From positions 1 to 35,570 of the forward strand of contig JADFOP010000019.1 in the NCBI GenBank assembly GCA_022562795.1: 35,570 nt of DNA, given 5' to 3'. The translations under genes and the position numbers were made by a program. This DNA comes from Nitrospinota bacterium. GTDB taxonomy: Bacteria; JADFOP01. Below are positions 1 through 35,570 of the stretch, piece after piece. The first letter of the stretch is position 1, and each line of letters starts with the position of its first letter. The notes below the pieces were generated by a model, which worked only from the letters and a program-made list of their open reading frames with translations, was not told where the DNA came from and searched no databases.

Positions 1-84
1 TGGATTGTGGTAATAGGTGCAATGTTAGTGGGCATAGTCGCTAGCGCTTCCGTTTTCGGTGTTGCGGGCTTCAGCCGGACTTAG
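1..84 (+). CDS. C-terminal end of a membrane protein (partial, 5' end outside window)
   Basis: Frame 1 is open from the first base to a TAG at 82-84 and encodes 27 residues, most of them small and hydrophobic (I, V, G, A, S), ending in FSRT. The other two plus frames hit stops early (TAA at base 11, TAG at base 42). The composition fits a C-terminal transmembrane helix with a short polar tail. No family can be named from so little. It converges on the symporter gene on the other strand, and the inverted repeat at 117-176 lies between them. It could also be a chance open stretch at the window edge. Confidence 0.45.
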   Translation, partial: WIVVIGAMLVGIVASASVFGVAGFSRT

Positions 85-116
85 GCAAATAAATATAAAG
101 GGTACTCGGGGTCGCC

Positions 117-176
117 CCTTGTAGGGACAGTCTTTATGGCGGTCCGAGGACAGGGATAAGCCCTGTCTCTACAGGG
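117..176. repeat. Imperfect inverted repeat between convergent genes
   Basis: The left arm CCTTGTAGGGACAG (117-130) pairs imperfectly with the right arm CTGTCTCTACAGGG (163-176). Inside is a perfect 7-bp stem GACAGGG (149-155) and CCCTGTC (161-167) with a 5-base loop. It sits between the 3' ends of the partial CDS ending at 84 and the symporter gene ending at 235. It could be a bidirectional terminator, although neither side has a strong T-run, or one copy of a dispersed palindromic element. Only one copy is visible in this window. Confidence 0.5.
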
Positions 177-234
177 CTCCATGGTTCTTTCCTCTCCGCT
201 CCGTGTTCCCGCCTGCCGGACCGTCCGGTGGATT

Positions 235-1743
235 TTAAGCCGACCTTGCTTTTCGTTCTATTTTTATAGGTTGAGCCGAAGAGGGTAGGAATCGGCGTCC
301 GTTCCTTACAAGTATGGGCAGGAAGAAGAGGCTCGTACACAGCAGAAGGCCGAAGAGGTTGATCGAGAGCAATCCCCCGTACTTCCCAAGGCCGATCGCC
401 AGGGATTGGGGATAACGCCCCAGGGCCGCCACGAGCCCCAGGGCCAGCCCCGTCCAGAAAGCGAGGTGGAACGAGAGCCGTCCCGCTCCCTTGACCCACC
501 AGAAGCAGAATATTGGGGCCAGCCCCATGACCATCGTCCCGCTGATGGTGGTGGCCTTCAAAATGGAGGGGTTCGCTATAAGGGGCAGGTTGCCCAGGAG
601 GGCGATGACGACCATCGCGGCTTGACCAACCGTGACCGGAGAGGCCCCTTCGAGGCGGGCTTTGGCTCGCCTGAGCCAAGGGTTGTTAGAGAAGCGTGCC
701 AACGGGCCGATGTCTTTCGCCGCCAGGCGGCTAATAGACGAGAAAGTGCTATCGAGAGTGGAGCCGGCGGAGGTCAACATGATGACGTTGAAAATGATGA
801 GCATGGGCAGGCCGAAGAACTGAGCCGTAGAGAGGGTGCTCGGCCCTGCGAGCCCCTTGATTTTTGCGAAAACCCCAACGAGGCTAAAGAGAACGATGAA
901 GCCCATCCCCGCGATGCCCGCGGCGAAAAAGGCCCGCCTCATGGTCTTCGGCTTGGAAATGAAGGCCCTGTCTGTAAGGACCGGGTCATGGAAAGGGTAA
1001 GAGAGGCTCTGGAGGAGGGCCACCAGAATCAGGTCCACGCCCCCGGTTAGGGTAAATTCGCCAACGGTGAGCATCTTAGAGAGGCCGCCCGAGGATGGAA
1101 GCACTTTCGAGAGGATAAAAACGAGGAGGGCCGACGCAAGAAGAAGCTGGACGATGTCTGTAGCGATGGAGCTCCGAAGCCCCCCTTTCAGGCTGTAGGA
1201 TAGCGTGAAGGCCGTAATGACCACGGCCGCCAGTATGTAGGCGTAGCTCCCGGCAGGGCCAAAGTAGGAGGCGACGACGGCGGTGTTGCTCCATACCTCG
1301 TTGTAGAGGCGAATCACAATCGCCAGGGTGAAGGCCACCGCCGCCCCGGGGCCGAAGCGCTCCGTCAGAAACGAGGCCAGCGACCCGTGGCCCGTCGTCG
1401 TACGGATCCGGTAGATGATGACGCCGGCGACCATGAAGCTCAGGTAATAGGTGGCGTAGGCGATACCTCCCACGATGCCGAAGGCATGGCCGAGGTTGGC
1501 CGCGTTCGTGATGCTTTTAGCGAAAATCCACGTAATCAGCGCACTTGACGCCAAGGGCCAGAACCCTACCGACCGGCCGGGGCGTGCGCCCAGAAAGAAT
1601 TCCTGCTCGGATGTGGCCAAGGGAGAGATGAAAACCATGACAAGTCCATAAAGGACGAGAAAGAGCCAGTTGGGATCGCCGGTCCACCCCGCAGCTCCAA
1701 GGCCGACGATGCAACACGCTATCCATAACACCGTCTTAGTCAT
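235..1743 (-). CDS. Sodium:solute symporter family (SSS) transporter
   Basis: This 502-residue protein is hydrophobic almost throughout, with about 12-13 likely membrane segments, matching the usual SSS size. Family hallmarks include the segment SLKGGLRSSIATDIVQ in the middle and the helix with TSAGSTLDSTFSSISRLAAKDI near residue 330, which matches the SSS signature that carries Na+-site serine/threonine residues. It should import a small solute with Na+ across the inner membrane; the substrate (proline, pantothenate, a sugar or a carboxylate) cannot be read from the sequence. It lies downstream of ftsK on the same strand with a 152-bp gap, so it probably has its own promoter. The ATG at 1743 is the first in frame, but its ribosome-binding site is weak. 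Confidence 0.88.
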   Translation of the reverse strand: MTKTVLWIACCIVGLGAAGWTGDPNWLFLVLYGLVMVFISPLATSEQEFFLGARPGRSVGFWPLASSALITWIFAKSITNAANLGHAFGIVGGIAYATYYLSFMVAGVIIYRIRTTTGHGSLASFLTERFGPGAAVAFTLAIVIRLYNEVWSNTAVVASYFGPAGSYAYILAAVVITAFTLSYSLKGGLRSSIATDIVQLLLASALLVFILSKVLPSSGGLSKMLTVGEFTLTGGVDLILVALLQSLSYPFHDPVLTDRAFISKPKTMRRAFFAAGIAGMGFIVLFSLVGVFAKIKGLAGPSTLSTAQFFGLPMLIIFNVIMLTSAGSTLDSTFSSISRLAAKDIGPLARFSNNPWLRRAKARLEGASPVTVGQAAMVVIALLGNLPLIANPSILKATTISGTMVMGLAPIFCFWWVKGAGRLSFHLAFWTGLALGLVAALGRYPQSLAIGLGKYGGLLSINLFGLLLCTSLFFLPILVRNGRRFLPSSAQPIKIERKARSA

Positions 1744-1895
1744 CGGTTCTCAGCCCGCCCAGGTCTTTATTGATTCGAATCTCATATCCTTTATCAACAT
1801 CATAAAGGCGGGGATATTCCGGGGGTGGGTGCTCCCTGCCCGAAGGGGTTAGGAGGCGGGGAGGCTCTTTGGGCCTTGAGGAGAGTAGGTAGGGC

Positions 1896-4226
1896 TCAGG
1901 CGGGCGGCGGAGCGGAGCGGACGAGGACTTCTCGGGGCTTCACCCCGTCGGTGGGCCCGACGATGCCCTCGCGCTCCATGATATCGATCATCCGCGCGGC
2001 CCGGTTATAGCCGACCCGCATCCGACGCTGAATCATGCTGATCGAGGCCTGGCCCGTCTTCGCCACCATGGCCACGGCTTCCTCGTACTTCTCGTCCAGC
2101 TCCCAGTCGTCTTCGGACTCGCCACCTTCATCCTCGATAGCGGGGGTGAGGAGTGTATCGTCGTAGACGGGTTGGGCCTGCTTCTTGAGCATCTCGGCCA
2201 CCCGCTGGACCTCATCCTCCGAGATGTAGGCACCGTGGATGCGGGTCACCTTGCTCGTCCCGGGCGGGAGAAAGAGGAGGTCGCCCTTGCCGAGCAGCAG
2301 CTCGGCGCCGTTGCGGTCAATGATTGTTCGGCTGTCGGTCTTGCTGGAGACCTTGTAGGCGATGCGCGAGGGGAAGTTGGCTTTGATGATGCCGGTCAGC
2401 ACATCCACGCTCGGCCGCTGGGTGGCCAACAGGAGGTGGATGCCAGCGGCCCGGGCCATCTGGGCGAGTCGGGTTAGGCTGTCTTCCACCTCGCGGGAGG
2501 AGACCATCATGAGGTCGGCCAGCTCGTCGATCACTACGACTATGTAGGGGAGCTTCTCTGGAGGCTCTTCGGCCGGGGCGTCGGCCTCCCGAGCCCCGTC
2601 GCCCTCCGTCTCCGGGGCCACTCGGCCCTCCTCGACGAACTGGTTATAGCGCTCGATGCTGCGGACCCGGTGGGTCGCCAACAGCTTGTAACGGCGCTCC
2701 ATCTCGTGGACTATGTTGCGCAGCACCCGGGCGGCCTGCTTGGGGTCGGTCACCACCGGGGCAAGTAGATGAGGGATGCCATCGTAGGCCGAAAGCTCCA
2801 GCCGCTTCGGGTCGATAAGGACGAACTTGACCTCGTCGGGCCGCGCCCGGTAGAGCAGGCTCGTTATTACCCCGTTGAGCCCGACGCTCTTGCCGCTGCC
2901 CGTGGCCCCGGCGATTAGCAGGTGGGGGATGGCGGCCAGGTCCGTCACAGCCGGGTTGCCCAGGATGTCCTTGCCCAGGGCTACGGCCAAGGGTGAGGGG
3001 TGCTCGCGGAACTTTCGTGAGGCGAGAACGTCCCTTAAGACCACCGGCTCCCGCGCCACGTTGGGAATTTCAATACCGACGACCGCCTTGCCCGGCACGG
3101 GGGCCACGATGCGCACACTCACGGCCCTCATCACAAGGGCCAGATCGTCGGTCAGGTTTATAATTTTACTCACTTTGACCCCGCTGGCCGGTTCGAACTC
3201 GTACATGGTGACGACTGGGCCCGGCAATACCTGGGTCACCCGACCCTCCACCCCAAAGTCCCTAAGCTTCATCTCCAGAATCTCGGCACGCTTTAGCAGG
3301 TCCTCTTGGATTTGTTCCACCTCAATTGCCGGAGGCTCGTCCAGGAGGGACAGGGGTGGAAACTTCCAGGCCCGAGGGCTTCGGGAGAAATCCAGGGAGG
3401 GCTGTCGCGGCTCTCTCGCTTTTGTCCTGCCGCTCGGATCGCTCAAACCGAGCTCTTTTTCGTCAAGGTAGATAACCTGCGGCTCGATCCCCGCAACGAC
3501 GGCGTCCTCCTCAGCCTCGACGTCGGCGGAGCGGCCCCAGAGTCGTTGGCGCCGCGGCTCCGACAGGGTGACCTCTGGGCGGGCGGCCCTGGTTTTCCAA
3601 CTCCAACGGGGGAGCTTCACTTTTTTCGCGGAGGCGACCATGAGGCTCCAGAGGCTCTTCAGTCCAGACAGCGTCGTCATGGCAATTCCCGAGACGGTCG
3701 CTTGGGTCACCAGAAGGAAAGCAATTACGAGCATAGAGCCGGCTACGATGGTCGCCCCCGCGGTATTGAGAATGCTGGAGAGGCCGTGGGCAACGGCATA
3801 GCCTACGGCCCCTCCGGCGGGCACGCCCGCCATGAGGTCGTCAAAGTATGGGTCCGAGGTCAGATATAGATTAAGCAGCGCCGTGCCGGCCGCGAGCAGG
3901 CCCGCCCCTCCCAGCAGCGTCCATTGGAGCCGGGCGGGCTGCGTGCGGCGAAAGAGCTTGACAGCACAGGCCGCGAGCAAGAGGGGCAGGACAAAGGCGC
4001 CTACCCCGAATGTCTGGGCGAGGGCGTCGGCCAGGTAGGCTCCAACCCGTCCGCCCTGATTACGCCAGACCAAAGGCGTAAGCTCCAGCCCTCCCCAGGC
4101 GGTGTTGAGCGAAGGGTCGCCCGGATGGTAGGAGGCGAGGCTGACAACGGCGAATGCGGCCCCTGCGAGGCAGATCACCGCCATGCTTTCTCGTAGGATA
4201 CGATTTAGAGAGAAGACGCCCACCAC
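1896..4226 (-). CDS. ftsK: DNA translocase FtsK/SpoIIIE
   Basis: The product (776 residues) is a hexameric, membrane-anchored ATPase that pumps DNA through the closing division septum and activates XerCD recombination at dif. The N-terminal 190 residues or so contain about four membrane helices. A short charged linker follows, then the motor: Walker A GATGSGKS near residue 438, Walker B IVVVIDELADLMM near residue 560, and the RNGAELLLGKGDLLF stretch. The C-terminal gamma winged-helix domain (about 705-770, with GYNRAARMIDIMEREGIVG) reads KOPS sequences. The linker is short compared with E. coli FtsK, giving a SpoIIIE-like size. The start codon is GTG with a second GTG after it; a GGGAG motif lies a few bases upstream. 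The gene is complete with all motor motifs present. Confidence 0.96.
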   Translation of the reverse strand: MVGVFSLNRILRESMAVICLAGAAFAVVSLASYHPGDPSLNTAWGGLELTPLVWRNQGGRVGAYLADALAQTFGVGAFVLPLLLAACAVKLFRRTQPARLQWTLLGGAGLLAAGTALLNLYLTSDPYFDDLMAGVPAGGAVGYAVAHGLSSILNTAGATIVAGSMLVIAFLLVTQATVSGIAMTTLSGLKSLWSLMVASAKKVKLPRWSWKTRAARPEVTLSEPRRQRLWGRSADVEAEEDAVVAGIEPQVIYLDEKELGLSDPSGRTKAREPRQPSLDFSRSPRAWKFPPLSLLDEPPAIEVEQIQEDLLKRAEILEMKLRDFGVEGRVTQVLPGPVVTMYEFEPASGVKVSKIINLTDDLALVMRAVSVRIVAPVPGKAVVGIEIPNVAREPVVLRDVLASRKFREHPSPLAVALGKDILGNPAVTDLAAIPHLLIAGATGSGKSVGLNGVITSLLYRARPDEVKFVLIDPKRLELSAYDGIPHLLAPVVTDPKQAARVLRNIVHEMERRYKLLATHRVRSIERYNQFVEEGRVAPETEGDGAREADAPAEEPPEKLPYIVVVIDELADLMMVSSREVEDSLTRLAQMARAAGIHLLLATQRPSVDVLTGIIKANFPSRIAYKVSSKTDSRTIIDRNGAELLLGKGDLLFLPPGTSKVTRIHGAYISEDEVQRVAEMLKKQAQPVYDDTLLTPAIEDEGGESEDDWELDEKYEEAVAMVAKTGQASISMIQRRMRVGYNRAARMIDIMEREGIVGPTDGVKPREVLVRSAPPPA

Positions 4227-4306
4227 AGGGCTCCCTGCCCTGGGCCCGTGGGCATGAACGCGAACCTACTATCTATATACCATGATAAAAGGGAGTTGGC
4301 AAGTGT

Positions 4307-4378
4307 TTATTGAAGGAGTTTCTTAAAGACGTTCTCAATATCCACGTAATTGCTCGGAAGAAAAAATTTAGAGGCCGG
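4307..4378 (-). pseudogene. Remnant copy of part of the sigma-54 regulator gene
   Basis: Reading minus from 4378 to the TAA at 4307-4309, one frame encodes PASKFFLPSNYVDIENVF followed by KKLLQ and stop. The intact regulator (gene at 4953-7259) has ASRFALPSEGVDIENVF followed by RELIVQALDR, encoded at 5076-5126. The 17-residue blocks align without gaps with 13 identities, including VDIENVF and LPS at the same spacing. The match covers the linker just before the Fis helix-turn-helix; the helix-turn-helix itself is missing because of the stop. It lies on the same strand just past the pilin gene, so it looks like a decayed tandem duplicate. Part of the pilin terminator is formed from this sequence. 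There is no start codon or ribosome-binding site, so it is not expected to be translated. Confidence 0.7.
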
Positions 4379-4408
4379 AAACCAGGAGGATGAAGAGCCT
4401 CCGGCCTC
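4360..4408 (-). terminator. Rho-independent terminator of the flp pilin gene
   Basis: On the minus strand, GAGGCCGG (4401-4408) pairs perfectly with CCGGCCTC (4371-4378), followed at once by TAAATTTTTTCTT. The loop is long (22 bases), but an alternative inner pairing CCTCC/GGAGG could shorten it. It begins 33 bases past the pilin stop codon. The right arm and the T-run fall inside the regulator-gene remnant. Confidence 0.75.
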
Positions 4409-4441
4409 TCCCCGAGCGCTGCGTAGCGCCAATCGTTTCGA

Positions 4442-4624
4442 TTAGCTCGATGGCGAAACCATAGAGCTGAGCTGGTTGTCAAAGTTTCCGAAGACGCCGT
4501 TCAACGTTACACCAATACTCTGCACGGTCAGAATGATGACGGCCGCTATTAGGCCAATCAGGAGGGCATACTCAGTGGCCGTCGCTCCATCTTGATCGTT
4601 CATGAACATCTTGAGGTGCTTCAA
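4442..4624 (-). CDS. flp: Flp/Fap family type IVb pilin
   Basis: This is a 60-residue pilin precursor. It has a short charged leader, then the class IVb signature DGATATEYALLIGLIAAVI: a prepilin peptidase (TadV-like) should cut just before the hydrophobic helix with its conserved Glu-Tyr pair. The tail is short and ends SSMVSPSS. Mature subunits would assemble into Flp (Tad) pili used for adhesion. The start is TTG at 4622-4624, supported by an excellent ribosome-binding site (AAGGAGGG at 4633-4640, 8 bases away); the internal ATG codons have none. A sigma-54 promoter lies about 100 bases upstream and a terminator follows, so the gene appears to be monocistronic. No tad assembly genes are in this window. 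Confidence 0.92.
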   Translation of the reverse strand: MKHLKMFMNDQDGATATEYALLIGLIAAVIILTVQSIGVTLNGVFGNFDNQLSSMVSPSS

Positions 4625-4632
4625 CTTGGCGT

Positions 4633-4640
4633 CCCTCCTT
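4633..4640 (-). promoter_or_regulatory. Ribosome-binding site that sets the TTG start of flp
   Basis: On the minus strand AAGGAGGG lies 8 bases before the TTG at 4624. This near-perfect Shine-Dalgarno sequence makes TTG the start codon in preference to the in-frame ATG codons a few residues inside. Confidence 0.85.
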
Positions 4641-4738
4641 CCATAGCCGGTTGCGCGATTTTGCTACCGAAAGGGCGCGGGTTCCCCTAAGATACCCACC
4701 CTTTTCCCGATAGACTGGGCTTTTCGACTACTGAATTT

Positions 4739-4754
4739 TGCAAGGCTCGTGCCA
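4739..4754 (-). promoter_or_regulatory. Sigma-54 (RpoN) promoter of flp
   Basis: The minus strand reads TGGCACGAGCCTTGCA, an exact fit to the sigma-54 consensus TGGCACG-N4-TTGCA, with the invariant GG (-24) and GC (-12) correctly spaced. The predicted start of transcription is near 4728, leaving a leader of about 100 bases before the flp start codon. The neighbouring upstream gene encodes a sigma-54 activator, which is the obvious candidate to work here. Confidence 0.9.
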
Positions 4755-4830
4755 CGCCTGGCCCTTGCCTTCCATATCATCGTACCGTCATGAGTACAGC
4801 CTTGGAACTGGTTGATAATAAAGTGGAAAG

Positions 4831-4840
4831 GCCATATGGC
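4831..4840. promoter_or_regulatory. Candidate upstream activator site (palindrome)
   Basis: GCCATATGGC is a perfect 10-bp palindrome about 80 bases upstream of the sigma-54 promoter of flp, a position where enhancer-binding proteins often sit. That it is the binding site of the adjacent regulator is an inference. The rest of the 328-bp gap between flp and the regulator (4625-4952) shows only the promoter and ribosome-binding site; a plus-strand open frame from 4790 looks spurious. Confidence 0.35.
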
Positions 4841-4952
4841 TGGCGGCGCAAGGCCCCTCAATTCATAAAAGATCCAATTTTGGTTGGAGGTGGGTTTTTA
4901 CCTTATCACAATCAGCTTGAGGATTTGATCAAAGGCCTCTACTTGCGAACTC

Positions 4953-7259
4953 CTAGCTCTTCAGGCCGTATTTCTCCATTCGGTATCGGAAGGTGGGCAG
5001 AGAGATGCTCAGCAGGCGGGCGGCCTTTGACTGGTTGTATTCGGTTCTGTCGAGGGCTTGAACGATGAGCTCCCTGAAGACGTTTTCAATATCAACGCCC
5101 TCGCTGGGTAGAGCGAAGCGAGAGGCCGAGTCGTTCCCGTCGGGCCGGCTCGCCTCCAGAAACGCCAGATGCTCGACCCTCACCTCGGAATCCTCCTCGT
5201 AGAGCACCACCCGCTCGATCGCGTTCCTCATCTCCCGAACGTTGCCCTTCCACGGGTAGGAAAGCAGACGAGACTCCACCTCCCGGCTGATACTTTCAAA
5301 GGACTTGCCGTACTCCTGGTTGAACTCCTTGAGGAAACTCTGGGCCATTGGCAAAATATCCTCGGCCCGCTCCCTAAGCGGCGGCAGATGAATGTGGGCC
5401 ACGTTCAAACGGTAGAAAAGGTCCTCCCGGAAGGAGCCTTCCGAGACGGCCGACTTTAGATCGCGGTTCGTCGCCGCAATGACCCGAACATCGGCTTGCA
5501 CCTCCCGGTTGGAACCCACAGGGTAGAAGGGCTGGCCGTCGAGTATCCGCAGCAGCACCGTCTGGGCCCCAGCAGGAAGCTCCGAAATCTCATCAAGAAA
5601 GAGGGTCCCCTTGTGAGCCAACTCCACCTTGCCCTTCTTGCCGCCCGTGACCGCCCCAGTGAAGGCCCCCTTAGCGTAGCCCAATAGCTCGGCCTCCATC
5701 AGATCCTTCGGGATAGCACCGCAGTTGACCACCACGAGCGGCTGATCGAACCGGGGGCTCGAGCGGTGGATGGCTCGGGCCACCAGCTCTTTACCCGTCC
5801 CCGTCTCGCCCGTGATAAGCACCGTCGCACGGTCGGCACGACCGAGGGTTCCAGCGAGCTCGAAAACCTCCATCATCGAGGGACTGGCCACAATCACGTC
5901 CCCCTGGACGTAATGATCTTGGCTCAAGCTAACCCGATTCCGCCCACCCCGCTTAGCGGCGTCCAGGGAACACTCAGCCGCCGCGAGCAAATCCTTCGCA
6001 TTCATGTCCGAGCCGGGAGTGTACGGGACAACCCCGATGGAGACCGTCAGGCGAATCGAACGGCTACCAAGGGAGAGATCGAAGGCCTCAACCTCTTTCC
6101 GCAGACGCTCGGCCACAATCATGGCACCCTCGCAATCGGTATGGGGCAGGATAACCACCAACTCCTCGCCTTTATACCGAGCTACGGTGTCCATTTGCCG
6201 GGCGGTCCGGGCAACGAGGCCAGTGACAGCCTTAAGGCAGGCTTCTCCTCCCTTCTCGCCGTGGGTGTCTTTCACCGACTTGATGTGGTCAACCTCTAGC
6301 AGCATAAGGGACAAGGGAGTGTTGTAGCGCGCCGCGCGTTGAAACTCCTCCTCCAGCTTTGAGGTGAAGTGGCCCAGATTGCAGGACTTGGGCGAGGAAT
6401 TGTCTGGGGCCCGAGCCTCCGGCTTATCATCCATTTCCTTGCTGTCCCGCAGATCCTTGTTTGTACTGACCGTCCCCACTTCGCACCCATTCTGGTCGAA
6501 GAGGATGGACGAGGAGGCCGAAACTGGAATGAGACTGCCGTCCTTCGCCCGAAGCATGGTTTCGAATCCAGCCAGGCTATCACCGTTTCGACGCATCTGG
6601 CTCATCAGCTCTTCGGCCCGCTCCTCACTCTCGTACAGCTCCGCAACATATCCCCCTATAATTTCATCCCGCCTATACCCCAATAGAGTTTCAGCGCCCT
6701 TGTTGAAGCGGACCACTTTTCCCTCACAATCCGCCGCAATGATGGCGTCTGCAAAGCTTTCGATGAGGCTTTCTATATACTGCTTCGTTTGCTGCAACTC
6801 GACGTGGAATTGCTGGAGAGCACGGTCGGCCTGCTTGCGCTCGATGGCGTACCGGATGGATCGCTTTAGGAAGTTGGCGTCCCCCTGCCCTCTAATTAGG
6901 TGCTCCTGCGCCCCATTCCGCACCGCCTCAAGGGCAAACTCCTCATCGGCGGGGTCACCCATAACAACAAGAGGCACGTCAGGAGCCACATTATGAACTT
7001 TGGCAACCGCACCCAGGCCACTAGAGTCCGGCAGCGAAACGCTCAGCAGGACAACATCGAAATTCCCATTACCGAGGGATTTCGATGCTTCGCTCAGCCG
7101 CCCGGCATGCAGAACTTCGAATTGAGCCGAACCTTCTTCATCCAACATCTCCCGGATCGAGCGGGCCTCTTCCGCGTTTTCCTCGACCAATAAAACCTTG
7201 ATAAGTTTATCGCTCATATTTCTCATTAAGGCCGCAATCATTCGACGCTCGACCAACAT
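4953..7259 (-). CDS. Sigma-54-dependent regulator with REC, PAS, GGDEF, AAA+ and Fis-HTH domains
   Basis: The 768-residue product is an enhancer-binding activator of RpoN promoters. Domain order: receiver (about 20-140), PAS (about 155-275), GGDEF (about 300-450), AAA+ sigma-54 interaction (about 460-690) with Walker A GETGTGKE and the sigma-54-contacting GAFTGA loop near 530, then a Fis-type helix-turn-helix at the C-terminus (YNQSKAARLLSISLPTFRYR). Two signature sites are changed. In the receiver, the phospho-acceptor position in VVLLSVSLPD is Ser73 instead of Asp, while the acidic pair E26-E27 is kept. In the GGDEF domain the catalytic loop reads RYKGEEL instead of RYGGDEF. Phosphorylation and diguanylate synthesis are therefore both doubtful, and control may come from PAS ligand or nucleotide binding. 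The Met at codon 15 (7217), just before the receiver, may be the true start. It is the likely activator of flp. Confidence 0.93.
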   Translation of the reverse strand: MLVERRMIAALMRNMSDKLIKVLLVEENAEEARSIREMLDEEGSAQFEVLHAGRLSEASKSLGNGNFDVVLLSVSLPDSSGLGAVAKVHNVAPDVPLVVMGDPADEEFALEAVRNGAQEHLIRGQGDANFLKRSIRYAIERKQADRALQQFHVELQQTKQYIESLIESFADAIIAADCEGKVVRFNKGAETLLGYRRDEIIGGYVAELYESEERAEELMSQMRRNGDSLAGFETMLRAKDGSLIPVSASSSILFDQNGCEVGTVSTNKDLRDSKEMDDKPEARAPDNSSPKSCNLGHFTSKLEEEFQRAARYNTPLSLMLLEVDHIKSVKDTHGEKGGEACLKAVTGLVARTARQMDTVARYKGEELVVILPHTDCEGAMIVAERLRKEVEAFDLSLGSRSIRLTVSIGVVPYTPGSDMNAKDLLAAAECSLDAAKRGGRNRVSLSQDHYVQGDVIVASPSMMEVFELAGTLGRADRATVLITGETGTGKELVARAIHRSSPRFDQPLVVVNCGAIPKDLMEAELLGYAKGAFTGAVTGGKKGKVELAHKGTLFLDEISELPAGAQTVLLRILDGQPFYPVGSNREVQADVRVIAATNRDLKSAVSEGSFREDLFYRLNVAHIHLPPLRERAEDILPMAQSFLKEFNQEYGKSFESISREVESRLLSYPWKGNVREMRNAIERVVLYEEDSEVRVEHLAFLEASRPDGNDSASRFALPSEGVDIENVFRELIVQALDRTEYNQSKAARLLSISLPTFRYRMEKYGLKS

Positions 7260-7609
7260 CCTACGATCGAGCCCAACATCATGTCGAACCGCTCAAGTAC
7301 TACGCCTTTGCTCCAGTCCTAGAGCACGTTAATCCCGTGCCTTGCCCCTGCCCTGCGCCGGAGGCGCGACGGTTGGGCGGGTATCACGCGATTGTCCGCC
7401 ACCGACAACATCTTGATAGATGTAGCGATGGCTCCATATTGAACTTATCGGAACTTGAAGGCTAGATTTGACATCAAAGGCCGGACTATCTATGCCCTAC
7501 ACCACCAATAGTTGTTAATAATCGCTACCGCACTACGTTATTCGGGGAGGTGAGGTCTACCTTATAGGGATTTGAGGGAGGTCCGCCCTCGGCCAGCAAG
7601 CCGCTCCCC
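7260..7609. other. Non-coding divergent intergenic stretch
   Basis: About 350 bases separate the 5' ends of the minus-strand regulator and the plus-strand CoA ligase. No convincing open frame, RNA gene or sigma-54 site was seen. It must hold the promoter of the regulator, which could not be pinned down. A weak 5-bp hairpin (GAGGG 7574-7578 with CCCTC 7586-7590) lies near the ligase side. Confidence 0.5.
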
Positions 7610-7638
7610 TTTTCCTTCAAAAACCCCCCAGGTATAAT
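7610..7638 (+). promoter_or_regulatory. Candidate housekeeping promoter of the CoA ligase
   Basis: A perfect -10 box TATAAT lies at 7633-7638. The -35 region 17 bases upstream (TTTTCC, 7610-7615) is poor. Transcription would start near 7645, giving a leader of about 27 bases that contains the ribosome-binding site GGAAGGAGG before the ATG at 7672. Confidence 0.5.
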
Positions 7639-7671
7639 ACTCACCCAACCCGGAAGGAGGAGGCCTGGCCC

Positions 7672-9321
7672 ATGACGGCCCACTCGTTGCGTGAAAAACC
7701 ATCCTTGCGGAGCCTCGACGACTACCGTTTGCTGTGCGAGGAATGGAGCTGGTCCATCCCCGAGAACTACAACATCGCCGCCGACTGCGTGGACAAGCAC
7801 GCCTCCGACCCAGACCGTCGAGACCACCCGGCCCTCGTCTGGGAGAGCGCATCTGGGCAGAGCCGCCGATACAGCTTCGGCGAGATGAGCGAGCTCACCA
7901 GCCGCTTCGCCCACGCCCTGAGGGGCCTGGGGGTTAGGCCGCGCCAGAGGGTTCTTCTCAGGCTTCCCAACGTCCCCGCATTCCAGATTGCATTTCTGGG
8001 CGCTATCAAGGCGGGGGCCGTGCCGATCCCCTCCAACGTGATGTTCCGGACCGAGGAGGTACGCTACCGCCTCGCCGACAGCCGGGCCACCGCTGTGGTT
8101 ACCACCTCCGAGCACCTCCCGGAAGTTCTCGAGGCCGCCGAGGAGCTCCGTGGCGTTCGATGGATTCTCATCGACGGACCCCTCCCTCGCCCCGCCCACA
8201 AGCGGATGGTGTCGCTGGAGGCGGCGCTGGCCCGCCCCTCACCCCCCTACCCCATCGCGCAGACCCGCTCCGACGAGGCGGCTTACATATGCTATACCTC
8301 CGGGACCACGGGCGAGCCGCGCGGGGTAGTCCACACCCACCGGAGCGTCCCCGGCAAGGACCCGGCGGTGTACTGGTGGCAGGACCTGAGAGAAGAGGAC
8401 CGGGTGGCCCACACTGGCCACCTATCCTGGACCTACCCACTCGGCTTCGGCTTCCTCTATCCCTGGCGCCACGGGGTGACCACCCTCTGCTACGACGGGC
8501 CCTTCGAGGCCCAGCGTTGGTACGAGCTGCTCGCGCGCCACGAGGTGAGCATCTTTATGAGCGTGCCGACGGTCTACCGGAAGATGCTCAACGATGTGCC
8601 AGAGGCCCCGCCCCTGGCCCGGCTTCGCCACACAATATGCGCCGGAGAGCCGCTGCCGCCTGAGGTCTTCGAGGCCTGGGGCGATCGCCACGCGTTACCC
8701 ATTTACGAGGGGCTCGGGATGAGCGAGTTCAGCCTCTTCGTGACCAACCTCGTAGGGCTGCCCATCAAGCCCGGCTCCTGCGGGCTGGCACAGCCGGGCC
8801 ACCGCTGCGCAGTGATCGACGAGGCGGCCCGTCCGCTTCCTCCCGGCGAGCCCGGCCTGCTGGCCGTCGAGCGGGAAAGCCCAGCCTGCATGCGGGGCTA
8901 CTGGGACAAGCCCGAAGAGACCGAGGCCGCCTTCCGCGACGGGTGGCTAGTCGTCGGTGACACCGTCCGGCAGGACGAAGACGGTTACATCTGGTTCATC
9001 TCCCGAAGTGACGACATGATCACATCATCCGGCTACCGCATCTCACCCGAAGAGGTGGAGTCGGTGGCGAACCGCCACGAGGCGGTGCAGGAGGCGGCCG
9101 CCGTTGGCGCTCCCGATTCGATGAGGGGTCAGATCGTGAAGCTCTTCGTCGTGCTCAATGAGGGTTACGAGCCCTCAGAGGAGCTGGTTGAAAGCATCCA
9201 GCAGTTTTGCAAAGACCGCGCCGCCCCATATAAATACCCCCGGCAGGTGGCCTTCATCGACGCCCTCCCCAAAACTCCCAATGGTAAAATCAGGCGCCAG
9301 GCGCTGAGGGAGGGAATCTAA
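7672..9321 (+). CDS. AMP-binding acyl/aryl-CoA ligase
   Basis: This 549-residue enzyme of the ANL superfamily would activate a carboxylic acid with ATP to an acyl-AMP and then to the CoA thioester. The phosphate-binding loop reads YTSGTTGEPRGVVHTH (near residue 205). The YEGLGMSE motif (near 345), the hinge-region GDTVRQDEDGYIWFISRSDD and the C-terminal catalytic lysine in PNGKIRRQ are all present, so it should be active. Overall layout (WSIPENYNIAADCVDKH at the start, GYRISPEEVES near the hinge) resembles medium-chain acyl-CoA synthetases and benzoate-CoA ligases; the substrate is not resolved. A strong ribosome-binding site precedes the ATG. It stands alone between the regulator and the polysaccharide locus and is probably unrelated to both. 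Confidence 0.9.
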   Translation: MTAHSLREKPSLRSLDDYRLLCEEWSWSIPENYNIAADCVDKHASDPDRRDHPALVWESASGQSRRYSFGEMSELTSRFAHALRGLGVRPRQRVLLRLPNVPAFQIAFLGAIKAGAVPIPSNVMFRTEEVRYRLADSRATAVVTTSEHLPEVLEAAEELRGVRWILIDGPLPRPAHKRMVSLEAALARPSPPYPIAQTRSDEAAYICYTSGTTGEPRGVVHTHRSVPGKDPAVYWWQDLREEDRVAHTGHLSWTYPLGFGFLYPWRHGVTTLCYDGPFEAQRWYELLARHEVSIFMSVPTVYRKMLNDVPEAPPLARLRHTICAGEPLPPEVFEAWGDRHALPIYEGLGMSEFSLFVTNLVGLPIKPGSCGLAQPGHRCAVIDEAARPLPPGEPGLLAVERESPACMRGYWDKPEETEAAFRDGWLVVGDTVRQDEDGYIWFISRSDDMITSSGYRISPEEVESVANRHEAVQEAAAVGAPDSMRGQIVKLFVVLNEGYEPSEELVESIQQFCKDRAAPYKYPRQVAFIDALPKTPNGKIRRQALREGI

Positions 9322-9416
9322 AATGATCCTTGCACCCTCCATCAGCGAGTTATATACTAAAAAAGATAATCTATGCTAAATGGTAATATTATATGCCTAA
9401 TACTTATAAAATGATG

Positions 9417-9422
9417 TATAAT
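9417..9422 (+). promoter_or_regulatory. Possible -10 box upstream of the polysaccharide locus
   Basis: TATAAT occurs within a markedly AT-rich patch (about 9345-9425) in the 221-bp gap between the CoA ligase and the first gene of the locus. No good -35 box was found 16-18 bases upstream and no sigma-54 site fits, so only the -10 box and the local AT-richness support it. It is the best candidate in the gap for the main promoter of the export genes. Confidence 0.35.
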
Positions 9423-9542
9423 CCGTTCAACAGCCCACCATAGGGGGATAATCTTCGTGCTTTTCAACATAACGGCGGCTCCGGAAGACCAGGTCGAGCC
9501 CCTCGACTTAGGCCTGTTTATCATCGGTGGGAGGGCAAAGCC

Positions 9543-10763
9543 ATGAAGGATCGTCTGACATCATACCGCTCGACCTTGAGCGCCCTTGCGGCTTTGATGT
9601 TGTTGGTGTGGGGGCCTGGTTTCGTCTTTGCCCAGGCTCGTCCGTCGCCCATGTACGTCGGTGCCGATCCCACCCCACGGGCCCTTCGTTTCGGTCCCCT
9701 CGAGCTCTATCCCCGGGCCGAGGTGGAGGAGATTTACGACGACAACATCTTCTTGGAGGCGGTGGATGAGGAGATCGACTTCATCACCCACTACCGGCCG
9801 AACATCCACGGTCGCTTAAACTTTAAGGATCACATCGTTGAGTTCGGCGCGATGGGCGACATCGCCGATTTCTCTTCCAACGAGAAGGAGAACTACACGA
9901 ACCAAGCCTACGACGCCGGCCTCTTTTTGAACTTCGCTCGATTAAGCTTGGAATTGAAGGGGTACTTCGCCGACACGACCGCCCCCTCTTCGAGCGCGAC
10001 TTTGAGCGAGCTCGGCCCCCGCATCCGCCACTGGGACAGCGAGTCGGTCGGTGTATTGGGTATCAAGCTCGGCGAGAAGGCCAAAATAGAGTTCGACGCG
10101 CGCTTCTACGACCTGGAGTACGACGCCTCTGGGCTCGGCCGCCTGGAGCGGACCGAGATCGGCGGCGGGGCCTCGTTCTTCTGGCGCATCCGTCCTAAGA
10201 CCGACATCTTCGTAGGCTACGAGTACACGCAGCTCGACTTCGACTCCATCACCCCGGCCGACCCTCAGGACGACTCCGAGAGCCACCTGGCGCTCGGGGG
10301 GTTGCGTTTCGAGCCCGGCCCGAAGCTGGTCGGGCGCGTCTCGGCCGGCGCCGAGCTTAGGGATTACAACTCGATAGACGACCACACGACACCGGCCTTC
10401 GCCACCGACCTCACCTGGTTCGCCACCCCGAAACTCACCCTCACCGTCTTCTTCTCCCGCAAGTTCGAGGACTCCTCCTCGGCCAGCGACCAGTTCATCC
10501 GGGCTACGAAGGTCGCGGGCTCGGTGAGGTACAACTTAACCGACCGGCTGATGTTGCGTCTCGAGGGCGAGTACGACAACGACAACTACGACACCGCCCG
10601 CGATGATGACACCGGGCGAGGCGTAGGCGAGATAAGCTACTTCATAATCCGCGACATACTGCGCCTCAGCGCAAAGTACGAACGAATAGACCACGACTCG
10701 ACAATCGAAGAGAAAGACTACGACGTCAACCGCGCCTCAGCCGAGGTCTTGCTGCAGTATTAG
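9543..10763 (+). CDS. Outer-membrane beta-barrel protein of an exopolysaccharide locus
   Basis: The 406-residue protein starts with a signal peptide (hydrophobic stretch ALAALMLLVWGPGFVFA, cut before QARP). The rest alternates polar and hydrophobic residues as amphipathic strands and ends with an aromatic residue (EVLLQY), as expected for a barrel inserted by the Bam machinery. Early on it has the phrase LYPRAEVEEIYDDNIF, which is typical of the EpsL/VpsM-type outer-membrane proteins encoded next to Wza in exopolysaccharide clusters. It probably helps export or anchor the polymer. It is the first gene of the plus-strand locus, 87 bases before the Wza-like gene. The assignment rests on composition and position more than on catalytic motifs. 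Confidence 0.75.
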   Translation: MKDRLTSYRSTLSALAALMLLVWGPGFVFAQARPSPMYVGADPTPRALRFGPLELYPRAEVEEIYDDNIFLEAVDEEIDFITHYRPNIHGRLNFKDHIVEFGAMGDIADFSSNEKENYTNQAYDAGLFLNFARLSLELKGYFADTTAPSSSATLSELGPRIRHWDSESVGVLGIKLGEKAKIEFDARFYDLEYDASGLGRLERTEIGGGASFFWRIRPKTDIFVGYEYTQLDFDSITPADPQDDSESHLALGGLRFEPGPKLVGRVSAGAELRDYNSIDDHTTPAFATDLTWFATPKLTLTVFFSRKFEDSSSASDQFIRATKVAGSVRYNLTDRLMLRLEGEYDNDNYDTARDDDTGRGVGEISYFIIRDILRLSAKYERIDHDSTIEEKDYDVNRASAEVLLQY

Positions 10764-10850
10764 GGCGCCGCTTACGATGGAGAGCCTATCGATGTGCAAT
10801 GCCTGCCCAAATGAGAACGGTGCAGCACTTGTCCTGATGGGTTTTATCAG

Positions 10851-11750
10851 ATGAGGATTAAATCCGTATTTCATCATAGACGACCTCTCTTCGTGCTGCC
10901 GATCTTGCTTTTCCCGTTCATTCTTGGTGTCTTTGGGTACCCCTCTGCGTATGCGGCAGATTCCTCCGAATATCAGGTCGGCGGGCGAGATGTTTTGAAA
11001 ATTACCGTCTATGAGGAGGAGGATTTGACCAAGACGGTGCGGGTCTCAGGAGAGGGAAAAATTACATTTCCGCTGCTGGGAGAGGTGAAGGCCGCGGGCT
11101 TGACGGTGGGCCAAATCGAACGGAAGCTGGAAGGGCTTCTTAGGGATGGGTATTTGAAGAATCCCCAGGTTTTGGTCCTAGTCGAGGAGTACCGAAGCCA
11201 GGAGGTCTACGTCCTCGGAGCGGTCAACAAGCCCGGAGCCTATCAATTGACCGGCCAGGCCACGCTTCTTGAGATGATCTCGAGAGCTGAAGGCGTCGTT
11301 ATGCAGAAGGGCGCTGGGCGAGCAGGGAGAACCCTCATCCTCCTGCGTCCGATCGGTGGCGGGGCCAATGGCCATCAGAAGGTCGAAACAAAGACCCTTG
11401 ACCTCCACAGCCTCTTGGTCAGGGGCGATCTTTCCCTCAACTTCAAAGTCAGGGACAAAGATACCATCTACATCCCGAAGACTGATTCGGTCTTCGTCTT
11501 TGGAGAGGTGAAGCAGCCGGGCGAGATTCAGATACTGGGCAAGGGAATCACCGCCGCCGAGGCTATCGCCATGGCAGGAGGCCTGACGCGAATCGCCTCT
11601 CCCAGGGGGGTTAAGGTTGTCCGAGTAGTCAACGGTGCTGAGCAAACCATCTATCTCAATTTGAATGACATCATCAAGCGTGGGGATAAGAACAAGGATG
11701 TAGCCCTGCGGTCTGGAGATATCGTTGTCGTTCCCGAGAGCTTCTTCTAG
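10851..11750 (+). CDS. Wza-type polysaccharide export protein (SLBB domains)
   Basis: The 299-residue protein has a signal peptide ending PSAYAA, then a polysaccharide-export domain (about 38-115; YQVGGRDVLKITVYEEEDL), followed by two SLBB ligand-binding folds (about 118-200 and 205-290; VYVLGAVNKPGAYQL and VFVFGEVKQPGEIQIL). This family forms the octameric outer-membrane channel for capsule or exopolysaccharide. Unlike E. coli Wza it shows no lipobox cysteine and is shorter, so the C-terminal amphipathic helix of Wza may be absent and the barrel protein upstream may supply the membrane pore. The next gene encodes its usual inner-membrane partner, the Wzc-type kinase. No clear ribosome-binding site precedes the ATG. 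Confidence 0.93.
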   Translation: MRIKSVFHHRRPLFVLPILLFPFILGVFGYPSAYAADSSEYQVGGRDVLKITVYEEEDLTKTVRVSGEGKITFPLLGEVKAAGLTVGQIERKLEGLLRDGYLKNPQVLVLVEEYRSQEVYVLGAVNKPGAYQLTGQATLLEMISRAEGVVMQKGAGRAGRTLILLRPIGGGANGHQKVETKTLDLHSLLVRGDLSLNFKVRDKDTIYIPKTDSVFVFGEVKQPGEIQILGKGITAAEAIAMAGGLTRIASPRGVKVVRVVNGAEQTIYLNLNDIIKRGDKNKDVALRSGDIVVVPESFF

Positions 11751-11804
11751 CAAAGAGGTCCTCTTGAACTGTCGCCAAGAGGTATACCTCGCGTAAGGTT
11801 CGCT

Positions 11805-14069
11805 ATGGAATGGAAAGACGAAAAAGGGGTTCACCTATCCCAATACCTGCGGATCCTCAAAAAGCGGAAGTGGACCTTAACGACATTCCTCGTCGTCGTG
11901 GTCACCACCGTGGCCGTATGGACCTTCAAGATGGAGCCCGTCTACAGGGGCACCACCCAAATTCTCATCGAGAAGGAAAACCCTAACGTCGTCTCGTTCA
12001 AGGAAGTTCTCGAGCTAGAAGCCGGCGATCAGGAATACTACCAGACCCAATACAAAATATTGAAGAGCCGCTCCTTGTCCAAGCGCGTCGTCGATACCCT
12101 TGGGTTGAAAGAGTCGGACGAATTCTCGCCCAATCATCTGACTTTCTTCAAAGCGAGAGCCGCGTTTGGGACCCTTATAGAGAAAGTCTCAGCACCCAAA
12201 AACCTAAAAAAATGGTCAAATGCAATGGTAAATGGCACTAACGGTGTGGGACGTGACCGCGATGGGGACGGTTGGCTCATTGACGCTTTTTTGAAACGAG
12301 TGAAAGTTGAGCCTGTTCGTCGAAGCCGCCTCGTCAACGTAATCTATGAAGGCTACAATCCTATCTTGGTCGCCAAAATCACCAATTCCATCGCACAAAA
12401 TTACATAGACCAGAACCTGGAGGCGAGGTTACAGGCTTCCCAGAATGCTGTGGCCTGGCTCGGCGAGCGGCTGAAGAGGATCAAGAAGAAGCTGGAGGAC
12501 TCGGAGGCGGCTCTCCAGAGGTATAAAGAGGATAAAAAGATTGTGTCGGCTTCCTTAGGGGAGCGCCGAAACACCGTTGGCTCTAGGCTCAACGAGCTAT
12601 CCAGCAACCTCACCCAGGCCAAGACGGAGCGGATAGGCCTAGAGACCCTTTACAATCAGGTTAAGTATTTGTCGAAAAAGCCGGGGATGATTGAATCGGT
12701 CCCGGAGGTCATAAAAAATCCTCTTATTCAGGAACTCAAGGTTGAGTACTCCAGGGTCCAAGCCGAGTATGCGGAGCTTTCCAAACGCTACGGCCATAAA
12801 AACCCGAAAATCATCCGCCTAATTTCGAGGCTCGAGGCGATGAATGGCAAGATCGCCTTCGAAGTGGAGAAGATAATCAAGGGGGTCGAGACTGAGTACA
12901 AGGTTGCCAAAGCCAAGGAGGCTTCACTCCTACAGGCACTCGAAGCTCAGAAGAAGGAAGCCCTCGGACTGAACAAGAAGGCCATCAAGTTTAGGGCCCT
13001 GGAGCGGGAGGTTGAATCCAACAGGCAGATTTATACCTCCCTGCTAAAGCGCGCCGCGGAGACGGGCCTCACCAGCGAGCTCGAGAACGTAAATATCCGC
13101 ATCATCGACCCTGCCGAGGTGCCCAGAAAGCCTGCCAAGCCGCGCATTCTATTGAATCTCTCCCTCGCCGTGCTGGTTGGTTTCACCATGGGAACGGGGC
13201 TGGTCTTCTTCGTAGAGTACCTGGACGGCACCGTTAAGAACCCTGAAGACATCGAGGAATTCCTAGAAATACCTTGCTTGGGCTCCTTGGGGAAATTTAG
13301 CTCATCGGAGGTAGCTAGCGAGCTCTTTGTCATAAAAGAATCCAACTTGCCCTATGCAGAGTCCATCAAGACTGCTCGGACCAACATAGTCTACTCCATG
13401 GAGGCCCTCAAGGCCCGATCTCTCCTGATCACCAGCGCCGGGCCAGAAGAGGGAAAAACGGTCTTCTCGGCCAATCTTGCTGCGAGCCTCGCCCAGATGG
13501 GCAAGAAGGTCCTTCTTGTTGATGCCGACATTAGAAAGCCAAGGATTCATTCTATCTTTAATCAGGATCGGGCGCCGGGGCTCAGCTGTGCGTTGAGGGG
13601 CGATATTTCGAAGGTGATGATTCATCCCACCCCGGTTGAGAACCTTAAGGTCCTGACGGCCGGCCAACGTGCACACGATTCCTCGGAGCTTTTGAGCTCC
13701 GAAAAGTTGCTCGAGCTGATGGATTTTCTACATGGTAAATTCGACCATATTATCTTCGATACCTCCCCAATAATAGCTGTGACCGACTCCCTGGTGCTCG
13801 CCAGGGCAGTCGATGCCTCGGTGCTTGTGGTTAAGTCCGGGGGCATTCCGAAGGAGATCGTCAAGCGGGCATTGGCACAGCTGACCTTTTCCTTGAAGTC
13901 ACATTCCGAAGCCTGGGCTGAAGGGGATGCGGGCACGGGTCCCGAAGATGGGAGGCCGAGCAAGCTAATCGGGGCATTGCTCAATTTCGTCGACATCCGG
14001 GAGGACTTTTACTACTACCACTATCAAAAGTACTACCGGAAATACTATGCCGAGGAGTCTGCGGCGTAG
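11805..14069 (+). CDS. Wzc-type polysaccharide co-polymerase and tyrosine autokinase (BY-kinase)
   Basis: The 754-residue inner-membrane protein combines a Wzz chain-length domain with a cytoplasmic BY-kinase. The first membrane helix is at about 22-42, a periplasmic region with long coiled coils spans about 210-430, and the proline-flanked second helix lies near 450-472. The kinase has Walker A GPEEGKT with Lys551, Walker A' VLLVDADIRKP, and Walker B IIFDTSP. The C-terminal tail holds eight tyrosines in a short cluster (YYYHYQKYYRKYY), the autophosphorylation sites that control polymer length and export. An insert near residues 140-160 contains DRDGDGWLIDAF, resembling a calcium-binding loop. 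It follows the Wza gene by 54 bases and should work with it. Confidence 0.95.
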   Translation: MEWKDEKGVHLSQYLRILKKRKWTLTTFLVVVVTTVAVWTFKMEPVYRGTTQILIEKENPNVVSFKEVLELEAGDQEYYQTQYKILKSRSLSKRVVDTLGLKESDEFSPNHLTFFKARAAFGTLIEKVSAPKNLKKWSNAMVNGTNGVGRDRDGDGWLIDAFLKRVKVEPVRRSRLVNVIYEGYNPILVAKITNSIAQNYIDQNLEARLQASQNAVAWLGERLKRIKKKLEDSEAALQRYKEDKKIVSASLGERRNTVGSRLNELSSNLTQAKTERIGLETLYNQVKYLSKKPGMIESVPEVIKNPLIQELKVEYSRVQAEYAELSKRYGHKNPKIIRLISRLEAMNGKIAFEVEKIIKGVETEYKVAKAKEASLLQALEAQKKEALGLNKKAIKFRALEREVESNRQIYTSLLKRAAETGLTSELENVNIRIIDPAEVPRKPAKPRILLNLSLAVLVGFTMGTGLVFFVEYLDGTVKNPEDIEEFLEIPCLGSLGKFSSSEVASELFVIKESNLPYAESIKTARTNIVYSMEALKARSLLITSAGPEEGKTVFSANLAASLAQMGKKVLLVDADIRKPRIHSIFNQDRAPGLSCALRGDISKVMIHPTPVENLKVLTAGQRAHDSSELLSSEKLLELMDFLHGKFDHIIFDTSPIIAVTDSLVLARAVDASVLVVKSGGIPKEIVKRALAQLTFSLKSHSEAWAEGDAGTGPEDGRPSKLIGALLNFVDIREDFYYYHYQKYYRKYYAEESAA

Positions 14070-14105
14070 CCAACGTATACTTTTGAGTGGAAATATAGGT
14101 TGTTC

Positions 14106-14157
14106 GACCGGTTTTCCATTTGGAAGTTCCTCCGCGGAACTTAAAGGCTCCGGTCGT
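14106..14157 (+). repeat. Nested inverted repeats in the intergenic region
   Basis: Outer arms CGACCGG (14106-14112) and CCGGTCG (14151-14157) enclose a second perfect stem AAGTTCC (14125-14131) / GGAACTT (14137-14143) with a 5-base loop. There is no T-run, so this is not a standard terminator. It starts 37 bases past the kinase gene and lies 70-120 bases upstream of a possible sigma-54 promoter. It could attenuate read-through or bind a regulator. Confidence 0.6.
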
Positions 14158-14165
14158 TAGGCGGA

Positions 14166-14201
14166 AACCCCCGGAATTTCCTGGGAACCCCCGGAATTTC
14201 C
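14166..14201 (+). repeat. Two tandem 20-bp direct repeats
   Basis: AACCCCCGGAATTTCC occurs at 14166-14181 and again at 14186-14201, a 20-bp period (two helical turns). The region lies just upstream of the possible sigma-54 promoter at 14223. The spacing suits paired protein binding, but a recent slippage duplication explains it equally well. Confidence 0.7.
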
Positions 14202-14222
14202 GGCATTAAGAAGCAGTTCTAC

Positions 14223-14238
14223 TGGCCTTTGGGTTGCA
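14223..14238 (+). promoter_or_regulatory. Possible sigma-54 promoter upstream of the O-antigen ligase-like gene
   Basis: TGGCCTTTGGGTTGCA keeps TGGC, the full TTGCA box and the invariant GG-N10-GC spacing, but differs from the consensus at the three bases after TGGC. Transcription would start near 14249, about 73 bases before the ATG at 14322. The surrounding 252-bp gap also holds inverted and direct repeats. Weaker than the flp promoter. Confidence 0.45.
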
Positions 14239-14321
14239 TTATGTAACTCACGGGGCGGAGCCGTACCCAGGCCTAGCCCTTAGCGCTTGGGGCAACCTCG
14301 ATTAACATCTAACCGGTTACC

Positions 14322-16454
14322 ATGGCAAAAGCTGTCACGGCCCTTTCTCTACAAGCTGCGGGTGAGGTCTCCTCGTCTTCGAATGGGCTTATTGACCTCC
14401 CGGCCTCCATGAACCGGGAGAAGGCAACCCTCCTTTGCGACAAGGCCATAGAAGGGGGCCTCCTCTTCCTCATCATATTTACTCCGTTGGCTTTCGGGAC
14501 TGTCCACATTTGGTCTATCACGGTAATGGAGCTCCTTGTCGCTTTTCTCGTTATATTATGGATGATTAAATCTTTGAATATCCAGAGACTTGAAGACGAT
14601 TATCTAATAAACTACAATAGAGATGGCGGAGGTCAGGTTCTCTTGAGTTCCAGCCGCCTCGGCCTCGTCAAGACGCCTCTCAATATCCCGATTCTCCTCT
14701 TCATCGCCCTGGTCGTGTTCCAGCTGACACCCCTTCCGCCCTCGGCATTGAAGTTGATTTCTCCCGGCACTTACCAACTTTACTCCGAGACCCTTCCTCA
14801 TGCGTGGCCGGCTTCAGAGCTCAAGGGGTCCGAGGAGTCGGCCCCTGAAATTCGGAAGTCGGGCTGGAGGCGCCTCTCGGTCTACCCGGGGGCCACGAAG
14901 GGGGGGCTTTTGAAGCTCCTATCATGCGCGGCAGTTTTTTTCTTGGTGGTCAATAACCTGAAGACCAAGAGGCAGTTGGGCCGGATGGCAATGACGATCA
15001 TCGGCGTCGGGTTTATCATCTCCCTTGTCGGCATCCTCCAGCACCTAAGCGGGACGGGGAAGATTTACTGGTTTCGCGACGCCTCCTACTCCAACTTCTT
15101 CGGCACATACGTGAATAGAAACCATTTCGCGGGCTACGTCGGTTTGGCCCTGGGGTTGGCCTTGGGCTACTTCTTGACCTTGGAGAGGCAGCCCGCGCGG
15201 ATTGGTTTTCCGGGAATTTCAGAATATGGACCTCAAAGGTCCGAGGAAGTCGGCCCCAAAAGGGTTCTTCTCGGCTTCTTAATAGTAATTATGATGGGGG
15301 CCATTCTTCTTTCGGCTTCCCGGGGAGGGGTGGTCTCGGTAATGGTGGCACTGGCTCTCTATTCCTTCCTCCTGGGAATTCGCAGAGGTCCACGTAAGAA
15401 GGGCAGGGCCGTGCCGATAATCTTGAGCTTTCTCCTCGCCATAGTCATCTGGATGGGCAAAGGCCCCTCCCTCAGCCGTCTCTCGACCCTGTTTGAGCCA
15501 TCGATAATAGAAAACACCAGACCCATGATCTGGCGAGACACCATGGGCCTCGTTGGCCATTTTCCCATTCTGGGGACCGGCCTTGGGACTTTCCGGCACA
15601 TCTATCCAGCCTATCAGACCGTCTCTTTCCCTAGGCTATTCAATCACGCCCACAACGACTACGTTGAATTAGTTGCCGAGATGGGGCTAGCTGGCTTTCT
15701 CCTTGCGATCGGGGCCTTGGGGTTTACCCTGGCCTGGTCCATCCGAAGGTGGTTTCGGAGGAGAGACCCATACGCCGTGGGCCTCGCTCTGGGGGCATTT
15801 ACGGCTGTCGCGGCTTTTCTTGTCCATTCGCTTGTGGACTTCAACTTCCACATACCAGCCAATGCCATGGCCTTCTCGGCCATCTTGGGAATTCTCGTAT
15901 CGTCAGTACACCTAAATAGCCGCCGGGGAGGCTCGCTAGAGACTCCTCCCGCCCCCCGGCCCTCTGCCCTTGGACGGCCCTTTAGTATTTTTATTCTGGT
16001 CGTCTCGGTCCTTTCGGCAGGGGCCGTTACCGTCGCCTTCGCCGCTGACGGGCTCCTCTCGAGAGGAGTGAAGACCCTGAGCCTGGAGGATGCCCAGCTT
16101 GCAGCAGCCTTGGAGCCTTGGAGCGCAGAGCCCCTCTACCAATCGGGCAGGGTCTGGGAGCAAAGGGGCCTAGAAACCTCATCGTTGAAAGATAAGGTCG
16201 AAGACATCGACCAGGCCAGGAAGGCCTATGAATCGGCTCTCTTTCTGGCCCCCACCGAGGCCAAATATCACTTGAGCTTGGCCTGGAGCCTCCATCGACT
16301 GTCGGGTCTAAACTACTTGAACAGGCGGACATCCTTGAGCGGAGCCCAGATGGAGAGAGCCTACAGACACTATAGGCTAGCCTTAAAGCTCGATCCTAGC
16401 GACCGCTACATTAATGACTTCGTTAGAAGGTCAGCCCCTGGGGCCCTTCGATAG
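14322..16454 (+). CDS. O-antigen ligase/polymerase family membrane protein with C-terminal repeat region
   Basis: The 710-residue inner-membrane protein has about 11-12 membrane helices and the Wzy_C/O-antigen ligase signature HNDYVELVAEMGLAGF (near residue 445), preceded by GTGLGTFRHIYPAYQ. The long periplasmic loop that binds the lipid-linked glycan in this family is present. After the last helix (about 550-570) roughly 140 helical residues with alanine-rich TPR-like patterns (DQARKAYESALFLAP, YRHYRLALKLDPSD) follow. It either polymerises repeat units or transfers the finished polymer to an acceptor. The ATG at 14322 is the first after an in-frame stop but lacks a ribosome-binding site; the palindrome TAACCGGTTA (14310-14319) sits there instead. 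Its end overlaps the next gene. Confidence 0.87.
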   Translation: MAKAVTALSLQAAGEVSSSSNGLIDLPASMNREKATLLCDKAIEGGLLFLIIFTPLAFGTVHIWSITVMELLVAFLVILWMIKSLNIQRLEDDYLINYNRDGGGQVLLSSSRLGLVKTPLNIPILLFIALVVFQLTPLPPSALKLISPGTYQLYSETLPHAWPASELKGSEESAPEIRKSGWRRLSVYPGATKGGLLKLLSCAAVFFLVVNNLKTKRQLGRMAMTIIGVGFIISLVGILQHLSGTGKIYWFRDASYSNFFGTYVNRNHFAGYVGLALGLALGYFLTLERQPARIGFPGISEYGPQRSEEVGPKRVLLGFLIVIMMGAILLSASRGGVVSVMVALALYSFLLGIRRGPRKKGRAVPIILSFLLAIVIWMGKGPSLSRLSTLFEPSIIENTRPMIWRDTMGLVGHFPILGTGLGTFRHIYPAYQTVSFPRLFNHAHNDYVELVAEMGLAGFLLAIGALGFTLAWSIRRWFRRRDPYAVGLALGAFTAVAAFLVHSLVDFNFHIPANAMAFSAILGILVSSVHLNSRRGGSLETPPAPRPSALGRPFSIFILVVSVLSAGAVTVAFAADGLLSRGVKTLSLEDAQLAAALEPWSAEPLYQSGRVWEQRGLETSSLKDKVEDIDQARKAYESALFLAPTEAKYHLSLAWSLHRLSGLNYLNRRTSLSGAQMERAYRHYRLALKLDPSDRYINDFVRRSAPGALR

Positions 16455-18405
16455 AGTGAAGTTGCTTGTGGCGGTGGGAGCAGTCGCCTTATCCCTTGCA
16501 TCTGCCGAGTCAATTCTTGCTCAGAGCTACAACCTGGCGCCGAATCCTGGGTTCGAACGGTCGCTAAGTGGTGGCAAGGGCCCATATGGCTGGACAGCCT
16601 CACCCCAGACCGAGAGGAGCCGCTTGGATTGGGAACAGAGCGGTGGATTAGCTGGACGGGCTATCTCAATCTCCGGCCCAGGGGCCTGGAAGGCCCGCAT
16701 AGAAGGGCTCATCCCAGGCAGGAACTACCTCCTGAGCTTGAGGCTAAAGCGGGAGGGCTGGAGGGACGGTGAGTATCCGAGTCTCAAGATCTTCGGCAAG
16801 GAGATTCTTTTGAACGAAATCTGGTCATACGGGCGCTGGATGCCCGTGAGCCGGATTCTCAAGGCTCCTTCCACGGATACGGAGCTTAGGCTCATCAACC
16901 CGGGCTTGACTCACAAGCTCTGGTTCGACGACGTTCGCCTGGAGGAGCTCTCCGCCTATCCAACCCGGCCTGCCTCCGGCGCGGTTGCCAGGTGCCGGCG
17001 TCCCAACTTCGAGTGGCGGATGACCGAGGACGAGCGGGTGTACGAGATAGAAGTGGAGCTATCCCGCTCCTCGACTTTCGAGGCCACTAGGAGCTTCAAG
17101 ACCTACAGCCCTCTGGGCCCGAGACTAGCACCCTCCGAGCCCCTGGAGCCGGGCCTCTGGTACTGGCGTCTCAATCTCAACTTGAACGGTCGGAAGATAT
17201 CCACCTCCAACCCCGCCTCTTTTGTCGTAGAGACAAGGACCGACGATTGCAAGCCGAGCCCTTCGACCATCAAGGCTCCTTCCTGGTCGGGGAATCTAGA
17301 CTTATTTCCTCTCGGCATCTACTCGGCCAAGCTCGAGGCATTTGCCGAGCTCAAGGCGGCGGGTTTCAACAGCGTTCAGACCTACGCGAGCTCGGCTTCC
17401 GAGGTCGAGGCCTTCGTTGACGCCGCCGAGCGCCAAGGCCTTAAGGCCCTCGTCTTCATACCCAAGGAGACCTGGAGGTGGGGTCCTCTCCAATCGGCCC
17501 GTCTAATGCGGCGTTTGAGCTCTTCACCCGCCCTCCTCGGCTGGTACCTGGCCGACGAGCCTGAGGGCCGGGCGGTCTCCCCAAGTTACCTCTGGAAGGT
17601 GCGGAGATATCTTCACTGGTTTGATACGGCCCATCCAGCGGCGATGACGGTCCTAAGAGGCCACAAGACTCACGACTACGCCGCGGCCACCGACGTTATC
17701 ATGGTCGATCCATATCCTATTCCAAAGATGCCATTCACCTGGCTTTCCGACACCGTCGATGAGGCCATGCGGGCCGCAAACGGGTCGAAGCCCGTCTGGG
17801 CCGTTATCCAAGCCTTCAACTGGTCTGAGGACCATTCCAGCTTCGAGGGAGGCCGGCTTCCCACCTACGAAGAAGAGCGCCTTCTCGCATACCTCTCCGT
17901 AGTCCACGGCGCCTCAGGCCTCTTTTTCTTCACCTATATAGGGGGCGACGCAGGCCAGATACGGATAGCGGACCATCCAGACCACTGGCAAGGGGTCAAG
18001 CGGCTGGTGGGGGAGCTAAGCCGCCTTGAGCCCATCCTTCTGGCTCCAGATGCCTCAAAAGGATGGAAAGCCTATGTGGGGAAAGCTAATGGCCAAGCCC
18101 GGGCCGTTTTACCCGCAACCGATGGAAACGGCTCCCAGCCGAGCCCCCTCCATTTCTCCGTAAGGCGGATTGATGAAGAGGTTGGTCCAATTATCCCTCC
18201 TGGGGACTACCTCATAGCGGCGAACGTCTCTCGGGAGCCCATACGGGTAACCTTCCTGGCGCCAAGCCCTTTGATGAAGAATGTGAAGGTTTTTGGTGAG
18301 GAAATAACCCTTCCCGCCAATGGTCCTAGGTTCGACGATACATTAGCCCCCCTGGGGGTTGTAATTTACCGGTTGGGAGGAAAGAGAAAGGAGGTGTTGA
18401 AGTGA
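16414..18405 (+). CDS. Secreted glycoside-hydrolase-like protein with N-terminal carbohydrate-binding domain
   Basis: The 663-residue product has a signal peptide (LLVAVGAVALSLASAESILAQ). A beta-rich module starting YNLAPNPGFE (about 40-175) resembles carbohydrate-binding modules; a fibronectin-like domain (about 180-275) with PNFEWRM and LWYWRLNLN follows. From about 290 a (beta/alpha)8 barrel is likely: LGIYSAKLEAFAELKAAGFNSVQTY, then WYLADEPEG with Glu382 as the candidate acid/base, VIMVDPYPI, and PVWAVIQAFNW. A second catalytic glutamate was not identified. Hydrolases in such loci trim or release the polymer in the periplasm. The start is uncertain: the ATG at 16414 overlaps the previous gene by 41 bases, while a GTG at 16456, directly after that gene's stop, would give a classic short signal peptide. 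It ends in a GTGA overlap with the next gene. Confidence 0.75.
   Translation: MTSLEGQPLGPFDRVKLLVAVGAVALSLASAESILAQSYNLAPNPGFERSLSGGKGPYGWTASPQTERSRLDWEQSGGLAGRAISISGPGAWKARIEGLIPGRNYLLSLRLKREGWRDGEYPSLKIFGKEILLNEIWSYGRWMPVSRILKAPSTDTELRLINPGLTHKLWFDDVRLEELSAYPTRPASGAVARCRRPNFEWRMTEDERVYEIEVELSRSSTFEATRSFKTYSPLGPRLAPSEPLEPGLWYWRLNLNLNGRKISTSNPASFVVETRTDDCKPSPSTIKAPSWSGNLDLFPLGIYSAKLEAFAELKAAGFNSVQTYASSASEVEAFVDAAERQGLKALVFIPKETWRWGPLQSARLMRRLSSSPALLGWYLADEPEGRAVSPSYLWKVRRYLHWFDTAHPAAMTVLRGHKTHDYAAATDVIMVDPYPIPKMPFTWLSDTVDEAMRAANGSKPVWAVIQAFNWSEDHSSFEGGRLPTYEEERLLAYLSVVHGASGLFFFTYIGGDAGQIRIADHPDHWQGVKRLVGELSRLEPILLAPDASKGWKAYVGKANGQARAVLPATDGNGSQPSPLHFSVRRIDEEVGPIIPPGDYLIAANVSREPIRVTFLAPSPLMKNVKVFGEEITLPANGPRFDDTLAPLGVVIYRLGGKRKEVLK
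18387..18396 (+). promoter_or_regulatory. Ribosome-binding site for the GTG start of the cytidylyltransferase gene
   Basis: AAAGGAGGTG lies within the 3' end of the previous gene, 7 bases after its GGAGG core before the GTG at 18402. It is a full match to the anti-Shine-Dalgarno sequence. It fixes this GTG as the start and suggests translational coupling through the GTGA overlap. Confidence 0.85.
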
Positions 18406-19175
18406 AGGTTGTCATCCTAGCCGGCGGCCTGGGCACCAGGCTGGCCGAAGAAACCGAAGTCAAACCCAAGCCCATGGTTGAGATCGGTGGACGCCCTATC
18501 CTCTGGCACATTATGAAGCACTATACCCACTATGGGTTCAACGAATTTTTCGTAGCCTTGGGCTACAAAGGTGAGATTATTAAGCGCTACTTCATGGACT
18601 ATTATCTTTTAAGCGGCAGCATGACGATCAACTTATCTAATGGCAACCTTCAAGAGCGCAAGAAAGTGTGTGATGACTGGATCGTGCACCTCGAAGATAC
18701 CGGCCTGCAGACCCTCACGGGTGGCCGTATTAAGCTCCTGGAGCCGTTCTTGAAAGACGAGACCTTCATGGTGACCTACGGTGACGGTGTTAGTGACCTG
18801 AATCTACATGATTTATTGCGCTTCCATCGCTCTCAGGGTCGGCTGGCGACGGTGACGGCAGTTCGTCCGCCTGCCAGGTTCGGTGGTCTGGTTTTCAACG
18901 GCGATTTGGTGGTTCGATTCACCGAGAAGCCTCAGATCGGTGAAGGATGGATCAATGGTGGGTTCCTGGTCCTTGAACCGGGAGTTCTTAATTACCTGGA
19001 GGGGGATGACACCAGCCTGGAGGCGGACGCGCTGGAAAGGCTGGCTGCCGATGGCCAACTAGCAGCCTACCAGCACGGCCGCTTCTGGCAGTGTATGGAT
19101 ACGCTGCGCGACTTGCGGCTCCTGGAGAGTCTCTGGCGAGATGGGAGTCCTCCCTGGAAAGTGTGGGACGAATGA
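18402..19175 (+). CDS. rfbF: Glucose-1-phosphate cytidylyltransferase
   Basis: The 257-residue enzyme would make CDP-glucose from CTP and alpha-glucose 1-phosphate, the entry step of CDP-linked deoxysugar synthesis. The nucleotidyltransferase signature [22 protein letters not shown] is at the very N-terminus, with [17 protein letters not shown] following as in RfbF/DdhA. The metal-binding DGVSD (near 128) and [14 protein letters not shown] are also present. Length matches the family. It starts with GTG overlapping the stop of the hydrolase-like gene and ends in an ATGA overlap with the CDP-glucose dehydratase gene, so the pair is translationally coupled. Confidence 0.96.
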
Positions 19176-20200
19176 TGACTGCTGACAATGGTTTCTGGCA
19201 AGATCGCCCGACCTTCGTTACCGGCGCAACTGGTCTCGTAGGGGGGTGGTTAGTGGAGAGGTTGCTCGACCTTGAGGCAGAGGTGGTGTGCCTGGTGCGT
19301 GATTGGGTGCCCCAGAGCGATTTTCTGCGCGGCAGGTTGGTCGAGAGGGTCAAGGTGGTCAGTGGTGATGTAAGGGACCAGGCCCTATTGGAGCGGATAC
19401 TAGGTGAATACGAGATAGATACAGTCATTCACTTGGCTGCGCAGACCATTGTTGGTATCGCTAATCGTAACCCTGTCTCAACGTTTGATACAAACATTGG
19501 CGGGACTTGGTCGCTTTTGGAGGCGTCTCGGCGCAGCCCGAAGGTGAGTCAAATTGTACTGGCTTCGTCAGATAAAGCGTATGGGAGTCAGGAAAGGCTA
19601 CCTTACGACGAAAACATGCCATTGCAAGGCCGGCATCCCTACGATGTCAGCAAATCGTGTGCAGACCTGATTGCGCAGGCGTACGCGACGACCTTTGATA
19701 TACCTCTGGCCATTACTCGCTGTGGGAACTTCTACGGCGGCGGCGATCTAAACTGGAATCGCATAGTGCCTGGAACCATCCGCTCCGTGCTGCGAGGCCA
19801 GCGACCCATCATCCGCTCGGACGGCCAATTTGTCCGAGATTACTTCTATGTCGAGGATGGGGCGGCGGCCTATACGCTGCTTGCCGAACGGCTGGCCGGG
19901 AACCCTGAGCTGAACGGCCAGGCGTTCAACTTCTCCAACGAAGAACATATCACTGTGCTGGAGGTAGTGGAGAACATCCTGGAGCTGATGGGGTCCGATC
20001 TGGAGCCTGACATCCGCAATGAGGCCTCTAATGAGATCCGTTGCCAGTGTCTGAGCGCTGCTAAGGTGCGGCGGTCGCTGGGCTGGAGGCCTTTGTTTTC
20101 ACTGGAAGAAGGCTTGCAGAGAACTATTGAGTGGTACAGGAATTCTCTAGGGGTATCATCTAATGGGGAACTTGCCGTCCGCATGCCGGTCTTGTGGTGA
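19172..20200 (+). CDS. rfbG: CDP-glucose 4,6-dehydratase
   Basis: The 342-residue SDR-family enzyme would convert CDP-glucose to CDP-4-keto-6-deoxyglucose with a tightly bound NAD. It has the Rossmann motif [15 protein letters not shown], the SSDKAYGS segment carrying the Asp-Lys pair used for C5-C6 elimination, and the YDVSK catalytic Tyr/Lys. [21 protein letters not shown] is typical of RfbG. The open frame extends upstream to an ATG at 19091, but the ATG at 19172 overlaps the previous stop as ATGA and puts the Rossmann fold at the expected distance, so it is preferred. The next gene starts inside its last 38 bases. Confidence 0.95.
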
Positions 20201-21404
20201 AGTTGGTCTAGAAGGTGTTCTCTCTTTAGGCCGTACACCGCTTGCCAATTCCTTGCTCACAGCGGGGCAGCTTGACCAGCCAGAGCCGACCTACCCGCTC
20301 GAGCTGGCCTTCTGTCCATATTGTTCCTTGGCGCAGATTACAGAGACGGTGCCTCCTGAGGAGCTGTTTCGAGAGTACCTCTACTTTTCCTCCTTCTCCG
20401 ATACCATGCTGAAACATGCTAAAGAGCTCGTCGGAAGTCTGATCTCCTCACGCCGTTTGAGCGGCTCCAGCCTGGTTGTGGAGGTGGCCAGCAACGACGG
20501 CTACCTGCTTCAGCACTACAAGGAGGCTGGTTTCTCGGTGTTGGGTATCGAGCCGGCGGTCAACGTAGCACATGTGGCTCGGCACGAGCGGGGGATCCCC
20601 ACGCTGTGCGAGTTCTTCGGCCTTGAGCTGGCCGAACGGCTGGCGGCGCAGGGCCAACGGGCCGATGTGATCCACGCCAACAACGTGCTGGCGCACGTGG
20701 CCGACCTGAACGGATTCGTGCGAGGCATCCGAACCATGCTCAAAGATGACGGGGTCGCGGTGATTGAGGTGCCGTACGTAAAGGATTTGATCTGCCACGT
20801 GGAGTTCGACACCATCTACCATGAGCACCTGAGCTACTTCTCGCTAACTTCGTTGAACCGTCTCTTCCAGCGCCATTCGCTCGTCATCCAGGACGTTGAG
20901 CGAATCCCCATCCACGGTGGTTCGATCCGGCTCTTTGTGGGTGTGGCCTCAGAAGGTATCGACCGTTCGTCGTCCGGCGTCCAGGACCTGCTGGCCGAGG
21001 AATCGGGCTGGGGCCTTGATTGTCTCGACTTCTACCAGGGCTTTGCGAACCGGGTGGAGGAATTGAAAAGCTCTCTTTGCAATATGCTATCGGAACTGAA
21101 GCAAAACGGTACTCGCCTTGCCGCCTATGGGGCATCAGCCAAGGGAAGTACCCTACTAAACTACTTCGGTGTTGGACGAGAGCTTCTCGACTTCGTGGTG
21201 GACCGAAGCCCCCACAAGCAGGGGCGCTACATGCCTGGGGTGCACCTGCCGATCTATCCACCGGAGAAATTGCTGGAAACAATGCCTGATTACGTGCTGC
21301 TGCTGGCCTGGAACTTTGCCGATGAGGTCCTGGCGCAGCAAGAAGGCTATCGGCTGCGGGGGGGGAAGTTCGTTATCCCCTTGCCGGAGCCGAGGGTAGT
21401 GTGA
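20163..21404 (+). CDS. SAM-dependent sugar C-methyltransferase (TylC-III/NovU type)
   Basis: The 413-residue protein has the three-part layout of NDP-sugar C-methyltransferases. An N-terminal zinc site is formed by Cys8, Cys11, Cys51 and Cys54 (CRSCG and CPYC). A central SAM-binding fold has [20 protein letters not shown]. The motif YHEHLSYFS carries the conserved Glu-His of the active site, and a C-terminal Rossmann-like domain ([19 protein letters not shown]) completes it. Characterised members methylate C3 of 4-keto-6-deoxy sugars. Placed straight after the CDP-glucose dehydratase with a 38-base overlap, it should act on CDP-4-keto-6-deoxyglucose to give a 3-C-methyl branched sugar. Carbon number and nucleotide are inferred from context. 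Confidence 0.92.
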
Positions 21405-21856
21405 CGATGATCGAGGGCGTGCAGGTAATTCCACTGAAACGCATCCCCGACGAGCGGGGCACCATCTACCACATGCTCAGGTGCAACGATCCACACTTCA
21501 GCCAGTTTGGTGAGATTTACTTCTCCACGGTCTATCCCGGCGTGGTCAAGGGCTGGCACCGTCACCGGGAGATGACGCTCAACTACGCCTGCCCCTTCGG
21601 GAGCATCAAGCTGGTGCTCTACGACGAGCGGGAAGGAAGTCCCACGAAAGGCGAGCTCATGGAAGTTTTTCTAGGGACGGATAATTACTCGCTGGTCATC
21701 ATCCCGCCCGAAGTGTGGAACGGCTTCAAGGGAATGAGCGATCCGCACGCCATTGTTGCCAACGCCTGCACCCATCCGCACGACCCATCGCACAGCACGC
21801 GGATGGATCCATTCGAGAATCATATTCCATATGATTGGGGCGTCAATCATCATTAA
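21401..21856 (+). CDS. Cupin sugar epimerase, dTDP-4-dehydrorhamnose 3,5-epimerase (RmlC) family
   Basis: The 151-residue protein matches the RmlC-type cupin fold: [10 protein letters not shown] near the N-terminus, [19 protein letters not shown] with the conserved histidines in the jelly roll, and [14 protein letters not shown]. It is shorter than typical RmlC (about 180 residues), resembling the single-site epimerases of deoxysugar pathways. In this cassette it probably inverts C3 or C5 of the methylated 4-keto sugar. The GTG at 21401 forms a GTGA overlap with the previous gene; the ATG two codons later (21407) is an alternative start. Confidence 0.88.
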
Positions 21857-21906
21857 GTTATCTTGGTACATTCCATCGATGACGCTCCTCCGTAGAGGTT
21901 GATTCC

Positions 21907-22839
21907 GTGCGTGTGTTTCTTACAGGAGCCACGGGCTTTATAGGTTCGCATGTTGCGAGGCTTTTGGTAGCGGAAGGCTGTGAAGTTTACGCACTCGTTC
22001 GGCCCGGCAGCAATCTCTGGCGGATAGAGGATATTGTTCCGTTACTGCAAGTAGTTCCGTACGACCTGTTCGAAAAAGAGGAGTTGGAGGCTGAGTTGTC
22101 GAGGATTCGGCCCGAGCTATGCCTCCATCTGGCATGGTATGCAGAGCCGGGCAAATACCTGGCGAGCCGGGAAAACATCAGGCTCTTGAACGCAAGCTTG
22201 AATCTAGCAACGTTGTTGGAGAGCCTTGGCTGCAAGAGGTTCGTATCGGCGGGAACATGTTTCGAGTACGATACCAGCCTGGGCTATCTTTCCGAAACCA
22301 CCCCGACCGCTCCAAGTAGTATCTATGCCGCCAGCAAGTTGGCTTTGCACCTCGTGCTGGAGCAAATCGCAGGCGCCTCGAGTATGAGCGTCGCCTGGAT
22401 TCGCCTGTTCTATCAATATGGTCCGTACGAGCATGAGAGACGCTTAGTGTCCTCTGTCACCCGCTCGTTGTTGCGCAATCAGGTGGCGGAGGCGACTTTA
22501 GGTGAACAAGTGAGGGATTTTCTCCACGTTGAAGACGTGGCGTTGGCCGCATGGGCGGTTGCCCGGAGCGGTCTCTCGGGCCCCGTCAATATTGGTTCAG
22601 GAGAGCCCGTCACCGTCCGGGAGATCGTCACCACCATTGGGGCCGTTCTCAATCGGCCGGAGCTGATCGCTCTTGGCGCCCTGCCGGATAGAGCATCCGA
22701 CCCGCCTTTCGTATGCGCCGATAACCGTCGTCTGGTGGAAAACACGGGATGGGCTCCCCGCTACGGTCTGGAGGAGGGGTTGGGCCATACGGTTGCCTGG
22801 TGGCAGGCACACCTTCGGTCTTGCTTGGTCCGTGCTTGA
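21907..22839 (+). CDS. NAD(P)-dependent nucleotide-sugar epimerase/4-ketoreductase
   Basis: The 310-residue extended SDR protein begins with the Rossmann motif FLTGATGFIGSHVARLL. It carries the catalytic YAASK (Tyr/Lys) and SAGTCFEY, and a C-terminal EGLGHTVAWWQ helix. In the cassette it most likely reduces the 4-keto group of the branched CDP sugar, completing the activated sugar; an epimerase role cannot be excluded. The start is GTG, 50 bases after the cupin gene. A CmcI-type gene follows 30 bases later with a GGGAGG ribosome-binding site. Confidence 0.88.
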   Translation: MRVFLTGATGFIGSHVARLLVAEGCEVYALVRPGSNLWRIEDIVPLLQVVPYDLFEKEELEAELSRIRPELCLHLAWYAEPGKYLASRENIRLLNASLNLATLLESLGCKRFVSAGTCFEYDTSLGYLSETTPTAPSSIYAASKLALHLVLEQIAGASSMSVAWIRLFYQYGPYEHERRLVSSVTRSLLRNQVAEATLGEQVRDFLHVEDVALAAWAVARSGLSGPVNIGSGEPVTVREIVTTIGAVLNRPELIALGALPDRASDPPFVCADNRRLVENTGWAPRYGLEEGLGHTVAWWQAHLRSCLVRA

Positions 22840-22869
22840 AATCCGCATTAAGGGAGGTCGTGGTTAAGA

Positions 22870-23622
22870 ATGAGCGAGGACAGATTGCGATCCTTGGGCA
22901 ATAAGATTCAAGTCAAACTGCCCGATGGGATTGCGGAAATTGATATTTACACGGAAGAAGGCTACCAAATATTGTCGAACCTTTGGACGCGTTCGGGCTG
23001 GCAGCGCAAGATTTCTTATGAGTTAACCTGGTTAGGGATCCCTATCATCCAGCTTCCTGAGGATATCCTCATGATGCAGGAGCTGATTTACAAGGTTAGA
23101 CCTGATACGATTATAGAGACAGGAACGGCACACGGTGGGACGGCTATCTTCTACGCATCCATCCTTGATTTGCTGGGAAAAGGTCAAGTCATCTCGATAG
23201 ACATCGAGATTCGCAAATATAATCGTCTAGCCATTCAATCTCACCCTATGAGCAAGCGCATAAGCCTCATTGAAGGCAGCTCGACCGACGAGACGGTAGT
23301 GGATCGGGTTCGGGGGATGATTGGCCCTTCGGACAAAGTGCTGGTGGCGCTGGATTCCAACCACACATACGCTCATGTGCGCCGGGAGCTAGAGAAATAC
23401 GGACCCCTGGTCACGCCGGGCAGTTACATTGTCGTCTTTGACGGTGTGATGGAGATGGTGAGTGATGCGCCGAACGGCTCTCCAGAATGGGCCACCGACA
23501 ATCCAACCTCAGCCATCCGGGACTTTCTGGCCGAGCATGATGAGTTCGAGGTGGATCCATACTACAACAGGATGGGGGTGACGTATTGTCAGGGGGGCTT
23601 TTTGAGGCGGAAGCTTCCTTAG
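22870..23622 (+). CDS. CmcI-type methyltransferase (cephalosporin hydroxylase family)
   Basis: The 250-residue protein belongs to the CmcI/rhamnosyl O-methyltransferase group. It has the pre-fold segment ISYELTWLGIPIIQLPEDIL, the SAM-binding loop IIETGTAHGGTAIFYASIL, an acidic loop ISIDIEIRKYNR, then LVALDSNHTYAHVRRELEKYGPLVTPGSYIVVFDG where acidic residues bind a metal. Family members in glycan loci put methyl groups on sugar hydroxyls, despite the hydroxylase name. It probably O-methylates a sugar of the repeat unit. The flippase gene begins 20 bases downstream. Confidence 0.88.
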   Translation: MSEDRLRSLGNKIQVKLPDGIAEIDIYTEEGYQILSNLWTRSGWQRKISYELTWLGIPIIQLPEDILMMQELIYKVRPDTIIETGTAHGGTAIFYASILDLLGKGQVISIDIEIRKYNRLAIQSHPMSKRISLIEGSSTDETVVDRVRGMIGPSDKVLVALDSNHTYAHVRRELEKYGPLVTPGSYIVVFDGVMEMVSDAPNGSPEWATDNPTSAIRDFLAEHDEFEVDPYYNRMGVTYCQGGFLRRKLP

Positions 23623-23642
23623 CGTCGTGGGCCTTAGGCGAG

Positions 23643-25169
23643 ATGAAAAATATCTCCAGACTCTCAAAGAATATCGTCTACAACTTTTTCGGCCAGGGGC
23701 TGCTCCTTCTCCTCGGCTTTGTCGCCGTCAAGTATGTATTCAAACATTTGGGCGAGGACGCGCTCGGGATCATCTACTTCACGCTCACCATGAACAGCGT
23801 CCTGTGCACCGTGCTAGAGCTGGGGATCAGCACCACTACGGTCCGGGAGGTATCCGCTCATTTCAATGACGAACCGGAATACATTCGAGACCTTATCCGC
23901 ACGGCCTCTTTATTTTATTGGGGTGGATTCCTCCTGCTTGCGGTGCTGGTCTATTTCGGCGCCCCTTTTCTTGTTGAGAAATGGATCAACTTGGAGTCGA
24001 TGGACACGGCCACGGCAACACTGGTTTTGCAGATCATGGGGATATCGGCGTTGGTCGGCTTGCCTCGAACTCTTTACATGAGCCTTTTTCGCGGCCTGCA
24101 GCGGATGGAGTTCAACAACATCATAGACGTCGCAGCCACGGCGCTCCAGCAATTTGGGATCATCTTGATATTAGTAATGGGAGGAGCCCTCCTCCACGTT
24201 GTCTATTGGATCGCGGCGTCGTTCGGCATTTGCATTTTGTTTTACGTTCTTGCCGTGCAACGGTTCTTTTCGTGGCGGGCGCTCGTGCCGGGCTACTACC
24301 CCTCCGTTGTCAGAAGAAACATCAGGTACTCTTCCAGTATGACGTCGATTTCCCTGTTCTCCATGGTGCACTTGCAGGCGGACAAGCTGATTGTGAGCAA
24401 GCTTCTGCCCATAGGCCTCTTCGGGTATTACGGTTTCGCCTCCAGTGTTATTTCGAAGTCGAGGTTCCTGACCAGCGCCGTTTCTCTAGCCGCCTTCCCC
24501 TCCTTTTCTTCCCTCTTCAAGGAGAGTGACCGAGCTACCATGATGTCGCAATACCGAAAATTACATGATTTTCTCTGCTTTGGAACGGTCTTCGTCTTTG
24601 CGGCGATCCCCTTCGCGACGTTGCCTCTTTTTGGATATTTGTTTAACCCTGAGGTCGCCGAGACACTTTTGCTCCCCGTAACTTTCCTAACCATCGGCTA
24701 CTATATGAACGCAACGTTGTACGTGCCCTATGTTTTCTCCCTTGCGGTTGGCAAGCCGGGAATTTCGGCGAGGTCTAACTTCTATGCGCTGTTCGTCGTC
24801 CTTCCGGTCACGGCGGCTTTGATCTATCACTTTGGGCTGGCCGGCGCGGGCTTTTCGTGGGTCTTCTACCACCTCTTTGCGTATTCATATGCTATTCCCC
24901 GGATTTGCTCTCAATGCCTGGAAATTCCGGCAGGGCAGTGGTATCTCCATGTGTTTAAGATTCTGGGTCTGATCGGTGCCACATACGGAATTGCGTGGCT
25001 CTTTGTGGCATCCGGCGGCACATACAGCGTGTCGGTCTTAGCTGTGGCTTATGCTGCCGCCTCCCTTGCCTTTCTCGTCTGCTCATATCTAATGATTGGT
25101 GGAGAGCTTCGGGTGACTTTGTTGAGGCTCTCACAGGTCTTGAGAATGAGAAGAGCGGAGATTGTCTAA
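23643..25169 (+). CDS. wzx: Oligosaccharide flippase (Wzx family)
   Basis: The 508-residue integral membrane protein has about 14 hydrophobic helices and the family opening ISRLSKNIVYNFFGQGLLLLLGFVAVKYVFKHLG. It would flip undecaprenyl-linked repeat units to the periplasmic face of the inner membrane. The ATG at 23643 is chosen because the family normally begins a few residues before the first helix; an upstream in-frame ATG at 23586 would lie inside the previous gene and add 19 unrelated residues. Its end overlaps the extreme start proposed for the next gene. The gene has GC content like the rest of the locus, in contrast with the two genes that follow. Confidence 0.92.
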   Translation: MKNISRLSKNIVYNFFGQGLLLLLGFVAVKYVFKHLGEDALGIIYFTLTMNSVLCTVLELGISTTTVREVSAHFNDEPEYIRDLIRTASLFYWGGFLLLAVLVYFGAPFLVEKWINLESMDTATATLVLQIMGISALVGLPRTLYMSLFRGLQRMEFNNIIDVAATALQQFGIILILVMGGALLHVVYWIAASFGICILFYVLAVQRFFSWRALVPGYYPSVVRRNIRYSSSMTSISLFSMVHLQADKLIVSKLLPIGLFGYYGFASSVISKSRFLTSAVSLAAFPSFSSLFKESDRATMMSQYRKLHDFLCFGTVFVFAAIPFATLPLFGYLFNPEVAETLLLPVTFLTIGYYMNATLYVPYVFSLAVGKPGISARSNFYALFVVLPVTAALIYHFGLAGAGFSWVFYHLFAYSYAIPRICSQCLEIPAGQWYLHVFKILGLIGATYGIAWLFVASGGTYSVSVLAVAYAAASLAFLVCSYLMIGGELRVTLLRLSQVLRMRRAEIV

Positions 25170-26658
25170 AACAGCAATGTCTTTGCCAGTTGTAAGCATG
25201 AAATATTGCTCTTCCTTGGGGCAAGTTGATATGGCCAGCGTAAACAGCGCTGTGCTGAATAGATCAAGGACCTTCAGAGAGAACATTGTCCTGTTGTTTT
25301 GCCTGGCGGCATTTGTGGTTGTATTAACACAGACAGGCATTGAGCTTTACGTGCCCGCAGTTTTCGGTTCGTTCGTATTGATTTTGCTTTTTCAAAAAAT
25401 ATTGTTGGATGCTTCATTGAGCTTTTTGTATATGACAGTACCGTCATTTTTTCTGCTCCTTTACCTTGTCCTGATGTCAATTCCTTCGATGATAATTTTC
25501 CCCACAATGCAGCCCCCCACAAAATATACTTACTTTTTAGCAATTCAAAGTGTTCTAGTCACGTTTCCAATTGGAGTGATGTTAGCCAACCTTCACGTTC
25601 AAAACCCTTCGAAGAACATTAGAGGATATTTACACTCAAAGCTTGAAAAGACCGAGCAGGACCGTTTATTTCTTCCTTTCTTCAAATTGTTCATCATCTC
25701 GTCTATACCAATAATGGTGCTCTATTTCTTATATTCAAAACATGTTCAATTAATAGAAGTAGCTAAAGTATATCCAACTCTAATTGAGAAAGAAGCGTTA
25801 AGATTCACAGCAAATGAGCTGCCCAAGATTATCCACTTCCTATTTGAGATGCTTCGCAGGTTTATTTTGCCCTTTTGTATGTTATACGCATTCTTCATGG
25901 CATTGGTATACAAGTCTAAATGGAAAATAACATTCTCGATGTTATTCTTTTCAACCCTGGTCGTTAGTATGTTGACATTGGATAGAGCTCCCCCAGCTGC
26001 CGTGTTTTTCATGATTATAATAGCGTATATTCTGGCAAGGAACAAATCAATCTTTGGCGCATTTAATATTAAATTAATTCTGATTTTTGCGATCGCCTCC
26101 ATGTTGGGAGGAGCTATTTCAATATTGCAATATCAGTCAGATTACTATTGGGATGTGTTTGTAAATAATGTTTGGTACTTTACGTCCTATAGGTTACTAC
26201 AAGACCCATCTTATATGGCGTCTCTCGCATTTGAGAATTTTAATGAAGGAACCGGATTCTTATATGGAAAAGCCATACGGTTATTTTCGGTATTGCTAAA
26301 TTTTGAATATGTGGAGAGCCTTGACTTTGCTATACCGCTGGCCGCCGCCCCTGTCAGTTTCATCGGGGATTTGTGGAGGAACTGGGCGTGGCCTGGTGTA
26401 ATTATTGGTTCGATATGCCTGGGATATCTATACCAGCTAATTCAGTTAAAATTATTTACCACCAAAAATGTGACAAGTTTAACGATTTACGTAATAATAC
26501 TTACCCAATCTGTCTGGATACTATATGGTAATTTATTGGGAATTATGTCAGTGACGGTTTTTTCAATATCGATATTCTTTGGTTTATTAAATAATAGACG
26601 TACAAAATCATATAGACATCGATATCACATAATGAGTGTGAAATCGAGTGCCTTTTAA
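25162..26658 (+). CDS. wzy: Wzy-like oligosaccharide repeat-unit polymerase
   Basis: The product (up to 498 residues) is very hydrophobic, with about 11-12 membrane segments and a large extracytoplasmic region near 180-230. Near the C-terminus AAPVSFIGDLWRNWAWPGVIIGSICLGYLY matches the pattern of oligosaccharide repeat-unit polymerases, which join flipped units block-wise. Wzy proteins vary greatly, so position after Wzx supports the call. The far 5' start is a TTG at 25162 overlapping wzx; ATG codons at 25177, 25198 and 25231 are alternatives and none has a strong ribosome-binding site. The DNA is clearly richer in A and T than upstream genes, suggesting acquisition. Confidence 0.8.
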   Translation: MSKTAMSLPVVSMKYCSSLGQVDMASVNSAVLNRSRTFRENIVLLFCLAAFVVVLTQTGIELYVPAVFGSFVLILLFQKILLDASLSFLYMTVPSFFLLLYLVLMSIPSMIIFPTMQPPTKYTYFLAIQSVLVTFPIGVMLANLHVQNPSKNIRGYLHSKLEKTEQDRLFLPFFKLFIISSIPIMVLYFLYSKHVQLIEVAKVYPTLIEKEALRFTANELPKIIHFLFEMLRRFILPFCMLYAFFMALVYKSKWKITFSMLFFSTLVVSMLTLDRAPPAAVFFMIIIAYILARNKSIFGAFNIKLILIFAIASMLGGAISILQYQSDYYWDVFVNNVWYFTSYRLLQDPSYMASLAFENFNEGTGFLYGKAIRLFSVLLNFEYVESLDFAIPLAAAPVSFIGDLWRNWAWPGVIIGSICLGYLYQLIQLKLFTTKNVTSLTIYVIILTQSVWILYGNLLGIMSVTVFSISIFFGLLNNRRTKSYRHRYHIMSVKSSAF

Positions 26659-26748
26659 GTGGCATTCCTCGTATTCAGAATTGTCCCTGATAGTGTCTAA
26701 TCAATACTTTCAACATTATTTGAAACGTGGTTACCTAAGAAATAAGAT

Positions 26749-27909
26749 ATGAAAAAAGTATCGATTGTTATTCCGACTCGCAATAGGGCTCACCTTCTAG
26801 ACTATGCCTTGAGAAGCGCTCTAAATCAAACGTACAGAAATCTAGAGATTATAGTGTGTGACAATGATTCAAGCGATAATACGAAAGAAGTAGTGGAATC
26901 ATACGGAAATAACAACCTCATTTACATTCGGACCGACAAAGCCTTATCAATGCCAGACAATTGGGATTTCGCTCTTCTGAAGGCGACCGGGGAGTATATA
27001 ACATATCTAACAGATGACTCATATCTCCTACCAAATACTATTACGACTGTTATGAATGAGTTGGATAAATATAATGCAGATGTCGCTGTCTGGAAACACA
27101 GCGCCTATTTCGCGCATGATTGGCTGGAGCCCGCGAGAAGGAACTTATTATACATCCCCAAGGTAACCTTTAAATCTTACTTAATGAACAGCAAATTAAG
27201 TTTGCAGAGACTATTCGATAATGATGAATCAGTATCCACAATTATTCCAAAAACTTTAAACTCGCTATGTCATCGGTCAATCGTTGAGAATACAGTTCGT
27301 GTTCAGAATCGGTTTTTCTTGCCCTCTTGTCCTGATTATTCTTCAGCAGCAAGCGTAATGTTACATGTCCCAAAATATTTACTCATAGATCAGGCCTTGT
27401 ATATAGACGGTGTGACCAGCTCAAGCATCGGCGCAACCAAGAGTTTCAATATAGGGGAGAGCGCCCAGAAGTTTATCCAAGAATTTGACGAAGGAATAAG
27501 CGAGGTCGCTTTCCTGAAAATTCCCGTATCCCCCGCTGTTATTGGCAAAAGCCTGGAAAGAGTTACGAGCTACTATTTAGACACCTGCCCGGAGATCAAC
27601 ATAAAGAACTTACTCTGCAGTATAAGCGACCGGCTTGTGAAGGTAGAAGTAAATGGAGCCGATGTGAAAGCTTATTGGAAGCTACTCAATGACTATATAG
27701 CTATTCAACCGAGAGAGACAAGATTTGCGACAGCAAAGCAGAAGTGGCTATCTAGATTAAAATGGATGATGGTTAAGAAGATTCGCTCATCTAGCTCGTT
27801 AGAATGGATTGAAAAGGTTAGGAGTCTTCATATTTTAAAGGGAAGCGATTATAATTTCACTAATATCGAAGAGAGTGCAAGAGTAGTCGCTCTGAGGGGG
27901 GGCAAGTAA
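26749..27909 (+). CDS. Family 2 glycosyltransferase
   Basis: The 386-residue protein starts with the GT-A fold signature KVSIVIPTRNRAHLLDYALR followed by SALNQTYRNLEIIVCDNDSSDNT. At the metal-binding position it reads YLTDDSYLLP, a DDS variant of the usual DXD or DDD. It has no membrane segment, so it should act on the cytoplasmic face, adding one sugar to the growing lipid-linked unit. Donor and linkage are unknown. The C-terminal half (after about 230) is not recognisable. It lies in the AT-rich segment, 90 bases past the polymerase gene, with only a weak ribosome-binding site. Confidence 0.87.
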   Translation: MKKVSIVIPTRNRAHLLDYALRSALNQTYRNLEIIVCDNDSSDNTKEVVESYGNNNLIYIRTDKALSMPDNWDFALLKATGEYITYLTDDSYLLPNTITTVMNELDKYNADVAVWKHSAYFAHDWLEPARRNLLYIPKVTFKSYLMNSKLSLQRLFDNDESVSTIIPKTLNSLCHRSIVENTVRVQNRFFLPSCPDYSSAASVMLHVPKYLLIDQALYIDGVTSSSIGATKSFNIGESAQKFIQEFDEGISEVAFLKIPVSPAVIGKSLERVTSYYLDTCPEINIKNLLCSISDRLVKVEVNGADVKAYWKLLNDYIAIQPRETRFATAKQKWLSRLKWMMVKKIRSSSSLEWIEKVRSLHILKGSDYNFTNIEESARVVALRGGK

Positions 27910-27943
27910 GGTTGAAGTTGGAAGAAAGTGGTGTTTTGTCGAG

Positions 27944-28996
27944 ATGAATAGGATAAGCGAAATTCCAATGGTTTCGGTCATTATCCCATGCCGGAACGAA
28001 GAGATGTTTATAGGCCAGTGCCTGGAGTCGATCATCAGGAACGATTACCCAAAGGATCGGCTGGAGATTCTCGTCGTGGATGGGATGAGTGATGATGGGA
28101 CCAGGGCGATTCTTGAATCCTATGCTCAAAACTATTCCTTCATCAGCCTCCTAGACAACCCCAAGAAGATAACCCCGGCGGCGCTCAACACGGGGATCAG
28201 GAACGCGAAGGGCGAGGTAATTATCCGTATGGACGCCCACGCAGAGCTGGAAAAGGATTATATCTCGCTAAGCGTTGAGGCTCTTGACAAGTATGGGGCT
28301 GACAATGTGGGCGGAAACATGAAGACCCTTCCGCAAGAAGATGGGCTAATAGGCAGAGCGATTGTTTTTAGCATAAGCCACCGGTTTGGTGTGGGGAATT
28401 CATATTTTAGGATTAACTCGACTGAACCGAGGTGGGTCGATACTGTGTTTGGTGGATGCTACAGAAGGGAGCTCTTTGATCGGGTCGGCCTGTTCAATGA
28501 AAATCTCCCGAGAAGTCAGGATATTGAGTTTAACCTCAGGCTCAAGAAGGCCGGAGGACGGACCCTGCTGGTGCCGGATATTGTGAGCTACTACTATCCG
28601 CGATCGAACATAAAATCGTTTTGGAAGCACAATGTGATGAACGGTGTCTGGGCGATCCTGCCGTTTGTACACAGCGAGGTGATTCCCGTCCGATGGCGCC
28701 ACCTCGTGCCGCTGGCCTTTGTCCTTGGGCTTTTAAGCTCGGCCGCCCTGGCCTTGGTCTCACCGCTTGGCCCGTGGCCGCTGCTCGGCATCTTGGGGGC
28801 GTATGGCGTAGCCAACTTGGTCGCCTCCGCCCATGTGGCCCAAAGAGAAAATGACATTCGTTTTCTCCCGCTGATGCCTGCGATCTTCAGCTGTTTGCAT
28901 CTGGGTTATGGTCTTGGGAGCCTTTTGGGAATATTCAAGGCCATCGCTCACATGCTTTCCAGGGAAAGACTGGCCGAGCTAAGGACCTCGTCCTGA
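27944..28996 (+). CDS. Family 2 glycosyltransferase, ExoA-like, with C-terminal membrane segments
   Basis: The 350-residue enzyme has a GT-A domain at the N-terminus: VSVIIPCRNEEMFIGQCLESI, ILVVDGMSDDGT, the metal-binding MDAHA near residue 99, and SQDIEFNLRLKKAGG as the acceptor/catalytic segment. After about residue 245 come two or three hydrophobic helices (LAFVLGLLSSAALALVSPLG and LLGILGAYGVANLVASA), as in the succinoglycan enzyme ExoA. It should extend the undecaprenyl-linked glycan at the inner membrane; the sugar is not known. GC content returns to the level of the locus from this gene on. Confidence 0.9.
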   Translation: MNRISEIPMVSVIIPCRNEEMFIGQCLESIIRNDYPKDRLEILVVDGMSDDGTRAILESYAQNYSFISLLDNPKKITPAALNTGIRNAKGEVIIRMDAHAELEKDYISLSVEALDKYGADNVGGNMKTLPQEDGLIGRAIVFSISHRFGVGNSYFRINSTEPRWVDTVFGGCYRRELFDRVGLFNENLPRSQDIEFNLRLKKAGGRTLLVPDIVSYYYPRSNIKSFWKHNVMNGVWAILPFVHSEVIPVRWRHLVPLAFVLGLLSSAALALVSPLGPWPLLGILGAYGVANLVASAHVAQRENDIRFLPLMPAIFSCLHLGYGLGSLLGIFKAIAHMLSRERLAELRTSS

Positions 28997-29061
28997 AGGA
29001 TTTCTCCGGCGGATTAACCCGCTTATTGATCAGGTTGGAAGATTATTGAGAGGATTATCGA

Positions 29062-29856
29062 ATGACAGCCGTTACGCTTGAGAGAAGGAAAGAAGAAGAG
29101 AGGGAGCTACACGATAAGCTCAGGGGCGACCATGTGGACGAGAGCCGTTACTTAACCAACAAGAAATTCTACTCTATCGCATCAAGCAATAGAAGGTTTG
29201 TAGAAGACTGGTTGAAGGAGCGGTGCGAGGGCAAAAAGGTACTGGATTACTGTTGTGGAAACGGGCAGACAGCGATTTTCTGTGCGGAGGCTGGAGCCGA
29301 CTCCTGGGGGATCGATATATCGCCGGTCTCAATTGAAAATGCAGAGGAGCTGGCCAGTGAGAGGGGCGTTAAAGGTAAAACTAAATTTCTTGTTATGGAT
29401 GGTGAGGCAATGGAGTTTCCCGACGCCTTCTTTGACCTCGTAGTGGTCCACGGGGTGCTCCACCATCTCGACCTGGAAAAGGCTTACTCTGAGTTAGCCC
29501 GCATTCTCAAACCCGAAGGCGAAATCATTTCCACCGAAGCGCTTCGTCATAATATATTTATCCACTTGTATAGAAAGATTACTCCTCATTTGAGGACCGC
29601 CTGGGAGGTGGACCACATCTTGGGAAAGAAGGATATTGAGAAGGCGAGGGAATATTTTCACAAGGTGGATGTCGTTAAATTCTTTTACCTGGCTACTATT
29701 GCAGCAATTCCTTTCCGGAATTTTCCGAATTTCTATTTTTTACGAAGGATCCTGGAGGCCGTGGATTCGGTCTTGTTGAGGCTTCCTGTTCTCAAATGGC
29801 AGGCGTGGATGGCGGTGTTTGTGCTCTCTCACCCGAAAAGGGCGACTCCCCTATAA
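29062..29856 (+). CDS. Class I SAM-dependent methyltransferase
   Basis: The 264-residue protein carries the Rossmann-type methyltransferase motifs: VLDYCCGNGQTAIFCAEAGA (motif I) near residue 60, GIDISPVSIENAEELA, the DGEAMEFPDAFFDLVVVHGVLHHL stretch (motifs II and III) and ILKPEGEIISTEAL. It is of the Methyltransf_11 type, with a C-terminal helical extension of about 90 residues. Its substrate is unknown; in this locus it probably methylates a sugar or the lipid-linked glycan. The start is ATG at 29062, and the phosphoglycosyl transferase gene follows by 22 bases. Confidence 0.88.
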   Translation: MTAVTLERRKEEERELHDKLRGDHVDESRYLTNKKFYSIASSNRRFVEDWLKERCEGKKVLDYCCGNGQTAIFCAEAGADSWGIDISPVSIENAEELASERGVKGKTKFLVMDGEAMEFPDAFFDLVVVHGVLHHLDLEKAYSELARILKPEGEIISTEALRHNIFIHLYRKITPHLRTAWEVDHILGKKDIEKAREYFHKVDVVKFFYLATIAAIPFRNFPNFYFLRRILEAVDSVLLRLPVLKWQAWMAVFVLSHPKRATPL

Positions 29857-29878
29857 CCATCAAAGAGCGATTGAGATT

Positions 29879-30547
29879 ATGATAAAAAGGGCGTTTGACT
29901 TCCTGATTTCCCTTCTAGGCCTTCTCGCTCTATCACCAGTTCTCTCGATTTTAGCCTTGTTGATTAAGCTCTCCTCGCCTGGGCCGGTATTCTACCGCGG
30001 CGTACGGGTTGGACGGTATGGCAAGCCGTTTCGAATTTTAAAGTTCCGAACAATGGTCGTGGATGCCGAGCGGATTGGAGGATCGTCTACCCCAGAGGAT
30101 GACCCGCGTATTACAACCGTTGGACGCTTCTTGCGCAAGTACAAACTAGATGAGCTGCCTCAGCTTATCAACGTTTTCAAGGGTGACATGAGCTTCGTTG
30201 GCCCCAGACCACAAGTGCCGTGGGCCGTTGAGCTTTACACGGAAGAGGAGAAAGCCTTGTTGAGCGTGCGGCCTGGGATCACGGACTATGCGTCCATCCG
30301 GTTCAGCAAAGAGGCTGATATATTGCGCGGAAGCGGTGATCCGGACAGGGAGTATCTTGAGAAAATAGCGCCTGAGAAGATCAGGCTTGGCTTGGAGTAT
30401 GTAAGAAACCACTCCCTCCTGGTGGATATTAAAATCATCCTGGCCACTTTCTGGGCCCTAATGAGGGGAAATTCCGGATGGGTATCTGCAATGCCAAAAA
30501 GCTCGGATGGGTCCGTCGAGAACGCCCATCGACAAGAGGTAGCCTGA
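29879..30547 (+). CDS. Initiating phosphoglycosyl transferase (bacterial sugar transferase, PglC/WcaJ core)
   Basis: The 222-residue monotopic enzyme transfers a sugar phosphate from a nucleotide sugar to undecaprenyl phosphate, the first step of repeat-unit assembly. It opens with KRAFDFLISLLGLLALSPVLSILALLIKLSSPGPVFY (a re-entrant membrane helix with the helix-breaking Ser-Pro), then ILKFRTM, the catalytic Asp-Glu in LDELPQLINVFKGDMSFVGPRP, and SVRPGITDYASIRF. It is only the catalytic core, without the four-helix and CoA-binding domains of WcaJ. An open frame reaches back to 29819, but only with a TTG inside the previous gene; the ATG at 29879 fits the family start. Sugar specificity is not readable. 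Confidence 0.92.
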   Translation: MIKRAFDFLISLLGLLALSPVLSILALLIKLSSPGPVFYRGVRVGRYGKPFRILKFRTMVVDAERIGGSSTPEDDPRITTVGRFLRKYKLDELPQLINVFKGDMSFVGPRPQVPWAVELYTEEEKALLSVRPGITDYASIRFSKEADILRGSGDPDREYLEKIAPEKIRLGLEYVRNHSLLVDIKIILATFWALMRGNSGWVSAMPKSSDGSVENAHRQEVA

Positions 30548-30551
30548 GGCC

Positions 30552-31286
30552 ATGAAATCTCTTAGGACCGAAGTCGAGCAACAAGTCGGGAAGAATATTG
30601 AGAGCATTTTTCTCAACTGTTCCGACAGCGTGGAAATCAAACTGGAGAATTTCACGAAATACGTGCGGAGACAGCATCTGAAGCGATTTTTAGCGCTTTA
30701 TGAGGTATTCAAGCTCGTTTTACCCGTGAAAGGGTCTGTTATCGAGTGCGGGGTTTGGCGTGGCTTTAGTTTGATGGCCTGGGCCAAGCTCAGCACGATG
30801 CTGGAACCTGAAAACCTAACGCGGCGTATATACGGTTTCGACACGTTTGAGGGCTTCCCCTCCGTTCATGATATAGATCAGAGCGCGTTTAAAACAAATG
30901 AGAGAGGGGAGCTCAGCTCCCATTCCTATGATGAGCTTTTTCAGCTAATTAAAGAGTATGATGCAGACCGGTTTCTGGGCCACATTGGGAAGGTCGAGTT
31001 GATCAGGGGAGATATGGCTAAGACCATCCCTGAGTTTATCGAGAGGCATCAACACCTCATGGTCAGCTTGCTCTTTATTGACTGCGACCTCTACGAACCC
31101 ACCAGGACGGCCCTCGAGCACTTCCTTCCAAGAATGCCCAAGGGCGCGATCGTTGCCTTCGATGATCTAGATAATCCCATTTGGCCAGGAGAGACACTGG
31201 CAATCTTAGAAACGGTGGGCCTCAACAAGCTTAAACTTCAAAGGCTTGAATGGGATCCGTACATAGCTTACGCCGTTATTGAATAG
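30552..31286 (+). CDS. TylF/MycF-type O-methyltransferase
   Basis: The 244-residue protein matches the macrocin O-methyltransferase family: GSVIECGVWRGFSLMAWAKL for SAM binding (near residue 62), GFDTFEGFPSVHD, the acidic metal site LLFIDCDLYEPTRTALEHFLPRMPKGAIVAFDDLDNP with clustered aspartates, and a C-terminal strand AYAVIE. Characterised members methylate hydroxyls of deoxysugars with Mg2+. Here it should cap or modify a sugar of the repeat unit. It begins 4 bases after the initiating transferase and ends directly against the transketolase gene, so the three are co-transcribed. Confidence 0.9.
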   Translation: MKSLRTEVEQQVGKNIESIFLNCSDSVEIKLENFTKYVRRQHLKRFLALYEVFKLVLPVKGSVIECGVWRGFSLMAWAKLSTMLEPENLTRRIYGFDTFEGFPSVHDIDQSAFKTNERGELSSHSYDELFQLIKEYDADRFLGHIGKVELIRGDMAKTIPEFIERHQHLMVSLLFIDCDLYEPTRTALEHFLPRMPKGAIVAFDDLDNPIWPGETLAILETVGLNKLKLQRLEWDPYIAYAVIE

Positions 31287-32144
31287 GTGGCTGAGGAGAT
31301 GGGCCCGGAGAATACAAGCTTGGAATCAGATGTAGATTACTACCGGTCACTGGCCAAGAGAGTCCGCCAGCACGTCCTCAGAATGACCCATCGTGCTAAG
31401 AGCGCTCATGTTGGGACGTCTTTCTCGATGGTGGAGCTTTTGGCGGTTCTTTATGGAGGCGTGCTGCGGGTCGACCCGGTACACCCCACCTGGGACGAGC
31501 GCGACCGCTTCATCCTGAGCAAGGGGCATGGATGTGCCGGCCTGTACGCCGTTCTCGCCGAATGTGGCTTCATTCCACTCGCGTGGCTGGATGATTTCTG
31601 TAAGGACGGCGCGCGCCTGGCGGGCCATGTCACCCATACGGGGGTTCCGGGCGTGGAGGTCTCTACCGGCTCATTAGGGCATGGGCTTTCGATTGCGTGC
31701 GGGATTGCCTTGGCGGGCAAGCGGGACGAACGGCAATATCGGGTCTTTACTCTCCTGAGCGACGGGGAGTGTGACGAGGGCTCTACCTGGGAGGCGGTGC
31801 TGTTCGCGCCTCATCACAGGCTGGACAACCTGGTTGTCATTGTGGATTACAACAAGATCCAAAGCCTTGGAACGGTGAAAGAGGTTCTTGACCTTGATCC
31901 CTTCGGGGCCAAATGGGAGGCCTTTGGATGGGCGGTACAAGAGATCGACGGTCACGATTTCGAGCAGATCGAAGGCGCGCTGGAAGCGGTTCCGTTTGAA
32001 CCGGGCCGCCCAAGCTGCATCATCGCCCATACGGTCAAGGGCAAAGGGGTCAGCTTCATGGAGAACGAGCTCCTTTGGCATTACCGCTCCCCGGATGATG
32101 AGGAGCTGGCGAGGGCGCTCGCGGAGGTGGGAGGGCAAGAATGA
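31287..32144 (+). CDS. Transketolase, N-terminal (pyrophosphate-binding) subunit
   Basis: The 285-residue protein is the ThDP diphosphate-binding half of a split transketolase. It has HVGTSFSMVELLAVLYGGVLRV, FILSKGHGCAGLYAVLAECG and the metal/diphosphate motif SDGECDEGS...DYN with Asp159 and Asn189 as the Mg2+ ligands; the first residue of the usual GDG is Ser here. With the next gene it forms a two-carbon ketol transferase. Split transketolases occur repeatedly in polysaccharide loci. The start is a GTG abutting the previous stop; an ATG four codons on (31299) is an alternative. It overlaps the C-terminal subunit gene by ATGA. Confidence 0.93.
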   Translation: MAEEMGPENTSLESDVDYYRSLAKRVRQHVLRMTHRAKSAHVGTSFSMVELLAVLYGGVLRVDPVHPTWDERDRFILSKGHGCAGLYAVLAECGFIPLAWLDDFCKDGARLAGHVTHTGVPGVEVSTGSLGHGLSIACGIALAGKRDERQYRVFTLLSDGECDEGSTWEAVLFAPHHRLDNLVVIVDYNKIQSLGTVKEVLDLDPFGAKWEAFGWAVQEIDGHDFEQIEGALEAVPFEPGRPSCIIAHTVKGKGVSFMENELLWHYRSPDDEELARALAEVGGQE

Positions 32145-33073
32145 GGACTGCCTTTTTTCGGGCCCTGCTTGATATGGCCGAGCACGACGAGCGGATTAAC
32201 CTCGTTGTCGGGGAGTTGGGGTTTGGCGTTGTTGAACCCTTCGCCGAGCGATTCCCGGAGCGTTTCCTCAATGCGGGCGTCGCCGAGCAGAACATGACCG
32301 GGATCGCCTCGGGGATGGCGCTTAGCGGAAAGGTCGTCTTCACCTACTCTATAGCTAACTTCCCGACGCTCAGGTGCCTCGAGCAGATTCGTAATGATGT
32401 CTGTTATCACAGGGCAAACGTGATAATCGTGGCCGTCGGAGGCGGGTTTGCCTACGGCGCCCTGGGCATGACCCATCATGCGACGGAGGACCTCGCCATC
32501 ATGCGGGCGCTTCCCGAAATGATGGTTGTGGCCCCCGCCGACCCCATCGAAGCGGCAGAGGCGACTCGAGCGGTCGTATCTCAAGCGGGCCCATGCTACC
32601 TGAGGCTTGGCCGGGCGGGAGAGCCAGCCGTTCACCAATCTGGCATTGAGTTTCAACTTGGAAAAGCTATCCCATTGCGGAGCGGCGGCGACATAACGCT
32701 TATCTCCACCGGTGGCCTCCTGGAGACGGCTCTCAAGGTGGCTGATCGACTGGAGGACGACGGGGTTCGGGCGCGGGTGTTGAGCATGCACACGGTAAAG
32801 CCGTTGGATACCGAAGCGGTTTTGGCGGCGGCGCGAGAGACCCAAGCGATAGTCACCCTTGAAGAGCACAGTGTGGTAGGCGGACTCGGGGGCGCGGTGG
32901 CCGAGGTCTTGGCTGAATCGGGTGAATTACATGTTCGCTTCAAGCGGTTGGGCATTCCGTCGGGTTTTTGCTCTTACGTTGGCAGCCAGGAGTACCTCCG
33001 AGGGGTCTGCGGACTCTCGGAAGAGGGGATCTTGAGGTCGCTGAAGCAGATCCTCGACCTCGTCAAGATTTGA
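32141..33073 (+). CDS. Transketolase, C-terminal (pyrimidine-binding) subunit
   Basis: The 310-residue partner provides the ThDP pyrimidine-binding domain with the activating glutamate (Glu49 in NAGVAEQNM), then GGGFAYGALGMTHHATEDLAIMRALP (residues contacting the sugar phosphate) and a C-terminal domain with LEEHSVVGGLGGAVAEVL. The ATGA overlap with the previous gene favours equal amounts of both subunits. It would transfer a two-carbon unit between sugars, either to supply pentose/heptose precursors or to build a two-carbon branch on a keto sugar. The second option is inference from the setting. Confidence 0.93.
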   Translation: MRTAFFRALLDMAEHDERINLVVGELGFGVVEPFAERFPERFLNAGVAEQNMTGIASGMALSGKVVFTYSIANFPTLRCLEQIRNDVCYHRANVIIVAVGGGFAYGALGMTHHATEDLAIMRALPEMMVVAPADPIEAAEATRAVVSQAGPCYLRLGRAGEPAVHQSGIEFQLGKAIPLRSGGDITLISTGGLLETALKVADRLEDDGVRARVLSMHTVKPLDTEAVLAAARETQAIVTLEEHSVVGGLGGAVAEVLAESGELHVRFKRLGIPSGFCSYVGSQEYLRGVCGLSEEGILRSLKQILDLVKI

Positions 33074-33129
33074 AGGAGACGCCTAAGGGGTTCTATGTGC
33101 CTGTCATGTCGCTGATGGAGCCATAAATA

Positions 33130-34242
33130 ATGGATTGGAAAGTGCGGTTTGTCGATTACCCCGCCCAGTTTAAGAAGATGGAAAACGAGATCATGGACTC
33201 CATCAAGACGGTGCTTTCGCAGGGCGACCTCATGCTCCGGCAGCAGTTGCGGGATTTCGAGGCAAGTCTCGCAGCCTTCGTCGGGACCCGCTATGCGGTC
33301 GGCGTCAGCAACTGCACGGACGCGCTCCACCTTACGTTACGCGCCGCAGGAGTGGGCCCTGGGGATGAGGTCGTCACAGTTTCCCATACATTCGTGGCAA
33401 CAGCGGCGGCCATCCACCATGCCGGCGCAACACCGGTATTGGTGGACATCGGTGACGATCACAACATGGACGTGGATCTCGTCGAGCAGGCTATAACCCC
33501 GAGGACCAAGGCTATCCTGCCGGTCCACCTGAACGGACGACTTTGTGACATGGGACGGCTGATGTCATTGGCTGAGAAACATGGATTAGTCATCATCGAA
33601 GATTCTGCCCAGGCGCTCGGCGCCTCCTTCGACGGCCGGTTCGGGGGCTCGTTTGACTTGGCAGGCTGTTTCAGCTTCTATCCGGCAAAAATGCTGGGCG
33701 CCTTCGGCGATGCGGGAGCCGTCGTGACCAACAGTAAGGAGATTGCCGAATCCGTTCGCTTGCTCCGAAACCACGGCAGAACGCCAAACGGAGACGTCGC
33801 GGGCTGGTCGTTCAACAGCCGACTCGACAACGTTCAAGCGGCCTTTCTGGACCTGAAGCTGAAAAAGCTACCCCAATGGATTAGCCGTCGCAGGGACATT
33901 GCGGCGCTCTACCACAGTCAGCTGGCAGGAATTCGCCAGCTCCGCCTGCCCCCACCCCCTACTGACACCGGACCGCATTACGACGTTTTTCAAAACTACG
34001 AGGTCGAGGCGGACGGGCGAGATAGTATGGTCTCCCATTTAAAGGAACGGGGCGTTGAGATTTTGATCCCTTGGGGGGGTAAGGCCGTCCATCAGTTCAA
34101 GGCCCTGGGCCTTTCCCACTTCCGCCTGCCCCGCACGGAACGTTTGTTCCAGGATGCGCTCCTATTGCCCCTCCATGTCGAGTTGGGAGATGATCAGGTC
34201 CGATACGTGTGTCAATGCGTTCAAGATTTCTATGGTAGTTGA
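33130..34242 (+). CDS. DegT/DnrJ/EryC1/StrS family PLP-dependent sugar aminotransferase
   Basis: The 370-residue aspartate-aminotransferase-fold enzyme would put an amino group on a keto sugar, usually from glutamate. PLP-site motifs: GVSNCTDALHLTLRAAGVGPGDEVV (N-terminal phosphate site), EDSAQALGASFDGRFGG with the Asp that contacts the pyridine nitrogen, and the Schiff-base lysine Lys187 in FSFYPAKMLGAFGDAGAVV. GWSFNSRLDNVQAAFL is also typical. It lies between the transketolase pair and a nucleotide-sugar dehydratase; 4-keto-6-deoxy products of such dehydratases are normal substrates. A minority of the family act as dehydratases, but the lysine here supports transamination. Confidence 0.94.
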   Translation: MDWKVRFVDYPAQFKKMENEIMDSIKTVLSQGDLMLRQQLRDFEASLAAFVGTRYAVGVSNCTDALHLTLRAAGVGPGDEVVTVSHTFVATAAAIHHAGATPVLVDIGDDHNMDVDLVEQAITPRTKAILPVHLNGRLCDMGRLMSLAEKHGLVIIEDSAQALGASFDGRFGGSFDLAGCFSFYPAKMLGAFGDAGAVVTNSKEIAESVRLLRNHGRTPNGDVAGWSFNSRLDNVQAAFLDLKLKKLPQWISRRRDIAALYHSQLAGIRQLRLPPPPTDTGPHYDVFQNYEVEADGRDSMVSHLKERGVEILIPWGGKAVHQFKALGLSHFRLPRTERLFQDALLLPLHVELGDDQVRYVCQCVQDFYGS

Positions 34243-34303
34243 CTCTTCGACGCTGACCGGGGGAGCTAGGGTAGGGGCCTCCTCCTTGTCCTTTAAGCAT
34301 AGT

Positions 34304-34325
34304 AGGTTATAAGCAAACCTTTTTT
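34304..34325 (+). terminator. Weak candidate terminator after the aminotransferase gene
   Basis: AGGTT (34304-34308) can pair with AACCT (34316-34320) around a 7-base loop, followed by a run of Ts (34320-34325). The stem is short with only two G-C pairs, so it would be leaky at best. It lies in the 103-bp gap before the last gene. Confidence 0.35.
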
Positions 34326-34345
34326 CCCATGCCGGCATATATCTA

Positions 34346-35570
34346 ATGACCCAGCTTAAGAATTTTATAGAAAAGCTCCATCCCTGGATCATCATTGCGT
34401 TCCAGGCGGGCATCCTGGCGGCTGCTTATCTGGGGGCCTTCCTTCTCCGTTTCGATGGCGCCCTTCCAGAGGAGCAATGGGCTAACGTTTATAAGGTCCT
34501 CCCGCCCCTTTTGCTCATCAAGCTCGTCGTCCTATGGGGCTTCGGCCTCCTGCGCGGGTGGTGGCGGTTCGTCTCCATGCCCGATCTCCTCGCCCTGCTC
34601 AAGGCTAATGTCGGAGCCTCACTACTCCTGGTTCTATACGTCGTTTTTGTACATGGAATTTTGGGATTCCCCCGGTCGGTCTTCTTCATCGACTGGATCC
34701 TGTCCGTATTGGCACTTGGGGGAATTCGCTTTGCCACTAGGGCCTATAGAGAAAAAATCAACGTTGGCCAACTACGCCAGGGGAGGCGGGCCCTGATCGT
34801 GGGAGCAGGCTCTGCGGGCCAGATACTGGTCCGCGAGATGCATCAGAACCCCGATCTGCACCAAATTCCCGTAGGTTTTATCGACGACGACCCGGAAAAG
34901 GCAGGCCACAGCTTCCAGGGAGTTTCCGTCCTTGGACGGGCTTCGTCCATCTGTGAGGTGGTGGAAAAGGAAATGGCAGAGCTAGTAATCATAGCCATTC
35001 CATCTGCGGATGGGGATGAAGTCGAGGCTGTTTTGGCAGAGTGTCGCAAGTGCAGGGTCGAGGTGTTGCTGCTCCCCGGCTTGCGCGACCTCCTCCCTGG
35101 CAGGGTGATGGTCAATCAGCTTAGGAAGGTGGGAGTGGAAGACCTGCTCGGCCGAAAGGCGGCGCGCCTGGATAGCGAACGGATCGCCTCTGACCTGGCG
35201 GGGCAGGTCGTCTTGGTCACTGGGGCGGGGGGATCGATCGGAAGCGAAATCTGCCGCCAGGTCGCCTCCTTCGGCCCTGAGACCCTCGTTCTCTTCGAGC
35301 GCTCCGAAAACAACCTGTACCAGATCGAGCTGGAGCTGGTGAAAAAATTCCCAGGGCTGGATATAGTCCCGGTGATCGGTGATGTTCAGGACCGGGGCCG
35401 GATCGGCTCCTTCATGGACCTCTACAGGCCCTCCATCGTATACCACGCCGCCGCCTACAAGCACGTGCCGATGATGGAGATGAACCCCCTGGAGGCAGTG
35501 AAAAACAATGTGTTGGGGACGCGTGTGGCTGCCGAGGTGGCCGCCAGATACGGTGCCAGGAAGTTCGTAT
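34346..35570 (+). CDS. FlaA1/CapD/WbpM-type nucleotide-sugar 4,6-dehydratase (partial, 3' end outside window)
   Basis: From ATG at 34346 the frame is open for 408 codons to the window edge. The N-terminal part has about four membrane helices (WIIIAFQAGILAAAYLGAFLL first). A CoA-binding-like Rossmann domain follows near 148 (ALIVGAGSAGQILVREM), then the catalytic SDR domain near 290 with VTGAGGSIGSEICRQ, FERSENNLYQIELEL, and YHAAAYKHVPMMEMNP. This is the long membrane-bound version (WbpM/PglF, about 600-660 residues), which usually turns UDP-GlcNAc into its 4-keto-6-deoxy form. The catalytic Lys region is beyond the edge. Its product would suit the aminotransferase encoded just upstream. Confidence 0.94.
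   Translation, partial: MTQLKNFIEKLHPWIIIAFQAGILAAAYLGAFLLRFDGALPEEQWANVYKVLPPLLLIKLVVLWGFGLLRGWWRFVSMPDLLALLKANVGASLLLVLYVVFVHGILGFPRSVFFIDWILSVLALGGIRFATRAYREKINVGQLRQGRRALIVGAGSAGQILVREMHQNPDLHQIPVGFIDDDPEKAGHSFQGVSVLGRASSICEVVEKEMAELVIIAIPSADGDEVEAVLAECRKCRVEVLLLPGLRDLLPGRVMVNQLRKVGVEDLLGRKAARLDSERIASDLAGQVVLVTGAGGSIGSEICRQVASFGPETLVLFERSENNLYQIELELVKKFPGLDIVPVIGDVQDRGRIGSFMDLYRPSIVYHAAAYKHVPMMEMNPLEAVKNNVLGTRVAAEVAARYGARKFV

Follow-up and report, generated by a model that had tools for sequence, protein, structure and literature searches.

A lone gene for a type IVb (Flp/Fap) prepilin, with a sigma-54 promoter ahead of it and a gene for an enhancer-binding protein (EBP) beside it, raises the question of whether this regulator serves that single pilin gene or whether the locus belongs to a larger circuit. 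We analyzed the window, i.e., the whole stretch of 35,570 nucleotides (contig C19), together with the rest of its 2.15-Mb genome; genome-wide scans were pattern searches. The reading that we prefer, with a probability of roughly 0.7, is that this locus belongs to a sigma-54-dependent flp regulon with a shared enhancer, an IHF bend, a monocistronic flp message, and tad assembly machinery encoded elsewhere.

The flp gene and its promoter

The elements of the flp unit are as follows.

4739-4754, minus strand: sigma-54 (-24/-12) promoter TGGCACGAGCCTTGCA (pattern match; aligned with five other promoters of the genome)
4633-4640, minus strand: ribosome-binding site AAGGAGGG (sequence reading; similar AGGAGG/AGGAAGG sequences in paralogues)
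4442-4624, minus strand: flp, type IVb (Flp/Fap) prepilin of 60 amino acids with a TTG start and a GATATEY cleavage-site motif (ORF and Pfam)
4361-4409, minus strand: intrinsic terminator hairpin with T tract, predicted to end the flp transcript (fold of -44.3 kcal/mol, z = -3.9)
4307-4375, minus strand: remnant resembling the linker and Fis start of the activator, ASKFFLPSNYVDIENVFKKLLQ (similarity to the activator)

The 4442-4624 gene was assigned to the Flp/Fap family on account of its above-cut-off match to the Pfam family Flp_Fap (6e-14, 52 bits; cut-off, 32.2) and of the GATATEY sequence, a motif of the G/xxxxEY type. Genes for tad assembly are also present in the genome, on contigs C31 and C10. 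Minus-strand positions 4754 to 4739 read TGGCACGAGCCTTGCA, which fits the sigma-54 (-24/-12) consensus TGGCACGNNNNTTGCW exactly, with the -24 GG and the -12 GC located within TGGCACG-N4-TTGCW. In the entire genome, seven exact sites were found, compared to one match to the reversed control pattern, and RpoN is encoded on C4 (E = 9e-61). The sequence evidence argues that the promoter ahead of this flp gene is real. The initial annotation had described an exact consensus about 100 bases ahead of flp, a transcript start expected near 4728, and a ribosome-binding site with a TTG start codon, and all three descriptions agree with the sequence: (i) TGGCACGNNNNTTGCW has its sole exact match in the window at 4739-4754, approximately 105 bp from the flp start; (ii) the predicted +1 near 4728 agrees with the position of the -12 GC at 4741-4740; and (iii) GGAGG at 4634-4638 precedes the TTG, which aligns with the ATG of the paralogues on C31 and C10.

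Because a strong terminator hairpin follows the gene, the flp message is probably monocistronic. An Rfam search of the flp leader returned no riboswitch or known RNA. The leaders of this gene (4625-4738, minus strand) and of the flp genes on C31, C10, and C75 have a CCCTT stretch in common. Pairing between it and the ribosome-binding site could occur and might control translation; both the shared fold and the covariation are weak. Elsewhere in the window, the gaps scanned ahead of the exopolysaccharide genes from 9543 on contained only poor matches to sigma-54 sites.

A common promoter layout in the flp family of the genome

Seven flp genes were found in the genome, six over the curated cut-off and one, on C4, just under it. 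A sigma-54-type site is located ahead of six of them (C19 [the window], C31, C10, C75, C78, and C4), and none was seen before the seventh, on C30. The flp promoters account for three of the seven exact sites of the genome; another is found at glnB-glnA, a textbook sigma-54 target. By aligning the flp upstream regions, we found a 16-bp motif, CTTTGAKCAWATCMTC, with a core palindrome. The upstream elements in the window are the following.

4919-4934, minus strand: enhancer-like motif CTTTGATCAAATCCTC with core palindrome TTTGATCAAA, predicted activator site 180 bp upstream of the promoter
4804-4818, minus strand: IHF-like site TTATCAACCAGTTCC, 64 bp upstream of the promoter

A number of features characterize this arrangement. 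(i) With at most one mismatch, CTTTGAKCAWATCMTC is present at six places in 2.15 Mb, each 180 to 182 bp upstream of a sigma-54 site and in the same orientation. The sixth place, on C54, is independent of the derivation of the motif; this contig stops just past the promoter, and the downstream gene lies off the contig. (ii) Among the six promoters, 12 of the 16 motif columns are invariant, compared to 35 of 144 in the rest of the interval. (iii) Between the enhancer motif and the promoter, an IHF-like site was found in all six cases, its distance from the promoter being 63 to 65 bp; the match to WATCAANNNNTTR is complete at three of these sites, and the window copy has one mismatch. The genome contains four HU/IHF-family genes. 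The C4 flp gene has a sigma-54 promoter without the CTTTGAKCAWATCMTC enhancer. The sequence of enhancer, IHF bend, and sigma-54 site is the usual layout, and the six promoters show it, with binding at the first two elements being predicted. Since the six cassettes are related by duplication (closely so for C19, C75, and C54), their conservation partly reflects ancestry, although a spacing that stays fixed while the filler varies speaks for function. The Flp genes of this uncultured bacterium thus have at least six near-identical predicted sigma-54 switches.

The C31 flp gene, which has the same promoter type, is the first gene of a complete tad operon encoding a prepilin peptidase, CpaB, TadZ, TadA, TadB, and TadC; these genes were assigned by their order and by sequence reading, and TadA was confirmed by HMM. 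On contig C10, flp is accompanied by TadE-like genes and a divergently oriented secretin gene. In C31 and C10, the TadA-family ATPase, the secretin, and the TadE-like genes have HMM support. Since the tad genes of C31 and C10 provide the genome with a full set of assembly genes, the lone flp gene is an additional copy. Its description as lying outside a tad operon is correct for the window copy and does not hold generally, since the C31 copy with the same promoter heads such an operon.

Two further observations concern the surroundings of the cassettes. Several TadE/G-like proteins are encoded beside flp cassettes and one activator paralogue (L046:8621-13257, L200:273-674, and L052:4383-5693); some of them have DUF7305 or ice-binding-like C-terminal domains and are possible pilus-associated adhesins. 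In addition, degraded copies of the ftsK start and its upstream region (window 4017-4325) are located beside the kinase gene on C31 and before the secretin gene on C10 (L045:10085-10387 and L046:14520-14607), which suggests that adjoining ftsK sequence was carried along as the flp cassettes spread.

The adjacent activator and the alternative explanations

The activator gene comprises the following segments.

4953-7259, minus strand: sigma-54 activator (bEBP) of 768 amino acids, receiver-PAS-GGDEF-AAA+-HTH_8 (Pfam)
6894-7196, minus strand: pseudo-receiver with the phospho-acceptor Asp changed to Ser73 (Pfam and alignment)
6444-6776, minus strand: PAS domain (Pfam and identity to kinase PAS)
5934-6374, minus strand: degenerate GGDEF domain with K363-GEEL and I-site R354-QM-D357 (Pfam and alignment)
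5484-5610, no strand: 127 bp equal to the terminal bases of contig C82, probably marking a fork in the assembly graph (sequence identity)
5163-5894, minus strand: AAA+ sigma-54 interaction domain and lid, with Walker A at residues 484-491 and GAFTGA at 531-536 (Pfam and residues)
4968-5075, minus strand: Fis-type HTH_8 (Pfam)

Its matches to the Pfam families Sigma54_activat, AAA lid, and HTH_8, along with GAFTGA, support the earlier identification of the next gene upstream of flp as a sigma-54 activator, and the Walker A motif, the GAFTGA loop, and the Fis-type HTH assign it to the NtrC family of bEBPs. Because Walker A and GAFTGA are present, the protein should remodel sigma-54 polymerase. 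It does not qualify as a response regulator, as the phospho-acceptor aspartate is replaced: Ser73 in its VVLLSVSLPD segment aligns with the NtrC-family VVLLDLLLPD. The PAS domain shares 47 to 60% identity with the PAS domains of kinases encoded on C31, C75, and C43 and, in the same-genus genome G001, on C33, and kinases sharing this PAS type stand beside flp genes or related activators. Control of flp via sigma-54 by the adjacent activator or a close relative of it is well supported. The initial annotation had missed the odd domains of the activator as well as the promoter family, the enhancer motif, and the IHF-like site.

The GGDEF domain is recognized by Pfam over its whole length (E = 1e-31). 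In an alignment with WspR and other cyclases, KGEEL replaces GGEEF, and on the substrate side, N is changed to K, H to E, and D to E. With its A-site and substrate residues altered in this way, the domain lacks the signature of an active cyclase, and the I-site RxxD, five residues before the A-site, is intact (R354-Q-M-D357). Signalling by c-di-GMP is present in this bacterium, since genes for a canonical GGEEF cyclase and for three PilZ proteins are found in its genome. Judging from a few residues, the domain is catalytically degenerate and may read c-di-GMP through its I-site. With the PAS domain and the AAA+/Fis output of the flp-linked two-component systems, and with a receiver that cannot be phosphorylated at the usual position, the activator resembles a one-component form of these systems, possibly one that senses c-di-GMP. 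A more specific proposal, which we advance tentatively, combines a kinase PAS with the AAA+ and Fis parts of a regulator in a one-component sigma-54 activator whose inactive GGDEF is a c-di-GMP receptor, the enhancer common to most flp promoters integrating kinase signals and c-di-GMP. The chances are close to even that the GGDEF domain instead works as a diguanylate cyclase or does no more than link its neighbors structurally, which would be compatible with the regulon reading. The strong whole-domain match and the conserved EE of the motif are in line with such a role, and the retained RxxD alone proves no binding; against it, the first Gly has become Lys and the three substrate-side residues have changed, yet RxxD is kept, and an unrelated FHA-GGDEF-EBP of genome G035 has likewise lost the motif (GRNQL) while keeping RTMD.

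A second alternative concerns the identity of the flanking gene. The last 127 bases of C82 equal window positions 5484-5610 exactly, with 97% identity over 422 bp, and 127 is a common final k-mer in assembly. This identity probably marks an assembly-graph fork at which two front halves lead into one activator back half, so which activator flanks the window flp gene is less than certain. Contig C82 encodes a kinase and a receiver-type EBP, the AAA+ part of which, as far as present, is 92% identical to that of the window activator, and these two could be the true flp neighbors, as in Desulfovibrio, if the window joined the wrong front half at the repeat. We consider this unlikely, because the fork leaves the GGDEF-to-AAA+ join on the window side, because a paralogue on C3 has the same join, and because a second downstream half was looked for and not found. 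The C3 paralogue is 75% identical over the output half of the activator and begins inside a GGDEF tail; since it keeps this tail, the fusion of GGDEF to AAA+ is genuine and occurs beyond the window contig. From its position, we regard the GGDEF-AAA+ join as safe, and the front half in the window is likely linked to the Fis domain and flp.

A decaying duplicate without present function is an improbable explanation of the lone flp unit. The remnant at 4307-4375, directly after flp on the same strand and overlapping the terminator, would by its sequence be the relic of a past duplication or rearrangement of the unit, and the absence of tad genes beside flp and the TTG start point in the same direction; set against them are the intact ORF and the presence of the cleavage motif, the ribosome-binding site, the terminator, and the full promoter architecture. 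Even less probable is the explanation proposed initially, a neighboring EBP dedicated to this single flp gene through the 10-bp palindrome GCCATATGGC, because, despite the adjacency of the genes and the presence of the palindrome between them (4831-4840), the palindrome retains 1 of 10 columns across the six promoters and was rejected as an operator, a different, enhancer-like motif is conserved at all six, and the output domain is shared with paralogues (AAA+ and HTH with C3, AAA+ with C82). This corrects the view that a lone pilin gene has a regulator of its own here.

In the regulon reading, an EBP of the subfamily of the window activator would bind the conserved enhancer at 4919-4934, 180 bp upstream of the promoter, and the DNA would be bent by IHF at 4804-4818. 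The AAA+ ring would then open sigma-54 polymerase at 4739-4754, and flp would be transcribed up to 4361-4409, being switched on in concert with the C31 tad operon and with other flp genes. Processing and assembly of the pilin would fall to the tad machinery of C31 and C10, with assembly by the C31 products being presumed. Members of the subfamily that belong to two-component systems would respond to kinases, and the window activator may dispense with the usual phosphorylation and take its signal from PAS and perhaps from c-di-GMP. An uncultured Nitrospinae-like lineage thus gains a legible pilus-control circuit in which an enhancer-IHF-promoter layout has been copied to six promoters and which includes several activators with the same output and different inputs.

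Relatives and known systems

The sole same-genus genome compared was G001, Nitrospinae bacterium AH_259_B05_G02_I21, which is 100% identical to the JALLOF01 contigs and has four flp genes. The search for conservation in relatives suggested by the initial annotation had a divided outcome in this genome: the sigma-54 flp promoter is kept at a flp-receiver pair on C133, the counterpart of C4, and the EBP-flp pair of the window was not found. The latter pair is therefore without support from between-species conservation. The enhancer motif has only two-mismatch background matches in G001, and a sigma-54 site is located 368 bp before the annotated start of a tad secretin gene in that genome. Several sigma-54 sites recur in both genus genomes: before flp with a stand-alone receiver protein (L050:7437-8086 and L206:6430-7323), before LptC-like genes (C4:67505 and G001 C663:14973; L075 and L077), and at CBS-domain genes (C10:24648 and G001 C782:11762; L078 and L079).

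Of 79 flp loci from named genomes, 13 are preceded within 420 bp by a strong sigma-54-like site, compared to none with the reversed control, and these loci belong mainly to Desulfovibrionaceae. L142, from this family, has activator, sigma-54 site, and flp in the same order as the window. In Desulfovibrio vulgaris, DAP-chip identified Flp-type pilin and pilus operons as targets of DVU2114 (PMC3333781), and these reappear in the sigma-54 regulome (PMC4641369). Control of Flp pili through sigma-54 is thus of a known kind, and with this precedent and the gene order of L142, the label "unusual" that the initial annotation gave to a dedicated EBP for a Flp pilin outside a tad operon is not supported; the variants here are the shared-enhancer regulon and the domain set of the activator. 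The DVU2114 regulon (pilin DORF39640-DVU2116 and cpa/tad genes) resembles the window in having a sigma-54 activator near a Flp-type pilin gene, and DVU2114 controls this pilin gene together with one or more further pilus operons (PMC3333781, PMC4641369). There are two differences: DVU2114 is a two-component response regulator, whereas the window EBP has a receiver without the aspartate, a PAS domain, and a degenerate GGDEF domain, and many flp promoters here share one enhancer motif.

Comparison can be extended to three other groups of systems. (i) In PilS/PilR, a system to which PMC3333781 also refers, sigma-54 and an enhancer-binding protein drive type IVa pilA. The window likewise has a pilin driven by sigma-54 and an EBP, but the pilin is a type IVb Flp and the EBP architecture is different. 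(ii) FleQ, VpsR, and FlrA are c-di-GMP-responsive EBPs with noncanonical receivers that control surface structures; they are not known to have a GGDEF domain, whereas any binding by the window EBP would occur at the GGDEF I-site. (iii) PelD and PopA are degenerate-GGDEF receptors with an inactive A-site and an I-site that binds c-di-GMP; unlike the window GGDEF, theirs are not known to be fused to a sigma-54 activator. A search of literature titles found no described case of a GGDEF-EBP fusion. If the GGDEF domain does bind c-di-GMP, it would connect c-di-GMP directly with the sigma-54-dependent transcription of Tad pilus genes, a domain role in sigma-54 activation for which no described case was found.

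The G035 protein mentioned above (L208:4640-6475; FHA-GGDEF-AAA+-HTH_8) was the only other GGDEF-AAA+ match at a stringent cut-off among 290 varied genomes, in a search that falls short of a census since few candidates were scored in each genome. Like the window EBP, it has a degenerate GGDEF (GRNQL, with RTMD at the I-site position) just before the EBP AAA+ domain; it differs in that FHA replaces receiver-PAS, no flp was seen nearby, and the identity is 43%. Its gene is followed by two PilZ-like genes, making it another candidate c-di-GMP-sensing EBP. Finally, L147 and L150, on contigs labelled as methanogenic archaea, contain flp genes with perfect or near-perfect sigma-54 sites and are probably misbinned bacterial sequences.
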